64,000 nucleotides of DNA from Calditrichota bacterium (GTDB lineage: Bacteria; Calditrichota; Calditrichia; Calditrichales; Calditrichaceae). The DNA lies in contig RQOG01000130.1 in assembly GCA_003854985.1 (NCBI GenBank), forward strand, positions 1-64,000, given 5' to 3'. This document shows positions 1 to 64,000 of the stretch, one piece after another. The position numbers and the translations under genes were made by a program. Numbering within the stretch: position 1 is the first letter of the stretch; each line of letters starts with the position of its first letter. Below the pieces are notes generated by a model. The model was not told where the DNA came from, searched no databases, and saw nothing but the letters and a program-made list of their open reading frames with translations.

Positions 1-175
1 CAACAAGCGCGTTTACACCTTTTTTTTCAACTTCCAAGGCCGTTTGTTTTGCTTTTTCTTCATTAATATCCGATATCACAATATTTATTCCCGCTCCTGC
101 CAGATGCAGAGCGATCGCTTTTCCAATACCCTGCGCGGCTCCGGTTATAATAGCGGTTTTGCGTTCCTGATTCAT
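1..175 (-). CDS. fabG: 3-oxoacyl-ACP reductase (SDR), N-terminal part only
   Basis: The window edge cuts this gene; only about the first 58 codons are present. The reading starts MNQERKTAIITGAAQGIGKA and contains the short-chain dehydrogenase cofactor motif TGxxxGIG at residues 10-17, followed by the acidic residue (SDIN) that ends beta-strand 2. FabG reduces 3-oxoacyl-ACP with NADPH in fatty acid elongation. Its ATG overlaps the fabD stop codon as ATGA, so the two are probably translationally coupled. The position right after fabD in a plsX-fabH-fabD order strongly favours FabG over other SDR enzymes. Cofactor preference cannot be judged from the fragment. Confidence 0.85.
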   Translation of the reverse strand, partial: MNQERKTAIITGAAQGIGKAIALHLAGAGINIVISDINEEKAKQTALEVEKKGVNALV

Positions 176-1098
176 ACCATATTCTCCAAATTTCTTATAT
201 CGTCTGCGGTGCCGATTTCGCGGCAGGGGGTCTGTCGGCTGATACGCTTCAGCAGTCCTTTTAACACACGTCCGGGCCCGATTTCATAGAACTGGTCATA
301 TCCGTCTTTAATCATATTCTCCATGGATTCCTGCCATCTTACCGGTGAAACAAGCTGACGAAACAATAAATCTCTGATTTTATTTTTATCCTGAATAGCA
401 ACAGCTTCCACATTGGAATACAATGGAACTTCCGTATCATTTATGCTTGTCTTTTCCAAGGCTTCTTTCAATCCCTGGCGGGCGTCTTCCATCAGCGGGC
501 TGTGAAATGCACCCGACACCACAAGTTCAACCGCTTTCATGGCGCCGGCTTTTTCCGCCAGCTCTATAACTTTTTTTACCGCGGCAATATCCCCCGAAAC
601 AACAATCTGCCCAGGCGAATTATAATTGGCCGGTTGAATAATTCCGGAATCTGTCGCCGATTTACAAAGTTCATTTACCTGTTCCGTTTCCAGCCCGATG
701 ATAGCCGCCATAGTTCCCGGTTTTTCGATTCCGGCGTTATACATCAGTTCGCTACGCTTCTTTACAAGTTCCAAACCGGCTTCGAAACTAATCGCATCTA
801 CCGCCGCCAATGCGCTGTATTCGCCTAAACTATGCCCGGCAATGCCCTGTGGTTTAAAGCCCTTTTCTTTTAAAATTTCCGCAACAATCACGCTATGTAC
901 AAAGAGCGCCGGCTGGGTAACACAGGTCTTTTTTAATTCTTCTTCAGGACCTTCGAAACATATTTCTTTAAGATCGATTTTCATGATCTCATTAGCGCGG
1001 TCGAAATAGGTTTTGGCAATGGAAAACTGATCATAAAGATCTTTCCCCATGCCGACATATTGTGAAGCCTGTCCAGGAAATATGAACGCTTTTTTCAT
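172..1098 (-). CDS. fabD: malonyl-CoA:ACP transacylase FabD
   Basis: The 308-residue protein has the normal FabD length and opens with the FPGQ motif (Gln10). The nucleophile elbow is GHSLG with Ser90, and the catalytic His is in GAFHSPLM (His199). It transfers malonyl from CoA to acyl carrier protein, supplying the extender unit for FabH and FabF in the cytoplasm. It follows fabH by 58 bases and overlaps fabG by 4 bases in the lipid operon. Nothing is missing or odd. Confidence 0.97.
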   Translation of the reverse strand: MKKAFIFPGQASQYVGMGKDLYDQFSIAKTYFDRANEIMKIDLKEICFEGPEEELKKTCVTQPALFVHSVIVAEILKEKGFKPQGIAGHSLGEYSALAAVDAISFEAGLELVKKRSELMYNAGIEKPGTMAAIIGLETEQVNELCKSATDSGIIQPANYNSPGQIVVSGDIAAVKKVIELAEKAGAMKAVELVVSGAFHSPLMEDARQGLKEALEKTSINDTEVPLYSNVEAVAIQDKNKIRDLLFRQLVSPVRWQESMENMIKDGYDQFYEIGPGRVLKGLLKRISRQTPCREIGTADDIRNLENMV

Positions 1099-1156
1099 TT
1101 ATTTAAACAAATCCTCATCAGCAACCTGTTAATGACAATGATCAGTAACATGGATT

Positions 1157-2161
1157 TTATTTATCATACGCCCAGCGCAGTAAGGTGCTGCCCCAGGTGA
1201 ATCCGCCGCCAAAAGTAGCAAAAAGCACCAGATCGTTTTTATTGAGTTTCCCTTGTTCCCATGCTTCCGAAAGCGCTAAAGGTATGGTTGCCGCCGTTGT
1301 ATTTCCAAATTTTTCTATATTAATCATCACTTTATCATAATCGATGCCCAGTCTTTTAACCGTTGCATCGATAATTCTTAAATTAGCCTGATGTGGAACG
1401 AAGAGTTTTAGATCTTTACCGCTATAACCATGCTTTTCTATGATATTAACAGCGACTTCAGCCATTTTGGAAACGGCAAACTTAAAAACGTATTTACCAT
1501 CCTGGTAAATAAAATGCCAGTCGTTGGCCACCGTTTCCAAAGAAGCCGGGTATAAACTACCGCCGGCCTTTAATTTAAGGTATTCCGCACCCGAACCATC
1601 GGAAAACAGCATGAAATCTATTAAGCCAATTTGTTCATCATCGGTGGGCTCGAGTAACACAGCGCCGGCTGCATCTCCGAATAAAACACAGGTATTACGG
1701 TCTCTGTAATTAGTAATAGCGCTCATTTTATCTGCGCCAACAACGACAATCTTGCTATGCGTACCGGCTTTAATATATTGCGTACCGATCGATAAAGCAT
1801 AAAGGAATCCGGAACAGGCGGCAGCCACATCAAAAGACCAGGCATTCTTTGCACCGGATTTTTCCTGAACCAGATTACCGGTGCTGGGGAAAAACATATC
1901 CGGCGTTACGGTAGCCACAATGATTCCTTCAATTTCCATAGGATCAATCCCGCGCAGTTTGCAAATATTCTTTACTGCTTCTGCGGCCATATCCGAAGTG
2001 GCTTTCCCGTCTTCCAATATACGCCGTTCTTTTATGCCCGTTCTTGTTCTGATCCATTCGCCGCTTGTATCTACCATTTTTTCCAAATCAAAATTGGTTA
2101 ATACTTTTTCCGGAACATAATGCGCGACAGCGCTGATATATGCATTTTTATACACTTTCAC
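1157..2161 (-). CDS. fabH: beta-ketoacyl-ACP synthase III FabH
   Basis: The 334-residue protein carries the complete KAS III triad: Cys116 in AAACSGF, His257 in VPHQANLRI and Asn287 in FGNTTAA. It condenses acetyl-CoA (or a branched acyl-CoA) with malonyl-ACP to start fatty acid synthesis. The start codon lies inside the end of plsX (14-base overlap), which is common for this pair and suggests coupled translation. Primer specificity (straight or branched) cannot be read safely from the sequence. Confidence 0.97.
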   Translation of the reverse strand: MKVYKNAYISAVAHYVPEKVLTNFDLEKMVDTSGEWIRTRTGIKERRILEDGKATSDMAAEAVKNICKLRGIDPMEIEGIIVATVTPDMFFPSTGNLVQEKSGAKNAWSFDVAAACSGFLYALSIGTQYIKAGTHSKIVVVGADKMSAITNYRDRNTCVLFGDAAGAVLLEPTDDEQIGLIDFMLFSDGSGAEYLKLKAGGSLYPASLETVANDWHFIYQDGKYVFKFAVSKMAEVAVNIIEKHGYSGKDLKLFVPHQANLRIIDATVKRLGIDYDKVMINIEKFGNTTAATIPLALSEAWEQGKLNKNDLVLFATFGGGFTWGSTLLRWAYDK

Positions 2162-3161
2162 AGTCCTTCTTTTTTAAATACTCTTCTATTAAATGATTAA
2201 CCTTTTTACATTCCATGTTTTTTGCAACCTTCAAGGCATTTTTTATCGCTTTGGCCTTCGAATTGCCATGGCAGATAATGGAAATGCCATTTACACCAAG
2301 AAGCGGCACTCCGCCATATTCTTCGTAATCATAGCTGCGTTTTAATTCGGAGAAAGCAGGTTTTACCAAAAAAGCCCCTAAATTTGTGAACAGGTTTGTG
2401 CCAATATTTTTTTTGATACCTTTGATGATAACACTCATAACGCTTTCTGCCATTTTAAGAATAGCATTGCCAACGAAGCCATCACATACGATGATATCGG
2501 TTGTTCCTTTTAATATATCTCTGCCCTCCACATTTCCATAAAAACAGGGCATACTTTTTTTAAATAACTGAAAGGCTGCAACGGTCGTTTCGTTGCCTTT
2601 TTTTTCTTCTTCACCAATATTAAGTAAACCGATTTTCAAATCTTTCGCATTAAATACTTCGCTGACGAATATGTTCCCCATCACTCCGAATTGCAGTAAA
2701 TGATTAGGCCGGGAATCCACATTTGCGCCCACATCAATTATAAAGACCATGCCCTTTTCACTTGGCAAAAACGAACCGATGGCCGGACGAGCGACTCCGG
2801 GAATCTTTTTTAATGTTATTAAACTTCCCGCCAATTGTGCGCCCGTGCTCCCGGCGCTAACAAACGCCTGCGCCTCTCCTGTTTTATGCAGATTGAGTCC
2901 GACGACCATACTGGAATTTTGTTTTCTTCTAAGAGCTTCGGTGGGCGTTTCATTCATCCCGATATTTTCAGGAGCATGAACGATTGAAAAATATTTATGC
3001 ATATCGGCCGGAATAACCGCCAATTGCTCTTCGATTACAGGCTGATCTCCTACTAAAATTATTCCATCCTCGCCGGAGCTCTCTTTGATATAATGATAAG
3101 CGCCCGTTACCTTCTCGTGAGCACCATAGTCTCCGCCCATAACATCCAATGCAATACGCAT
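2148..3161 (-). CDS. plsX: phosphate acyltransferase PlsX
   Basis: The 337-residue protein starts MRIALDVMGGDYGAHE, the characteristic PlsX opening, and retains the internal GSTGA and DVGANVD motifs. PlsX makes acyl-phosphate from acyl-ACP, the donor used by the PlsY acyltransferase in phospholipid synthesis. It lies between rpmF and fabH in the conserved yceD-rpmF-plsX-fabH-fabD-fabG order, which links ribosome supply to membrane lipid supply. Confidence 0.97.
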   Translation of the reverse strand: MRIALDVMGGDYGAHEKVTGAYHYIKESSGEDGIILVGDQPVIEEQLAVIPADMHKYFSIVHAPENIGMNETPTEALRRKQNSSMVVGLNLHKTGEAQAFVSAGSTGAQLAGSLITLKKIPGVARPAIGSFLPSEKGMVFIIDVGANVDSRPNHLLQFGVMGNIFVSEVFNAKDLKIGLLNIGEEEKKGNETTVAAFQLFKKSMPCFYGNVEGRDILKGTTDIIVCDGFVGNAILKMAESVMSVIIKGIKKNIGTNLFTNLGAFLVKPAFSELKRSYDYEEYGGVPLLGVNGISIICHGNSKAKAIKNALKVAKNMECKKVNHLIEEYLKKKDCESV

Positions 3162-3184
3162 CGATTATCCCGGATTCGTTCTAA

Positions 3185-3373
3185 TTAAGCGTTATCTGGA
3201 ATAATAACGCTTTTCCCTTTATAATAGCCGCAGTTAGGACAAACTGCATGCATTAACTTCTTTTCGCCGCAATGATCGCAGGTTACGAGAGAACCGGTTT
3301 TTATCCCGGATACCCAGTTTGCTCTGCGCTTATCACGTTTGGAACGTGATATTTTTCTTTTTGGATTTGCCAT
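3185..3373 (-). CDS. rpmF: 50S ribosomal protein L32
   Basis: This 62-residue basic protein begins MANPKRKISRSKRDKRRAN, as L32 proteins do, and keeps the zinc-ribbon form with two CxxC pairs (CDHC and CPNC). L32 is part of the large ribosomal subunit. The gene sits 10 bases after yceD and 23 bases before plsX, the usual bacterial arrangement. Keeping all four cysteines marks it as the zinc-dependent form of L32. Confidence 0.97.
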   Translation of the reverse strand: MANPKRKISRSKRDKRRANWVSGIKTGSLVTCDHCGEKKLMHAVCPNCGYYKGKSVIIPDNA

Positions 3374-3383
3374 ATATTTACTC

Positions 3384-3878
3384 CTATTTAATAAATTTCC
3401 TTAATTCTTCCCATCGCGGATCGGTCTTTTCCGCACCGCATCGACATGGTTCGTGGTTTAAGTCAGCGCCACAACCGGGACAAATACCCTTACAATCATC
3501 CCTGCATAACATTTTAACCGGATGATTCAGAATGATCATTTCCATAAGAAACGGATCGATATCTATTTCCGTGGTGCCGACCGGATACAACACAACATCC
3601 TCCTCATCTTTCAGTTTTCCTTCGCCAATCTGAATAATCTGAGTCAGTCTGGCTTCAAAAGGCGTCCGGTATAACGAAAGACATCGGTCACACTGATATT
3701 GAGCCTCCGTTGCAAGATGGATATTAAACCTTATATCCGAACCAAATTTGTCAACGACCACATGTATTTTTAACGGACCCGGATAGTGGTTACGATAAGA
3801 TTCTGATAGAAAATCCGAATCAATTACATCATCCAGTTCCACTAAATTATTTGCTAAATTCTGAATGTTTATTTTCAT
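3384..3878 (-). CDS. yceD: YceD/DUF177 family protein
   Basis: The 164-residue protein has the DUF177 layout: an N-terminal beta-rich half, an internal CDRCL motif near residue 82 and a C-terminal cluster of paired cysteines (CKGICPGCGADL, then HEPCRCG). Family members are encoded immediately upstream of rpmF in most bacteria; in plants and E. coli they have been linked to 23S rRNA accumulation. The cysteine pairs probably bind zinc. It is the first gene of the operon, so the promoter should lie just upstream, where an inverted repeat is seen. Confidence 0.9.
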   Translation of the reverse strand: MKINIQNLANNLVELDDVIDSDFLSESYRNHYPGPLKIHVVVDKFGSDIRFNIHLATEAQYQCDRCLSLYRTPFEARLTQIIQIGEGKLKDEEDVVLYPVGTTEIDIDPFLMEMIILNHPVKMLCRDDCKGICPGCGADLNHEPCRCGAEKTDPRWEELRKFIK

Positions 3879-3905
3879 AATAAAACTTGGAATTTAAAGA
3901 ATGAA

Positions 3906-3959
3906 GCCGGTAATAGCAATATTATCCTATTTAAAAAATCATATAAATGGATTACCGGC
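3906..3959. repeat. spaced 9-bp inverted repeat in the ackA-yceD gap
   Basis: The arms GCCGGTAAT (3906-3914) and ATTACCGGC (3951-3959) are perfectly complementary and separated by 36 bases of AT-rich sequence. On the minus strand the spacer contains GATAAT-like -10 candidates for the yceD operon, so the repeat could be two operator half-sites around a promoter. It could also be a weak long-loop structure ending the ackA transcript. Function is not known. Confidence 0.35.
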
Positions 3960-4092
3960 ATTTATTACAGGGATGAATAATTATTCTGCTTTTAGTCTGA
4001 ATTCGGACAAGTTACATTTTTCATTTTCAAATACTGAATACAAACAATTTGACAGCACTATCCGGCAAAATCAAACGCAATTAATCTGTATT

Positions 4093-5304
4093 CTACTTTT
4101 TCTTCTTTAAACCTTTCACAATCTCCATGGTATCCATGGCAATAATTAATTCTTCGTTTGTGGGTATTACAACACATTTAACTTTTGAATCGCCGGCGCT
4201 TATATAGCGCGCTTCTTTTGACTTTAATTCATTCTTAGCCGAATCGATTTTTAGACCTAAAAATTCCAAATCCTGCAATGAATTTTTTCTTACCAGAATG
4301 GAGTTTTCGCCGATACCTCCGGTAAAAACCAGAATATCGACTCCACCCATTGCAGCCGCATAGGCTCCGATATACTTTTTTAACCGGTAAGTGAACATAT
4401 CATGTGCCAGCTTTGCCCGTTCGTTAGAGTTATAATTTTCTTCAATCTCCCTCATATCGCTGCTTACGCCGCTCACTCCGATAAGACCGCTATGTTTATT
4501 TAACAGAATGGTGGCGTCATTGAGCGTTAATTCTTCTTTGGACATAATCTGCAGAATAATGGCCGGATCCATATCCCCGCTGCGCGTTCCCATCAGCAAT
4601 CCTTCCAAAGGCGTAAATCCCATGGAGGTATCGACCGATTTACCGTTTTTTATGGCGGCAATCGAAGCGCCCTTTCCGAGATGACAGGTGATAATTTTGG
4701 ACTGGTCTTTCGACATGCCGGTTAATTCCAGCGCCCGGTCCGATACGAACCGGTGCGATGTTCCATGAAATCCATAGCGGCGAATCCCGTGCCTTTTATA
4801 AATTGTATAAGGCAACCCATACATAAATGCATACGGCGGCATGGATTGATGAAATGCGGTGTCAAATACACCGATCTGCGGAACATCCGGCAATAACTGT
4901 TCAGCGGCATTGATACCTTTCAAATTCGGTGGATTATGCAAGGGTGCATAATCAATACATTTACGAAGTTCGCGCATTACTCCTTCATCAATCAACACAG
5001 AAGCGCTGAAGGCTTCGCCGCCATGCACGACCCGGTGTCCTACCGCGTCAATTTCATTTTTACTCTGTAATACACCATGATTTTTACTTAACAGAACGCT
5101 CAATACATATTCTATGGCCATTTTGTGATCAAGTATTTCTCCCGAAAGACGAACTTCGTCTTTGCCGGTCGGGCGATGTGTTAATATGGCGCCAGACATA
5201 CCGATACGCTCAACCAGACCGCTGGCCAGTACCCGTTTTTCTTCAGGATCAATTACCTGATATTTTACTGATGAACTCCCTGAGTTTAATACTAATACAA
5301 TCAT
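4093..5304 (-). CDS. ackA: acetate kinase
   Basis: The 403-residue protein shows the acetokinase signatures: N-terminal LVLNSGSSSVKYQ, GHRVVHGGE around residue 90, FDTAFHQ around residue 148 and HLGKGASI near residue 208. It interconverts acetyl-phosphate plus ADP with acetate plus ATP, usually yielding ATP in fermentation. No phosphotransacetylase gene is beside it here. Downstream genes in the region encode further substrate-level phosphorylation enzymes. Confidence 0.97.
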   Translation of the reverse strand: MIVLVLNSGSSSVKYQVIDPEEKRVLASGLVERIGMSGAILTHRPTGKDEVRLSGEILDHKMAIEYVLSVLLSKNHGVLQSKNEIDAVGHRVVHGGEAFSASVLIDEGVMRELRKCIDYAPLHNPPNLKGINAAEQLLPDVPQIGVFDTAFHQSMPPYAFMYGLPYTIYKRHGIRRYGFHGTSHRFVSDRALELTGMSKDQSKIITCHLGKGASIAAIKNGKSVDTSMGFTPLEGLLMGTRSGDMDPAIILQIMSKEELTLNDATILLNKHSGLIGVSGVSSDMREIEENYNSNERAKLAHDMFTYRLKKYIGAYAAAMGGVDILVFTGGIGENSILVRKNSLQDLEFLGLKIDSAKNELKSKEARYISAGDSKVKCVVIPTNEELIIAMDTMEIVKGLKKKK

Positions 5305-5351
5305 TTTATTTAAAATTCCTTCTTGGTAAGATTTGATGGACCGACTTTTAA

Positions 5352-6278
5352 CTAATTATATTCAAAAAATCCTTTTCCGGTTTTTTTGCCCAAATGACCG
5401 GCACGGACAAGCTTTCTTAGTAACGGACAGGGCCGGTATTTAGCCTCGCCTAATTCTCTGAACAGTGTTTCCATCCAGGCCATCAGTTCATCCAGTCCGA
5501 TTAAATCCGCTAATGCCAGCGGGCCTTTGGGGAAATTATAGCCGAGTTTCATAGCCGTATCCACATGTTCTGCGGTGGCAACGCCTTCCATGACTATGTG
5601 AATAGCTTCGTTAATCATTGGGACAATTACACGCGTGGTTATATATCCCGGATATTCAAAAACCTCAACTGCGGTTTTATCCAGAGTTTCAGAAAAATTT
5701 TTAATAATCTGATAAGTCTCATCACTGGTCTTCAGACCGCGTACGATTTCAACTAATGGGATTTTTGGCACGGGATTTAAAAAATGCATCCCTATAACCT
5801 TATCCTGCCTGTTGTTCGTGGAAGCGATTTCAGTGATACTAAGCGCGGAAGTGTTGGTAATAAAAATCGTATCCGGATCACAAATTGTATCGATTTTTGC
5901 CCAGAGATTTTGTTTTTCTTCCAGGTTTTCCGTAATTGCTTCGATCACCAAATCTCCGTGAATAGCATCTTCTATTTTGGATGATATCTTTATCCTGCTC
6001 AGGATGGCTTTTTTCTCACTTTCGGTAAGCGTCCAGCGGGCGATTTCCTGATCCATACTTTTTTCGAGTTCCTGTATTCCCTTTTTTGCGAGCGATTCAT
6101 TTCTTTCAATTAATATCACTTCCATACCTTTGGAAGCAATTAATTGCGAAATCCCCTGCCCCATGGTCCCTGCGCCAAATACGGCTACGACCTTAATGGC
6201 ATCGGCGTTTTCCAATCTGCCAATTTCGGCCTGTTTAAGAATTTCAATATCCATTACTTTCTTTTCTTTATCAGCCAT
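5352..6278 (-). CDS. 3-hydroxyacyl-CoA dehydrogenase (3-hydroxybutyryl-CoA dehydrogenase type)
   Basis: The 308-residue protein has a Rossmann motif GAGTMGQGI about 35 residues in and the catalytic His context GMHFLNPVP, followed by a C-terminal all-helical dimerisation domain ending KKTGKGFFEYN. It oxidises or reduces 3-hydroxyacyl-CoA with NAD(P), as in butyrate metabolism or beta-oxidation. The N terminus is about 28 residues longer than the classic 280-residue Hbd; an internal start is possible. It is transcribed toward ackA. No crotonase or acyl-CoA dehydrogenase is adjacent, so direction of use is open. Confidence 0.92.
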   Translation of the reverse strand: MADKEKKVMDIEILKQAEIGRLENADAIKVVAVFGAGTMGQGISQLIASKGMEVILIERNESLAKKGIQELEKSMDQEIARWTLTESEKKAILSRIKISSKIEDAIHGDLVIEAITENLEEKQNLWAKIDTICDPDTIFITNTSALSITEIASTNNRQDKVIGMHFLNPVPKIPLVEIVRGLKTSDETYQIIKNFSETLDKTAVEVFEYPGYITTRVIVPMINEAIHIVMEGVATAEHVDTAMKLGYNFPKGPLALADLIGLDELMAWMETLFRELGEAKYRPCPLLRKLVRAGHLGKKTGKGFFEYN

Positions 6279-6336
6279 TTTTTATCCTCGTGACTTTCGT
6301 TACATATATGACAAGGGTTTTACAACCTGTATTATA

Positions 6337-6765
6337 TTATGAATTATTTTCAGTTAATTCTTTAGTTGAAAAAAAGAATGCCATTTCTATGGCAGCATTT
6401 TCTATTGAATCTGAAGCATGAATGATGTTTCTTTGTTTACTTTCCGCAAACATTTTACGAACTGTGCCTTCATCTGCCATCGCCGGATCGGTGGCGCCGA
6501 TCACTTTCCTGAGGTCCACAACGGCATTTTCTTTTTCCAGCGCTAACACGACGACCCTGTATTCGGTCATGAATTTTACTAAATCGTCATAAAACGACCG
6601 CTCTTTATGAACCGCATAAAAAGCTCCAGCCGTTTCACGGGTTAATTTAATCATTTTCATTGCTATGATATCAAATCCTTCGGCAATCAGCCTCGATATG
6701 ACTTCTCCGGCTAGTTTTCTTTTGATACAATCCGGTTTCAAAATAGCCAGTGTTCTTTCTTTCAC
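6337..6765 (-). CDS. ndk: nucleoside diphosphate kinase
   Basis: The 142-residue protein has the NDK active-site segment [12 protein letters not shown] with the phospho-accepting His116, and the N-terminal TLAILKPD. It balances NTP pools by transferring the gamma phosphate between nucleotides. It lies 10 bases after sucD. This is a logical pairing because succinyl-CoA ligase may produce GTP, which NDK converts to ATP. Confidence 0.96.
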
Positions 6766-6775
6766 TCCGATTCCT

Positions 6776-7654
6776 CTATTTTACATTCATTACTTTTTTA
6801 ACCATAGCGCCGATCTCAGCAGGACTTTTGCAGACATGTATCCCGGCGGCTTTCAAAGCTTTCATTTTTTCAGCGGCTGTTCCTTTACCTCCGCTGATAA
6901 TCGCTCCGGCATGCCCCATTCTTCTTCCGGGAGGAGCGGTCTGACCTGCTATGAAACTTACTACAGGTTTTTTAAAATTTTTCTTTATCCAGGAAGCCGC
7001 TTCCTCTTCGGCGGAACCGCCGATTTCTCCGATCATAACAACGGCATGCGTATTTTTATCATCATTAAATAGCTTAAGAGCATCAATAAATCGCGTGCCG
7101 ATCACAGGATCGCCGCCAATGCCTATACAAGTAGATTGACCGATCCCCAGCCGGGTTAACTGATCCACAGCTTCATAGGTCAGCGTGCCCGAACGGCTGA
7201 TTACACCCACATTTCCGGGTTTATGAATAGACGCAGGCATAATTCCCATTTTCCCGATACCCGGTGAAATCACGCCGGGACAATTCGGACCGATAAGATG
7301 GGTATTTTTATCCCGGAGATACTCATAAACAACGACCATATCCATGGCAGGAATACCTTCCGTAATGCAGACAATCAAATCCAGCCCGGCATCGGCGGCT
7401 TCCATGATTGCATCCGCTGCAAAAGCCGGGGGAACAAAAATAACCGACGCATTCGCTCCGGTCTTTTCCACAGCTTCTTTTACGGTATTAAATATCGGAA
7501 CGATTCCCTGAAACGATTGCCCGCCTTTTCCAGGCGTAACACCGGCGACTACATTAGAATGGTATTCCAGCATTTGCCCGGTATGAAACGAACCTTCGGA
7601 GCCGGTAATACCCTGAACAAGAATTCTGGTATCTTTTGTTAATAAAATGCTCAT
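6776..7654 (-). CDS. sucD: succinyl-CoA ligase alpha subunit
   Basis: The 292-residue protein has the CoA-binding start [13 protein letters not shown], the [10 protein letters not shown] loop near residue 122 and the phosphohistidine loop [12 protein letters not shown] with His248. With SucC it makes succinate and ATP or GTP from succinyl-CoA. It follows sucC by 45 bases and precedes ndk, so sucC-sucD-ndk looks like one transcription unit. Confidence 0.97.
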
Positions 7655-7699
7655 TTTATTTTCTCTTGAGACGCGTTATAGTTTTCCGGTAAATCTTCA

Positions 7700-8863
7700 T
7701 TAATTTTTAATAGCATTAACGACCTTTTTTGCAGCATCCTGCAGGTTGTCGGCTACAATAAAATCCATGCCCGATTCGCGTAACAACACACCGGCTTCCC
7801 GGGCATTTGTGCCCTCCAGACGCACGACAACCGGAATTTTAACATCGATGCTGTTCACCGCTTCGATAACACCTTTGGCTACTCTGTCACAGCGGACAAT
7901 TCCGCCAAAAATATTAATAAGAACCGCCTTCACATTTTTATCGGCTAAAATTATTTTAAAGCCATTTCTTACGGTTTCAACATTGGCCCCGCCGCCAACA
8001 TCCAGAAAATTTGCCGGCTCACCTCCGGTCAGTTTTATGATATCCATAGTAGCCATGGCCAGTCCTGCCCCGTTGACCATACAACCGACATTCCCATCGA
8101 GTTTTATATAGTTCAGATGGTAATTGGACGCTTCGACTTCCAGAGGTTCTTCTTCATCCAGATCGCGGAGATCAGCGACATCCTGATGACGATATAATGC
8201 GCTGTCATCAAAATTGATTTTAGCATCCAGCGCCAGAACTTCCCCACCTTTTGTAACGACCAGGGGATTTATCTCTGCCAGAGAACAATCATTGGCGTTA
8301 AAGGTCTGATATAAACCCATCATAAATTTTACGGCGTTGCCAACCTGCTTTCCGCTTAATCCGAGACCAAAAGCCAGCTTTCTGGCCTGAAAGGGCTGAA
8401 ATCCTACCCGCGGATCAATCCATTCCTTTAATATTTTTTCAGGATTTTCGGCGGCAACTTTTTCTATTTCCACTCCGCCTTCCGTACTGGCCATTATTAC
8501 AAAACGGGAACAGGAACGATCCAGCGTCATACCAAGGTATAATTCTTTTTCAATATCGATACCCTGTTCAATAAGCAGTTTCTTTACTTCTTTGCCTTCA
8601 GCCCCCGTTTGATGGGTAACTAATTTCATGCCTAACATCGATTGACTTATGGCTTCAACTTCAGCGATGTCTTTAGCAATTTTGACCCCGCCGCCTTTAC
8701 CGCGTCCGCCGGCATGTATCTGGGCTTTGATTACAGCAATTTCTGTCGGTAATTTTCGTGCCGCATTAACAGCTTCCTTTGCAGAAAAAACTACATAACC
8801 TTCAGGAACAGGCACCTGAAATTTTCTTAAAATCTCTTTAGCCTGATATTCATGAATCTTCAT
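7700..8863 (-). CDS. sucC: ADP/GDP-forming succinyl-CoA ligase beta subunit
   Basis: The 387-residue protein starts [15 protein letters not shown] and has the ATP-grasp features expected of SucC: the [15 protein letters not shown] nucleotide loop near residue 45, [10 protein letters not shown] near residue 196 and FLDVGGGA near residue 268. It forms the nucleotide-binding half of the ligase with SucD. Upstream, at 8912-8917 on the minus strand, TATAAT is a plausible -10 element, although no convincing -35 is visible. Confidence 0.97.
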
Positions 8864-8976
8864 ATAAAATTTCCTCAGACTCCTGTGACAAGGGGAGGTA
8901 ACTCCAAATTTATTATAGGTTTTTAATATAAGAATTTATTGCTAATATGTAAAACAAATTAAGGACTTTTGAATGG

Positions 8977-9927
8977 TTAATCCGGTAAAATTTTTGTTCC
9001 TGCTTTTCCATCAAGGGCATCGGTTATTTTTTCCGTCGAAGTAATGATGACTTCCGAACCGCCGTCACTGATAAAATTAATGGCCGCCTGAATTTTTGGC
9101 CCCATACTACCGGCGGGAAAATGTCCTTCCGTCAGATAGCGCTGCGCCTGTTTAACAGTCATCGTGTCCAAATCTATTTGTTCGGGTGTGTTATAATTTA
9201 AAGCTGCTTTTTCAACGCCGGTTAAAATAAGAAGCCTATCGGCGTTAACATCCCGAGCCAGCACCGCCGAAGCCAGGTCTTTATCAATAACCGCATCCAC
9301 ACCTTCCAGCCAGCCGCGATGATCTATATAGACCGGAATGCCGCCGCCGCCTGCGGCAATAACGATAATCCCTGAATCCACCAAATGACTAATAATATCT
9401 TTTGGTACAATACCGATCGGCGCCGGTGATGGTACTACCCTGCGAAATCCCCGCCCCTTATCCTCCTTCATTATCCAGCCGCGATGATTTATCAATTCCG
9501 GAACATCTTCCTCATGAAAAAAAGGACCGACAAATTTAGTGGGATTCTTTATGGAAGGGTCATCGGGGTCAACTAGAACCTGGGTAAGAATGGTCGCTAC
9601 CTGACGATTAATACCCATATCATGCATAACATTTTGCAGACATTGTTCAATCATATATCCCATACCGCCTTCAAGATCGCCGACAATGATGCCCAGCGGT
9701 AGTTCCGGAACCAGATGCCGGCTTTCTTCCACGCGGATAAGCGCATTGCCAACCTGGGGGCCGTTGCCGTGTGTAATAACAACATCATAACCTCTTTTCA
9801 GCAGGTTTATTACACTGACCATACTTTTTCTTGTATTCAAAAACTGCTGGGTGATGTTTCCCTCTTCACCGGCGGGCGTTATCGCATTACCGCCTAAAGC
9901 AACGACCACTCTCTTTTTCCGCTTCAT
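8977..9927 (-). CDS. arcC: carbamate kinase
   Basis: The 316-residue protein has amino-acid-kinase motifs: VVALGGNAI at the N terminus, THGNGPQVGN near residue 54 and the AAGGGGIPV loop near residue 192. Carbamate kinase makes ATP from carbamoyl phosphate in arginine, agmatine or purine fermentation. No arginine deiminase or ornithine carbamoyltransferase is nearby, so the source of carbamoyl phosphate is not visible. It follows the cyclic-diphosphoglycerate-synthetase-like gene by 48 bases on the same strand. Confidence 0.95.
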   Translation of the reverse strand: MKRKKRVVVALGGNAITPAGEEGNITQQFLNTRKSMVSVINLLKRGYDVVITHGNGPQVGNALIRVEESRHLVPELPLGIIVGDLEGGMGYMIEQCLQNVMHDMGINRQVATILTQVLVDPDDPSIKNPTKFVGPFFHEEDVPELINHRGWIMKEDKGRGFRRVVPSPAPIGIVPKDIISHLVDSGIIVIAAGGGGIPVYIDHRGWLEGVDAVIDKDLASAVLARDVNADRLLILTGVEKAALNYNTPEQIDLDTMTVKQAQRYLTEGHFPAGSMGPKIQAAINFISDGGSEVIITSTEKITDALDGKAGTKILPD

Positions 9928-9975
9928 ATGATTTTCTTGCCTGGTAAAAGTAAATTGTGCTTTAAATATACGCAG

Positions 9976-11286
9976 TTAAATATCTTTCAGAACATCAGAA
10001 AGATCGGGCTTACCGATTTCCTGAAGTTCATAAGTCACACGAACCGCCGGTTTATTAATCTTAACCAGTTTTCTTAAATCAATCGGTGTTCCGATAATAA
10101 CCAGATCACAATCGGTTTTATTTATGGTATCTTCAAGATCTTTTATTTGTTTTTTACCATATCCCATGGCCGGTAAAAGCGCGCCTATACCACTGTATTT
10201 TTTAAATGTCTCGGTTATTGTACCAACAGTAAAAGGTCTGGGATCAACAATCTGGGCGGCGCCGAATTTTTCCGCAGCCACCACGCCTGCGCCGTAAGTC
10301 ATCTCGCCATGCGTGAGGGTAGGACCGTCTTCAACGACTAAAACACGTTTACCCTTTATTAAATGGTAATCTTCTACGAAAATCGGTGAAGCGCCGTCTA
10401 TAATTACGGCATGAGGATTGACTTGCTGAATGTTTTCCCGCACAACCTGAATATCTTCTGCATCAGCAGAGTCCATTTTATTGATCAAAACAACATCCGC
10501 CGCTCTTAAATTAGCTTCTCCCGGATAATAAAATAATTCATCGCCGGGGCGATGCGGATCCACTACCGTAATCAACAGGTCAGGTTTGTAAAAAGCCATA
10601 TCATTATTGCCGCCATCCCATAAAATCACATCGGCTTCTTTCTCGGCCTCCCTGATTATCGCTTCATAATCCACGCCGGCATAAATTACCGTACCGCTTA
10701 CAATATGAGGTTCGTATTCTTCCCGCTCTTCAATGGTGCATTTATGCTTATCCAGATCGGATAGTTCTGCAAAACGCTGAACTTTTTGTTCGGCGAGATT
10801 TCCATAAGGCATGGGATGACGAATAGCGATGACTTTTTTACCGGACGACTGCAAAAGCCGGGCAATTTTACGGGTCGTCTGACTTTTTCCGCATCCGGTT
10901 CTGACAGCGCACACAGCGATTACAGGTTTTGTGCTCTTGATCTGCGTATGTTTAGGCCCCAACATTTTAAAATCTGCGCCGGCGGCATTCACCAGGGCCG
11001 AGCGGCTCATTACATAATCATACGGTACATCGCTGTAAGAAAAGACAACCTCATCCACATCAAATTTATGTATTAATTCTACCAATTCACTCTCGGGATA
11101 TATTTTTATCCCATCCGGATATAATCTTCCGGATAATTCCGCCGGATATTTTCGGTCATCGATATCAGGTATCTGGGTAGCTGTAAATGCAACGACTTCA
11201 TAGGATTCATTATCCCGATAGTAAGTATTGAAATTATGAAAATCCCTTCCTGCCGCACCCATAATAATAACCTTTGTCTTATGCAT
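9976..11286 (-). CDS. cyclic 2,3-diphosphoglycerate synthetase-like P-loop protein
   Basis: The 436-residue protein has an N-terminal Rossmann-like part (KVIIMGAAGRDFHNF) and a P-loop NTPase part with VRTGCGKSQTTRK near residue 130, ILWDGGNND near residue 220 and VLINKMDSAD near residue 262. This layout matches the family named after archaeal cyclic 2,3-diphosphoglycerate synthetase. In methanogens that enzyme makes an osmolyte and heat protectant. Bacterial members are often annotated only as GTPases, and activity here is uncertain. Its neighbour, carbamate kinase, suggests a link to acyl-phosphate metabolism rather than osmolyte synthesis. Confidence 0.75.
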   Translation of the reverse strand: MHKTKVIIMGAAGRDFHNFNTYYRDNESYEVVAFTATQIPDIDDRKYPAELSGRLYPDGIKIYPESELVELIHKFDVDEVVFSYSDVPYDYVMSRSALVNAAGADFKMLGPKHTQIKSTKPVIAVCAVRTGCGKSQTTRKIARLLQSSGKKVIAIRHPMPYGNLAEQKVQRFAELSDLDKHKCTIEEREEYEPHIVSGTVIYAGVDYEAIIREAEKEADVILWDGGNNDMAFYKPDLLITVVDPHRPGDELFYYPGEANLRAADVVLINKMDSADAEDIQVVRENIQQVNPHAVIIDGASPIFVEDYHLIKGKRVLVVEDGPTLTHGEMTYGAGVVAAEKFGAAQIVDPRPFTVGTITETFKKYSGIGALLPAMGYGKKQIKDLEDTINKTDCDLVIIGTPIDLRKLVKINKPAVRVTYELQEIGKPDLSDVLKDI

Positions 11287-11514
11287 AAAATCTCCTTTTG
11301 GTTACAGATATTGAGATTTCAATTTAAAAACGGCGCACCAATAAATCAATGATAAAAGTGTTATTTTTTTCATGGCTTAAGTTATTGTATTTATTTATTT
11401 TACAAGATGATATTTTATATATACACCAATACTTATAATTATTCTGTTTTTATATAAATATCTGATTTTAAAAGGGTTAATCGCTTTTATTGGAAATCCT
11501 GGTATTCTGCGGAC

Positions 11515-14500
11515 TTAATTCTGCCGGTTGGCCGGCAATTTAATTACAAAATTACAAAATTCATTTTTGGCAAATTCCAACTCAATTTTACCGCCGTGTT
11601 TTTCAACATTGTTTTTAATGATATCCATGCCGACGCCTCTGCCCGACACTGTATTGACCGAGTCGGATGTCGATACACCCTGAAGAAATATCAGCTCCGC
11701 TATTTGTTGTTCGGTTAATCGTTCTATTCGGTCCGGTTGGATTTTCCCCGATTCAAGGACTTTCAATTTTACTTTATCCGCTTGTATACCCCGGCCATCA
11801 TCCCGGAATGAAATGCAAAAATATTCTTTTTCGAAATAGGACGTAATTTCTATGACCCCTTGTTGAGGCTTATTATTTGCCTTTCTTTCTTCCGGTGTTT
11901 CTATGCCATGTGAAATTGAATTTCTGACTAATTGCACAAGAATTTCCTTTACCAGAAGACGATGCTCGAAAGGAATTTTATGAACATGAAATTTATCATG
12001 CTTAAAATGCACCTGCTTCCCCATGCCTGCGGAAAGACTGCTGATAAGATGTCCGATCGAATTGATGAATAACTCCTTTTCATAATTGCGTTTTGGCCGG
12101 AAATTCGTCTGGAATCTGGAAATACGTTCGATTAACCGGTTGATTTCATCATAACTGTTATTCAGAGTAGCTATCCGCACTGAAATGGAAACAAAATCTT
12201 TCGAGTTGATATCCTTTTTATTTTTTACCAGTTCAATTTCATCTTCACAGGCATGAGCCAGATCGACAAATAATTTCAAATCCAGCAGACTGGCATTGCC
12301 TTTGATCAAATGAAGGGAGCGATACAAGTCTGCCAGCAATTCATATAAATCGGCTTCCAACACCGATTTTTTTAAAACCGAGTTGATATAAACCATTTCC
12401 TGCTCGGTGCTTTCCATAAATTCTTTCAGTAAAGAAGCGTCCACATGTAAAATGCTTAACAACATTTCAAGTTGACGCTTGGTTTGTTCTTCTGATTCTT
12501 TGAGTTTTTTAGCTAATAGTTTTTGTTCCGTTATATCGATCACGGTGAAAATCAATTGCGTATCTTCCCCATTGTTTCCATTCTTATTGATACGTTTGAA
12601 ATTAAACGATAAATATTGTAACTGTTTAAAATGCCCCGATTTACCATTGGTAAACAATTCGATTTCGGACAAGGGATTTAACTCTTCGATAAGCTTGTCA
12701 TCGATACCGGAATTAAGGTAAAGGTCAAAGTATTCCTTTATACTCACGATAACCGATTCCTGCGCCCTCCCCCTGAACAAGCTGATAAAATTCCTGTTGG
12801 CTATTTTTTCGATTCGTAAAATCTTTTCCAACGATTTGGAATACTGCGCTCCGATATTAAGCTTTGAATCCAGTAAAAAAATACCTTCTTCCACATTATT
12901 GAGAATATTATCGGTTTCTCTTTTGGCCGATTCCAGATTAATGTTCGATTCCAATAATTCTTTCTGCGCTTTTTTCCTGGTTTTTATTTCCTGCCGGGCC
13001 TGGAAATATAATCGTGCATTTTCGATAGCCGCCGTAATCTGGGTACTAAGCGTTTCGATAGCGGTGACGTCAAATTCATCAAAAGCGTTAACCTGATCGC
13101 ATTGGATATCCAACACACCGATAATTTTTTCCCCGCTTATTAATGGTATGGATATTTCTGATCGGGTTAATTCATCCTTATACTTTCTAAAATCAGGATT
13201 CAAATGCGTATCCTGACTTAATTGAATTTTCTTTTCTTTGCAGGCTTTCCCGATCATACCTTCGCCGACTTTGACATACAGAGAGGGTTCTAAGAATCCT
13301 TTATAAGTGCCGGCGGCCGCTTTTTGATCAAGTATCTGTTTATGCTCATTAAGAATAAATAATGAAATATTATTGAAATCAAAGGCTTCAAAAATAGTTT
13401 TGACGATATCGGCATACAAGGATTTTAGTTCCAACTGACTGCTTAAACTTTTACCCACTTCATACACAACCGAAGCCATAAGCAATTGACGCTGTGCTTT
13501 TCTTTCCGCTCTTCTTCTCTCGGAAACATCACGTACAATACTGATCCAGGCATCGTGACCTTCGTAATATATTTCATCTGATAAAATTTCAACATCAATT
13601 CTTTTGCCGGATTTGGTTACATGGGTATAGGAAAAGGGTATTTCCGGATTTTTGATATTAATGGTCTTTGACACCTTTTTATAGTCTTCGCCGGGATGTA
13701 AATCGAAAGGTGTCATCTTTTTAATTTCCTGGATCGAATAACCATAGATTTTTTGTACAACTTTCTCATTACAATCCAAAAAAAGATGCGTTTTCTTATC
13801 AAAGATAAAAATAGGATCCATTATCTGATTAAACAGATTAAAATATTTCTTTTCGCTTTCTTTTAATGCTTGTTCGGTTCTCTGGACTTTTTGCGACATT
13901 TCCTGGAGCGAATGGCTCATCTGAGCGTCATAAAAAAGAGCGGCCGCACCTAAGACAGAAATTTTAGATTCTTCGCTAACATCTATTTTCAGGCGAACAA
14001 CAGCATCTTTATATTCGAATTTTGCTATGCTGTTATACATGGAATTTTTAAAATATTTATAGGCTTTTGTTACCGGACCGCCTAATATTACTAATTCGGG
14101 ATCAACCGTATTCATAATGGTTATGATTACATTACCCAGATGCGATCCGAATTTGGAGAATATTTTAAGCGCCTTCGCGTCACCCAATAAAGCTTGTTCA
14201 AGTAACTGATCTAAAGTCAGATCATATTCGCTTATAAAAAACTTTTCGCTGCAGTAATGTTCAAAACTTTTATCAAGATAGGGCAGCCTGCCGAATTCGC
14301 CAGCGCTGCAATTAATACCGGCGGTTAACTTTCCATCAATCATAATTCCAGAGCCCAGACCGGTTCCCATCACCAGGCCTACAATATTTTTATAATTCCG
14401 GCCTTTTCCAAAATACTTTTCGCCGGTAACAAAACAGTTGGCGTCATTATTAATATAAACCTGTACATTAAATCTATCCTGCAGGATGTTTTTTAAAGGC

Positions 14501-14766
14501 GTTTTTTTCCATCCGGGTATGCTGTGTAAATGGTGCACAACGCCGGTTTCAAAATCTACCAGACCTGGCACTCCGACGCCAATTCCGATAACATCATTAT
14601 TAAAAACTTCTTCTACAACTTTCAGCACTTCGTTAAGAATTGTTTTTTCATCACGGTCATTGGAAATAAATGCGGAGGTATGCGCTTCGATAAAGCCTTC
14701 GCAGACACGTCCGACTCTGATTCGTCTGCCTTCCAGATCAACGCCTATAATAGGCTTTTTTTTCAT
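11515..14766 (-). CDS. hybrid sensor protein: ROK-like domain + PAS + GAF + PAS + HPt + CheA-type ATPase
   Basis: The 1083-residue protein is a rare fusion. Residues 1-280 are a ROK-family fold with GVGVPGLVD (63-71), NNDAN containing Asp108, and GTGLGSG (134-140). The usual DxGGT loop reads DLEGR, and the ROK zinc site is degraded (GEFGR, a single Cys), so it may sense rather than phosphorylate a sugar. Then come a coiled coil (about 282-305), PAS (305-415), GAF (435-590), another coiled coil, a second PAS (620-750), an HPt-like helical domain with His819 in LHLIKGN, and a HATPase with N-box Asn949, DDGRG (989-993) and SGRGVGM (1041-1047). There are no membrane segments, so it is cytoplasmic. 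The kinase core looks active. No response regulator is adjacent; a related degenerate protein lies at 61538-63028 beside CheY and CheX. Confidence 0.88.
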   Translation of the reverse strand: MKKKPIIGVDLEGRRIRVGRVCEGFIEAHTSAFISNDRDEKTILNEVLKVVEEVFNNDVIGIGVGVPGLVDFETGVVHHLHSIPGWKKTPLKNILQDRFNVQVYINNDANCFVTGEKYFGKGRNYKNIVGLVMGTGLGSGIMIDGKLTAGINCSAGEFGRLPYLDKSFEHYCSEKFFISEYDLTLDQLLEQALLGDAKALKIFSKFGSHLGNVIITIMNTVDPELVILGGPVTKAYKYFKNSMYNSIAKFEYKDAVVRLKIDVSEESKISVLGAAALFYDAQMSHSLQEMSQKVQRTEQALKESEKKYFNLFNQIMDPIFIFDKKTHLFLDCNEKVVQKIYGYSIQEIKKMTPFDLHPGEDYKKVSKTINIKNPEIPFSYTHVTKSGKRIDVEILSDEIYYEGHDAWISIVRDVSERRRAERKAQRQLLMASVVYEVGKSLSSQLELKSLYADIVKTIFEAFDFNNISLFILNEHKQILDQKAAAGTYKGFLEPSLYVKVGEGMIGKACKEKKIQLSQDTHLNPDFRKYKDELTRSEISIPLISGEKIIGVLDIQCDQVNAFDEFDVTAIETLSTQITAAIENARLYFQARQEIKTRKKAQKELLESNINLESAKRETDNILNNVEEGIFLLDSKLNIGAQYSKSLEKILRIEKIANRNFISLFRGRAQESVIVSIKEYFDLYLNSGIDDKLIEELNPLSEIELFTNGKSGHFKQLQYLSFNFKRINKNGNNGEDTQLIFTVIDITEQKLLAKKLKESEEQTKRQLEMLLSILHVDASLLKEFMESTEQEMVYINSVLKKSVLEADLYELLADLYRSLHLIKGNASLLDLKLFVDLAHACEDEIELVKNKKDINSKDFVSISVRIATLNNSYDEINRLIERISRFQTNFRPKRNYEKELFINSIGHLISSLSAGMGKQVHFKHDKFHVHKIPFEHRLLVKEILVQLVRNSISHGIETPEERKANNKPQQGVIEITSYFEKEYFCISFRDDGRGIQADKVKLKVLESGKIQPDRIERLTEQQIAELIFLQGVSTSDSVNTVSGRGVGMDIIKNNVEKHGGKIELEFAKNEFCNFVIKLPANRQN

Positions 14767-14927
14767 CCCTCTCCCCCGGGAATGATGTAAATATCAGATG
14801 CAATAAAAAACAGCAATTACAAAATTCAACATCTTAAGTTATTTTCGACTTAAACCAATGATTTATTAGCGAATAAGGTTACATGTCTTGGTTTTATTCA
14901 TAACATCATAATTGTTCACCTTTAATC

Positions 14928-15165
14928 ATGGAAAGCAAATTCATTCAAAATCCAAAAGAGATGCTCAATGAATTTCTGGAGATAACCGGTGAATACTCAA
15001 AATTGAATATTCCTACAATGGTATTTGATGTTAAGGCGGAGTAATAACCGGTTCTGATTATATACTCGATTTTTCGGAAAAGTTTGTCTGGATGAGAATA
15101 AATTGATTCACCTCTGTTCTTCAACTGAGGCAGGACATTCGGAATACAAAGTCGCTTCGGATTAA
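14928..15165 (+). pseudogene. possible decayed small gene with two frameshifts
   Basis: The roughly 450-base gap between the sensor kinase and threonine aldolase contains a reading that begins MESKFIQNPKEMLNEFLEIT and stops at residue 38. Continuing in a second frame (GGVITGSDYILDFSEKF) and then a third (KLIHLCSSTEAGHSEYKV) gives a protein-like product of about 78 residues ending at 15165. Each segment has protein-like composition, which suggests one gene broken by two frameshifts. I do not recognise the family. The rest of the gap shows nothing else I can support. Confidence 0.3.
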
Positions 15166-15213
15166 TGCCGGGAGTGATTGATTTTTAGGCTTTCCGTTTT
15201 TTTCAGATTCTCT

Positions 15214-16243
15214 TTAAATCAACCGGCGTAAAACACTAACAAACACTTCCACATCCTCTTCTTCGGTGTCAAAGGAGGTCATCCAGCGCACCTCATCGGT
15301 CTGGGCGTTCCAGATATAGAAAAAGTATTCTTTTTGCAGCGGCGCCATATATTCATGGGGTATTTGTGCAAATATGGCGTTGGTCTGAACAGGCTGGGTT
15401 ATTTTTATCTGACGAATATCTTTTACTTTTTCTTCCAGCAGTTTAGCCATGCGATTGGCATGGAGAGCGTTTCGTTGCCATAAATCATTTTCCAGCAAGG
15501 CATTAAACTGTGCGGAAATGAAACGCATTTTGGAATGCAGCTGCATGCCCTGCTTACGGATATATTTAAAATGTTCACTTAATTTTTCATCAAAAAAAAC
15601 AACCGCTTCGCCAAACATCATGCCGTTTTTAGTGCCGCCGAAAGACAACACATCCACGCCGGAATCTGCGGTAAACTCATGAAAAGGCTTGTCAAGAAAA
15701 ACGGCGGCATTGGCAATCCGTGCGCCGTCCATATGAAAAAACAAATCATTTTCCCGCGCAAAATAACTGAGATCCTGCAGTTCTTCAACTGTATAAACCG
15801 CACCCATTTCAGTGGGCTGGGAAACGGAAATGACGCCCGGCTGAACATGATGTTCAAATCCTTTGGAATGCATTAAAGGCGGCATTTGTTCTACACGCAG
15901 TTTTCCGTCTGCAGTTGGCAAAGGTATTAATTTGCATCCGGTAAAATGTTCCGGAGCGCCGCATTCATCGACATTAATATGAGCGGTTTCTGCACAAATA
16001 ACCGCCTGATGCGAATGCAGAATACTCTGTAATCCAATCACATTGGCACCGGTGCCGCCATAGGTAAAAAATACCTGTGCATCCGCTCCAAAATGCTTTC
16101 TAAAAATATCTTCCGCTTTTTTTTGTATATGGATCATCGCCATAACCAACCACATGTCCCCGGTTGGCTTCCTGCAGGGCTTTCATAATTTCCGGGTGTA
16201 CCCCGGCGTTATTATCACTGGCAAAGTTTTTATTGTATTTCAT
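15214..16243 (-). pseudogene. ltaE: low-specificity L-threonine aldolase, interrupted by a frameshift
   Basis: The uninterrupted frame covers 15214-16155 and includes the PLP region SFGGTKNG with the Schiff-base lysine, and FHMDGARIANA. Upstream, in another frame from an ATG at 16243, the missing N terminus is clear: KNFASDNNAGVHPEIMKAL, then GHVVGYGDDPYT. The two parts join at a run of eight A residues on the coding strand (16117-16124); one A fewer restores the frame. The enzyme cleaves threonine to glycine and acetaldehyde. The gene is either truly inactivated or the run was miscounted. Beginning translation at the later ATG (16155) would lose the conserved GYGDDPYT segment. Confidence 0.85.
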
Positions 16244-16277
16244 TTTATTCGTATAAGATCCTATGGTATCTTTCGTC

Positions 16278-16757
16278 CTAAATTATTGTCTTTTCCAACA
16301 ACACTTTTATCAAAGCCTCCAGGCCTTTTTGGTCTTCCTGATCGAATCTTGCTAATTTTGGACTGTCAATATCCAGAACGCCAATCAGTTTATTTTCTTT
16401 AATCAATGGAATAACGATTTCCGATCGGGAAGCGGGATCGCAGGTAATATGGCCGGGAAATTCATTTACGTTTTTAGCGATAATTGCCTTTTTATTCTGT
16501 GCCGCAGTTCCGCAGACGCCGCGTCCTAATGAAATTCTGACACAGGCCGGCTTGCCCTGAAAAGGGCCGAGTATGAGTTTATCGCCGACCAGCCGGTAAA
16601 ACCCGGCCCAGTTGATATCAGCCAATGAATCATAGATTAAGGCGGAAAAATTAGCCATATTGGCTATGATATCCAGTTCGGAATCAAGCAGTTTTTCTGT
16701 TTGCCGGAGAAGCAGGTCATAGATTATTTGTTTTGAAATAATTTCCGGCTCAACCAT
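16278..16757 (-). CDS. msrC: GAF-domain free methionine-(R)-sulfoxide reductase
   Basis: The 159-residue single GAF domain has the three conserved cysteines of fRMsr: PACVRI, GVCGTA and ITCDPASRSEIV, plus WAGFYR near residue 50 and GVLDIDSP near residue 127. The enzyme reduces free methionine-R-sulfoxide using thioredoxin. The gene follows the DUF35 gene by only 6 bases and may be co-transcribed with the HMG-CoA synthase module, with no obvious functional link. Confidence 0.93.
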   Translation of the reverse strand: MVEPEIISKQIIYDLLLRQTEKLLDSELDIIANMANFSALIYDSLADINWAGFYRLVGDKLILGPFQGKPACVRISLGRGVCGTAAQNKKAIIAKNVNEFPGHITCDPASRSEIVIPLIKENKLIGVLDIDSPKLARFDQEDQKGLEALIKVLLEKTII

Positions 16758-16763
16758 GATTTT

Positions 16764-17174
16764 TCAGCTTTCGATACCCGGACATAGTATCGGACGAAAT
16801 TTATAGCCATAAAGAATAGGTCCGCGCGGTCCATCCTCATAAATCTGCCGGATAACCATTTCCAAATCCATACCGATTTCAAGTTGTTCCGGAAAATAAT
16901 CTGTCAATTGCGCTGTAATACGCACGCCTTCTTCAAGGTCAACCAAAGCCACTACATAAGGAATAATTTGTTCAAAACGATCCGGCGACTGATAGATCGT
17001 GGTATAACTGTATAATTTACCTTTGCCTTTAAATTCATAAGGCTCAGAATTACGGGATTTACATTTCATGCATACCTGACGGGGAGGAAAGCTAAGACTT
17101 CCGCAATCAGTACATCTTCTCCCCTGCAAACGATACCGCTGAGATTTTAAGCGCCAATACCTGGGAATATCCAT
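16764..17174 (-). CDS. DUF35 zinc-ribbon/OB-fold protein (acyl-CoA channelling partner)
   Basis: The 136-residue protein has an N-terminal rubredoxin-like zinc ribbon with two CxxC pairs (CTDC, then CMKC) and a C-terminal OB fold starting at GKGKLYSYTTIYQSP. In archaea such DUF35 proteins sit between acetoacetyl-CoA thiolase and HMG-CoA synthase and bring the shared CoA-binding site together. The gene order here, HMGS then thiolase then DUF35 with gaps of about 10 bases, matches that archaeal arrangement. Confidence 0.92.
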   Translation of the reverse strand: MDIPRYWRLKSQRYRLQGRRCTDCGSLSFPPRQVCMKCKSRNSEPYEFKGKGKLYSYTTIYQSPDRFEQIIPYVVALVDLEEGVRITAQLTDYFPEQLEIGMDLEMVIRQIYEDGPRGPILYGYKFRPILCPGIES

Positions 17175-17185
17175 ATTTTCTCCTG

Positions 17186-18346
17186 TCAGACTATTTTTTT
17201 TAAGATTGTAGTAATTACTGTGGCGCCGCTGCCGCCTATATTTTGTGCCATGGCTATTTTGTTTCTTTCTACCTGAATTTCTTTGGCCACCGTTTCCCGT
17301 ATCTGTTGTGCGGCTTCCACCACCTGATAAACGCCGGTTGCGCCAACAGGATGTCCCCTGCCTTTTAATCCTCCGCAGGTAGACATAGGAAATTTTCCTT
17401 TTATATCAATACCGTTTTTTTCGGCAAAACGTATCGCTGTGCCCATTTCTGTAAATCCGCTGGCTTCCATAGAAAGAACCGAGATAATACTGAAAGCGTC
17501 GTGCACTTCATAAAAATTAATATCCTTCGGTGAAAGACCGGAAACATGATAGGCCTTTTTTGCACTGCGCTCCGCGCCTTTCAGCCAAAGAGGATTTTCC
17601 CGGTTATCCAGCGCAACCGTATCTGTTCCAACCTCGCAGGCCAAAATTGAAACCGGTTTGCCTTTGTATTGCGATACATTCTCCTGCGCGACCACTATTA
17701 CGGCGGCTGCTCCATCCGCAACCGGACTGGAATCCAGGATATTGATCGGATCGGCAACGATTTTGGCTTTTGCATACTCGTCCAGTGTAATCGGATACCT
17801 GAACATGGCGTTGGGATTATAACAGGCGTTTTTATGTGCATTAATCGGAAAAATGGAAAAATCATTCTTATTAAATTTAAATTCATATAAATAGCGTTTC
17901 ATAAGAAGCGCATTGATTCCGACAAAACTTAAACCCATCGTTGTTTCATAATCGGCATCCGCCGCGGTCGCCAGAGCTTCAGTAACGTTATTTGCAGAAA
18001 ATTCCGTTAGTTTTTCCACACCAACTACGCCGACCGTATCCATTAAACCGGAAGCCACTGCCTTAACAGCCATACGAATAGCGGCGGCGCCGGAACCGCA
18101 GGCGGCTTCAATTTTCATCCCTTCAACGCCGTCAAGTCCGGCATAATCGGCGACCAAAGCGCCTAAATGTTCCTGTTCGCTCATCGCTCCGCTGAGCATA
18201 TTTCCGACGGTAATGCCATCAAGATTTTCCACACCGGCGTCTTCCATCGCATCGCGTAATGCCGATACAGCGAGATCGCGTAAATTTGTACCCCAGTGTT
18301 CCCGGACCGGGGTCTGCCCGATTCCGACAATTGCCACTTTTCTCAT
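17186..18346 (-). CDS. archaeal-type acetyl-CoA C-acetyltransferase (thiolase)
   Basis: The 386-residue thiolase has the nucleophile Cys in EAACGSGAAAI, His in YEVHDAFSI and GRGHPVGATG near the C terminus. The last motif reads NIGGSGA where typical bacterial thiolases have a catalytic Cys, a feature of the archaeal/SCP2-like group. It condenses two acetyl-CoA to acetoacetyl-CoA, the substrate of the HMG-CoA synthase encoded immediately upstream. Confidence 0.92.
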   Translation of the reverse strand: MRKVAIVGIGQTPVREHWGTNLRDLAVSALRDAMEDAGVENLDGITVGNMLSGAMSEQEHLGALVADYAGLDGVEGMKIEAACGSGAAAIRMAVKAVASGLMDTVGVVGVEKLTEFSANNVTEALATAADADYETTMGLSFVGINALLMKRYLYEFKFNKNDFSIFPINAHKNACYNPNAMFRYPITLDEYAKAKIVADPINILDSSPVADGAAAVIVVAQENVSQYKGKPVSILACEVGTDTVALDNRENPLWLKGAERSAKKAYHVSGLSPKDINFYEVHDAFSIISVLSMEASGFTEMGTAIRFAEKNGIDIKGKFPMSTCGGLKGRGHPVGATGVYQVVEAAQQIRETVAKEIQVERNKIAMAQNIGGSGATVITTILKKIV

Positions 18347-18355
18347 TTTATTACC

Positions 18356-19420
18356 TTATTCCTTTATAATTTTTTTCCGTAAGCGGGCATAAGCCGCATA
18401 GTTGATCGGTATCGCCCTGTCAATATAAGTTTTGGTTTTCGGAGCCAGTTTTGCCGCTTTGGTTATTTTAGAAGTTACCATAAAACTGAAGGTATCACTC
18501 CCTGCACCGGAACCAAAACTGGAAATAAGAATTCGTTCACCGGGTTTGGCATGATCCAAAATATCGGTTAAGCCAACCACCGAAGCGCCGGCATAAGTAT
18601 TTCCAATAGAGGGTGATAATAATCCGTATTTTTGCTGCTCCTTTGAAAATCCGAGCATCTTGCCTACCTTCAATGGAAATTTGCTGTTAGGTTGATGAAA
18701 TACGACATAAGCAAAATCTTCCGGCTTTAATTTGAGCTCTTCCAGCAGGGCGGACACCGAACTTGTAATGTGTTTAAAATAGGCGGGTTCCCCTGTAAAA
18801 CGGTTGCCGTGCTCCGGATATCGCTGATATGCCCGGCGAAAAAAGTCCGGGGTATCGGTTACATAGCTGTAAGAACCTTCCAGAACAGCCAGTGATTCCT
18901 CAGCCGGCCCGATGATAAAAGCCGCTCCGCCTGCCGCGGCCGTATATTCAAGCGCATCTCCCGGTCTTCCCTGTGCCGTATCCGCACCGATGCACAAGGC
19001 ATATTCCCCCATTGAACTTCCTACAAAAGCAAAACCGGCCTGCATGGCTTCGGTGCCCGCTTTGCAGGCAAATTCCATATCGGCGGCAAGCGTATCCGGA
19101 GCAATACCCAATACTTCAGCCACAACAGTTCCGGTAGGCTTAACCGCATATGGATGGGATTCCGAGCCAACCCATATGGCGCGTATTTTCGCCGGGTTGA
19201 TTTTCGCGCGTTTCAACGCATTCTGAGCAGCTTCAATCGACATGGTCGTCGTATCTTCGTCTTTTCCCGGCACACTTTTTTGCTTAACCGGGAGGAATTT
19301 ATTATCCTGCCCGTCGCGCCAAAGTTCAGATATTTCTGTCCCCGGAAGACGATAAGCCGGTATATAAGCGCCGTAACCGACAATACCAACGTCTCTGCTT
19401 GGTTTCATCATTTTACTCAT
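18356..19420 (-). CDS. hydroxymethylglutaryl-CoA synthase, archaeal type
   Basis: The 354-residue protein starts with [16 protein letters not shown] and carries the catalytic Cys119 in [11 protein letters not shown] and His242 in [11 protein letters not shown]. Its length and motifs fit the archaeal form of HMG-CoA synthase. It makes HMG-CoA from acetoacetyl-CoA and acetyl-CoA, the first committed step toward mevalonate. It is the first gene of the HMGS-thiolase-DUF35 set. No HMG-CoA reductase or mevalonate kinase occurs in the window, so the product's fate (isoprenoids or leucine-like degradation) is inferred. Confidence 0.92.
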
Positions 19421-19550
19421 GTTCTGTTCTCTTTACAGTTTAGATTGTATAGTATTTAAAATTATTCATTTATTATGTCATGCTTTTGATGTTTTTTGGA
19501 CAACCAAATAAAATCAATCTTCAAATAAAAGTCAAATTGATTTTCACCTG

Positions 19551-20282
19551 TTAATGCTCTCTGAAATCCCATTCCTGTCCTATATATTCTTCATCCGGTG
19601 TATCCAATAATAAACAGGTGATAAATTCCGCTACTTGATCAGGCGCAATTAATTGCCGGTCATTTTTTAATTTTTCAAACTTTTTAAGCATGGGAAAAAC
19701 AGTTTCCGGATAACTTCTTACTTTATCCTGCATCGGCGTATCAACTATCCCGGGACGAACGCTGCCTATCAGAATATTTTTTGTTCTCAATTCTTCCCGC
19801 AGCACTTCGTAAATGGAAAATAAAGCGGCTTTTGATGCGCAATAAGCGCCCCAGCCAGCATAACTGTGGTGCGCAGCACCGGAAGAAATATGAAGAATGC
19901 GTGCCTTTTTCTTTATTTTCGGTAATAATTTTTGCGTTAAAAACAAAGGACCTTCCACATTAACCGCCTGATGATAACGCCATTCGTCCAGGGTAAATTC
20001 TATCAGCGGTTTCACGGGTTCGAGCACAGCGGCATTGTGAATTAAAAAACGGACACGGGTATCTTCCGGAATGGCATCAAAGATTCTCCGGCGCCCATCG
20101 CAGGTGCCAACATCTGCTTTAATAACAGAAATTTTATCCGGATTCATCATTTTAGTTTCTTCAAGATTTTCAATACGCCGGCCTGCGCCAAGAATTTTTA
20201 AATGCTTTTCCCGGGCCAAATGAATAGCCAGCGCTCTGCCGATTCCTGAACCCGCTCCGGTAATCACGCAAATTTCATTCAT
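19551..20282 (-). CDS. SDR family NAD(P)-dependent oxidoreductase
   Basis: The 243-residue protein has the SDR cofactor loop TGAGSGIGRALA (residues 8-19), the NNAG-equivalent HNAAVLEP and an active-site YCASKAA with Ser in HISSGAA. The pattern is close to benzil/sepiapterin-reductase-like SDRs, in which an N-terminal VITGAGSGIGRAL is typical. The substrate cannot be assigned. It stands alone on the minus strand, about 115 bases after lplA and 130 bases before the HMGS gene. Confidence 0.85.
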   Translation of the reverse strand: MNEICVITGAGSGIGRALAIHLAREKHLKILGAGRRIENLEETKMMNPDKISVIKADVGTCDGRRRIFDAIPEDTRVRFLIHNAAVLEPVKPLIEFTLDEWRYHQAVNVEGPLFLTQKLLPKIKKKARILHISSGAAHHSYAGWGAYCASKAALFSIYEVLREELRTKNILIGSVRPGIVDTPMQDKVRSYPETVFPMLKKFEKLKNDRQLIAPDQVAEFITCLLLDTPDEEYIGQEWDFREH

Positions 20283-20396
20283 GTCCGTCTCTTTTTTGCC
20301 TTTACAAACTTACACATCATTCATCAAATAAAAAATATTCTATTTAAAAATGCTCTGAGCCCGTAGCTTTACCGACATAATGATAGTATTTCTTTT

Positions 20397-21350
20397 CTAC
20401 ATTAAAAAATCCAGAATTTTGAAGGGATAATCCGTAGCTTCTGTTTCCCGGCATTTTTTCATCAGCGCCTGGTATTCATAAAGACAACCTAAGAATACCG
20501 GCGTTAAATCCCATATTTTCTGCGCGTCTTTTTTAGGCTCTTCAATAAACAGCTTCTTTATTTTTCCCTTTTCAACTTCGCATTCACCTATGTATTTTCC
20601 ATTCCTTTTCCTGGCTTTGCATGGAGGAGACAATTCAAAATTCCAATGCGTTTGTGAAAATTTATCGTGCGCTAATTTTTTAATTGCGTGCCATTGTCCG
20701 TCACTGAATATCAGTTCATTTACAACACCTGTTTCCTTTAAGATGGCACGCTTCATCTCATCAAATTTAACCGGCCGTTTCAGAATGGCGCTTAAATTGG
20801 TTACACTGGCTGGAATGGATTGGGCGGCCCGGCATTCGATTTCCATTTCCGGAACTGGCTTTAATGATCCACTGAGTTTTTTCAGATCGGCGTTGAGCAA
20901 CAGCGTTCCATGACTCAACAGCCGTTCCCTGCTGGAAAACTGGGCATTCCCGGAAAGTTTATAATCGCGGTAAACAATATTATTTCTTTCATCCAATTCT
21001 GCCGCACAGCCCAGTTTGTGTATAACATTTAATACAGGCTGCAAAAAATCTCTGTATTGGTTGAAGTTTTGCAGAGTCTTCCGGGTGATGATACTGAAAT
21101 TGAGATTACCGGGATCATGATAAACGGCTCCGCCGCCCGAAATGCGCCGGAAAACCGGAATCCTGTTCTCGCCGCAGAATCTAAGGTTAACTTCCCGGAT
21201 ATGGTTTTGATGCTTACCTATAATTACTGCGGACTCATTTCTGTAAATAAACAGATAATCGTTCTCCGCCGGCAGAGATCTCACGGCATATTCTTCAACA
21301 GCTAAATTAAGCGCTGGACTGGTATAATTTCTGTTGTTTATGACAAGCAT
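20397..21350 (-). CDS. lplA: lipoate-protein ligase A family protein
   Basis: The 317-residue protein has the lipoate-binding RRISGGGAVYHDPGNLNFSI segment near residue 68 and the catalytic-lysine region DYKLSGNAQFSSRERLLSHG near residue 150. It also has an extra C-terminal domain of about 70 residues, as in stand-alone LplA. It activates lipoate with ATP and attaches it to E2 or GcvH lysines. Family members can also be octanoyltransferases; the C-terminal extension favours a true ligase. Confidence 0.9.
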   Translation of the reverse strand: MLVINNRNYTSPALNLAVEEYAVRSLPAENDYLFIYRNESAVIIGKHQNHIREVNLRFCGENRIPVFRRISGGGAVYHDPGNLNFSIITRKTLQNFNQYRDFLQPVLNVIHKLGCAAELDERNNIVYRDYKLSGNAQFSSRERLLSHGTLLLNADLKKLSGSLKPVPEMEIECRAAQSIPASVTNLSAILKRPVKFDEMKRAILKETGVVNELIFSDGQWHAIKKLAHDKFSQTHWNFELSPPCKARKRNGKYIGECEVEKGKIKKLFIEEPKKDAQKIWDLTPVFLGCLYEYQALMKKCRETEATDYPFKILDFLM

Positions 21351-21371
21351 CCGCTAATAAAGAACTGTTTA

Positions 21372-23045
21372 TTATTGCACCATTTCTTTTTCGATTTGAA
21401 ATACAGGTTTTATGTCCACCGGGATGCCTTCAAGATTGGCGCGGATTTTAGCAATTGAAGGACTTTCCACACCGTACGTTTCGATGAGCGCCTTTGCTTC
21501 GTTATAATCGCCCAGTGCCTGAATCAGCAATATCTTTCCCGCTAATTCTTTTGCAACATTATAAATAATGTTCTGGTTAACCGAAACTTTTTCCCGTGAC
21601 TCATCAAACTGATAAGCGCCTTTTTCCAGAAAATAGTTATAAATGATGGCATTGCCCGCACCGTGCGCTTCTTTGATCCCAAAACGAATGGAACGAAAGA
21701 TACCGGATAAAAAGGTAGTCCACATTTCCTGCTCCATTTCCTTCGGATAAACGCCTTTTTCAACCATAAACATGTTGTTATACATGCCCAGAACATCCGC
21801 TTTACATTCCTCGATAATGGAATAAGTTTCTTTCAGTTCAGTACGTACCTCGGTTTCTTTGCCGTTGATTGTAATTTTGCCTGGTCCCAGTCCATGGGAA
21901 ATTTCGTGCATCAGCGTGTGATTAAAAAAGGCTTCAAAGCTCACCAGGTTCTGCTGATCTTCGGCCAGAACTTTTTGTGAAATCGGTAATAGGATTTTAT
22001 CATATTTGGCCTGGTGAATATTTTTAAGAAGTACTTTTTTGCAGCCTTTGGCTTCGCGGACTCTCTCATCATTGGGCAGATTAAAAGCCAGAGTCTGGAC
22101 ACCGGCTTTGGTATCCCCGGCGCTAAACACTTCGTTGACTACCATAATAGGCGATTCCGAGCCGCGTTCGAAATTTTTATGTTCATCGGCAATTAGCAGA
22201 TTCTTCTCCATCTCTTTCAGATACTCTGCAAAAACGGCTAATTTCTCCGATTCCTGCGGATCCTTAATGGTAATAAAACATTCAAAGGCAGCCTTATAAT
22301 TAAATAAAGCGTCTTCATAAACCTCATAAGGACCAATGACCAGTTCAATCATGTGATCCTTTAAATCCATCCAGTCCATATCGCTTTCGAAATATTCATT
22401 GGTTACAAATGAAGCCGCACGTGATAACAGATATTTTCTAAGTGAAGGATTATCGGCATAAACGGCTGCATCAATTAAAAGGTTGGCGGCATCAATCAGT
22501 TCCCTGGCATAATAGTCCGCATAAGGAACGGCTTTTAAGGTATCCACATCACGGCGGATAACGGTAAATTCGGATTTGAAGGCCTTTTCATCCTCCGGAT
22601 GATCCACGATCCATTTTTCAAATTCTTCCCTGGTCATATCCTCGGGATAAAAATTTGCACCGGCCGGCTTACGGAGCGTGTCTCCTCCATAGAAAGGCCT
22701 GTTATCATCCAGGCGGTCAAACGGCCCGAACATAATCCTGAAATAGTTTAAAACCAGTTTATCTTCAGGTAAAGGCGAACGCTGCAATTTTTCCAGCATC
22801 ATATCATTTTTTGAATACACCTGATCCAGGAAAATATCATCCATAATCAGAGCCGCCCGGTAGAGCTTTTCGATAACCATTTTCTGACGATCGGTTAAAA
22901 GATTATGATCATACTCTATTTCCGTTTCGGCAAACCGGGCCAGTTTTTTCGTCATCATAACGGCTTTATCCTTTTTAGGGTTTTCACACTGCCAAAAAAT
23001 CATTATAAAAAATGTAATCAATAGCATCAGACTGATTCGAAACAT
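21372..23045 (-). CDS. dipeptidyl-peptidase III family (M49) metallopeptidase, possibly exported
   Basis: The 557-residue protein has the M49 zinc motifs in a variant form: HEISH at 380-384, one residue shorter than the classic HELLGH hexapeptide, and EECKAD at 412-417. The same pentapeptide is known from Caldithrix abyssi DPP III. The N terminus (residues 1-20) is hydrophobic and ends at a Cys in IFWQC, so it could be a lipoprotein although the lipobox is not standard. DPP III releases dipeptides from peptide N termini. It follows lplA's region without obvious operon partners. Confidence 0.88.
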   Translation of the reverse strand: MFRISLMLLITFFIMIFWQCENPKKDKAVMMTKKLARFAETEIEYDHNLLTDRQKMVIEKLYRAALIMDDIFLDQVYSKNDMMLEKLQRSPLPEDKLVLNYFRIMFGPFDRLDDNRPFYGGDTLRKPAGANFYPEDMTREEFEKWIVDHPEDEKAFKSEFTVIRRDVDTLKAVPYADYYARELIDAANLLIDAAVYADNPSLRKYLLSRAASFVTNEYFESDMDWMDLKDHMIELVIGPYEVYEDALFNYKAAFECFITIKDPQESEKLAVFAEYLKEMEKNLLIADEHKNFERGSESPIMVVNEVFSAGDTKAGVQTLAFNLPNDERVREAKGCKKVLLKNIHQAKYDKILLPISQKVLAEDQQNLVSFEAFFNHTLMHEISHGLGPGKITINGKETEVRTELKETYSIIEECKADVLGMYNNMFMVEKGVYPKEMEQEMWTTFLSGIFRSIRFGIKEAHGAGNAIIYNYFLEKGAYQFDESREKVSVNQNIIYNVAKELAGKILLIQALGDYNEAKALIETYGVESPSIAKIRANLEGIPVDIKPVFQIEKEMVQ

Positions 23046-23151
23046 GGTCTTCTCCTTACTATATTAAAATTGATGCTACAGAAGATAAAGATAAAAATGA
23101 AATAAAAGAAGTCCGATTTTAATAAATCAATTACGAATTACGAATTAGGAA

Positions 23152-23220
23152 TTACGAATTGGTTTTAAGTGTTTTTTGAATACTGCCGATCAGTCTTAAA
23201 ATTTCATCGCAGTCAGTGTT
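23152..23220 (-). pseudogene. C-terminal remnant of a four-helix-bundle (IVS/S23-type) protein
   Basis: Immediately after the RraB-like gene the minus strand reads CDEILRLIGSIQKTLKTNS and then stops. This resembles the C terminus of four-helix-bundle proteins encoded in rRNA intervening sequences. No N-terminal part is present. The stop is followed by short tandem copies of AATTACGAATT (about 23129-23160), which I associate with the ends of such genes. Probably a deletion scar. Confidence 0.35.
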
Positions 23221-23545
23221 AAAGCATAGTTTCCCAGCCGTCATATTCGCCGTTAAATTTTTCCGCTATTTGTTCGAATTTTTTCCGATACTTAATCAGC
23301 GTATTATAACCTAAATTTAATTTTGTCGTCGCCAGGCATAGCCATTCATTGTTTTTCCCATTATCAGTTATTTCAACCTCAAGGTCTAATTCCTGCAGCG
23401 CTGCTTTTGCTAAATTGGCCGATGTTTCATCTTTAAAATAAAAAAAGAAATCAACGCTGCGTTTTTTAGAAAAATCCGCTCCATGATTCTTCATTAATCT
23501 CAGAACGCTTCCATCCCGGTCCTCAGGAATTTTTTTTATATTCAT
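23219..23545 (-). CDS. RraB-like regulator of ribonuclease E family
   Basis: The start at 23545 (MNIKKIPEDRDGSVL) is preferred because an AGGG sequence precedes it; an earlier ATG at 23590 has none. The 108-residue product matches the RraB fold: DGSVLRLMKNHGADFSK, then VDFFFYFKDE, and C-terminal FNGEYDGWE. RraB of E. coli inhibits RNase E, but most members outside Proteobacteria have no tested function. The gene is monocistronic apart from the remnant behind it. Confidence 0.75.
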   Translation of the reverse strand: MNIKKIPEDRDGSVLRLMKNHGADFSKKRSVDFFFYFKDETSANLAKAALQELDLEVEITDNGKNNEWLCLATTKLNLGYNTLIKYRKKFEQIAEKFNGEYDGWETML

Positions 23546-23775
23546 TTTTAACCCTGAATTTGATTTAACAATCAGCTGATTGATCTGCATTATACATTTT
23601 TTTTTGTTAAAACTCCTCTTTCCTGATCTAAAACATGAATAATATACTTTTCAAAAGACATAGCTTTTTGACGAATAATCTGAATTTTTAAGGCAATAAA
23701 TAAAAATAGCCCCGCTTGGAGGCTATCTGCTGAATTAATGATTTTGTTAGAAAAGCAGACTTAAAAAAAATATTT

Positions 23776-24123
23776 TTATTCTTCCTTATTTGTCTGGCGG
23801 GCGGAAATAAAATAGGAAACAATGAAAGCCGCGCCGACAAAAATACTGGTCACACCGATTATCAGCGCATCGGACATTCTGTAGGGGATTATTTCCAGAA
23901 TCAGTAAAGCGGCGCCGAAAGCAATCAAAACTATACCCCATTTGGCCCAGGACAATCTATCCATGGCCGCAGTGGGTAAAACCGGTAATTTCGCATTATC
24001 GCTCAGCAGATTTTTTTCGATCAACTTCTTCCATGTACTGGTATTCAGCAGATGTTTGATGACCAGAACGAATGATCCGAATATAACCAGCAATACGGCC
24101 ACTACTCCAAAATCACTTTGCAT
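23776..24123 (-). CDS. small three-TM membrane protein, divergent from an ECF sigma factor
   Basis: The 115-residue protein has hydrophobic stretches at about 6-26, 62-81 and 86-107 and a charged tail. I do not recognise the family with confidence; it resembles small DUF6249-type inner-membrane proteins. An AAAGGAGA ribosome-binding site precedes the ATG. It is transcribed away from the sigma-factor gene, and both promoters share the same motif, so it is probably part of the sigma factor's regulon. Confidence 0.8.
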   Translation of the reverse strand: MQSDFGVVAVLLVIFGSFVLVIKHLLNTSTWKKLIEKNLLSDNAKLPVLPTAAMDRLSWAKWGIVLIAFGAALLILEIIPYRMSDALIIGVTSIFVGAAFIVSYFISARQTNKEE

Positions 24124-24167
24124 TTTTATCTCCTTTCACGGATAAAATGTTTGTTATCTGAATAAAC

Positions 24168-24227
24168 AGACAGTCTGAAAATAAAAATGTTACAAAAACC
24201 CGTAACATTTTCGGTTTTTTTCTGTCT
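24168..24227. promoter_or_regulatory. mirror-image ECF-type divergent promoters
   Basis: A perfect inverted repeat AAAATGTTAC / GTAACATTTT (24184-24193 and 24202-24211, 8-base spacer) lies between the divergent genes. In each direction GTAAC is followed after exactly 17 bases by GTCT: 24202-24206 to 24224-24227 on the plus strand, and 24193-24189 to 24171-24168 on the minus strand. GTAAC/GTCT with this spacing is typical of ECF sigma promoters. The layout predicts that the sigma factor drives itself and the membrane gene. Confidence 0.6.
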
Positions 24228-24247
24228 CTTATCTTGTGGGAAAAGAT

Positions 24248-24832
24248 ATGACGAGCGAAAAGGCATTGATTAAAAAGATTATCCGGGGAGACAAAAACAG
24301 TTTTTCTCTGCTTGTTAAAGAATACAAACGTCTTGTCGCTCATATCGTTTATACGAATGTAAAAAATCAAAACGACAGGGACGACCTGTGCCAGGAGATT
24401 TTCCTCAAAATATATATGAATCTGGATACATTTAAATTTGAATCAAAATTATCGACCTGGATCGGCAGAATCGCCTATAATTCCTGTGTTAATTTTTTCA
24501 AAAAGAACAGGACAATTTGGGAAAATACAGATAGTAATCAGGAAGAGACCGGGGACAATTCTGTCTACGAGGTGGAATATGACAACGCTGAAAATTTGCC
24601 GGTTTTAGAAATACATAATCGGGAAACAAGCCGTATTTTGCGGCAGGCAATTTTTAAATTACCCGGAAATTACCAGACCGTGATTACCCTTTTTCATCTT
24701 GACGAACTGTGCTATAAGGAAATTGCTGATATACTAAACCTGTCTGTTAATCATATAAAAGTGATTCTTTTCCGGGCCCGTAAATTATTAAAAGAAAAAG
24801 TATTAACCGCATACAGCGAGGAGGACCTATGA
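24248..24832 (+). CDS. ECF-type RNA polymerase sigma factor
   Basis: The protein (194 residues from ATG 24248; an in-frame GTG lies at 24236) shows sigma region 2 (QNDRDDLCQEIFLKIYMNL and FKFESKLSTWIGRIAYNS) and region 4 (LPGNYQTVITLFHLDELCY, then NHIKVILFRARKLL). It has no regions 1 or 3, as in ECF factors. It overlaps the next gene, a zinc-finger anti-sigma factor, as ATGA. The upstream mirror-image GTAAC/GTCT motif suggests self-activation. The signal is unknown; the anti-sigma partner is membrane-anchored. Confidence 0.93.
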   Translation: MTSEKALIKKIIRGDKNSFSLLVKEYKRLVAHIVYTNVKNQNDRDDLCQEIFLKIYMNLDTFKFESKLSTWIGRIAYNSCVNFFKKNRTIWENTDSNQEETGDNSVYEVEYDNAENLPVLEIHNRETSRILRQAIFKLPGNYQTVITLFHLDELCYKEIADILNLSVNHIKVILFRARKLLKEKVLTAYSEEDL

Positions 24833-25386
24833 AAAATGGACATTTAACCGCAAGAATTATTAACGAATATATCGACGGGCTTTACGATGCCGGCAGGAAT
24901 AAAGAAATCGATGAACACTTGAAAGATTGCAGCCGCTGTAAACAGGCGTTCGATGAATATCGTTTCGTGATTAAAGAAATTGAAAAAACCGGTATCTATG
25001 AACCTGACGATAATTTTGAAAATCTGGTCACGCAGAATCTGCCGGATATTTATCCTAAAAAACATGCCGCATTTTATGAAATTATTTCTGTGATCATGAT
25101 TTCAGCGCTGTTTTTATCTGCTATCGGTTATTTTATCTTCACAGGAGCCTTTAATCCGCTTCCCGGAATAATTGATACGGGCGCTGTTATTCTGGATAAT
25201 ATAACGGATTATCTGAAAAATCTTGAATTTTTGTATGACAATGCGCGGATTTTAAGTCTGCTGATCTTTTATATCGTTGCTTTTATAATTTTTAACCGGT
25301 TTGTTACTAAGTCCAGGCTGATAGACTTTAAAAAAAGGATACTTAAATATTTGTTTTTAGTTAACCGGTTCCTGTTTAGTGCTTAA
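24829..25386 (+). CDS. zinc-finger membrane anti-sigma factor
   Basis: The 185-residue protein has the anti-sigma zinc motif HxxxCxxC (His30, Cys34, Cys37), then about 35 polar residues, and two hydrophobic segments at roughly 80-105 and 142-162. It should hold the preceding sigma factor at the membrane until a signal is received. The 4-base overlap with the sigma gene keeps their production balanced. The outside loop between the two membrane segments is short (about 35 residues), so sensing may be within the membrane or through a partner. Confidence 0.88.
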   Translation: MKNGHLTARIINEYIDGLYDAGRNKEIDEHLKDCSRCKQAFDEYRFVIKEIEKTGIYEPDDNFENLVTQNLPDIYPKKHAAFYEIISVIMISALFLSAIGYFIFTGAFNPLPGIIDTGAVILDNITDYLKNLEFLYDNARILSLLIFYIVAFIIFNRFVTKSRLIDFKKRILKYLFLVNRFLFSA

Positions 25387-25698
25387 GACAGCCTGGTGAA
25401 CAGCCACAATCACATTCTTGATTTCATAAGTAAAATCAGCACCTGTAATCCATGATAATCCGGCAATATCAGTGTCTTTGTAATTGTTCAGTGGTGGGCT
25501 ACTGTCATTCTCTCATTGAGTCCCATGATTAAAATCATGGGTTACCCCATAGTGTTCGTTGATCGTTATCGTGATCGTGATTGGCTGAGCATCTCCAGCA
25601 GAGCCCAATGAAAACAGGCCTTCGCCAATAGGCGTTCGGCATTTCCACCGGAAGGCGGACTCTATGAGCTTCATTGTTAATTCTCCAAAAGCGGTTTC
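25387..25698. other. non-coding stretch with REP-like palindromes
   Basis: This 312-base gap between the anti-sigma gene and the restriction-operon tail has no gene I can support. It holds the palindrome CCCATGATTAAAATCATGGG (25522-25541), short hairpins such as CGCCAATAGGCG and TTCCACCGGAA (25620-25660), and a GATCGT-rich run (about 25559-25581). Together they look like decayed REP-type mobile sequence, in keeping with the REP-associated transposase two genes away. Confidence 0.45.
25522..25541. repeat. 20-bp REP-like palindrome
   Basis: CCCATGATTAAAATCATGGG has perfect 9-base arms around AA. The same design (9-base arms, loop AA) occurs at 44775-44794. It could work as a transcription terminator for the converging anti-sigma and restriction genes, but no T-tract follows, so a mobile-repeat origin is preferred. 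Confidence 0.5.
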
Positions 25699-25833
25699 TT
25701 AAGGGACGGCTTTTGCTGCAATGAGTCGGCTAACTGTGAAGTACTCTCTAATTTTACCGGTAATTACCCCAATGGATGAACTATCATGAATTAACCTTAC
25801 ACGCTGTCCGACTTTTAGATTATCTTCACTCAT
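25699..25833 (-). pseudogene. 44-residue fragment of a probable SNF2-type helicase gene at the end of the hsd operon
   Basis: Directly after hsdM, with the stop and start overlapping as TAATG, a short reading starts MSEDNLKVGQRVRLIHDSSS, continues IGVITGKI and ends after 44 residues. The GQRVRLI...IGVITG pattern resembles the N-terminal domain of SNF2-type helicases found in defence islands. Everything beyond it is missing and is replaced by REP-like sequence, so this is most likely the stump of a once larger operon gene. A short functional protein cannot be excluded. Confidence 0.45.
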
Positions 25834-27305
25834 TAATTGATTTCCTCATCCCCATTTAATCCGTTCACCACTTCCTTAAAACTCAACAAGGCGGATTCTA
25901 TATTTTCAACAATCTCTACAGCCAATACATCCGGTTCAGGCAGGTTATCCAGATCGCCCAGACTTTCATCCTTCAACCAAAAGATATCCATATTGGTCTT
26001 GTCTCGGGCAATAATCTGATCATAGGTATATTTTTTGAACCTTTCGGTTTCGGCGCGCTTAAAACGGTTTTCAGGATTATAGCATTTAATAAAATCCTGC
26101 AAATCTTCATATTTTAATTGCTTGGTCTTAAGAGTAAAATGCATATTGGTTCGTAAATCATAAATCCAGACTTCTTTCGTCCAGGGATCTTTGCTGGCCG
26201 GTTTGTTATCAAAAAACAAAACATTGGCTTTAACGCCCTGAGCATAAAACAAACCGGTAGGTAAACGTAAAAGAGTATGAACATCACAGCTTTGAAGTAA
26301 CCTTTTACGAACCGTTTCACCGGCGCCGCCTTCAAATAAAACATTATCAGGTACGACTATTGCCGCTTTACCATCAATTTTCAACATGGTTCTGACATGC
26401 TGAACAAAATTAAGTTGTTTATTGGAAGTGGTCGCCCAGAAGTCCTGGCGATTATAGGTCAATGATTCTTTACCCTGGGTGCCATCCTCGTTTGTTATGG
26501 TGATACTGCTTTTTTTACCGAATGGCGGATTGGTTAACACATAATCAAAACGATCACCGGGATCGGCAATTAGGCTATCGTTGCGTGTAATAGGCGGCTC
26601 GCTGTTCAAATCACCTATATTATGCAGGAACAGATTCATTAAACAAAGCCGGGCGGTATTAGCCACAATTTCCCAACCGCGAAAGGTCTTATATTTTAAA
26701 AATTCCTTTTCGTCTTTATCCAGGCTTTCCTTGTAATGGGTTGAAATAAAATCATGATAGGCTAAAAAGAATCCGCCCGTCCCGCAGGCCGGATCGGCCA
26801 TTGTTTTATGTGTCTCCGGACGGATAACTTCCACCATAGCCCGGATTAAGGCACGCGGCGTAAAATATTGCCCGGCTCCGCTCTTGGTGTCTTCGGCATT
26901 CTTTTCCAGAAGGCCTTCGTAAATATCGCCTTTGACATCCGTACCCAGCATAACCCAGGTTTCATCATTGATCATCTGGATGAGCTTGTGCAATTTAGCC
27001 GGATCCTGAATTTTGTTCTGCGCCTTAAGAAAAATCTGACCCAGCATGCCTTTTTCGTTTCCCAATTCCTTTAATAATTCCACGTAATGCGCTTCTAATT
27101 GAGCGCCGGATTTACCAACCAGGCTGGACCAATTATATTTTTCAGGAATGCCGGTATTTCGATTATAAGGTGCTCTGGAATATTCATCCGCCATTTTCAG
27201 GAACAAAAAATAAGTAAGCTGTTCCAGGTAATCACCGTAACTGACCCCGTCATCCCGCAGGGTATTACAATAATTCCATACTTTGGAAATAATGGATGCA
27301 GTCAT
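25833..27305 (-). CDS. hsdM: type I restriction-modification DNA methyltransferase subunit M
   Basis: The 490-residue protein has the N-terminal helical HsdM domain, the SAM-binding motif DPACGTGGFF (171-180) and the catalytic motif NPPFG (259-263) of N6-adenine methyltransferases. With HsdS it methylates the recognition site, and with HsdR it forms the restriction complex. Its ATG overlaps the stop of the REP-associated transposase as ATGA, so translation is coupled to that gene. Length and motifs look intact. Confidence 0.96.
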   Translation of the reverse strand: MTASIISKVWNYCNTLRDDGVSYGDYLEQLTYFLFLKMADEYSRAPYNRNTGIPEKYNWSSLVGKSGAQLEAHYVELLKELGNEKGMLGQIFLKAQNKIQDPAKLHKLIQMINDETWVMLGTDVKGDIYEGLLEKNAEDTKSGAGQYFTPRALIRAMVEVIRPETHKTMADPACGTGGFFLAYHDFISTHYKESLDKDEKEFLKYKTFRGWEIVANTARLCLMNLFLHNIGDLNSEPPITRNDSLIADPGDRFDYVLTNPPFGKKSSITITNEDGTQGKESLTYNRQDFWATTSNKQLNFVQHVRTMLKIDGKAAIVVPDNVLFEGGAGETVRKRLLQSCDVHTLLRLPTGLFYAQGVKANVLFFDNKPASKDPWTKEVWIYDLRTNMHFTLKTKQLKYEDLQDFIKCYNPENRFKRAETERFKKYTYDQIIARDKTNMDIFWLKDESLGDLDNLPEPDVLAVEIVENIESALLSFKEVVNGLNGDEEIN

Positions 27306-27892
27306 ACATTTTCCTTATCGGTTTCCCAATTTTTAGGATTATCTTTAATATAGGTTCGAATCCGGTATAATTCATTTTCATTTCTGATGATGTGTTCATA
27401 ATGCCGAAAGGCATGGCTAATGCCATAATTCTTTTGCCAGACGTATAAACCCAGCGTTTTACGTATTTCATTTATTTTTTTTGTTACCGCGGATTTAAAT
27501 GACCGGACAATGGTTGGGATAGAACCGGATACCGGTTTACCAAATTGTTCCGTTTTTTGGCGGGCGGATTGTTGTTCGGTGTTTTGTAGGGGTACGGCGC
27601 GCCGTGCCCCTACCATATCCGGATTATTAATTTTTATGATTCCATGAAAATGATTCGGCATTACAACAGATTCATCCAATTCAATACTATCCCGGATTTC
27701 TGCCGTTTTTAACCATTCGTCATGAACAATTTCACCTGATGTATTATAAATCATTTTACCGTTTACAATTTCTCCGAACAAATGTTGCCGGTCCTTTGTG
27801 CACAGGGTGATAAAATAATATCCGCTTTGTGTATAATTATAATTTTTTAACCGGATGGATCTCCGGTGATGAATTTCCGGGTTGAAAGTCAT
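27302..27892 (-). CDS. REP-associated tyrosine transposase (RAYT, Y1/HUH type) inside the hsd operon
   Basis: The 196-residue protein begins MTFNPEIHHRRSIRLKNYNY and has the Y1 transposase features GYYFITLCTKDR (24-35), the HUH motif MPNHFHGII (His81, His83) and the C-terminal segment WQKNY...HYEHIIRNE with Tyr165 as candidate nucleophile. RAYTs move or multiply REP palindromes. The gene overlaps hsdS (upstream) and hsdM (downstream) by 4 bases each, so it is fully embedded in the operon. Its coding sequence contains palindromes at 27586-27613 and 27401-27414. Confidence 0.9.
   Translation of the reverse strand: MTFNPEIHHRRSIRLKNYNYTQSGYYFITLCTKDRQHLFGEIVNGKMIYNTSGEIVHDEWLKTAEIRDSIELDESVVMPNHFHGIIKINNPDMVGARRAVPLQNTEQQSARQKTEQFGKPVSGSIPTIVRSFKSAVTKKINEIRKTLGLYVWQKNYGISHAFRHYEHIIRNENELYRIRTYIKDNPKNWETDKENV
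27586..27613. repeat. REP-like palindrome within the transposase gene
   Basis: A 28-base palindrome with 14-base arms and a single mismatch (starting GTAGGGGTACGGCG at 27586) lies in frame in the transposase gene and encodes residues near 94-103 (VGARRAVPL). It is much more GC-rich than the flanks. It probably inserted into a permissive loop between the HUH motif and the C-terminal helix. Confidence 0.8.
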
Positions 27893-29202
27893 TTGTTCAG
27901 ATTTGCCTTTTCCTGTTTTATCTTTTCCAGCAACTTCTCCGCCGGTTCGTCATTGGGATCCTGCGGAACCAGACGGCCTTCGAATGCTTTTTTTAGAATG
28001 GATTGTTTTAAAGCTTCGGCTTGTTTAAGTGATTGCTCAATGGTTTCTTGCATATGATCCGCTTCGGATAAGCGTGCTTCAATTTCCTGAACAATCTGAT
28101 TTTGTATTTTAATTGAAGGATAAAGAACGGTAGACTCTTTAATTCTAATCAATATAATTCTTTTAATTGCAGTTCCAGTCATTTTACCTAGAATATTTCT
28201 TTTACCAATTGGGCTTTGTATGTAATATTTTAAATAACTGGGTATAATTTTTGTTCTATCAGGTTTAAGTAGACACAAACTTGAAAGTATACTGATTGGT
28301 TCATTAATTGTATTTATAGTTACATCACCAGTATTTACACCATCTTTGGTAAGTAAAATATCACCATATTCTGGATTACAACGTAAATAAATCTTTTTAT
28401 GAAATTCTTCACCAATCCAGGTAACATTCGAAAGATCAATGTAATTATTTTTAATATTTTTTGCCGTTATATACATATAAGTATTTGGTCTTTTCTCATT
28501 ATATTGAATTTTGGGTGAGTAATGTGTGCCATCCTGTATTTTTGAACAAACTTCTTTAAGTGGCGACGTTGCCCACGCAGAGTTTCCATAATCATGGTTC
28601 AATTTGCCCTCAAAAGCATGTTTTAGCACCGACTGCCGGTAGGTTTTTAGTTGTTCTCTGGCTTTTTTAAGTGTTTCAATACCGGCGTCTATTTCGCTGA
28701 ACAGCTCTTCGATTTTTGCTACAATACGTTTTTGCTCGGGTAATGGTGGAAGGTAAATATTTTGACTTTCTATCTTTCTAGAAGAAATATTTGGCTGGGC
28801 ACCACCATATGCCTCTTTCTCAATGATGTTTTTTAGTACAAACAAATAATAGTATAAAAAAATTTTATAAATTAATTTATCATTAGTTTTAAAGTTACCT
28901 ACCCGCTGATTTTGTAAAGCGGTAATGTTATTTTTGTATATGCCAAATTTTCCTGTAGTAGCTCCTGACATAGCAATCAAAATGTCATCCTTATTGATAA
29001 TATAGTCTTCTTCAAATTTATTTTCAGATACATATACTACATTATCTAAATTAACAAGACCATTATGAATATCAGATATTCTAACTAAGGGTATACCGTC
29101 GGTGGAATAATCTTTACTTTTAAAAGCAAAACCATTATTTAATTTTAGTATATCGCCAAGTTTAACTTTATACCAAGTTTTAGGATAGTTATTTTTCATC
29201 AT
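27889..29202 (-). CDS. hsdS: type I restriction-modification specificity subunit S
   Basis: The 437-residue protein has two target-recognition domains. The first follows TWYKVKLGDILKLNNGFAF and ends at the conserved helix LPPLPEQKRIVAKIEELF; the second ends at QNQIVQEIEARLSEADHM. Both spacer helices end with the repeated KHAFEGKL / KKAFEGRL. The two domains define a bipartite DNA target. The recognition domains are visibly more AT-rich than the helices, as expected for swapped modules. The gene starts 73 bases after the DUF5131 gene. Confidence 0.94.
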   Translation of the reverse strand: MMKNNYPKTWYKVKLGDILKLNNGFAFKSKDYSTDGIPLVRISDIHNGLVNLDNVVYVSENKFEEDYIINKDDILIAMSGATTGKFGIYKNNITALQNQRVGNFKTNDKLIYKIFLYYYLFVLKNIIEKEAYGGAQPNISSRKIESQNIYLPPLPEQKRIVAKIEELFSEIDAGIETLKKAREQLKTYRQSVLKHAFEGKLNHDYGNSAWATSPLKEVCSKIQDGTHYSPKIQYNEKRPNTYMYITAKNIKNNYIDLSNVTWIGEEFHKKIYLRCNPEYGDILLTKDGVNTGDVTINTINEPISILSSLCLLKPDRTKIIPSYLKYYIQSPIGKRNILGKMTGTAIKRIILIRIKESTVLYPSIKIQNQIVQEIEARLSEADHMQETIEQSLKQAEALKQSILKKAFEGRLVPQDPNDEPAEKLLEKIKQEKANLNK

Positions 29203-29275
29203 TAATCAGAAGTTCACAATCATGAATACAAAGTTTTGGTTTAATACTACGATTATTTTTCGATATTATTATCGT

Positions 29276-29998
29276 TCATAATTGAAGAATTTCAGGCATA
29301 TCATCATAAATCCGCCCCTCAAGCAGTCGTCCGCTTTTCTTTTTATTGATGCCTCCCCATTGTTTAAAAAAGAAAGCCGTGCCGTTCCGGGCACATTGCT
29401 CTTTAATATCAACCACCCATTCCGCCTGCATGGGCCGCGGCTTTCTGCCGCTCTCGCCGCCCACAATCACCCAGTCAATTTTTTTCAGGTTTATGTTATA
29501 CAAAGGACCCAGAAGTGGTTCGCAGGACAAAAATTTTACCCGGGCTTTGGTCTGTCTCAATAATTCTATCCTTTGCAGAAAATCACTGTTTTCCACAGTA
29601 ACCCCCATCCAGATATTATGCGTCCAGTTTACCAGGTTTCGCTTATCATAATCCGCTAAAATATCAGCCCGTTTGGTTAATATCTGAAAAACATGCTGGG
29701 GATTCTCGTTCATGACCTTAAAAACCCTTTGCAGAAACTCCACCGGGATATCCTTATGGAACAGATCTGACATGGAATTAACAAAAACAATGCGCGGTTT
29801 TTTCCAGCGGTAGGGTTCATCCAAAACATCTTCATGCAGCGTTAACTTAAAACCATTCCGGTATTTTTCCGCGCCCATCGCCTTAAGACGCCGGGCCATG
29901 GTTTCGGCATAGCAGAATTTACATCCTGTGGAAACCTTATCGCATCCCGTCGTGGGATTCCAGGACATTTCCGTCCACTCTATTTTGGATTTGTTCAT
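29276..29998 (-). CDS. DUF5131 (phage Gp37/Gp68-like) three-Cys-motif protein
   Basis: The 240-residue protein has the family N terminus IEWTEMSWNPTTGCDKVSTG with Cys19, Cys26 and Cys29 (Cx6CxxC), followed by FKLTLHEDVLDEPYRWKKP and VGGESGRKPRP near residue 185. The cysteine spacing resembles radical SAM or Fe-S proteins, but no activity is established to my knowledge. It begins directly after tcmP (adjacent bases). TcmP proteins are named as partners of this three-Cys family, so the two should be read as one unit. Confidence 0.9.
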   Translation of the reverse strand: MNKSKIEWTEMSWNPTTGCDKVSTGCKFCYAETMARRLKAMGAEKYRNGFKLTLHEDVLDEPYRWKKPRIVFVNSMSDLFHKDIPVEFLQRVFKVMNENPQHVFQILTKRADILADYDKRNLVNWTHNIWMGVTVENSDFLQRIELLRQTKARVKFLSCEPLLGPLYNINLKKIDWVIVGGESGRKPRPMQAEWVVDIKEQCARNGTAFFFKQWGGINKKKSGRLLEGRIYDDMPEILQL

Positions 29999-30898
29999 TT
30001 ATACATTCCTGATAATATGATTAGCAATCTTTTGTGCCGCTTGTGAATTTGACGCTAATATAAAATGAAATAAAGCGACACCTTTTTTATTATTCAATCT
30101 TAAAGGATGACTGACATATTTCCAAATTTGTTTTAGATTCTCTATATATAATTCAGCGATTTTATTAATCGGATCAATAATTTTATCCATATCTTTAACA
30201 TCTTTTCCAAATAAATCTTTGTATTCAATTGTTTTATAAAATTTTTTCCTTATTGATTCTTCATTAATACCAAAGAATGATATTAATTTTTTTATATTCT
30301 TTAATTCACCATTTTTATCTAAAAGTCGATTAATAATCATCCCTGTTGGTAATAATATCCAAAGGTCGGACCGACTTCCTGCCAATTGAGCAATAGATTC
30401 CCAGTTTATTTGCATTCCAAACGGATCAAGAAAAATAAGAGCAGCATACTTCCTTTTTTTTAAAGCACCACTGAGCTTGACTAATTCTTCATTACAATCA
30501 TTAGCTCTATAGATAATATTCTTGTTCTTACTTTCCTGAATACTTTTTAATTTTGATTCTAATTTTTTAATACTCGTTGCATCTTTATCAATAAAATAAT
30601 ACCAATCGAAAATATCTGGTTTCTGCAATTTTATTAAACGTTCTGCTGCACCACGATATACATTTGCATCACCCGAATCCAGGTCCAAGTCAAATAAGTT
30701 TGGTGCATTTTTCTCTATATTTCTCTCCCCACATCCTGCAAAGCCATCAAAATATATGGTTTTCCAATAAGGATTTTTATGCATTATTTTTAAATATGCC
30801 AATACATATTCTTCAAATGCCTGAAGTTTTTTCTCAGTCCAGGGACCGCCCCAAGTGGCTTTGGGTTCACTAACTTTATTTAAAACAATTTTTCTCAT
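29999..30898 (-). CDS. tcmP: three-Cys-motif partner protein TcmP
   Basis: The 299-residue protein has the TcmP layout: WTEKKLQAFEEYVLAYLKIM, then YFDGFAGCGERN (residues 49-60) and LDPFGM (157-162). These two resemble motifs I and IV of SAM-dependent nucleic-acid methyltransferases, so a methylation role is plausible but unproven. It lies one base after hsdR and abuts the DUF5131 gene. Its sequence is noticeably more AT-rich than hsdR, which hints at separate acquisition. Confidence 0.9.
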   Translation of the reverse strand: MRKIVLNKVSEPKATWGGPWTEKKLQAFEEYVLAYLKIMHKNPYWKTIYFDGFAGCGERNIEKNAPNLFDLDLDSGDANVYRGAAERLIKLQKPDIFDWYYFIDKDATSIKKLESKLKSIQESKNKNIIYRANDCNEELVKLSGALKKRKYAALIFLDPFGMQINWESIAQLAGSRSDLWILLPTGMIINRLLDKNGELKNIKKLISFFGINEESIRKKFYKTIEYKDLFGKDVKDMDKIIDPINKIAELYIENLKQIWKYVSHPLRLNNKKGVALFHFILASNSQAAQKIANHIIRNV

Positions 30899-30899
30899 A

Positions 30900-33668
30900 T
30901 CAAGCTACCATTGCTTCATTCAATTCATCTACTAATTTTTCTAGATCATCACCAAAAATTTTCCAGGCTTTCATTAATCCGCCGTGGTCGGCAAACGGCG
31001 TATTATCAAAATCATCCTTATCCATATGCACCGATGCACAGATATGATCTTTAATCATTCTCAACCAGTGCATTTGTTCTTCCGTAAACTGTTTCGGCCC
31101 GGCGTTTTTCTCAAATACCCAGTCTTTAAAATTTTTATCCACAACGCTTTTAAATAAGGTGAGCTGTTCATCGATGCCGATTACCCGGCGCACTAAAGCA
31201 ACCAGTGCAGTTAATTCGCTAATGGGATTTTGTAGATTTGGATTTTCCAATAGTTTATAAGCATCCCATACCCGGGCAATATTCAATTCGGGCTTTTTTC
31301 GCAGTAGAATTTCGCGTAATTCACTAATCATACGGTAAGTAAGTTCCCGTCGCCGATGCGGTTGATCATAAAATATTCTTAATGCGGTAATTTCATCGCG
31401 CTGGCTTTTTATTAAAGCTTCAAAATCAGATACGATTTTCCGCGCCCTGTCCTTGGCCTGCTCATCAAACCCGGTGAAGGTTACGGCGTCCAGATTCACC
31501 GTGTCTATAATCTGCTCGTAGCCCCGTCGCACATTCTCAATAAAATCACGCAGATCAGGATTGTCAAAAATCCGGCTGGCCTCATTATATAATTCCTGTT
31601 TTGCCTTTTCAATTTGTTCTTTGGCTGGTTCTTGTGTGCCTTCTTTCGTTATCAATTCAGGATTATTTTTTAAAGCCCGTTCAATTTGTATATCAGGATT
31701 ATAAGCATCGAGCAGTCGGCGTACAACCTGATTAATTGAAGAACCCTTGCTCAATTTTATAAAGCGCTCACGTTCCTCATTGCTAATTTGTTTTTCCATC
31801 CTGGTTAAACGATTAGCTAAAGCGGTAAATGTATCCTCATCGTTACTTCCGAGCGCTATATGCATCATTAAATCTTTTAATAGAACCGTTGATTTGCGTT
31901 CCTGCGGGGGATGGTCGATTTTTAAGGATTTACAAACGCCAATAGCATCAACAATTACAAAATGGGTTTTATTACTGCTTGCTGATGGTGTTACCTGTCT
32001 AAGATCATCTTTAGGTATGGTTCTTGTGCCGCGGCCGATCATTTGCTGATAATAATTTCGTGATTTAACATCCCTCATAAAAAGAAGCACTTCGATAGGC
32101 TTTATATCGGTTCCTGTGGCGATCATATCAACGGTAACGGCAATACGCGGGTAATAAGCATTTCGAAATGCGGCTAATAATGATTTTGGATCTTCATTGG
32201 CATTATAAGTGATCTTTTTACAAAAATCATTACCTCCTCCAAATTCTTCCCGAATAATCTGAATAATATCATCGGCATGGCTGTCTGTTTTGGCAAAGAT
32301 AAGTGTCTTAGGCACTTCGGTGCGTTTTGGAAATATATCTGTTTTTAACTTTTCCTGGAATGTTTTAATTATGTTTCGAATAGTACTGGGGTTTACGATA
32401 TCTTTATCAAGTTGTTTAGCATTATAATCTACATCTTCATCTAACTGTGCCCAGCGTTTTTCTCGGCTTTGTCTACTGCGAAAATCTACCCATTCCTTTG
32501 CCTCCAGATGTGCGCCGTTTTTTGTTATTTCGGTTTCGATGGTATAAATATCATAACCGACGTTTACGCCATCCACCACAGCTTCTTCATGAGTATATTC
32601 ACTGACGACATTTTCATTAAAAAATCCATAGGTGCGGTTATCCGGCGTAGCTGTCAATCCGATCATAAAGGCATCAAAATACTCCAGCACCTGCCGCCAT
32701 AAATTATAAATGGATCGGTGACATTCATCGATGATGATAAAATCAAAAAATTCACAGGGATATTTTGAATTGTAGACAACTTCTTTTGATCTTTGATTTT
32801 GCCAGACGAGTTCATTCGGTGAAACTAATTCCGTGCTTTCATCCAGTTCTTCACCCCGCAGAATGGAATACATGCGTTGTATTGTGCTGATACAAACCTT
32901 GGCATCCTTATCTATAAAGGATGAACTCAATCGTTGAACCGTGTAAAGCTCGGTAAATTTTCTCTGATCATCAACCGGTGTATAAGCCTGGAATTCCTGT
33001 TCAGCCTGTTCTCCAAGGTTTCTGGTGTCTACTAAAAATAAAATACGTTTTGCTCCGGCAAATTTTAGTAAACGATATATGGATGTAATAGCAGTATAAG
33101 TTTTGCCGCTGCCCGTGGCCATTTGAATAAGGGCTCTCGGTTTAGCCATGGCAAATGATTCTTCCAGATTTTCGATGGCATTTTTCTGGCAAATACGCAG
33201 TCCTTCAGGATCAAGACAAGGCAGTTCTTTTAATCTGCCGCGAAGAGTTTTAGTTTCATTACATATTTCTAATAAAGTTTGTGGCTGATGAAATGAAAAT
33301 ATTTCACGGTACCTCGGATTTGGATCACGCTGATCACAAAAACGTGTTTCTTTGCCAGTGCTTTGATAAAGAAATGGTAAGTCCTTTGCTTCCTGCATGT
33401 ACTTTAAATAACTAACGGAGTAACGCTCAGGCTGATCTTCCACACGATCACTCGTAAGAATTGTTCCTTCTTTCTTGGCTTCAATAACACCAAAAGGGCT
33501 ACGATTAACAAAAAGCACATAGTCCGCAGGACCTGTGTCTGTGGGATATTCTCTTACAGCGACACCAATTCCGGCGCTCAGGTTAATATCTTTCATATTC
33601 TGTATAATCCAGCCAGCAGATTGCAGCATTTTATCGATATTGATTCTGGCTTGTTGTTCAGGTGTCAT
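30900..33668 (-). CDS. hsdR: type I restriction endonuclease subunit R
   Basis: The 922-residue protein has an N-terminal nuclease domain with D49 and FGVIEAKK (PD-(D/E)xK pattern), a helicase Walker A MATGSGKT near residue 184, the DECH box IIIDECHRS near residue 315, and SF2 motif VI MIGRGTRT near residue 540. A C-terminal helical EcoEI_R-like domain follows. It translocates and cuts unmodified DNA together with HsdM and HsdS. It is first in the operon, so the promoter should lie in the AT-rich gap 33669-33942. Confidence 0.96.
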   Translation of the reverse strand: MTPEQQARINIDKMLQSAGWIIQNMKDINLSAGIGVAVREYPTDTGPADYVLFVNRSPFGVIEAKKEGTILTSDRVEDQPERYSVSYLKYMQEAKDLPFLYQSTGKETRFCDQRDPNPRYREIFSFHQPQTLLEICNETKTLRGRLKELPCLDPEGLRICQKNAIENLEESFAMAKPRALIQMATGSGKTYTAITSIYRLLKFAGAKRILFLVDTRNLGEQAEQEFQAYTPVDDQRKFTELYTVQRLSSSFIDKDAKVCISTIQRMYSILRGEELDESTELVSPNELVWQNQRSKEVVYNSKYPCEFFDFIIIDECHRSIYNLWRQVLEYFDAFMIGLTATPDNRTYGFFNENVVSEYTHEEAVVDGVNVGYDIYTIETEITKNGAHLEAKEWVDFRSRQSREKRWAQLDEDVDYNAKQLDKDIVNPSTIRNIIKTFQEKLKTDIFPKRTEVPKTLIFAKTDSHADDIIQIIREEFGGGNDFCKKITYNANEDPKSLLAAFRNAYYPRIAVTVDMIATGTDIKPIEVLLFMRDVKSRNYYQQMIGRGTRTIPKDDLRQVTPSASSNKTHFVIVDAIGVCKSLKIDHPPQERKSTVLLKDLMMHIALGSNDEDTFTALANRLTRMEKQISNEERERFIKLSKGSSINQVVRRLLDAYNPDIQIERALKNNPELITKEGTQEPAKEQIEKAKQELYNEASRIFDNPDLRDFIENVRRGYEQIIDTVNLDAVTFTGFDEQAKDRARKIVSDFEALIKSQRDEITALRIFYDQPHRRRELTYRMISELREILLRKKPELNIARVWDAYKLLENPNLQNPISELTALVALVRRVIGIDEQLTLFKSVVDKNFKDWVFEKNAGPKQFTEEQMHWLRMIKDHICASVHMDKDDFDNTPFADHGGLMKAWKIFGDDLEKLVDELNEAMVA

Positions 33669-33960
33669 ATATAGTCCAATTTGAAGACAAATAATGTTAA
33701 AGAATATAAAAAAAAATATGAAAGATTAAAATAAATAAAAAACAGCAGTCGTCGCCGCCCGCTTCTCACCACTTTTCTTGAAACCCATAATTAAATTGCA
33801 TCCTGGAATATCGTTTTTTTTATCCATTATCCTGTTTATTCTATTTGATTTTTTTAATATATTCGCAAAAAATATCGGCGCTTATAAACTTTGTCCGATT
33901 TATGTTAGCCGGCTTAATTAATACTTATTAATTATTCAATTAATGAATGGAGAGACAAAA

Positions 33961-34650
33961 ATGCTGAGAAATTCATTATCTTTTTTGTGTTTATTTTTCT
34001 TTATTTCATGCACTACGCAAAGTATAGTAATAACGCCGGATTACAAAGATAAAACCTTTTCAGACCTTTATTTATATGTAGTGTTAACAGACCAGCCCGT
34101 TATCGAAAATGGCGATGATGTTTATGACGATTTAGGACATGGCAATCCGGACGAAGTATATATGTCTTTTTTCATTCATAACTTCCCCAAAAAAGTAAAA
34201 TACGCAACGACCTTTAAAAACGTTTATTTGGATAAAACCTGTAATATTCAACTCGAGGAGCGAAGAGAAAGCTTAAATGACCATGAGAGAATAACTATTA
34301 AATTTCCTGCGCCGAATCAGTTTATCACAGTTTCTGATACCTTAATTGATTTTACGTTATTAATTCAGGAACTGAAAATACACAGGAAGGCAGCGGAAAG
34401 CGGCATCTGGACTGGTGGACCAACACCGACTGGGGGTTCATCTCCGAAATTAGTGCATTCCGGTAAGTTCACCATATGGGATAACAGCGCGGGACAGCTC
34501 GTATCTTATGGCAAGTTTGAATCCGAAGAATCATTTTTATTTGCTATGGGCCAAGGTACCTGGGAATCAGGAGTTGCCCGATTAGCGAAGGATATTTTCT
34601 ATGGCAGTCCATTTGCCTCGCCAAGAATAAAAAGCAGATACCCAAGATAA
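33961..34650 (+). CDS. putative lipoprotein of unknown function
   Basis: The start at 33961 is chosen because GGAGAG lies at 33949-33954; an in-frame ATG at 33943 has no such site. The 229-residue product has a lipoprotein signal (LSFLCLFFFISC, lipobox Cys17), then a mostly beta-rich domain and a Gly/Thr/Pro-rich loop (GGPTPTGGSSP) near residue 160. I do not recognise the family. The 290-base gap before it, shared with hsdR in the other direction, is AT-rich and holds no other gene. Confidence 0.75.
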   Translation: MLRNSLSFLCLFFFISCTTQSIVITPDYKDKTFSDLYLYVVLTDQPVIENGDDVYDDLGHGNPDEVYMSFFIHNFPKKVKYATTFKNVYLDKTCNIQLEERRESLNDHERITIKFPAPNQFITVSDTLIDFTLLIQELKIHRKAAESGIWTGGPTPTGGSSPKLVHSGKFTIWDNSAGQLVSYGKFESEESFLFAMGQGTWESGVARLAKDIFYGSPFASPRIKSRYPR

Positions 34651-34746
34651 CCTATATTCATTCTAAAGGTATTCCAATGAATTTTCATCCGGCCCATGGC
34701 TGACCTTTAGCGGGACAGTTTTATCTTTAAATCTTCTATTCATCTA

Positions 34747-36207
34747 TCACTCGGTGTAATACTTTATCATTTCCACAATGGCCTGACGGCATACCGGGCA
34801 GTAATCCTTTATGCCCTGACTGAACATAATACAGTCGATCTGCGGACGATAAAACCCGGTTGAAATATATCCCGCGCCTTCAAAGGCGCCGGTTTTTCCC
34901 CAATAAGGACTGGCGGTCATCAGCGAATCGCGCAGGGCCTGATTTTTTTTACTGTGCAGGTTGGCTTCTTCTTCTATAGCTTTGATGGTTTTTTCCGGCG
35001 CCCCGTTTTTCTTTAACTCTGCAATTTTTTTGTTATATTCAGCGCGCTTTTTATTGTACGCTTCGCCGGCTTTATCATAAGCCTCTTTATTCCATGGAGT
35101 GGGAATGGGCGTGCCTTCTTCCACCAGTCCCTGCCATTTTAAATTCTGCGGATCCAGTAAAGCGGTAATATTGGGTTCAACGGGTTCCACGCCCGGCGGA
35201 TAAAATTCCTCATAAGCGGTGGAAGAGCTGTAGTATTCATCCGCCAAACCGGCAAAGGAATGGCCGAATTCATGAACCATCACATATTCCTTCCAGATAT
35301 TGCCGGTGGTAAAGGTTAAAAAGAAATTATAAATACCCCCGCCGCCGTACCGGTCATGGTTAATCATGATCAGCAAAGCGTCATAAGGAACAGCCGACGC
35401 AATGTCATGCAGCGCTTTATTTTCTTCGGTCAGTACATAGCGAGGCGAGCCCATGGAATTAAAGGAAGCGCCAACGGCTGTGTTTTTAAAAGAATGATGG
35501 GTCGGTTCGTCGATACCGCTCTCGGCGGAATACTTCAGCACGCCGTATATGTTGAAACGGTCTTTATAAGTTTTAAAAGGTTCCTGATTTAAAAAAACAT
35601 TTGTAAAATAAGCAAGATGGGCTTTAAAGCTATCCAGCTCGCTTTTGGTATAACCTTCGCCGATAAAGGCCAGATCGACCTTATCCTGCGGCGTGCCGTT
35701 TATAACCTGGCGAACCACTACAATTTCCGGATCAGGCTTTTCTTCTATAATATCCACGCTGTTCGGATCAATTACCGAGCTGAAAACCGGGTTGAGCTTA
35801 TTATATTTATCGCGGACTTCCAGTGTAAACAAAATGCTGTCTATAGGAAAAGGTATAACAGCGCTTTCATGATACGCTCTTTTAATGCCGTTTATAGCTT
35901 TAGCTGTAGTCTGATATTCTCCGAAATAGCTGTTAAATCCCCGTGAAAAAATTAAATTTCCGCTTTTCACCTCATATACTTTGATAAAATATTTACCATT
36001 ATTGTGCGGATCAATCATGTTTTTCCGGGTGCCCGCCCACTCGCCTTCTTTATAGATATGATCAATGGCGACCCATTCTTCATCATTATCGCCAACATGA
36101 ACGTAGTCGATACGCATAGTCTGCCCGGTAAAATATTTATCAAACTCCCCTGCGGCTGCAAAAACTACCGTCGACAGTATTAACATAATCAGATAACAGC
36201 TTTTCAT
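34747..36207 (-). CDS. secreted M64-family (IgA peptidase-like) metallopeptidase
   Basis: The 486-residue protein has a signal peptide (residues 1-19, ending AAAG), an N-terminal M64N beta domain to about residue 160, and the catalytic domain with VHEFGHSFAGLADEYY (zinc ligands His312 and His316, and Asp323 following). Two late cysteines lie in YCPVCRQA. Peptidase M64 is named for an IgA-cleaving enzyme of Clostridium ramosum; most environmental members are general secreted proteases. An internal lysine-rich helical segment (about 375-430) is an insertion. Confidence 0.9.
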   Translation of the reverse strand: MKSCYLIMLILSTVVFAAAGEFDKYFTGQTMRIDYVHVGDNDEEWVAIDHIYKEGEWAGTRKNMIDPHNNGKYFIKVYEVKSGNLIFSRGFNSYFGEYQTTAKAINGIKRAYHESAVIPFPIDSILFTLEVRDKYNKLNPVFSSVIDPNSVDIIEEKPDPEIVVVRQVINGTPQDKVDLAFIGEGYTKSELDSFKAHLAYFTNVFLNQEPFKTYKDRFNIYGVLKYSAESGIDEPTHHSFKNTAVGASFNSMGSPRYVLTEENKALHDIASAVPYDALLIMINHDRYGGGGIYNFFLTFTTGNIWKEYVMVHEFGHSFAGLADEYYSSSTAYEEFYPPGVEPVEPNITALLDPQNLKWQGLVEEGTPIPTPWNKEAYDKAGEAYNKKRAEYNKKIAELKKNGAPEKTIKAIEEEANLHSKKNQALRDSLMTASPYWGKTGAFEGAGYISTGFYRPQIDCIMFSQGIKDYCPVCRQAIVEMIKYYTE

Positions 36208-36392
36208 GTTAAATCTCCTATAATCCTTGTTCCTGTCTACCTTCGATAAATGTTCGAAATATCTCGCACAAAGGCTGAAGATGACAAATATTTATCAGGC
36301 AGGTCTTTCCCTGAAACAGACATATCTTTTGGCAAAAGTCTTTTGTTTAGTGTTGAGATACTCTTATCAAAATGCATACTATGATCACTATT

Positions 36393-38276
36393 TTATTCAT
36401 AAATTTTATTTTTTAACCAGCATACCTGGTAAGGTTTAAGGTCAAATCTCAGGTAATTATCCGGCGAGGTGAAAACCGAACCGGAAACTATATCCTGCCA
36501 GCGGTTGCCGGCATGGGGAATCGCATCAAGATTTAAATTAACCGAAAGACTTCTGTTAGAAATATTGGTAACGGTCAGAATTTGCTGATTATGTTCATTT
36601 GCCGTGCGCAATAGACAAAATAATTTATCCGAAATATTAAAAACTTTTTGACCGGCATTGGGATGAAAGGCAGGTTCATTGATTCTTTTTTTTATTAACC
36701 GGCGCAGTCGGCTGGTCACCTGGAATGTGGTTGACTTTGGATTTCCAAGAGATTTAATCAGTTCGCTTTCCATAATATTCTTACGATTAATACTACGGGT
36801 CTGCTTTTCGGCCAAAACCAGTTCAGCGTCGTTTTTAGAGCCTAAAAATCCGTGTAAATAAATGCCCGGCACACCCATCATCACTAAGGCAATGGCCCGG
36901 GAAGCAAGATAGCGTTCAACCTGCAGGGACTTGCTTTCATCGGTATCATCATTATTAATAGCGCTCCACCAGGTTATATTAAACTCATAAGGGCTGGTCG
37001 TGCCGTCACCGTTATCTTTATAAGAGATATATCCGCCATGCTCTAAAATTTTTAACGACATCATTTCTATTTCCCGGGGCGTCAGAATATCGCGTACCGC
37101 CATAACGCCCACGCCGTCATGGGAATCCAGAAAATTAAAAAAAGTAGCCTGCCTGCTGAACGGTTTAAGGTCTTTAGCCCATTCCGTGAGTTTTGCCGAA
37201 TTTTCGTTTTGAAAAGTAAACAAAACCAGTGGTGGCAGGGCAAAATTATAAACCATCTGCGCTTCATCAAAGCCATTACCGAAATATCTGATATTATCGG
37301 CATGAGGAACATTGGTCTCGGTAATCAGAGCAACATGAGGCGCAACGGCATCAAGAATATCCCGAAAAAGCTTTATGGTAATATGATTCTGTTCCAGATG
37401 AACGCAGCTTGTGCCTAATTCTTCCCAAAGATAGGTAACGGCATCCAGGCGGATGATATCCGCGCCCCGGCGAATATAGGTTAAAAGAATCTCTATCATT
37501 TTCAAAATCACTTTAGGATTCTTATAGTTCAGATCTATCTGATCGGCGCTGAAGGTGGTCCAGACCATGCGCGGTCCGTTGAGCGTCTGATACGCGCTTA
37601 ATAATTCAGTGGTTCTGGGGCGGACAATTATCTTCAGGTAGTCTTCGGAAATTTTCTGCTTTGTGGAAAAGACGGTAAAAAAATCTTCAAATTCCGGGTT
37701 CTGGTTTAGAAATTCCTGAAACCAGTGACATTTGGAAGAAACATGATTCAGAACCCCGTCAAACATCAGCCGAAAATGTGTTTTCATATCCAGAATATCT
37801 TCCCAGGCGCCCAGATTGGGATCCACATCAACAAAATCCATGATGGCAAAACCTCTGTCTGAAGAATATGGAAAAAAAGGCAGAATATGAATGGTGGTAA
37901 TTACGCCATGAAGATATTGGTCACAAATATGGTGAAAGACTTTTAAAGGATTCTCAGACGTACTCTGAATTAAGTCACCGTAAGTTATCAGGATTACATC
38001 CTTTTCGGTAAACCTGTTTTCGGGATTAAAATGCTTTTCCCATTCAATCATCTCTTCCGATTTGTACGCGTAATAAACTTTGAGCAGGCGTTCCAGTTCC
38101 GGAAAGAATTTTTTAGTCTGTTGCTCTCCGTATAAAAGCAAAAATTTATCATGGATACTTTTTCTGAATTCAGGGTGTAGCTTAAATATTTCTCTGTAAT
38201 AATCCGGCTCAAGATAATGGAATTTACTATGATCCATCAAATCGGTTTTATTCATTATAACTTTGAACCGCTTCAT
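36393..38276 (-). CDS. GH13 subfamily 18 phosphorylase (sucrose/glucosylglycerate phosphorylase-like)
   Basis: The 627-residue protein has the GH13 catalytic set: nucleophile Asp278 in IRLDAVTYLWEE, acid/base Glu320 in LITETNVPH and FLDSHDGVG with Asp387. The N-terminal region (about 1-90) and HILPFFPYSSDRGF near residue 130 fit GH13_18, which reversibly phosphorolyses sucrose, glucosylglycerol or glucosylglycerate. The acceptor cannot be told from motifs alone. It overlaps the upstream STAS gene by 29 bases; the internal ATG at 38255 would reduce this to 8. Confidence 0.9.
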   Translation of the reverse strand: MKRFKVIMNKTDLMDHSKFHYLEPDYYREIFKLHPEFRKSIHDKFLLLYGEQQTKKFFPELERLLKVYYAYKSEEMIEWEKHFNPENRFTEKDVILITYGDLIQSTSENPLKVFHHICDQYLHGVITTIHILPFFPYSSDRGFAIMDFVDVDPNLGAWEDILDMKTHFRLMFDGVLNHVSSKCHWFQEFLNQNPEFEDFFTVFSTKQKISEDYLKIIVRPRTTELLSAYQTLNGPRMVWTTFSADQIDLNYKNPKVILKMIEILLTYIRRGADIIRLDAVTYLWEELGTSCVHLEQNHITIKLFRDILDAVAPHVALITETNVPHADNIRYFGNGFDEAQMVYNFALPPLVLFTFQNENSAKLTEWAKDLKPFSRQATFFNFLDSHDGVGVMAVRDILTPREIEMMSLKILEHGGYISYKDNGDGTTSPYEFNITWWSAINNDDTDESKSLQVERYLASRAIALVMMGVPGIYLHGFLGSKNDAELVLAEKQTRSINRKNIMESELIKSLGNPKSTTFQVTSRLRRLIKKRINEPAFHPNAGQKVFNISDKLFCLLRTANEHNQQILTVTNISNRSLSVNLNLDAIPHAGNRWQDIVSGSVFTSPDNYLRFDLKPYQVCWLKNKIYE

Positions 38277-38592
38277 TTAAAGATTTAAACACCCTGAGTA
38301 TCTGCGTAAGATGCGTCAATTCCAGCAGTTCCTGAATATTCTGCGGAACACTGGCCAGCCTGACGTCTCCGCCATTAGCCCTGGTCATGGCTATTTTGGA
38401 TACAATCGCCCCCAGACCGCTGGAATCGACATATTTTGTCTGCCCAAGGTCCATGATAATCCGGTATTTTTTTTCTTCCATTAATTCTTTCAGCAGGTCC
38501 TTAAGTTCGCCGGATGACTCAAGCGTCAATCGTTCCGGGATTTCAATCACCGTAATTTTGCCGCCGTCTTCTTCACGGGTAACGAACCCCAT
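38248..38592 (-). CDS. STAS-domain anti-sigma factor antagonist
   Basis: The 114-residue protein is a single STAS domain with the phosphorylation motif YVDSSGLGAIVS (Ser57/Ser58). Such proteins take part in partner switching: a kinase phosphorylates the serine and a PP2C phosphatase removes it. A matching PP2C phosphatase with a GAF sensor is encoded just upstream (38698-40350). No RsbW-like kinase gene is visible in the window. Confidence 0.93.
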   Translation of the reverse strand: MGFVTREEDGGKITVIEIPERLTLESSGELKDLLKELMEEKKYRIIMDLGQTKYVDSSGLGAIVSKIAMTRANGGDVRLASVPQNIQELLELTHLTQILRVFKSLNEAVQSYNE

Positions 38593-38697
38593 ATTTCTCT
38601 CCTCCTGTTGAATCTTTTAAAAACATTTATACGTTCACCGGAAATCCCTGTTTAAAAAATGTAATTTTACTTCTGTTATTTTTCCGGAAATAAATTA

Positions 38698-40350
38698 TTA
38701 CGTTATCTTTGCGACAATCAGTGTAAAATCATCTTCCAAAGGCCTGCTGCCCCGGAAGCGGTCAACCTCTTCGATAATATTCTGCCGGATCGTCCCGGCA
38801 TCGGCATCTTTAATTTCCCTGAGAAATCTGTGCAGTTTGGCGGTACCAAATTCTCTGTTTTTTTCGTCCATAGCCTCCACCAGACCGTCTGTGTACATCA
38901 CCACCGTATTCCCCGATTTCAGCTTTATTTGTTCCATCTCGTACTGCCAGGGCATATACCCCAAAAACAATCCTCCCTTTTTCAGGAGCTTTATTTTCCC
39001 CGCTTTATCAATAAGCACAGGCGGATTATGTCCTGCATTCACGTAAGATAACTTCATATTCCGCATGTCAAACATTGCATAAAAGAAAGTGATAAACCGG
39101 TCATCGGTGGTATTTGCCGTAATCCTTTCGTTCAAACGATTAACGATAAAAACAAGATCGTCGCTGTATTCAATATAAGCCCGCAGCCAGGCCTGCATAT
39201 TGGACACAAGCAATGCCCCCGGAATGCCCTTTCCCGAAACGTCGGCCACGACAAAAATATACCGGGATTCATCAATGGGAATAATATCATAAAAGTCGCC
39301 GCTGACTTCTTTGCAGGGAATGTATACGGCGCTTAAATCCACGCCCTTTATTTTTGGTATTTGCCGCGGAATCAGCAGATGCTGTATTTCGGAAGCTACC
39401 TGCAATTCCTTTTCAAGCCGCTCATTTTCGATGGCGGACTGAAGTAGTTTTGTATTCTGAATCGCTAAGGCTGCCTGGGAGGCAAAGGTGGCTAAAATAT
39501 CCTTATCATTTTCATCAAACGGATTCTGATCCAACCGGTTTAAAACAGTCATGGCGCCAAGTATTTCATTTTTGTATTTCAGCGGCACGCAAAGATAGGA
39601 TTTGGTGCGGTAACCGCTCCGTTTGTCAAAACTGGGATCAAACCTGGGATCCGCATAGGCGTCCGGAATCAAAATCGGTTCGCCCTTCAGTGCCACCCAA
39701 CCCGATATGCCCTTTCCCAAAGGCAGTCTGAAATTTTTTACCTCCGCGGACTTAGGCCCGAGAGCAACTTTAAACTCCAATTCCTGCGGATTATCATCGG
39801 CTAACAGCATCAGCGAGGCGGATTCCGCTTCTATCAGGTACATTGATTTTTCTAAAATATACTGCAGCAGGTGATCCAGGTTTTGTGAAGAATCAATCGC
39901 CCTGCTTATTTCATGAAGAGCGGTCATCTCGCTGATCATACGTCTGGACAACTTTGTATTTCTGTCCAGCGTTTCTTTCAGATTATTATTCTGAATCCGG
40001 AACCGGATCGAATCGGCAAGCAGGGTATAAATTATATTGTTATGGCTATCAAGCGAAGGAAGGGCGGCAAAGAAAACCTGATCATCATCCGTTTTTATTT
40101 TTAATAGGCAGTCGCACTTTCTCCGGGCTATATGTTTTTTAAGTTCTGCACTTTTTAATACAGAGGCTGGAATTACGGATTTATTGGCTATTATCTTTTT
40201 AAAGCCGTTGTCTAAAACAAATTTTTTCCCGCTCTTCTTGTCAATAATTCGGGTTAATTTATCATTTTCGAGTTTATACAACTCAGGTTTTATTTTGCCG
40301 TTAGCCGAGCAAAACTCAAAAAGTTTATCAAATTCGGTTTTAAGATGCAT
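38698..40350 (-). CDS. GAF-containing SpoIIE/RsbU-type PP2C phosphatase
   Basis: From the ATG at 40350 the protein has 550 residues; an upstream TTG would add four. Residues about 160-305 form a GAF domain (GKGISGWVALKGEPILIPDA). A coiled linker follows, then the PP2C domain with EVSGDFYD (Asp356 in the longer numbering) and VADVSGKG (Asp374) and the C-terminal EDDFTLIVAKI. It should dephosphorylate the adjacent STAS protein in response to a small-molecule or redox signal sensed by GAF. Confidence 0.92.
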   Translation of the reverse strand: MHLKTEFDKLFEFCSANGKIKPELYKLENDKLTRIIDKKSGKKFVLDNGFKKIIANKSVIPASVLKSAELKKHIARRKCDCLLKIKTDDDQVFFAALPSLDSHNNIIYTLLADSIRFRIQNNNLKETLDRNTKLSRRMISEMTALHEISRAIDSSQNLDHLLQYILEKSMYLIEAESASLMLLADDNPQELEFKVALGPKSAEVKNFRLPLGKGISGWVALKGEPILIPDAYADPRFDPSFDKRSGYRTKSYLCVPLKYKNEILGAMTVLNRLDQNPFDENDKDILATFASQAALAIQNTKLLQSAIENERLEKELQVASEIQHLLIPRQIPKIKGVDLSAVYIPCKEVSGDFYDIIPIDESRYIFVVADVSGKGIPGALLVSNMQAWLRAYIEYSDDLVFIVNRLNERITANTTDDRFITFFYAMFDMRNMKLSYVNAGHNPPVLIDKAGKIKLLKKGGLFLGYMPWQYEMEQIKLKSGNTVVMYTDGLVEAMDEKNREFGTAKLHRFLREIKDADAGTIRQNIIEEVDRFRGSRPLEDDFTLIVAKIT

Positions 40351-40483
40351 TGATAAGACCAATGTATTTTCTGTGAAATATCAGTATAAACAAAATGTTT
40401 CCTGCAAATTAAATATCCAAACGTAAATCGTTTAAATATTAAACAAAAATATATAAAATCTGAAATTCTAATTCAATCGAACA

Positions 40484-41791
40484 TTATGATATCTGTTTCC
40501 TGATCAAAGATACCGGATACTGGAAATACAGGTTGGCGGCAGTCCTGCCGAAAAACACGGCGGTAACGGCCGCAAGAACACCGATCCAATCCAGAAAAAA
40601 GATGGTTAAGCTCAATACGGTAAGTATTCCGATAACTTCAATTAAAGTGGCCAGAGTGATATGTTTGGTCCGGCGGGCATAAACAACCGTGCCTCGCTGT
40701 AAAGAGATCAAAACGGTTAGCGCGGGAAGAAGGATAAGAATTTGCGTGGGTAAAACGGCAAATTCAGCCAGTTTTGTTGAAAGGCCGGATACGGTTTCAT
40801 ACCAGATCATCGAAATATCTGTGAATGCAATGACGCTTAGTATGATCGTCATAACGCCTCCGAGATATAATCCGAACCGGCGCAGAATTTTATAATTTTG
40901 CTGATTTTCATGAAGATAGGTAATTACAACTTCCTGATAAGAAAGCCCGAGACTGCGAAAAAGAAAAACAAGTCCATTGACGACTGGAAGAACCGCGAGC
41001 GACTCCAGGGCCATCCGGCTTTGTCCGACGAAAAAGGTCTGTAAAAACTGTACCCCTAATCCAAGCATGGAGGTAAGAGCCAGGGGATAATAAAATCTGG
41101 TAATTTCCCCATAACTCAGACCAGTGTTTGTCTGCGCGTCTTTATGAACTATACTTTTAACAGTCGGAATAGCCAGAATACGGCTGGCAACGGCTTCAGT
41201 AAGTACGCCGACAGATAAAGCCAGAACGCCCACATAAGCGCCGGGCAGGATTTCCAGTTTAAAAAGAACAGCGGCGGTAACCGACATAAAAATCAACCGG
41301 ATTACGGTTCCGAGAGTGACCAAATGGGTTTGGCCGGCTCTTATCAGCAATCCCTGGTAAAAACGCCGGTACCCGATCGCCGCCGGCCAGGGCATCAGGC
41401 AGATTACCGCGTGATAGGTAAGTTTATCAACCACCGGCGGCAAACCGATCAAATTAACAATCACCATTTGAAATACTTCCGGGATAACGAGAATAATCAT
41501 AATAACAGAAACTATGGCATTGAGCAAATAGATAAACCGTTTTAATTTAATAAAGCTGTCTTTGTCCTTTACCAGCGCGGTAGAAGCACTCATAATCATG
41601 ATTATGGGGGCTTCTACTAACAGACCGATCGAATAGGCCACGCCATACGCGGCAAGATTAAATTTAGGTTCAGCCAGCCTGGCTATGATCATCGCCAGGT
41701 AAGGCCCTTCGATAGCCATCATCAACCAGGTAGACGCTAACGGCGCCCAGAAAAAAAATATTTTTTTGGAAGTAAGGGTAGAAGGATTCAT
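40484..41791 (-). CDS. MATE/ANKH-like multidrug/oligosaccharide/polysaccharide exporter superfamily protein
   Basis: The 435-residue protein has about 12 hydrophobic segments in the MOP-superfamily pattern. The LAAYGVAYSIGLLVEAPI segment (about 45-62) and a second-half counterpart resemble the ANKH/MATE branch rather than classic NorM. The substrate is unknown. It is a monocistronic gene between the partner-switch genes and SemiSWEET, with no regulatory feature that I can see. Confidence 0.7.
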   Translation of the reverse strand: MNPSTLTSKKIFFFWAPLASTWLMMAIEGPYLAMIIARLAEPKFNLAAYGVAYSIGLLVEAPIIMIMSASTALVKDKDSFIKLKRFIYLLNAIVSVIMIILVIPEVFQMVIVNLIGLPPVVDKLTYHAVICLMPWPAAIGYRRFYQGLLIRAGQTHLVTLGTVIRLIFMSVTAAVLFKLEILPGAYVGVLALSVGVLTEAVASRILAIPTVKSIVHKDAQTNTGLSYGEITRFYYPLALTSMLGLGVQFLQTFFVGQSRMALESLAVLPVVNGLVFLFRSLGLSYQEVVITYLHENQQNYKILRRFGLYLGGVMTIILSVIAFTDISMIWYETVSGLSTKLAEFAVLPTQILILLPALTVLISLQRGTVVYARRTKHITLATLIEVIGILTVLSLTIFFLDWIGVLAAVTAVFFGRTAANLYFQYPVSLIRKQIS

Positions 41792-41973
41792 ACTGATTGT
41801 GCTGTTTCCATAATTCTCCGGTTGTTTAATAAAAATTCAGGTACAAAGCAAATGAATTTAGCGCAGAATACGTTGCCAGACGACCGGCAGACGTAATAAC
41901 CAAAGGTTTTGATTTGATTCTATGAATTTTAAGTTCAGGATAGAACCGCTTCCCGATCAGGATTCACCTGGAA

Positions 41974-42240
41974 TTATTTATACTTCAATTTATAAACCAG
42001 GATAATCGTAGCTAGGAAAAGGCTGATAAAATTGGCAAGGATAACGGGCAGAGCATTTATAAATAACCCGTACAAAAACCATAAAAAAATACCAATGGCC
42101 ATAATCAGAAACATAAATAATGAAATATCATGAGTGGATTTGGTGGTGATCACTTTAAAAACCTGCGGGAAAAAAGCTATGGTGGTTAATATTCCTGCAA
42201 CGGAACCTAATATATTAATATACAGGGGGTACTCTGTCAT
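41974..42240 (-). CDS. SemiSWEET sugar transporter
   Basis: The 88-residue protein has three TM segments, the PQ motif FFPQ in TM1 and the typical KSTHDISLFMF loop. This matches bacterial SemiSWEETs, which work as dimers to move sugars such as sucrose down their gradient. Its presence near a sucrose-phosphorylase-like gene suggests, but does not prove, a shared substrate. The ATG is preceded by GAGGATG-like sequence. Confidence 0.93.
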   Translation of the reverse strand: MTEYPLYINILGSVAGILTTIAFFPQVFKVITTKSTHDISLFMFLIMAIGIFLWFLYGLFINALPVILANFISLFLATIILVYKLKYK

Positions 42241-42299
42241 TACATCCTCATAAAATTACTTAATACAGAAGTCAAAATTAAAACGGGCAAAGCTATCAA

Positions 42300-42322
42300 A
42301 GTATTGCAAAAATAGCAATACT
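42300..42322. repeat. perfect 8-bp hairpin downstream of the ALDH gene
   Basis: The arms AGTATTGC (42300-42307) and GCAATACT (42315-42322) flank a 7-base AAAAATA loop. It lies in the 244-base gap after the aldehyde dehydrogenase stop and before the SemiSWEET start. On the minus strand it could be a weak terminator or an operator; only three T residues follow it. Confidence 0.35.
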
Positions 42323-42484
42323 CCTGCACCCTTTGTTATAAAATTTAAGCGTAATTTATTTGAGGAGCGCAGATAAATCACATCCGATGAATCAGACTAT
42401 TACCGCTTAACCTCCCTTTATCATCCCGGATGCAATTAGTGCGATCGTTTTTCCGGAGAATAAGTGTTATTGATGATACTCTCC

Positions 42485-44026
42485 TTAAATATCAAATTTA
42501 ATACCCTGCGCCAATGGCAGTTGGCTTCCAAAATTAATGGTATTGGTCTGTCTGCGCATATAAACCTTCCAGGCATCCGAACCTGACTCACGACCGCCGC
42601 CTGTTTCCTTTTCTCCCCCGAAAGCGCCGCCTATTTCCGCACCTGAAGTGCCGATATTCACATTGGCAATACCGCAGTCAGAACCCCGGTGGGAAAGAAA
42701 GGTTTCGGCTTCCTGGAGGTTATCTGTAAATATTGAAGATGAAAGCCCCTGAACCACATCATTCTGGATATCAATCGCGGTCTGCACATCGCCGTCATAT
42801 TTAATCAGATAGAGTATCGGGGCAAAGGTTTCTTCCTGAACAATGGCATAGTGATTTTCCGCTTCAACCAGAGCCGGTCGTACATAAAAATCCGATTCAT
42901 AATCATTGCCGGTTAATTTCTCGCCGCCAAACAGAACTTTACCGCCCTCTTTTTTTACCCGTTCGAGCGCGGAGACAAATGCTTCCACCGCTTCTTTATC
43001 GATTAATGGTCCCATATGGTTCTTTTCATCCAATGGCGTACCGATCTTCAGACCGCTATATGCCTTTATAAGGCCATCACGCACCTTATTGAATATGGAT
43101 TTATGAATAATAAGCCGGCGGGTTGTTGTGCATCTTTGACCGGCGGTGCCCACCGCCCCAAAGACGATAGCCGGAATAGCCATTTTTAAGTTAGCGCCCG
43201 GCGTTAAAATAATCGCGTTATTACCGCCTAATTCCAGAATGTATTTGCCCAACCGCCCGGAAATCACTTCAGCGGCATGTTTCCCTACCTTCGTCGAACC
43301 GGTTAATGAGACCAGCGGAATGCGTTTATCTTTAAGGATCATCTCACCGATCGTAGAACCCTTGCCAATGACCAGGTTAAATATGCCTTCGGGTAATTTG
43401 TTTTCACTCAATACACTGCTGATAATATGCTGCACGGCAATAGCGGTTAGCGGCACTTTGGATGCCGGTTTCCAGATATTAACATCACCGCAGACAGCGG
43501 CGATCATTGCATTCCAGGACCATACCGCCACCGGAAAGTTGAAGGAAGAAATGGTTACTACCGGTCCCAGCGGATGATACTGGTCATACATCCGGTGATC
43601 CGGACGTTCCGAATGCATGGTAAAACCATACAACTGACGGGACTGGCCAACAGCCAAATCACAGATATCAATCATTTCCTGTACTTCACCCCAGCCTTCC
43701 TGAAGGGATTTTCCCATTTCATAGGAAACCAGTTTCCCCAGCGGATCCTTGTATTCCCTCAAACGGTTCCCGATTTGCCGGACAATCTCTCCTCTTTTCG
43801 GCGCGGGAACTGTTCTCCAATATTTGAAGGCTTCCTGGGCTGTCGTCACAAGTCTGTTATAATCTTCTTCAGAAGCCTGGTAAACGGTCGCAATATATTG
43901 TCCATCAACAGGAGAATGAATTTTTAATTCCCCATGAGTTGTGGTTTTTGCCCACCGCATCCCGGTGGAAGAACCGAAATTTTTGGTTTCAATATTAAGT
44001 TGTTTTAAAAAATCCATGCTGATCAT
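42485..44026 (-). CDS. ALDH7-type aldehyde dehydrogenase (aminoadipate-semialdehyde dehydrogenase-like)
   Basis: The start at ATG 44026 has GGGGG just upstream; a TTG at 44038 would be weaker. In the longer numbering Glu269 (ELGGNNAII) and nucleophile Cys303 (GTAGQRCTTTRR) are both present. The GQRCTTTRRLI and GGEKETGGGRESGSDAWK segments fit the ALDH7 (antiquitin) group, which oxidises aminoadipate semialdehyde, the lysine-degradation step, or related aldehydes. It begins just after an Rrf2 regulator gene on the same strand. Confidence 0.9.
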   Translation of the reverse strand: MISMDFLKQLNIETKNFGSSTGMRWAKTTTHGELKIHSPVDGQYIATVYQASEEDYNRLVTTAQEAFKYWRTVPAPKRGEIVRQIGNRLREYKDPLGKLVSYEMGKSLQEGWGEVQEMIDICDLAVGQSRQLYGFTMHSERPDHRMYDQYHPLGPVVTISSFNFPVAVWSWNAMIAAVCGDVNIWKPASKVPLTAIAVQHIISSVLSENKLPEGIFNLVIGKGSTIGEMILKDKRIPLVSLTGSTKVGKHAAEVISGRLGKYILELGGNNAIILTPGANLKMAIPAIVFGAVGTAGQRCTTTRRLIIHKSIFNKVRDGLIKAYSGLKIGTPLDEKNHMGPLIDKEAVEAFVSALERVKKEGGKVLFGGEKLTGNDYESDFYVRPALVEAENHYAIVQEETFAPILYLIKYDGDVQTAIDIQNDVVQGLSSSIFTDNLQEAETFLSHRGSDCGIANVNIGTSGAEIGGAFGGEKETGGGRESGSDAWKVYMRRQTNTINFGSQLPLAQGIKFDI

Positions 44027-44044
44027 AACAACCCCCAATCGTAT

Positions 44045-44461
44045 TTATAAAATTTGTTCTATAATATTTTTAATTGATATTTTACGCATCTTATCTTCGA
44101 TATCAATCTGGATTTCAGCAAATAAATCCAGAAAATAATTATTTAATTTAGCCGAATCCGGCAGGTCTTTGACTGAAACATGTCTTACATCAAGGTGAAA
44201 CGCTTTGCGGTCTTCGATCGCACAGTAAACTTCCTGTAAATGAATTTTATCCGGCGGTTTATTCAGCACAAATTTGCCTTCTTTACCCCGGCTCGACTTT
44301 AAAATACCGCTTTTAACCAGCATCGAAAGAAGTCTTCGCAATTTGGAAGTATTGATACCTATCTCTTTTGATATTTCAGCGCTGCTCCAGCCCTTCTGCT
44401 GATGCTTACCTAAAAAACAAAGCGCTTTAACCGATGTCGAAAGTTTGGATGACGCTGCCAT
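44045..44461 (-). CDS. Rrf2 family transcriptional regulator without the cysteine cluster
   Basis: The 138-residue protein has the Rrf2 winged helix (SAEISKEIGINTSKLRRLLSM) and the wing (SSRGKEGKFVLNKP). The C-terminal region lacks the three closely spaced cysteines that bind an Fe-S cluster in IscR or NsrR; its few cysteines are scattered. It may therefore sense something else, or bind through a partner. It precedes the aldehyde dehydrogenase by 18 bases, and a perfect palindrome sits in its promoter. Confidence 0.9.
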   Translation of the reverse strand: MAASSKLSTSVKALCFLGKHQQKGWSSAEISKEIGINTSKLRRLLSMLVKSGILKSSRGKEGKFVLNKPPDKIHLQEVYCAIEDRKAFHLDVRHVSVKDLPDSAKLNNYFLDLFAEIQIDIEDKMRKISIKNIIEQIL

Positions 44462-44475
44462 AATACTTATATGTT

Positions 44476-44492
44476 ATTGTTACAGTAACAAT
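44476..44492. promoter_or_regulatory. candidate Rrf2 operator palindrome
   Basis: ATTGTTACAGTAACAAT is a perfect palindrome with 8-base arms and a central A. It begins 15 bases before the Rrf2 start codon on the minus strand, so a protein bound there would cover the promoter or leader. Autoregulation is the simplest reading. The GTTAC/GTAAC core is shared with the ECF promoter repeat at 24184-24211, but the GTCT -10 element is absent here. Confidence 0.55.
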
Positions 44493-44661
44493 TAATATAA
44501 TAAACAAAAAAGCAAATGCAAGATGGATGTTAAGAAAATTTATTTCGAGGGCTAAGCAGTACCAAATAATTAGATTTTAAAAAAGATTTGTTGTTTTAAT
44601 TGATTTTAGTCCGTTGTTTTAGATGATCTGGAAAACAACTCCCAAAAAAAGTTATCATAAA

Positions 44662-44801
44662 TAACTTGCCGCTATCTTCAGATAGCGGTATGAAAATAAC
44701 CGGAAAATGGGGCTTTAGCCCAATTTTAAACTTCCATCTGGGACTGAAGTCCATTTTATTGGAGCTGTCCTGATCCACGATCTAAAGATCGTGGCAAGTT
44801 A
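44662..44801. repeat. REP/REPIN-like composite repeat with terminal inverted repeats
   Basis: A 140-base element is bounded by the inverted arms TAACTTGCC (44662-44670) and GGCAAGTTA (44793-44801). Inside are hairpins CCGCTATC/GATAGCGG (44669-44688), GGGC/GCCC near 44711, GGACT/AGTCC (44741-44752) and CCACGATCT/AGATCGTGG (44775-44794). A further pair CTGTCCT/AGGACAG overlaps the end (44765-44771, 44814-44820). The element contains no credible gene. It fits sequences moved by RAYT transposases, and one is present at 27302. Confidence 0.7.
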
Positions 44802-44883
44802 GAATATTTATTTAGGACAGATGTGATTTCGGGGAATTATATTTTAGTATTACAGTTATCATATAATAAAAACAAAGAAAATT

Positions 44884-46122
44884 ATGGAATATATAAACGT
44901 ATTCATCGATCAGCTGTTATACTTTTACAACGAAATGGCTGTCTATTTGATTTTTGGCTTTTTGGTAGCCGGTATTCTGCATATTTTTTTCCCTGATTCG
45001 TTTATACATCGTCATCTTGGGAAAAACAATATGGGATCGGTTATCAAGGCCGCTATCGGTGGCATTCCACTGCCCTTATGCTCATGCGGCGTGATACCTG
45101 TCGCGGCTTCCATACGCCGCAAGGGTGCCAGTAAGGGCGCGACACTATCCTTTTTAGTGGCCACGCCCCAGATCGGATCGGATAGTTTTTTAATTACCTA
45201 CTCCTTAATCGGTTGGATTTTTGCCGTTTTCCGTATCATCGCCGCTTTTTTAAGCGCCATATTTTCAGGTATTATGGCCAATATTTTTGACCGTGAACAA
45301 AGCGGTATAAAAAATATATCAGCCGGGAAAGAAGACAATGATAACTGGATAAAACGTACCGGGCAGGTTTTGCCCTACATGCAAAACGGCGTTTTCGGGC
45401 CAATCGTCAATTATCTTGTTGCCGGGCTTATTTTAGCCGGTTTAATCGGCGCACTGATTCCCGAAGGCTTTTTCGAAATATATCTGAATAGTCCGTTTAT
45501 TTCCATGCTCGTAATGCTTCTGGCCGGCATACCGATGTATATTTGCGCTACGGCTTCCACGCCCATTGCCGCTTCCCTGCTGATGAAAGGCCTTTCGCCC
45601 GGCGCGGCGCTTGTATTTTTACTGGCCGGACCGGCCACCAACACCGTAACTATTACCACTGTTTATAAAACACTGGGAAAACGCGCTTTAGCCATTTACC
45701 TCGGCTCGATTATTACAATCAGTCTGGCATTGGGTTATGTGCTTAATATTCTGGCTTTAAATTTTCATATAGAAATGCTTCACCATCATCAACATGAATT
45801 ACTACCCGAATGGTTAAAGCTTTTAGGTTCGGTTTTATTGTTGATCATGTTCGCTCTGCACTATGGAAGAAACATTAAAAACAAACTAACCTCCGGGGGA
45901 GAATTAAACAGTATGACTGCTGTAAAAACTTTATCCGTAAAAGGCATGACCTGTATGCATTGTCAGGAGACCGTCCGTCAGGCGGTCAGTGCGGTCGATG
46001 GCGTCGATAATGTCAATGTCGATCTATCCGGCGGAAAAGTATCGTTTATATACGATTCGAATGATTTAACCCATATTAAGGAAGCCATCCTCGAAAAGGG
46101 ATACGAGATAGCTGAGAATTAG
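44884..46122 (+). CDS. SO_0444-family Cu/Zn efflux permease with C-terminal HMA domain
   Basis: The 412-residue protein has about eight TM segments with the family motif LPLCSCGVIPVAAS (Cys66 and Cys68) and a second half containing CATASTPIAASLL. The last 70 residues form a heavy-metal-associated domain with VKGMTCMHC. The permease family exports copper or zinc. The HMA domain probably hands metal to it or senses metal. No metal regulator is adjacent in this window. Confidence 0.9.
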   Translation: MEYINVFIDQLLYFYNEMAVYLIFGFLVAGILHIFFPDSFIHRHLGKNNMGSVIKAAIGGIPLPLCSCGVIPVAASIRRKGASKGATLSFLVATPQIGSDSFLITYSLIGWIFAVFRIIAAFLSAIFSGIMANIFDREQSGIKNISAGKEDNDNWIKRTGQVLPYMQNGVFGPIVNYLVAGLILAGLIGALIPEGFFEIYLNSPFISMLVMLLAGIPMYICATASTPIAASLLMKGLSPGAALVFLLAGPATNTVTITTVYKTLGKRALAIYLGSIITISLALGYVLNILALNFHIEMLHHHQHELLPEWLKLLGSVLLLIMFALHYGRNIKNKLTSGGELNSMTAVKTLSVKGMTCMHCQETVRQAVSAVDGVDNVNVDLSGGKVSFIYDSNDLTHIKEAILEKGYEIAEN

Positions 46123-46198
46123 CGGTGAGGCTGGACGACAGTGTAAACTTGATAAAAGCGACTACCAATCAAAAAAATTCAAAAAACAGGACAATAAT

Positions 46199-46764
46199 AT
46201 GAAACGAAGAACATTTATTTTATCTGCACTTGCACTCTTTCCATTGAGTATTTTAGCCAAAATTAAAAACAGTGCTTTTATGAGAACTGATAAAGGATTT
46301 AAAGTAAATGCAGGTGACGCAAGATTTGACGAACACTTCAAAATGAAAGGCGTTACACTGAACACATTAGACATTAAAATCTCCGGGACTGACACTGATA
46401 ATGATTTAGCGGTCTTTGAGCAAACCGGACTTACTCCAAACGGAGGACCGCCTTTGCACATCCACCCTTTTCAAGACGAGTGGTTTTATGTAATTGAAGG
46501 AGACTATCTGTTTCAAGTTGGTGACGACAAATATCAAATGAAATCAGGCGACACAATTTTTCTTCCAAGAAATGTGCAACACGCATTCCTACAGTTGACA
46601 GAAAAAGGGAAGATGATAGTTTCTTATTTACCATCAGGAAAGATGGAAGCATTTTTAAGGTTACGGACAAATGGACATCTCCACCAACAGAAGAAGAAAT
46701 CGCGAAGGTTTTTGCAGACCATGATATGAAAGTTGTTGGCGCACCGCTGAAAGCTTATGACTAA
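46199..46764 (+). pseudogene. cupin-domain protein, frameshifted near its end
   Basis: The intact part has a Tat/Sec-like N terminus (MKRRTFILSALALFPLSILA) and a cupin core with PLHIHPFQDEWFYVIEG and GDTIFLPRNVQHAF. At 46652-46656 a T5 run shifts the frame: the upstream frame ends at 46729, whereas restoring one T gives KVTDKWTSPPTEEEIAKVFA... to a stop at 46764, as homologues have. The function (oxygenase or isomerase) is not resolved. Its codon use differs from the neighbours, and an attC-like hairpin follows, which suggests transfer. Confidence 0.8.
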
Positions 46765-46789
46765 TATAAAAGCATGTATTGCTAACAGG

Positions 46790-46895
46790 GTGTATGTGGC
46801 AATAGCGGGTGCCGCGGTAAATCGAAGGTCTGTGCTTCTGAGAAAAATTGTGCACCGGAAAGAAGAGCGCTTCTAATCCGCTAATGCACATACAC
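46790..46895. repeat. attC-like imperfect hairpin after the cupin gene
   Basis: Inverted arms GTGTATGTG (46790-46798) and CACATACAC (46887-46895) are followed inward by TAGCGG (46803-46808) and CCGCTA (46878-46883). The interior has shorter GAAG/CTTC pairs. The paired simple sites around an unpaired centre resemble integron attC sites or similar repeats behind mobile genes in Bacteroidota. The classic GTTRRRY core is not clear, so identity is uncertain. Confidence 0.4.
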
Positions 46896-46917
46896 GCAAA
46901 ATATTAAATCATCCGCT

Positions 46918-49647
46918 TTATCTGATCAGTACAAGTTTGGATGTTTTTGTTTTACCGCCGTTTTCAATTTTGATAAAATACAGTCCCGAAGCGGCTAATG
47001 ATCCGTTCAGATTCTTTCCTTTCCATTCCCACAGGTATTGTTTTTCTCTTAAAGAAGGTATTGATTCAGCATAAATCAGCTCGCCGAGAATGGTGTATAC
47101 TTTTATACGAAGCGGATTGTTTATCTTAATTCCATTAATTAATACTTTTGCCGAAGGATTAGCCGGATTGGGATAAATATGAAGATTCAGAGCATAATCG
47201 TCGGGAGTAAATTCCTGCGCCGCGACTTTGGTGGCGTTGCCGTCATAAACATGAAAATCATCGATATACCATCCGGCATCGGTTTTTTGCTCATCCGATC
47301 CGAAATCGAACCGGAAGAGCAAGGCTGGATATTTCAGGTAGTCATATAAATTTATGGTCACTTTTTCCCAGGTTAACTGATGATCGGAGTATGCCGGTTG
47401 ACCGCCCAGGGGATTATGATATTCATCTGATAATTCAATAACACTGTAACCAGGACGCGGATCAAGCAACTGCCAGGTCGAACCTTCATCCACTGATATT
47501 TTTATATTACCGCCGTCGTAACCGGATTCAATGGAAAACCAGTGATAGAACTCGGCCACCGGCTTATCCATACCCTGGATAAAGATAAACGGGCTGATCA
47601 GGGAGGATAATAAAGGACCTTTTGAATAATTGTCATCTAACTTTGTTCCGAAACAACGACTTCCCGAATAGGCATAATCCGGTCCAAAAACAGGCGTTCC
47701 CCGCTCCCAGTCCTGTTGCACGGAAAACAGCGTAATATCATTATCAAAATCTTCCGTAAATTCATTCATTCCTTTTTCCAGATAAATCTGAAGCGTTAAA
47801 GTATCCCCGTTAGCCACCGGCGTATCGATATAAGCCGTTGTATAACCATATTTGAACGTAAACACTTTGATGCGGCCGGCCAGAATATCTGCGATTTGAA
47901 AAGCATTGCCGCTAAATATCGTATCGGTCTTTCCCTGGCAGTAAACAATGGCGGCTGAGCCGTTACCGCCATCCGGAGTGACAATTGTACCTTTTACAGC
48001 CGTGGGTAAAATCGGAATAATTGCCAGATGCCGATATAAATCATCTTCAAGAACAAGACTATCATTTAATGCGAAATACCCGTTTTTACAGGTATTTACC
48101 AGGTATTTGCCTACCGGTAACTGCAGTTCAAATGATCCGTTGCCCAGAGATCTGACAGAATCCATAAAAGTGTTATTGCGATAAAATTTCAGGAGGACAT
48201 CCTCAATCGGCTGACCGGCTAAAGAATCAACGATTAATCCACTCAGGGTGTAGAATGTTTCCTTACATAATTCAACATCCAATACCAAAGGGGATATGGT
48301 ATCAATTTCCACCTGAAATGTTTTAGGCAGGTATCCATAGGCTGAAAAACAAACGTTGTATGATCCGGGTTCAAGCAGTCTGTAATATTCTCCCGAAATA
48401 CTATTACTATAGACCGGCTTTTCGGTTTCAAGCACATCAATTCTGGCCGCTAACGGTAATTGCTGCAGGGAATCGGTTACGATTCCTTTTATTCCGCTGT
48501 GGACCTGTCTGATATAATTAAACAACGCCGTACTGTTGTCGCGCCAGATATTCTTGATTTTATAGGCTGCAGGCTGAAGCGAATCACACAATTCTACCGT
48601 TACTTCGAAATTGTCTTTAAAATGATAACTCCAGTCCTGCATACTGCCGCTTATATCATACCATAAGGCGCCATTGACGATACCATGCTCATAAACCGGA
48701 TGCGTATAAATATCCATATTGTATTCCGCGTAAGCCAGGGCCAGTCTTATGAATAGTTCATCATCCGGCGTGGCCGCGTAGCCGCTTTGCCCGGTAAGAT
48801 TTTTATCCCAGGGATAATTGACCAGCATGGCCCCGGCATGAAAGTTAGCGCTTAACACAAAATGATGATTTTCCGACCATTCCATAACCGCCCGGGTCTC
48901 GGACTGTCTGCCGGCAGGATCGCTCACCTCATCATACTCCCTGTCCGGAAAATCACGGTTTAAATCAATGCCGTTGGCATTAAAACGGGAGAGAAGTTTA
49001 GCGCCGTCATAATTCATATTGGGTATAATCCAGATTTCCGTCTGATCGATTAAACCGGTAACAAGCGGATCCGAACCATAAGCTTTGAGCATCGAATCAA
49101 TGGCGCACAACATAATTTCCTGGGTGATGATCTCGTTGCCGTGCATATTGCCGATCAGACGTACTTCCGGTTCAGCTTCATCAATAGCCGGATTATCCGT
49201 CAGGCAGAATGCTTTTATACTCCTGCCCTGTTCCGTTAAACCGATAGTTTCTATTTTGGAAATATCAGAATAGGCGGTGTAAAAACTGTCTAAAATCGAT
49301 AAAACGGATTCGTAGGAATGATAGCTTTCGCCTATTGTATTTGTGTAAACAAGATTTTGGTCGTAACCGGCTTTTTCTAGGGCATTAAGATTCTCAAGTA
49401 AAAAACCTTCATTTACTAAAAAGGATTTCAATTCTTCCGGCAGATAAACCACGGCGCTGCGGCCCGGATAATAACTGGCTACCCGGCCGCCTTTTTGTTC
49501 GATCGTTTTTAAGACATCGGATGTCGGGTTAACAAGCTTCCAGGCTGAAAAACGTATTTCTTCGTCCGCAGCTAAAAATAACGGCATGCAAAAAACCAAT
49601 AAAAGAAAATAAATTATTTTATGTATTCTGTACATCGGTCCGTACAT
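46918..49647 (-). CDS. secreted M14 zinc carboxypeptidase with T9SS sorting domain
   Basis: The 909-residue protein has a signal peptide (about residues 6-26), an M14 domain with NMHGNE (zinc ligands His169, Glu172), the NxNGIDLNRDFP motif, His270 in NFHAG and catalytic Glu352 in TVELCD. Two or three carboxypeptidase-regulatory-like beta domains (about 385-620) follow, then a discoidin/MAM-like domain. The last 80 residues (YPNPANPSAKV..., KGKNLNGSLAASGLYF) are a type A sorting domain for type IX secretion. An internal start at MYRIHK (49635) is equally plausible. Confidence 0.93.
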   Translation of the reverse strand: MYGPMYRIHKIIYFLLLVFCMPLFLAADEEIRFSAWKLVNPTSDVLKTIEQKGGRVASYYPGRSAVVYLPEELKSFLVNEGFLLENLNALEKAGYDQNLVYTNTIGESYHSYESVLSILDSFYTAYSDISKIETIGLTEQGRSIKAFCLTDNPAIDEAEPEVRLIGNMHGNEIITQEIMLCAIDSMLKAYGSDPLVTGLIDQTEIWIIPNMNYDGAKLLSRFNANGIDLNRDFPDREYDEVSDPAGRQSETRAVMEWSENHHFVLSANFHAGAMLVNYPWDKNLTGQSGYAATPDDELFIRLALAYAEYNMDIYTHPVYEHGIVNGALWYDISGSMQDWSYHFKDNFEVTVELCDSLQPAAYKIKNIWRDNSTALFNYIRQVHSGIKGIVTDSLQQLPLAARIDVLETEKPVYSNSISGEYYRLLEPGSYNVCFSAYGYLPKTFQVEIDTISPLVLDVELCKETFYTLSGLIVDSLAGQPIEDVLLKFYRNNTFMDSVRSLGNGSFELQLPVGKYLVNTCKNGYFALNDSLVLEDDLYRHLAIIPILPTAVKGTIVTPDGGNGSAAIVYCQGKTDTIFSGNAFQIADILAGRIKVFTFKYGYTTAYIDTPVANGDTLTLQIYLEKGMNEFTEDFDNDITLFSVQQDWERGTPVFGPDYAYSGSRCFGTKLDDNYSKGPLLSSLISPFIFIQGMDKPVAEFYHWFSIESGYDGGNIKISVDEGSTWQLLDPRPGYSVIELSDEYHNPLGGQPAYSDHQLTWEKVTINLYDYLKYPALLFRFDFGSDEQKTDAGWYIDDFHVYDGNATKVAAQEFTPDDYALNLHIYPNPANPSAKVLINGIKINNPLRIKVYTILGELIYAESIPSLREKQYLWEWKGKNLNGSLAASGLYFIKIENGGKTKTSKLVLIR

Positions 49648-49836
49648 AGAGTTTTATTGCAAATCTAATATGAATTTCACCGGACTACAATTTAAATTTC
49701 CGTCGCCTTTAAAGAATAATTATAACAGGACTAATGGGGCGTATTGACTAATAACACAAAACCGTTTATAATGAAAAAATTAATAACGCCGTTTTAAACG
49801 AGTGTAAATGGAATAACGCAGGGAAATCAGGCAGAA

Positions 49837-50820
49837 ATGAAATTCAGAACCGAAATTATTCAGGATAAATCCGACATGTTGATTCAACACGACCAGCCTG
49901 TTATAACGATCGGATCCTGCTTTGCGGATAATATAGCGGCCAAACTGAACTATCACCGGTTTAAACTGCTGAGTAATCCTTTCGGAGTGCTTTATAATCC
50001 GGCGTCGATTTATAATTCGCTTAAACTGGTGAATGAATCTGAGACATTTCCTGAAGAAGAGCTTTTTGAATTTAACGGAAGATGGCATTCGTTTTATCAT
50101 CACAGCGTTTTTTCCGGCATCGACCGCAAAAAGGTTCTGGATAACATCAATTCTAAATTAAATGAAACACGGGAATTCCTTAAAACATGCCGATTTATAA
50201 TCATCACCCTGGGCAGCAGTTATTACTTCAAGCATAAAAACAGCGGACAGATAGTATCCAATTGTCATAAGATGCCTGCCCGGGAATTCTCAATGGAAAA
50301 ATTATCCGTCGAAGAAATCTTTAATTATTGTGATTTGATTACACAAATCGTTTCAGGCCTCAATCCCGGATGTTCTTTTATTTTCAGCGTCAGCCCGATC
50401 AGATATTTAAAATTCGGGTTTACGGGCAATCAGCAAAGTAAAGCGGCGCTGATTCTGGGCCTGGAAAAATTGCTGCAGAAAAACAAACAATGCGCCTATT
50501 TTCCCGCCTACGAAATTATGATTGATGATTTGCGCGACTACCGTTTTTACGATACCGGCCTCGTTCAGCCTAATCAACAGGCTGTGGACTATATCTGGGA
50601 AAAATTTTGTGAAAATTATCTCAGCGAAGAATGTAAAAAGGCGATGTATGATATCGAAAAGCTCAACAAAGCGCGGGAACACAGACCTTTTAATCCGGAT
50701 ACTGAAGAATATCAAAGCTTCGTAAAAACCCAGGTTGATTATATCCTTAACCTTGAAACCAGGTATCCCTATTTGGATTTGGAAAAAGATAAAGAATTCT
50801 TTATGACTCAGAAAAAATAA
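49837..50820 (+). CDS. GSCFA family protein
   Basis: The 327-residue protein has the defining ITIGSCFADNIA motif (about residues 24-35) and NPFGVLYNPASI near residue 46. GSCFA proteins are SGNH/GDSL-hydrolase-like and often occur in Bacteroidota and relatives. The substrate is unknown, with acyl-esterase activity likely from the fold. AGGCAG precedes the ATG. The gene diverges from the T9SS carboxypeptidase over a 189-base gap. Confidence 0.92.
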   Translation: MKFRTEIIQDKSDMLIQHDQPVITIGSCFADNIAAKLNYHRFKLLSNPFGVLYNPASIYNSLKLVNESETFPEEELFEFNGRWHSFYHHSVFSGIDRKKVLDNINSKLNETREFLKTCRFIIITLGSSYYFKHKNSGQIVSNCHKMPAREFSMEKLSVEEIFNYCDLITQIVSGLNPGCSFIFSVSPIRYLKFGFTGNQQSKAALILGLEKLLQKNKQCAYFPAYEIMIDDLRDYRFYDTGLVQPNQQAVDYIWEKFCENYLSEECKKAMYDIEKLNKAREHRPFNPDTEEYQSFVKTQVDYILNLETRYPYLDLEKDKEFFMTQKK

Positions 50821-50823
50821 AAA

Positions 50824-50852
50824 GGCGTATCACATTTTACAATGAATACGCC
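50824..50852. terminator. possible bidirectional hairpin between convergent genes
   Basis: GGCGTAT (50824-50830) and ATACGCC (50846-50852) form a perfect 7-base stem with a 15-base loop, just after the GSCFA stop and before the end of the convergent Rho_N gene. The long loop and missing T-tract make an intrinsic terminator doubtful. Confidence 0.3.
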
Positions 50853-50875
50853 CGGAAGGCTATATCAAGAAAAAA

Positions 50876-51199
50876 TTATACCATATGCTTTCGTAATTCA
50901 CCTCTAAGCTTTTTAAGCTGTTTACGCGAATTAATGAGCCCCTGTTTATCTTTGGCTTTAATAGCTTCATCTCTTTTTTGCTTAATTTCCCGGATTTGCT
51001 TTTTTATACTGGTCTTATTTATACCTTCCACATGATGATGAACATGCATATCGATATTGAGCGCCTTACACAATGCCTCTAAAAGATGCTCCTTGTTCAG
51101 TTGAGTATATCCCTGAACGGCTTCATGCTCCAGACCTTTAGCTATTTCCCTTAAGTCACTTACATTTTTCTTTTTTAACTCTTCAAAGGTATAGTCCAT
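50876..51199 (-). CDS. small Rho-N-like domain protein
   Basis: The 107-residue protein has an N-terminal Rho_N/SAP-like helix-extended motif (FEELKKKNVSDLREIAKGL, then LNKEHLLEALCKAL), a His-rich link (MHVHHHVEG) and a Lys/Glu-rich coiled coil. Similar small proteins occur in many bacteria without known function; nucleic-acid binding is probable. It is a single-gene unit. Confidence 0.75.
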   Translation of the reverse strand: MDYTFEELKKKNVSDLREIAKGLEHEAVQGYTQLNKEHLLEALCKALNIDMHVHHHVEGINKTSIKKQIREIKQKRDEAIKAKDKQGLINSRKQLKKLRGELRKHMV

Positions 51200-51351
51200 T
51201 GGGCTGCCTCCAATTTTAGATTTGGATAATTAGATTTTGTAATAATCAATTATAAATGTTTTATAAAAGATAAACAAGAGAATTAGGAACTTATTACAAA
51301 TTCGTGCGCTAATTTATTTCCTTTTACCGGTCCGAGCTCCTGTAATTTTTA

Positions 51352-52011
51352 TTAAACGGCTGATTCCGCTCGTCGATGCCGGTCAATCCAATAGCCCCAA
51401 ATCACAAGCAGCCACATACTCAAACCTATATAGGGCAAGGGCTCTGCTGAAGGTGGAGGAGGTCCGAACAAATTCATGAAATAAACGAATACCATAAAGA
51501 CAATCAAACCCAAAAGCGTAATGACGCCTCTTTTATTCAGGGCTTTTGTTGCCTTATAATATAAGAATACCCCTAAAATAAAAAGTCCGCTCTCCAGAGC
51601 AATGGATGCTGTAAATGAATTCCACAAACCCAGCCCGACTTTAATATCACTGCCCGGACTAAGCGGCAAATCAGGTCTATGGGAAATAAAATCCAGTACC
51701 CAATGACTTAATACAAGCGCTCCAAGCCAGACGGATGCTTTAATATTTTTTTTAACCAGATAATAAATTCCACCGAAAAGCATCGCCCAAAATAATGTGC
51801 CGGTCAGACTATGTGTCCATGGATAATGAATAAAATTCAATGGCGTGACTGCAGTATTTCCCGGATCAATTTCCACAGACTCCAGGCCTGCAATCAAAAA
51901 AAATGGCCACAACAGGTCAATGAATTGTGCCGCCATAAAATAAGTCCCTAAGGATGGCGCCATTTCAAACTTTTTTGCGGCAAATCCCGCGGCAAAGTGC
52001 CCGATAAACAT
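51352..52011 (-). CDS. YdjM-like membrane-bound metal-dependent hydrolase family protein
   Basis: The 219-residue protein has six TM segments and the family's conserved histidines and aspartates near the membrane face (IGHFAAGFAAK, FIHYPWTHSLTG, SHWVLDFISHRPD). The family is predicted to be a metal-dependent hydrolase from its conserved residues, but no substrate is established. The gene is monocistronic and divergent from topA. Confidence 0.85.
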   Translation of the reverse strand: MFIGHFAAGFAAKKFEMAPSLGTYFMAAQFIDLLWPFFLIAGLESVEIDPGNTAVTPLNFIHYPWTHSLTGTLFWAMLFGGIYYLVKKNIKASVWLGALVLSHWVLDFISHRPDLPLSPGSDIKVGLGLWNSFTASIALESGLFILGVFLYYKATKALNKRGVITLLGLIVFMVFVYFMNLFGPPPPSAEPLPYIGLSMWLLVIWGYWIDRHRRAESAV

Positions 52012-52241
52012 AAAGCCTCCCGATATTTATAAAACTTAAACATCAACTAATTGAAATATTGAACTTAAAAATAATACCTGATAATTCCGCTATTGAAATA
52101 ATGTCATTCCTTTATTAGGTTTATGCCGTTTTACAAATAAATGCATTCTTCATTTGAATTATTCCTGTAAGATTTATATAATAAAGTATGCAGCGTGTGA
52201 AATGGTTGTGACAAGATACAGACTTTTATAAGGTAACCTAT

Positions 52242-54374
52242 ATGAGCAAAAATTTAGTGATCGTTGAATCTCCGGCCAAAGCAAAAACGCTTGAAAAATA
52301 TCTTGGAAATGATTTTTTCGTTCTGGCTTCTTACGGGCATGTCCGCGATTTAATCCCCAAAAAGGATGCGGTTGATACCAGAGATTTCAGCATGAAATAC
52401 GAACCGATCGCCAAAAATATAAAGCACATGGAAGCCATATATAAATCCATGAAAACCAGTGATACGCTGTACCTGGCGACCGACCCTGACCGCGAAGGGG
52501 AAGCTATTTCCTGGCATATTAAGCAGATGATCGAAGAAAAAAAACTACTTGGAAATAAAATTATTCACCGGGTAGCTTTTCACGAGGTCACAAAATCGGC
52601 CATCCTGGAAGCGATGAAAAATCCCAGAGACATTTCGATGGATCTGGTAAACGCTCAGCAGACCCGGAGAGCATTGGATTACCTGGTTGGTTTTAATCTT
52701 TCGCCCTTGTTATGGAAAAAAATAAAACCCGGTCTGTCTGCAGGAAGGGTTCAAAGTCCGGCTCTAAGATTAATTGTAGAACGTGAACAGGAAATTGAAG
52801 CCTTTAAATCCAAAGAATACTGGACAATAGAGGCGGATCTTTCCAAATCCGGTCAGCAGTTCAACGCAAAATTAATAAACTACGAGAACAAAAAGTTAAA
52901 CCAGTTTAGTATTGTGAACGAGGCGCAGGCGGCTGGTATTAAAAAGACCATTGATCAGGCGGCGGCAGGCCGGCTCAATGTTTCCGCTATTGAAAAGAAA
53001 AAACAAAAACGATATCCTTCTCCGCCATTTACGACTTCCACATTGCAACAGGAGGCTGCCCGTAAATTGGGATTCCGGCCCCGTTATACGATGCGCATTG
53101 CCCAGCAGCTTTATGAAGGCGTTGAAATCGGCAGCGAAACGGTTGGTTTAATCACTTATATGCGTACGGATTCGCTTAACCTGTCCAATGAGGCTTTGGC
53201 AGAAATTCGTAACCAGATAAAAAATCTTTTCGGCGATGATAAACTACCGGCAAAAGCCAATTACTATAAAACCAAATCCAAAAACGCCCAGGAAGCGCAT
53301 GAAGCGATTCGTCCCACTTCTGTTCTAAGACAACCGTTTAATATTGAAAAATATCTGAGTAAAGACCAGTTTAAGCTTTATTCCATGATCTGGCGGCGAG
53401 CCATGGCCTGCCAGATGACACCTGCTATCGTCAATATGGTCAGCGTGGATTTGGGATGTTCCGGCGGGCATATATTCAGAGCCACCGGCTCGTCGATAGA
53501 GGAACTGGGATTTTACCGGGTATATCATGAAACCGACGACGATGCCCAGATGGAAATCGAAGAAAATCTGCTGCCTGAACTTAAAGAAAAAGACACTGTT
53601 CAACTGGAAGCCATCCGTCCTGAACAGCATTTTACAAAACCACCGCCCCGTTTTACAGAAGCCAGTCTGGTGCGTTCCCTGGAACAGTATGGCATCGGTC
53701 GGCCGTCCACTTATGCTCAGATTATCAGCACATTATTGGACCGGGAATACGTTGAACTCGACAAAAAAAGGTTTATTCCGACGGATATCGGCAGAATTGT
53801 AACCCGTTTTCTCAGCGACCACTTTGAACGTTACATGGATTATGAATTCACCGCCCGTATGGAAGATAACCTGGACGCCATATCCAGAGGCGAAAAAGAG
53901 TGGATTCCGTTAATGGAACACTTCTGGAAAAAGTTTAAGGAACAAATCGATATTAAAACGGAAGTATCGCGGCAGGAAGTTGTACAGGATCGTATTTTAG
54001 GCGAAGACCCTGCATCCGGAAGAAAGGTGATTGTCCGTTTAGGGCGATTCGGTCCAATGGCTCAAATCGGTACACGGGAGGAAACGGAAAAGCCCCGTTT
54101 TGCCAGAATCCCTTCGGGAAAAAGTCTGGAAACGATAACCCTCTCAGAGGCGCTGGATTTATTTAAGCTGCCCCGCGAATTAGGTATGACGCCGGAGGGT
54201 GAAAAAGTTCTTGCCAATGTCGGCCGTTACGGTCCGTATATTCAGTACGACAAAAAATTCGTATCCATTAAAAACGACGATCCATATACCATAACCTTAG
54301 AACGCGCGCGCGAACTGATTGCAGAAAAAAAACATGCCGACGCCAATAAGACAATAAAATCATTTCAGGATTAA
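52242..54374 (+). CDS. topA: DNA topoisomerase I
   Basis: The 710-residue frame has the Toprim motif VIVESPAKAKT (6-16), the acidic DPDREGEA (81-88) and the catalytic Tyr306 in GLITYMRTDS. Topoisomerase I removes negative supercoils. It normally ends with several C-terminal repeat or zinc domains. Here a TAA at 54372-54374 interrupts the frame, and 56 more in-frame codons follow (see the next entry). The N-terminal catalytic core is complete. Confidence 0.94.
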   Translation: MSKNLVIVESPAKAKTLEKYLGNDFFVLASYGHVRDLIPKKDAVDTRDFSMKYEPIAKNIKHMEAIYKSMKTSDTLYLATDPDREGEAISWHIKQMIEEKKLLGNKIIHRVAFHEVTKSAILEAMKNPRDISMDLVNAQQTRRALDYLVGFNLSPLLWKKIKPGLSAGRVQSPALRLIVEREQEIEAFKSKEYWTIEADLSKSGQQFNAKLINYENKKLNQFSIVNEAQAAGIKKTIDQAAAGRLNVSAIEKKKQKRYPSPPFTTSTLQQEAARKLGFRPRYTMRIAQQLYEGVEIGSETVGLITYMRTDSLNLSNEALAEIRNQIKNLFGDDKLPAKANYYKTKSKNAQEAHEAIRPTSVLRQPFNIEKYLSKDQFKLYSMIWRRAMACQMTPAIVNMVSVDLGCSGGHIFRATGSSIEELGFYRVYHETDDDAQMEIEENLLPELKEKDTVQLEAIRPEQHFTKPPPRFTEASLVRSLEQYGIGRPSTYAQIISTLLDREYVELDKKRFIPTDIGRIVTRFLSDHFERYMDYEFTARMEDNLDAISRGEKEWIPLMEHFWKKFKEQIDIKTEVSRQEVVQDRILGEDPASGRKVIVRLGRFGPMAQIGTREETEKPRFARIPSGKSLETITLSEALDLFKLPRELGMTPEGEKVLANVGRYGPYIQYDKKFVSIKNDDPYTITLERARELIAEKKHADANKTIKSFQD

Positions 54375-54545
54375 TCCATACAGATTCTGAACGGCCGGTA
54401 CGGACCTTATGTTACCGACGGAAAAACCAACGGTCGCATTCCGAAGCATCTGGAACCGGAAGCCTTAACGTTGGAAGAATGCCGGGAAATCCTGGAACAA
54501 TCAAAAAATAAACCTTCCAGAATACGGCGAAGAAAAAAATCGTAA
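54375..54545 (+). pseudogene. topA: in-frame tail of topA after a premature TAA
   Basis: Directly after the TAA the same frame reads SIQILNGRYGPYVTDGKTNG and on to RIRRRKKS, with the next stop at 54543. This is the standard conserved C-terminal topoisomerase segment. Only one codon is changed (a sense codon to TAA), so the gene is truncated, read through, or mis-sequenced at that base. A single A or T difference could explain it. Confidence 0.7.
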
Positions 54546-54553
54546 GAGTGATT

Positions 54554-54913
54554 TTATAATATAATCTTTTTTATGGTAAGATGATTTCTATCAGCCCATG
54601 GCCAGATCATTAAAATGACTTTAGAGTTAGTTCCCGGACCATAAAACAAAGTCTGCCCTTTCCAAATGCCTCCATGCGCATTGACCACATCGAATACATC
54701 ATGTGTATCTAAAAAACCGATTGCTTTTTTGGTTTCTTCCGTAAGATTCATCTCATCGGAGATAATCGGCGGACCAAGTTTTCTCTGTACATTTTTGCAT
54801 AAATTTGTCAACTGTGAGGTATGGAGGATGACTTCTTCATAGTTCTCAGAATTATTACGGGAAATTTTTAAGGTCTGATAAAATTCCGCACCTACTATTT
54901 CTTCAATCTTCAA
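54554..54913 (-). CDS. small hypothetical protein
   Basis: The 119-residue protein shows no motif I recognise. The N-terminal half is acidic and helical (IEEIVGAEFYQTLKI); the C-terminal half has beta-like segments (GGIWKGQTLFYGPGTNS, then KVILMIWPWADR). There is no signal peptide. It faces topA convergently with only 8 bases between the stop codons. Codon composition and an ATG after an AGATG-like site support a real gene, but the function is unknown. Confidence 0.6.
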   Translation of the reverse strand: MKIEEIVGAEFYQTLKISRNNSENYEEVILHTSQLTNLCKNVQRKLGPPIISDEMNLTEETKKAIGFLDTHDVFDVVNAHGGIWKGQTLFYGPGTNSKVILMIWPWADRNHLTIKKIIL

Positions 54914-55215
54914 GTGATCGTCCTCTTCAGATGGATGATATATAGATTTTAAAATGTAAGAATTGTGCTACATGCCGGTGGAGTGTAAACGGATAGTTTC
55001 CTGTTGATTCCTTCCCTGCTTAATTTTGCCTTATTCTCCTTTTATTCATTTCGATTACGGTCAAAACGGTTCATATTCCAAGTATTCAATTGCTTTAAAA
55101 TATACACTGATTCGTTTAGCATGCAAGAAAAAAATTAAAATTGAATAAAAAAACAGATATAAAAAACTATCGTGAAGGCCAGTATAATTAAATTGATGTT
55201 TTTTTAAAAAAAATT

Positions 55216-55260
55216 TTGACATTGATTTTCTATTGGTTATATTAAAACCGACTGGTCGGT
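55216..55260 (+). promoter_or_regulatory. sigma-70 promoter with TetR operator
   Basis: TTGACA (55216-55221) and TATATT (55238-55243) form a strong promoter with a 16-base spacer. Immediately downstream is the dyad ACCGAC-TG-GTCGGT (55247-55260), covering the likely start site. This is the usual design for a TetR repressor controlling itself and the following operon. Upstream, 54914-55215 is otherwise non-coding and AT-rich. Confidence 0.75.
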
Positions 55261-55280
55261 CAATAATAAAAGGCAGTATT

Positions 55281-55892
55281 ATGACGCCGAAAATCGTAGA
55301 CAAAGAATTAAAGAAGATTGAAATCATTTCCGCTGCGCTAAAAGTGTTTTCCAGAAATGGTATCGATAAATCCAAAATGAGCGATGTGGCTAAGGAAGCA
55401 AACATCGGTAAGGGTACTATTTACGAGTATTTCCGCAGCAAGGATGAAATTTTTACCGAAGCTTTCCAGCTGATGATGAGGGAGATTAGTGCGAAGACTG
55501 CTCCCCTGATTAAAACGAATATTGATCCGTTTATTAAACTAAAAAACCTGTTTGATATCTTTATCAATTACTACACCGATGAAAAACTCGATTTTGCAGA
55601 AATTATGTTTGAATTCTGGGCCGAGGGAATCCGCAGGCATGATGAGGAAATTCATAACAAAATCGATATCAATGCGATATACACAGAATACCGTACCTTA
55701 TTTAAAGAGATTTTAGACGATGGTATCCGGCGCGGATTGTTCAGGAATATTGATTCCTTTGCCATAGCGTCGGCTATTGTCGGCGTTATGGACGGTTTAT
55801 TGTTGCAATGGATTATGAATCGGAATATCTTCGATCTTAAGTCGGCTCTATATAAATTCGTAGATATGTTATTGAATGGTATAAGAAAATAA
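55281..55892 (+). CDS. TetR/AcrR family transcriptional regulator
   Basis: The start is ATG 55281, preceded by AAAGGCAG; an earlier TTG lies inside the promoter and is rejected. The 203-residue protein has the TetR helix-turn-helix (MSDVAKEANIGKGTIYEYFRSKDEIF, about residues 32-57) and a C-terminal ligand domain. It is first in an operon with a LolA-like protein, two FtsX permeases, a Cys-rich membrane protein, an ATPase and an outer-membrane barrel. It should repress this set. Confidence 0.93.
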   Translation: MTPKIVDKELKKIEIISAALKVFSRNGIDKSKMSDVAKEANIGKGTIYEYFRSKDEIFTEAFQLMMREISAKTAPLIKTNIDPFIKLKNLFDIFINYYTDEKLDFAEIMFEFWAEGIRRHDEEIHNKIDINAIYTEYRTLFKEILDDGIRRGLFRNIDSFAIASAIVGVMDGLLLQWIMNRNIFDLKSALYKFVDMLLNGIRK

Positions 55893-55909
55893 AGTGAAAT
55901 GGGGTGGTT

Positions 55910-56662
55910 ATGAATATAACTAAAATAATTTTATCAGGATTATTCATAATGGTTTCGAGCGCCGTATTAAACGCGCAAACGGCCAAAGAAATCGTGGAAA
56001 AGGCCAATGAACTGATGCGGGCTAAGTCCAGTTATTCGGAATTTACCATGGAAGTAATTAAACCGGACTGGTCAAGAAAATACGGGATGAAGGTCTGGGC
56101 TCTGGAACCGGATTATGCCTTAATTTACGTAACCGAACCAGCCCGCGACAAAGGAAATGTCACTTTGAAAAGAGAAAAAGAAGTATGGAACTGGCTGCCT
56201 TCCATAAACCGCGTTATAAAAATCCCTCCTTCCATGATGCTGCAATCGTGGATGGGTTCGGATTTTACCCATGACGACCTGGTGCGCGAATCATCCATAG
56301 TCGACGATTATACGCATGAATTAGTCGGCGAAGAGGTTTACGAGGAATACGACTGCTATAAAATACAATTGACACCCAGACCGGAAGCAGGTATTGTATG
56401 GGGAAAAATCATTGCCTGGATTTCGAAAGATGAGTATTTGCAGTTAAAATCCGAATTTTATGATGAGGATGGATTTCTGGTAAAAACAATGCTGGGTTCG
56501 AATGTCAAAGAAATGGGTGGCCGTCTGATTCCGACACACATAGAAATGATTCCTGTTGATAAACCGAATCAGAAAACCGTTATGGATTACCAGAAGATTG
56601 ATTTCAATATAGATACCAGGGAATCTTTTTACTCATTGCAAAATATGAAACGCGTGCGTTAG
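55910..56662 (+). CDS. LolA-like outer-membrane lipoprotein-sorting protein
   Basis: The start at ATG 55910 follows GGGGTGG; a GTG at 55904 is less likely. The 250-residue product has a signal peptide (cut near LNAQ) and the LolA-like fold with VWNWLPSINRVIKIPPSMML and MGSDFTHDDLVRES. This LolA-like family (PF17131 type) usually sits beside MMPL or FtsX-type transporters and is predicted to carry lipids or lipoproteins across the periplasm. Here it is followed by two FtsX permeases and an ATPase. Confidence 0.9.
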   Translation: MNITKIILSGLFIMVSSAVLNAQTAKEIVEKANELMRAKSSYSEFTMEVIKPDWSRKYGMKVWALEPDYALIYVTEPARDKGNVTLKREKEVWNWLPSINRVIKIPPSMMLQSWMGSDFTHDDLVRESSIVDDYTHELVGEEVYEEYDCYKIQLTPRPEAGIVWGKIIAWISKDEYLQLKSEFYDEDGFLVKTMLGSNVKEMGGRLIPTHIEMIPVDKPNQKTVMDYQKIDFNIDTRESFYSLQNMKRVR

Positions 56663-56677
56663 AAAGGATTATCTATC

Positions 56678-57892
56678 ATGTTTCTGATATTAAGCTGGCG
56701 TAATATCTGGCGTAATAAAAAACGCACCATTATAGTTGCAGCGTCTGTTTTTTTTGCCGTTGTTCTATCGGCTATCATGCGATCGGGGCAACTCGGTTCA
56801 TACGAATATATGATCGAATCATCAACAAAAATGTTTACCGGATACCTGCAGATACAGGATAATGATTACTGGGATAAAAAATCGCTGGACAATAGTTTCG
56901 TGATGGAAAATTCCTTTTTGGAAAATGTTAAAGGAAAAAAACATATAACGCATGTTACACCAAGACTGGAGGCTTTTGCACTAATTTCCAGCGATACCAT
57001 AACACGCGTCGCCCAGGTTGTCGGCATACACCCGGAATATGAGGATGAGCTCACCGAAATCAGCAGTCATCTTAAGCAAGGCGTATTTTTAAATCAGAAT
57101 TCTCAGGGTATACTAATCGGCGCTTCGCTGGCCGGTTTTTTAAACGTTGCCGTCGGCGACACATTAACCCTATATGGCGTGGGATACCACGGCACGACTG
57201 CCGCGGCTTTGCTCCCGGTGCAAGGAATATTAAAAATGCCCTTCAAATCGATGGATAACGCCATGACTTTTATCGCTCTGCCTAAGGCCCAGGAAATCTT
57301 TTCCTGTGAAAAACACATTACTTCACTGCCGGTGATGATAGACAACATCGCTAATATTAATAAAGTCCGTGATGCCCTGCAGTCGGAACTTGACAGTACG
57401 CAGGTGATAATGTCCTGGAATGAGATGATGCCTGACCTCGAACAAAGCATTGAAGTCGATAATATTGGCGGGATTATTTCTTTGGGTGTATTATATATTG
57501 TAATCGCTTTCGGGATTTTTGGAACGATAATGATGATGGTTTCGGAAAGAGCCCGCGAATTTGCGGTTTTAATCGCCGTGGGTATGCGTAAGAGCCGCCT
57601 GATTATCGTAACCGCGCTGGAATCGGTTATACTATCTTTCCTTGGCGTAATCACCGGCATAATAGCCAGCATTCCGATCGTACAATATTTAGTATACCAT
57701 CCTATTTACATGGGAGATGAATATGCGGAAATGTATGAAAGTTTCGGCATAGAGCCTATCATGAAATTCAGCGCCCAGCCCTGGATTTTTACATCACAGG
57801 CATTAACCGTTTTAATCATCGCGCTGATCACTATAATATATCCCATCCTATATATCAGGAAAATGAATATCGCAAAGCAAATCAGGGGTTGA
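56678..57892 (+). CDS. ABC transporter permease, FtsX/LolC type
   Basis: The 404-residue protein has the FtsX/MacB topology: one N-terminal TM (WRNIWRNKKRTIIVA...), a large outside domain (about 45-265) and three C-terminal TM segments with IAVGMRKSRL. With the next gene and the ATPase it should form a LolCDE-like complex that releases lipids or lipoproteins to the LolA-like protein. It overlaps the region just before the second permease. Confidence 0.92.
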   Translation: MFLILSWRNIWRNKKRTIIVAASVFFAVVLSAIMRSGQLGSYEYMIESSTKMFTGYLQIQDNDYWDKKSLDNSFVMENSFLENVKGKKHITHVTPRLEAFALISSDTITRVAQVVGIHPEYEDELTEISSHLKQGVFLNQNSQGILIGASLAGFLNVAVGDTLTLYGVGYHGTTAAALLPVQGILKMPFKSMDNAMTFIALPKAQEIFSCEKHITSLPVMIDNIANINKVRDALQSELDSTQVIMSWNEMMPDLEQSIEVDNIGGIISLGVLYIVIAFGIFGTIMMMVSERAREFAVLIAVGMRKSRLIIVTALESVILSFLGVITGIIASIPIVQYLVYHPIYMGDEYAEMYESFGIEPIMKFSAQPWIFTSQALTVLIIALITIIYPILYIRKMNIAKQIRG

Positions 57893-57906
57893 GAAAGGAG
57901 AGGATA

Positions 57907-59121
57907 ATGTTAATAGCGCTTTCATGGAAAAACATCTGGAGAAATAAAAAACGAAGCCTGGTAATCATTATGGCGATTACCTCCGGGTTATGGGGAGGAC
58001 TTTTTTTAAATGCCGTATGGCTGGGTATGGTAGAATCTATGGTTGAAACTGCTATCAGCAGAAATCTGGCCCATATTCAGATTCATCAACCACAATTTGA
58101 CCAGGACAGAGACATCAGAAAACATATTGCCGATGGAGATGGCATTTACAGGTCGTTAACGGCACATAATTCTATCGGCGCCGTTTCTGCCAGAACATTA
58201 ATTAACGGCATGGCTTCTTCACCCGCTTCGGCTTACGGGGTTAATATAATAGGCGTTAACGCACAGAACGAAGCCAATGTTTGTGATATTACCACAAATC
58301 TGCAGGAAGGTGTTTTTTTAGACAGCAAATACCGAAATCCGGCTGTTGTGGGCGCCAAATTAGCCGAGCGGCTTAATCTGAATCTGCGTTCGAAAATTAT
58401 TTTAAGTTTTCAAAATCTGCAGGGCGGCATTAATTATCTGGCCTGTCGGGTGGTCGGGATATACAAGACCAATTCCACCCAGTTTGATGAGATGAATCTT
58501 TATGTCAACCAGGCGGATTTGTTCAAAAACCTGGATACAAAACCGATTTTTCATGAAATCGCCGTCCGGCTTAACGCCATTGATTCCCTTGATGCTGTAA
58601 AAGCGAAAATTGAAAATATAGTGCCCGGTCAGTTAGTGGAAACATGGAAAGAGATTGCGCCTGAATTAGCTTATTTATCCGATATGATGGATTTTTACGC
58701 TTATTTCTTTATCGGAATTATAATCGCCGCCCTGATTTTTGGGATCACCAACACCATGCTGATGTCTGTTGTGGAACGGTTTAAAGAGATTGGTATGTTG
58801 ATGGCCATTGGCATGCATAAGAGCAAGGTATTCATAATGATCCTGGCCGAAACCGTTTTTCTTTCCCTTACAGGAGGAATCATCGGCATAGTAATTTCTG
58901 CCGTAACAATTTTGCTAACTGGATATACAGGCATCAATCTTTCATTTATCGCCGTCAGCCTGGAAAGTTTCGGCTCGGCGGCTATGCTGTATCCTTATCT
59001 GCCATTATCAATCTATTTTACATTGGTGTTGCTAATTGTTATCGCGGCGGTTTTAGCTTCGCTGTTACCGGCATACAAAGCCATCAGGCTTTTACCGGCT
59101 GAGGCCATAAGAACAAATTAA
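57907..59121 (+). CDS. second ABC transporter permease, FtsX/LolE type
   Basis: The start at ATG 57907 follows AAAGGAGAGG; an in-frame TTG 18 bases upstream is not needed. The 404-residue protein is a paralogue of the preceding permease (WKNIWRNKKRSLVII, then FGITNTMLMSVVERFKEIGML) with the same four-TM layout. Two different permeases suggest a heterodimer like LolC/LolE. It ends just before the Cys-rich membrane gene. Confidence 0.92.
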   Translation: MLIALSWKNIWRNKKRSLVIIMAITSGLWGGLFLNAVWLGMVESMVETAISRNLAHIQIHQPQFDQDRDIRKHIADGDGIYRSLTAHNSIGAVSARTLINGMASSPASAYGVNIIGVNAQNEANVCDITTNLQEGVFLDSKYRNPAVVGAKLAERLNLNLRSKIILSFQNLQGGINYLACRVVGIYKTNSTQFDEMNLYVNQADLFKNLDTKPIFHEIAVRLNAIDSLDAVKAKIENIVPGQLVETWKEIAPELAYLSDMMDFYAYFFIGIIIAALIFGITNTMLMSVVERFKEIGMLMAIGMHKSKVFIMILAETVFLSLTGGIIGIVISAVTILLTGYTGINLSFIAVSLESFGSAAMLYPYLPLSIYFTLVLLIVIAAVLASLLPAYKAIRLLPAEAIRTN

Positions 59122-59125
59122 AGGC

Positions 59126-59581
59126 ATGACGATGAAAACAAGAATACTCGGTTTATTAACGCTGATCATGGCAAGCATGGCTTATATAATCGGGCTTTAT
59201 GTGGCCTGTAGTTATTCACCTTGGATGGGTATCTTATATGCCCTTCTTATTCTTTTATGCGTGCCCGTAATTCTATACGCGTATTGCCGTAAGTGCCCTG
59301 CGCAAAATAGCTGCGCCCATTACCTGCCGGCTGTGCTTTGCCGGTTATTACCAGCGCGTAAACAGCAGCCTTATACGATTAAGGATATAACTGCCGTATC
59401 CATTTCATTCATTATACTCACCGCTGTTCCGCAGCGCTGGTTAATTGATGAACCCGCTTTATTGATTCTGTTCTGGGTATTACTGATAACCGCAGCTCTG
59501 ATAATTGTTTTAAACCTGTGCGGGAAATGTACGAACAGGTATTGTGCTTTTTGCAGAAATCATTCGATCATCGAATTATAA
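59126..59581 (+). CDS. membrane protein with two four-cysteine clusters
   Basis: The 151-residue protein has four TM segments (about 8-28, 34-53, 86-104, 110-131). A cysteine cluster follows TM2 (Cys54, 57, 63, 72) and another follows TM4 (Cys132, 135, 140, 143). Both lie on the same side of the membrane, probably the cytoplasm, and could bind zinc or an Fe-S cluster. I do not recognise the family. Its place between the permeases and the ATPase suggests a role in this transporter. Confidence 0.8.
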   Translation: MTMKTRILGLLTLIMASMAYIIGLYVACSYSPWMGILYALLILLCVPVILYAYCRKCPAQNSCAHYLPAVLCRLLPARKQQPYTIKDITAVSISFIILTAVPQRWLIDEPALLILFWVLLITAALIIVLNLCGKCTNRYCAFCRNHSIIEL

Positions 59582-59599
59582 AATATTTGGAGTAAAATC

Positions 59600-60283
59600 A
59601 TGGCGCTCATCGAAATTAAAAACCTGAATAAAATATACAATACGATTGCCGTGCCGGTTCATGCCGTGAAGGACGTTAATCTGTTAATAGACAAAGGGGA
59701 ATTTACAGCCGTTGTCGGTCCTTCCGGTTCGGGGAAAACCACCCTGTTGAACATCATCGGCGGTCTGGATAAACCGACCGACGGCCAGGTGATAATCGAC
59801 GGCAGGGATATAACCAAACTGTCCGACAGCAAAATGGTCGATTACCGGCTAAAAAACATCGGCTTTGTTTTCCAGAGTTATAACCTGATACCGGTTTTAA
59901 CGGCGAGAGAAAATATTGAATTTATTATGTTGCTGCAGGGCGAGAACAAACAAAAGCGTGATGAACGAGCGACTGAACTTTTAAAAGCGGTTGGACTAGG
60001 TGACCGGATAGATACAAGACCGGCAATGCTCTCAGGCGGCCAGCAGCAAAGAGTCGCTGTGGCCAGGGCTTTGGCATCGAAACCATCTTTTGTGCTGGCA
60101 GACGAACCGACAGCCAATCTGGATTCTGCTTCGGCGGAGTCTCTACTGGATATGATGGAAGAGCTGAATAAAAAATATGATATGACCTTTATATTTTCCA
60201 CCCACGACAGCCGGGTAATGAAACGCGCCCGCAGAATAATAACCTTAGTGGACGGAAAAATTGCAGACGATAAAAAAAGCTGA
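59600..60283 (+). CDS. ABC transporter ATP-binding protein, LolD/MacB type
   Basis: The 227-residue ATPase has Walker A GPSGSGKTTLL, the signature LSGGQQQRVAVARAL and Walker B VLADEPTANLD. The PVHAVKDVNL start is typical of the LolD/MacB/FtsE class. It should power the two FtsX permeases encoded upstream. An 18-base gap separates it from the Cys-rich gene. Confidence 0.95.
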   Translation: MALIEIKNLNKIYNTIAVPVHAVKDVNLLIDKGEFTAVVGPSGSGKTTLLNIIGGLDKPTDGQVIIDGRDITKLSDSKMVDYRLKNIGFVFQSYNLIPVLTARENIEFIMLLQGENKQKRDERATELLKAVGLGDRIDTRPAMLSGGQQQRVAVARALASKPSFVLADEPTANLDSASAESLLDMMEELNKKYDMTFIFSTHDSRVMKRARRIITLVDGKIADDKKS

Positions 60284-60320
60284 CACGGTTTTTAGATACA
60301 CAAATAAATTACTAATTACG

Positions 60321-61529
60321 ATGATGAATACATTTAAAAAAATATTCATTCTTATTATTATTCAGACAATGGTATATGCTCAAAACTCTGACTGGGATTT
60401 GGGAGGATATGCCAGAAATCTTTTTACCTTGACGGACGGCGCTATTTCCGACCTGCCGCTGGAGACAGGAAAATGGCAGAATACGGCTCAGCTACGGTTA
60501 AATTTTTTCCTGTATCCTGCAGAATCATTCCAGGCGACACTTCAATCCAGAAGCTTAATAGTCTGGCAAAAGAATATCCGTCAGACGTACACATTTTTGG
60601 ACTTATTAGAAACGGACAGTTATTTTCTGGACCTGACGTATGACTATAAAGATGAAGAGAATTTATATCTGAGAAACGAAATTGATCGTTTGAATCTCAG
60701 TTATACATCGGGAAATATGGAAATCATTTTAGGAAGACAAAGACTGGCCTGGGGCACCTGCCTGGTCTGGAATCCGACCGATTTATTCAATCCATATGAT
60801 GTTCTTGATTTTGATTATGAAGAACGACCAGGTACGGATGCCCTGCAGATTCAATATTACCTCGGTCCTTTATCGCAAATAAATATTTCCGTAACGCCCG
60901 GTAAGACCAGGGAACGTGTCATTTATGCCGGCAGATTCAGAACAAATTTTTATAATTATGATGTCGCCGTATTAGCCGGTTGGCAGAAAAACAGTTTTAA
61001 AGCAGGGCTCAACTGGGCCGGAGAAATATGGAACGCCGGGTTCAGTGGTGAAATTTTATATACGGATGCGCATTATGATTATAAAGCTTTAGCTATGGAG
61101 CCCAATGCTCAAAATTTAACAGTCACGAATGGAAAAATCAGGGGCGCACACTGGATGATGGCTTTTTCCGCAAATTATACGTTTGCCAATTCTTTTTATA
61201 TTCATTCGGAATACTTATATAACAGCATTGGCGCAACCGACAATGCCGGATTAAGACGGTTTACGGTATTATACACCGGTGAATTATCGCCGGCCCGGCA
61301 TGCTGTTTTTCAGGAATTTTCTTATAATATCAGTCCCTTATTGCGCAGCAGTTTTTTTGTTATTTTAAATCCCAATGATAAATCATGGATTGCGGCGCCT
61401 TCACTTCAATATTCGCTCAGTCAAAACTGGGATGTTCTGCTGATGGCGTTTCCATCTGATGGTAAAACGGGCTCGGAATACGGGGATTATCCGGCTCAGT
61501 ATTTTTTCAGGTTAAAGTATTCATTCTGA
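60321..61529 (+). CDS. outer-membrane beta-barrel protein of a LolCDE-like operon
   Basis: The start is taken at ATG 60321 (or 60324), which gives a clean signal peptide (KKIFILIIIQTMVYAQ). A longer upstream frame overlaps the ATPase gene and has no signal. The 402-residue mature part has the alternating pattern of a beta barrel, with EIILGRQRLAWGTCLVWNPT and a C-terminal YFFRLKYSF ending in aromatic Phe, as barrel proteins do. It may be the target or exit of the transporter. Family assignment beyond barrel is unsure. Confidence 0.8.
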   Translation: MMNTFKKIFILIIIQTMVYAQNSDWDLGGYARNLFTLTDGAISDLPLETGKWQNTAQLRLNFFLYPAESFQATLQSRSLIVWQKNIRQTYTFLDLLETDSYFLDLTYDYKDEENLYLRNEIDRLNLSYTSGNMEIILGRQRLAWGTCLVWNPTDLFNPYDVLDFDYEERPGTDALQIQYYLGPLSQINISVTPGKTRERVIYAGRFRTNFYNYDVAVLAGWQKNSFKAGLNWAGEIWNAGFSGEILYTDAHYDYKALAMEPNAQNLTVTNGKIRGAHWMMAFSANYTFANSFYIHSEYLYNSIGATDNAGLRRFTVLYTGELSPARHAVFQEFSYNISPLLRSSFFVILNPNDKSWIAAPSLQYSLSQNWDVLLMAFPSDGKTGSEYGDYPAQYFFRLKYSF

Positions 61530-61537
61530 ATGTAAAA

Positions 61538-63028
61538 TTATTTTTTAGGCAGGGTAATTGTATATTCGCAATATTCTTCGCTTGTAAAAGTAATTTTTGA
61601 ACGACCGCCATGCAGCGTTAACTTTTTCTTTACCATTTGCATATCCTGCAGAATACCGTCCGTATCATTCACATCGCCGATATGCATGGGATTGCTGGTA
61701 GGCGTAAAGAAAAGCTGCAGGACTTCCGATCCCAGCTGGGATTTTTCATCGATAGGATCTTCCTCATCAATGGCTGCATCCCGGGCATCGATAACTTTTT
61801 GTAACATTCTTTCAATCCGGATCAGGCGGCCGTCATGACGAAATTTAAAACCAAAATTTATATCATCATTAAAAGTTTCAAGTTCAATAGTCGCTTCAGG
61901 ATTGTGATTAGCGGCTCTCCTCTGTTCCGGCGTTTCAATGCTATGCAGGATTGTAAATTTTGTAAGAATAATTAAGAACTCCTTCACAATCTGTTGATGT
62001 TGAAACGGAATTTCCTCGCTGTTAAAGTCTTCATATTTAAAGTTAACTTTCTTCTTCGTTTCGATACAGAGCTCTTCAATAAGTTCACTAATGGTACTGG
62101 TAATCAATCCGTCTTCATATTTTCTTGTTGTGCGCAGGGAGTTTTTAAAATGTTTGACGCGGCTCATCAGGGTATGTATCTCCTGCATCATCATCCTTAT
62201 ATCGCCCAGCCGGACAACAATAGGAACAAAATCGCTGCCGCTGACTTCTTTTTTCTTTTGAATCTGGTCTAATTCATCTTTAAACCGGACGGCCTGGTCT
62301 TTGATAAAATTTAGGTCAAGTATTGCTGCATTACGCTTTATGCGATGAACGGCTCTTACAATAATATTTAACACCGAATTATATCCGCCGAAATCGATGG
62401 GATTTTTTAAGGCGTCATCAATTTCCTTCAATTCGTCTTCAACGACTTTTACGAATTCCTGGAGCAGAATCGGTTTGACATGAAGGATATTTACAAGCCA
62501 TTCAATCTGCTTTTTATTATAACGTTCCGATTCCTCCAGTTTCCTGGTCAGATCTTCTTCCGAAGAAATATCCTTTACCGTGCAGATAATACTTACAATT
62601 TTGTTGTCCTGAATTACCCTTTTAAATATAAAAGAAAGGAATCTTGATGAAAGCCATAATCCCGACTGATCTTCATAATGAAACTCGATTTTTGAAAGCG
62701 GATTAAGTTCGTTCAAAGTCTCTTCATCCAGATCATCCCTGAATAAAAATTCCAGATATTCCTGCGTACTGCGGATATTATCTTCAGGGATTCTGTTCTC
62801 CAGTAAGGAGAAAAATTCGCGTCCGGCTAAATCCGGATGATTTAACAGATCTTTAAGATTTGAGGAATATCCTTCCTGGATACAGAACTTTCTGTCCAGC
62901 ATGAATACGCCTTCCGAAATTGCGCCGAGTATCAGGTTTGTACGAACACGCTCCTGCTCCAGATCTTCATATATTGACTGAAGATCGGATGTCAGTTTGG
63001 AGATATTCTCCTGCATTTTATTCATCAT
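61538..63028 (-). CDS. degenerate CheA-like protein (PAS + HPt + broken ATPase domain)
   Basis: The 496-residue protein has an N-terminal coiled coil, a PAS domain (about 30-155), an HPt-like bundle with His228 in AVHRIKRN and a HATPase-like domain (about 335-496). The last lacks kinase residues: the N-box Asn is replaced by Phe358 (TKFTILHS), DDGRG is HDGRL (398-402), and the G2 box is absent. It aligns throughout with the C-terminal half of the 1083-residue sensor protein (11515-14766). It is downstream of cheX and cheY and may pass or store phosphate without making it. Confidence 0.85.
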   Translation of the reverse strand: MMNKMQENISKLTSDLQSIYEDLEQERVRTNLILGAISEGVFMLDRKFCIQEGYSSNLKDLLNHPDLAGREFFSLLENRIPEDNIRSTQEYLEFLFRDDLDEETLNELNPLSKIEFHYEDQSGLWLSSRFLSFIFKRVIQDNKIVSIICTVKDISSEEDLTRKLEESERYNKKQIEWLVNILHVKPILLQEFVKVVEDELKEIDDALKNPIDFGGYNSVLNIIVRAVHRIKRNAAILDLNFIKDQAVRFKDELDQIQKKKEVSGSDFVPIVVRLGDIRMMMQEIHTLMSRVKHFKNSLRTTRKYEDGLITSTISELIEELCIETKKKVNFKYEDFNSEEIPFQHQQIVKEFLIILTKFTILHSIETPEQRRAANHNPEATIELETFNDDINFGFKFRHDGRLIRIERMLQKVIDARDAAIDEEDPIDEKSQLGSEVLQLFFTPTSNPMHIGDVNDTDGILQDMQMVKKKLTLHGGRSKITFTSEEYCEYTITLPKK

Positions 63029-63112
63029 TCTTATCCGAACCTTGCCGGTTAATTAGTTTTATTGATATAATTAACCAACACCCATACTTCAAGTTTTTTC
63101 AATCGAACCGGT

Positions 63113-63559
63113 CTATTCTAAACAAACGATTAAAAACGATTTATGATCCTGCCAGGTTAAAGGAATTACAAACGACTGAATGTCATCAGGGGTTTTAATA
63201 TCCTTGGCTTTTCCTTCAACCACAACCGGCACGGAAATCATAAAATCCGTTCCAAACGCCTGGCGTACATTTCCGGAAATTGTATTGGCCACTTCACCGA
63301 TCAGGTCCTTGATTTCCGGCGATCCGACTTCCTTGGTGCCTAAAATGATACCTGCCAGTGTCTGCAGCATTTCTCCTGATGCGGTGATATAAATACTGCC
63401 TTTTCTTTTCCCGGAAATACCTATGATACCCGTATATTCAAGGACGACCGGTTCAGCGCCTTTCAGATAAGGTATGCCGGTGATAGGTTTATAACCGGTA
63501 ATTTCTTCAAAATAATTGACCGTACTGTCAATAAAAAAATGCAGATCAGTTTCTTTCAT
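63113..63559 (-). CDS. cheX: CheX-family CheY-phosphate phosphatase
   Basis: The 148-residue protein has the CheX/CheC/FliY ExxN motif in IGEVANTISGN (Glu89, Asn92), with the symmetrical alpha/beta fold evident from GSIYITASGEMLQTL. CheX removes phosphate from CheY. A GGGGGA sequence precedes the ATG. It lies two bases after cheY and 84 bases before the degenerate CheA-like gene, so the three form one operon. Confidence 0.88.
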   Translation of the reverse strand: MKETDLHFFIDSTVNYFEEITGYKPITGIPYLKGAEPVVLEYTGIIGISGKRKGSIYITASGEMLQTLAGIILGTKEVGSPEIKDLIGEVANTISGNVRQAFGTDFMISVPVVVEGKAKDIKTPDDIQSFVIPLTWQDHKSFLIVCLE

Positions 63560-63561
63560 TT

Positions 63562-63948
63562 CTATTCCCCCGATTTTAATTGGTTCAACAGGTTCTGGAA
63601 AGACTCTTTGAGTTTTTCTTCCGTGAATGGCTTGCCTACAAAACTTTTTGCCCCGAGTTTAATGGCTTTCAGACCGGTGGCTTTGTCTGATAAGGCCGTA
63701 ACCACCATAACTTTGACCTTTGGATCAATATTAATCATTTCTTCCAAAACCGTTAATCCATCCATTTCCGGCATGGTGATGTCGAGCGTAACGATTTGTG
63801 GAGAAGTCTCCTTGAACTTTTCAAGAGCTTCTTTACCATCTGCAGCCATAGCCACCAACTCCACATTGAAGATAGCAAGGTTTTTTTCAATAACTTTCCT
63901 AATGATTGTAGAATCATCCACGATCATTAGTTTAAATTTACCACTCAT
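63562..63948 (-). CDS. cheY: CheY-like response regulator
   Basis: The 128-residue receiver domain has the acidic pocket Asp11/Asp12, phospho-acceptor Asp56 in VTLDITMPEMDG, Thr84 and Lys106 (VGKPF). There is no output domain, so it acts by protein contact. An AGGAGG site precedes the ATG. Its only local kinase-like partner is catalytically degenerate; the related intact kinase is at 11515-14766. Confidence 0.94.
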   Translation of the reverse strand: MSGKFKLMIVDDSTIIRKVIEKNLAIFNVELVAMAADGKEALEKFKETSPQIVTLDITMPEMDGLTVLEEMINIDPKVKVMVVTALSDKATGLKAIKLGAKSFVGKPFTEEKLKESFQNLLNQLKSGE

Positions 63949-64000
63949 TTAGCTCCTCCTTACATGAATATTTAGATTAGTAACGTTTTCTATTTGAAGG

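Follow-up and report, generated by a model that had tools for sequence, protein, structure and literature searches.

A ROK domain with a degenerate ATP loop joined to a CheA-like histidine kinase in Calditrichota

The ROK family is a textbook case of how enzymes became sugar sensors that bind DNA, and one of the repressors, Mlc, is read by the PTS component EIIB. In the ROK repressors (Mlc, NagC and Lmo0178), a ROK sensor and an output domain occupy one chain, as is also observed for the protein described here, designated ROK-HK. The repressor output is an N-terminal DNA-binding domain, whereas that of ROK-HK is a C-terminal histidine kinase, and the zinc site is absent. The ROK glucokinases and N-acetylmannosamine kinases (PDB ID 2qm1 and FnNanK, PDB ID 5nck) share with ROK-HK the fold and four of five sugar contacts, but ROK-HK lacks their DxGxT loop and is joined to a signalling kinase. 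CheA resembles ROK-HK in its HPt phosphoacceptor and in its P4-type ATPase, whose boxes are the same, and CheY and CheX genes are located beside relatives of ROK-HK. Unlike CheA, ROK-HK has neither a CheW-like P5 nor a dimerisation domain recognised by Pfam, and its sensor domains are fused directly to the kinase. Lastly, the propeller-type sensor kinases of the phylum contain the same 467-residue module (~35–48% identical) behind beta-propeller/Y_Y_Y, response-regulator or PAS N termini, where ROK-HK has a ROK domain. The combination of known domains in ROK-HK is real and recurrent, and no earlier description of it was found in the open-access literature.

The ROK-HK gene lies in the window, the 64,000-nucleotide stretch of a Calditrichota contig that was analysed, as a single open reading frame of 1083 codons on the minus strand (11515–14766) with an ATG start and no internal stop. 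A sequence-only reading had placed a ROK domain N-terminal to a CheA-type histidine kinase, and Pfam and PDB sequence searches agree with this placement. The overall order is ROK-PAS-GAF-PAS-HPt-HATPase. In the 1083-residue protein, residues 7–279 (13930–14748, minus strand, as are all features of the gene below) match the Pfam ROK family with 133.6 bits (E = 1.3e-38, Pfam cut-off 22.9), and the PDB sequence search with the N-terminal part returned ROK glucokinases, kinases and repressors. A PAS domain follows at residues 317–416 (13519–13818; PAS_9 with Pfam PF13426/PF00989 and NCBIfam TIGR00229), and then a GAF domain at residues 447–582 (13021–13428), of which Pfam GAF_2 matches 450–582. 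The second PAS region, which begins the conserved kinase module (residues 617–745; 12532–12918), has no Pfam match and is assigned from the module alignment and the AlphaFold model, in which the strand and helix order is PAS-like, with a DIT motif at its end. The HPt-type helical bundle (residues 777–886; 12109–12438) is assigned from a Pfam HPt match at 779–849 that is slightly below the cut-off (20.9 versus 24.6 bits), from AlphaFold helices and from the motif HLIKGNA, which contains His819 and is conserved in the kinase family. The chain stops at a CheA-P4-type ATPase (residues 902–1079; 11530–12063), supported by Pfam HATPase_c (940–1079) and the PDB match to CheA P4 (PDB ID 1i58, E = 4e-28); no Pfam match to a CheW-like P5 was found in ROK-HK. 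The phosphoacceptor His and the N (947), G1 (989), F and G2 (1042) boxes are all intact, as the sequence-only reading had stated and as the module alignment and motif positions confirm. The positions that it gave, Asp108 and His819, are also exact; of the motifs that it named, DLEGR is at 10, GVPGLVD at 65, NNDAN at 106 and GTGLGSG at 134. The highest 19-residue hydropathy window (1.55) falls within the ROK fold, so ROK-HK has no obvious membrane segment. A free-standing GAF-domain protein of 159 residues is encoded two genes upstream (16278–16757, minus strand) and shows no link to ROK-HK.

The same fusion is observed in three other genomes, G004, G010 and G016, among 60 related genomes and 40 genomes of the phylum that were searched (G numbers denote related genomes, G000 being the source genome of the window, and L numbers further loci). 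The fusions span four genera of one order, G016 belonging to another family of that order, and measure 907 residues in G004, at least 783 in G010, where the contig ends, and 758 in G016. Since three other genomes carry the fusion, the join near 13930 is no assembly error, which disposes of one of the two cases that the sequence-only reading had named against itself. A merger of two genes by assembly or gene calling might be imagined for a draft genome of 180 contigs, but the uninterrupted frame and the identical domain order in three independent genomes, one of whose fusions is on a 399-kb contig, make such an artefact vanishingly improbable. None of the best 80 ROK relatives retained when 84,980 species genomes were scanned was seen to be joined to a kinase; their readable open reading frames are mostly 280–330 residues long, L074 being unresolved and L082, L116 and L140 being cut at the N terminus. 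Likewise, a 385-genome sample across the domain yielded no fusion beyond the four known. Stand-alone ROK proteins of the same clade, 43–47% identical in the alignment, are encoded in G005, G008 (two), G012 and G007, with a fragment in G013. Their neighbours include GH2, MFS, GH9, GH18 and LacI genes (G005) and L-rhamnose isomerase (G007), which places these relatives in loci for glycan use.

The AlphaFold model of the ROK domain (pLDDT 96) has a ROK fold. In a Foldseek search, the glucokinase 2qm1 ranks first, with a TM score of ~0.8 to both 2qm1 and 5nck, and the top matches also include the ROK repressor Lmo0178 in free, operator-bound and inducer-bound states; the close repressor structures are 5f7q, 5f7r and 1z6r. 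In human GNE kinase, the sugar is contacted by N516, D517, E566, H569 and E588 (PMC2742894), for which the alignment gives N107, D108, E157, R160 and E169 as counterparts in ROK-HK. Four of these five contacts (N107, D108, E157 and E169) are invariant in all 62 aligned ROK sequences (four fused, 58 relatives; all residue counts here are read from alignment columns), and the invariant D108 is the catalytic Asp of the NNDAN motif (106–110). At the fifth contact, where ExGH has its His, the fused domains carry Arg, Lys, Gln or Met: the sequence AGEFGR of ROK-HK retains Glu157 and has lost the His, a replacement that is clade-wide and extends to the stand-alone relatives.

This pocket conservation bears on what the ROK domain does. 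Were it above all a scaffold for dimerisation, without a regulatory ligand, sensing would be left to PAS and GAF domains, both present in ROK-HK. ROK proteins do dimerise, GNE kinase being an example (PMC2742894), and most members of the kinase family have non-ROK N termini. Such a role is nevertheless rather unlikely, as the sugar-contact residues are invariant throughout the alignment, the fused domains included, and as the linkers differ: PAS and GAF domains separate ROK and kinase module in the window protein and PAS_4 does so in G004 and G010, but in G016 no Pfam domain, and hence no PAS or GAF, is found between them, which leaves the ROK domain as the only obvious input there. A role as a docking platform for a protein partner in place of a small molecule is brought to mind by the Mlc/EIIB complex (PDB ID 3bp8), which is among the Foldseek matches. 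No sign of a partner was seen and a small ligand better explains the conserved pocket, so that docking is the least probable of the functional alternatives.

In contrast to the sugar pocket, the ATP loop is degenerate. The ROK signatures are DxGxT, the catalytic Asp, ExGH and a zinc motif (PMC5458393). The first of these, the nucleotide motif of the ROK kinases, is replaced in ROK-HK by DLEGR (residues 10–14; 14725–14739), which bears out the altered phosphate loop of the sequence-only reading, and none of the four fused domains retains DxGGT: they have R, A, P and P at position 14 and E, D, D and E at position 12. Among the 58 relatives, Gly12 is kept in 51 and Thr or Ser14 in 41, and the 17 without Thr/Ser14 all fall in a separate degenerate lineage of Bacteroidota type. 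The second phosphate loop reads GTG in two of the fused domains, that of the window included, and xEG, with Thr changed to Glu, in the other two. ROK-HK is thus assigned to the ROK fold only, with no claim that it is one of the ROK kinases. The domain could still be a working sugar kinase, in which case a bifunctional protein would report sugar flux and not concentration; the window protein still has Asp108, N107 and the GTGLGSG loop, and stand-alone relatives with an intact loop are found in sugar operons. Loss of DxGGT in four of four fusions, an acidic residue at position 12 where an ATP phosphate would sit and the Thr-to-Glu change in two of the four make this unlikely, although Asp108 is kept and residual catalysis may occur.

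The CxCGxxGCx(E/D) zinc motif is missing from the whole ROK clade, even from stand-alone members whose DxGGT loop is intact; zinc loss is thus no consequence of the fusion, and a fusion-caused break of the site is rejected. The sequence-only reading was correct that the zinc site is absent, but this absence is no special feature of ROK-HK. FnNanK is also without a zinc site (PMC5458393). A placement of the fused domains within the degenerate Bacteroidota lineage was considered and rejected, as a quick tree with poorly resolved deep branches puts them outside it. In genomes of the Bacteroidota type, a degenerate ROK gene with a GVxLGGK-like loop is located directly behind an intact ROK gene (L076, L085, L096, L099, L105, L108, L065, L072, L084, L092, L102 and L109). 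The degenerate partners group together in a single clade with support (SH-aLRT 98); the pairs are often found behind an MFS transporter, and that of L076 precedes a glucosamine-6-phosphate isomerase/PIG-L gene.

The kinase module of ROK-HK (PAS-HPt-ATPase; residues 617–1083, 467 residues) has eight other full-length members in the source genome and belongs to a family with 50 matches in 19 of the 40 phylum genomes. The other N termini in this family are propeller/Y_Y_Y sensors, response-regulator or PAS regions, and in a separate clade, whose members measure ~500 residues, the G2 box is gone and the phosphoacceptor His is often missing as well. AlphaFold models the module with moderate confidence (pLDDT 80, pTM 0.46), and the P4 part of the model superimposes on CheA P4 with a TM score of ~0.8–0.9, normalised to the target.

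The family is genomically tied to CheY and CheX. At the far end of the window, all on the minus strand, are the end of a 1714-residue propeller paralogue (63977–64000, running on beyond the window), a CheY-like single-domain response regulator (63562–63948; assigned from its open reading frame, its subfamily being set apart by an E-value gap from 9e-36 to 5e-17), a CheX phosphatase (63113–63559; Pfam PF13690, E = 1.8e-20), which is the only CheX found in the source genome, and a degenerate paralogue of the kinase module with its boxes lost (61538–63028). This cluster spans 61538–64000 and continues to 69121 past the window (G000:C100); in G029, G034 and G035, CheX likewise has a full and a degenerate kinase as neighbours. 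Across the 40 phylum genomes, 21 strong CheX matches (E < 1e-12) were found in 18 genomes, and 20 of the 21 genes lie within 0.7 kb of a kinase-family member. CheX is present in 18 of 19 genomes with the kinase family and in none without it (hypergeometric p = 1.7e-10, a value that ignores genome kinship). In G004, propeller-HK, CheY, CheX, ROK-HK and CheY follow one another on one strand. The ROK-HK gene of the window is an orphan, 48 kb from CheY and CheX. The source genome encodes two more CheY proteins of the same subfamily; a third CheY of the subfamily (L033, 16612–17007, minus strand), 51% identical and with no family kinase beside it, is on the same contig as the window. Unlike the setting of CheA, FliM was not found in the source genome (95% complete), nor in G004 or G010 (73–76% complete). 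The negative search in the source genome makes the flagellar motor an unlikely target, and a flagellar output was rejected.

Taken together, these data lead us to propose that a cytosolic, sugar-sensing ROK pseudokinase controls a CheA-like phosphorelay to a non-flagellar CheY, a mechanistic reading to which we assign a probability of roughly 0.6. ROK-HK would be a soluble sensor kinase whose input is a former ROK sugar kinase, now a ligand-binding pseudokinase. A cytoplasmic sugar or sugar derivative is predicted to bind in the cleft around Asn107, Asp108, Glu157 and Glu169 and, as the DxGGT loop for the ATP phosphates is gone, would be bound without turnover. In GNE kinase, the C-terminal helix lies buried within the N lobe (PMC2742894), and in the ROK-HK model a single helix continues from the ROK fold into the pre-PAS linker (residues 269–311; 13834–13962), where it may serve as a signalling rod. 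Lobe closure would shift this helix, packed in the N lobe and continuous towards the PAS domain, and its movement, together with PAS and GAF inputs, would determine how fast His819 is phosphorylated by the CheA-type ATPase. The phosphate would then pass to a CheY of the subfamily encoded beside CheX, and CheX would drain it from CheY; the orphan ROK-HK would use the CheY at 63562–63948, the proposed shared target. The sequence-only reading had also suggested a ROK sensor of a sugar or amino sugar that feeds a phosphorelay; invariant contacts and loss of the ATP loop in four fusions favour sugar sensing. A wider proposal, tentative and short of even odds, is a phylum-specific, non-flagellar CheY/CheX hub served by many CheA-like kinases with swappable inputs, one of them a ROK pseudokinase that gates the relay by sugar. 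The ROK fold has apparently been recruited a second way, as a histidine-kinase sensor, with the ATP loop lost as expected and the sugar pocket kept. If the proposal is true, a CheA-type phosphorelay is under the direct control of how far a former metabolic enzyme inside the cell is occupied by sugar. ROK-HK offers a case in which the change of a metabolic enzyme into a signalling input can be put to the test. It suggests that an internal sugar meter feeds a relay of the chemotaxis type, and it points to a CheY/CheX network of Calditrichota-type bacteria that is so far undescribed.

The two halves of the fusion appear to differ in history. A single clade of the kinase modules of the four fusions is rejected (AU p = 3.7e-11), as is a clade of the modules of the window and G004 alone (p = 9.4e-5), and the module of the G004 fusion is 69% identical to that of the adjoining propeller-HK. 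The ROK domains of the four fusions are compatible with one clade (p = 0.68), the tree constrained to this clade being 7.6 log units better in a quick search with poorly supported deep branches. A single origin of the entire fusion gene is rejected, and the trees call for recombination, gene conversion or repeated fusion. On these trees, the fused ROK domains may be one lineage, whereas the attached kinase modules are not. Read most simply, a single degenerate ROK lineage would have become attached to the kinase family, with exchange or conversion of the modules at a later stage; repeated fusion is an alternative history.

As a separate observation, the locus L044 of the source genome (G000:C14, 5174–12552) contains a propeller histidine kinase of the family and, behind it, a ROK gene of the ordinary kind whose DIGGT loop is intact, a gene for a probable mannose-6-phosphate isomerase and three short genes that, judged by eye, resemble those of shell proteins.
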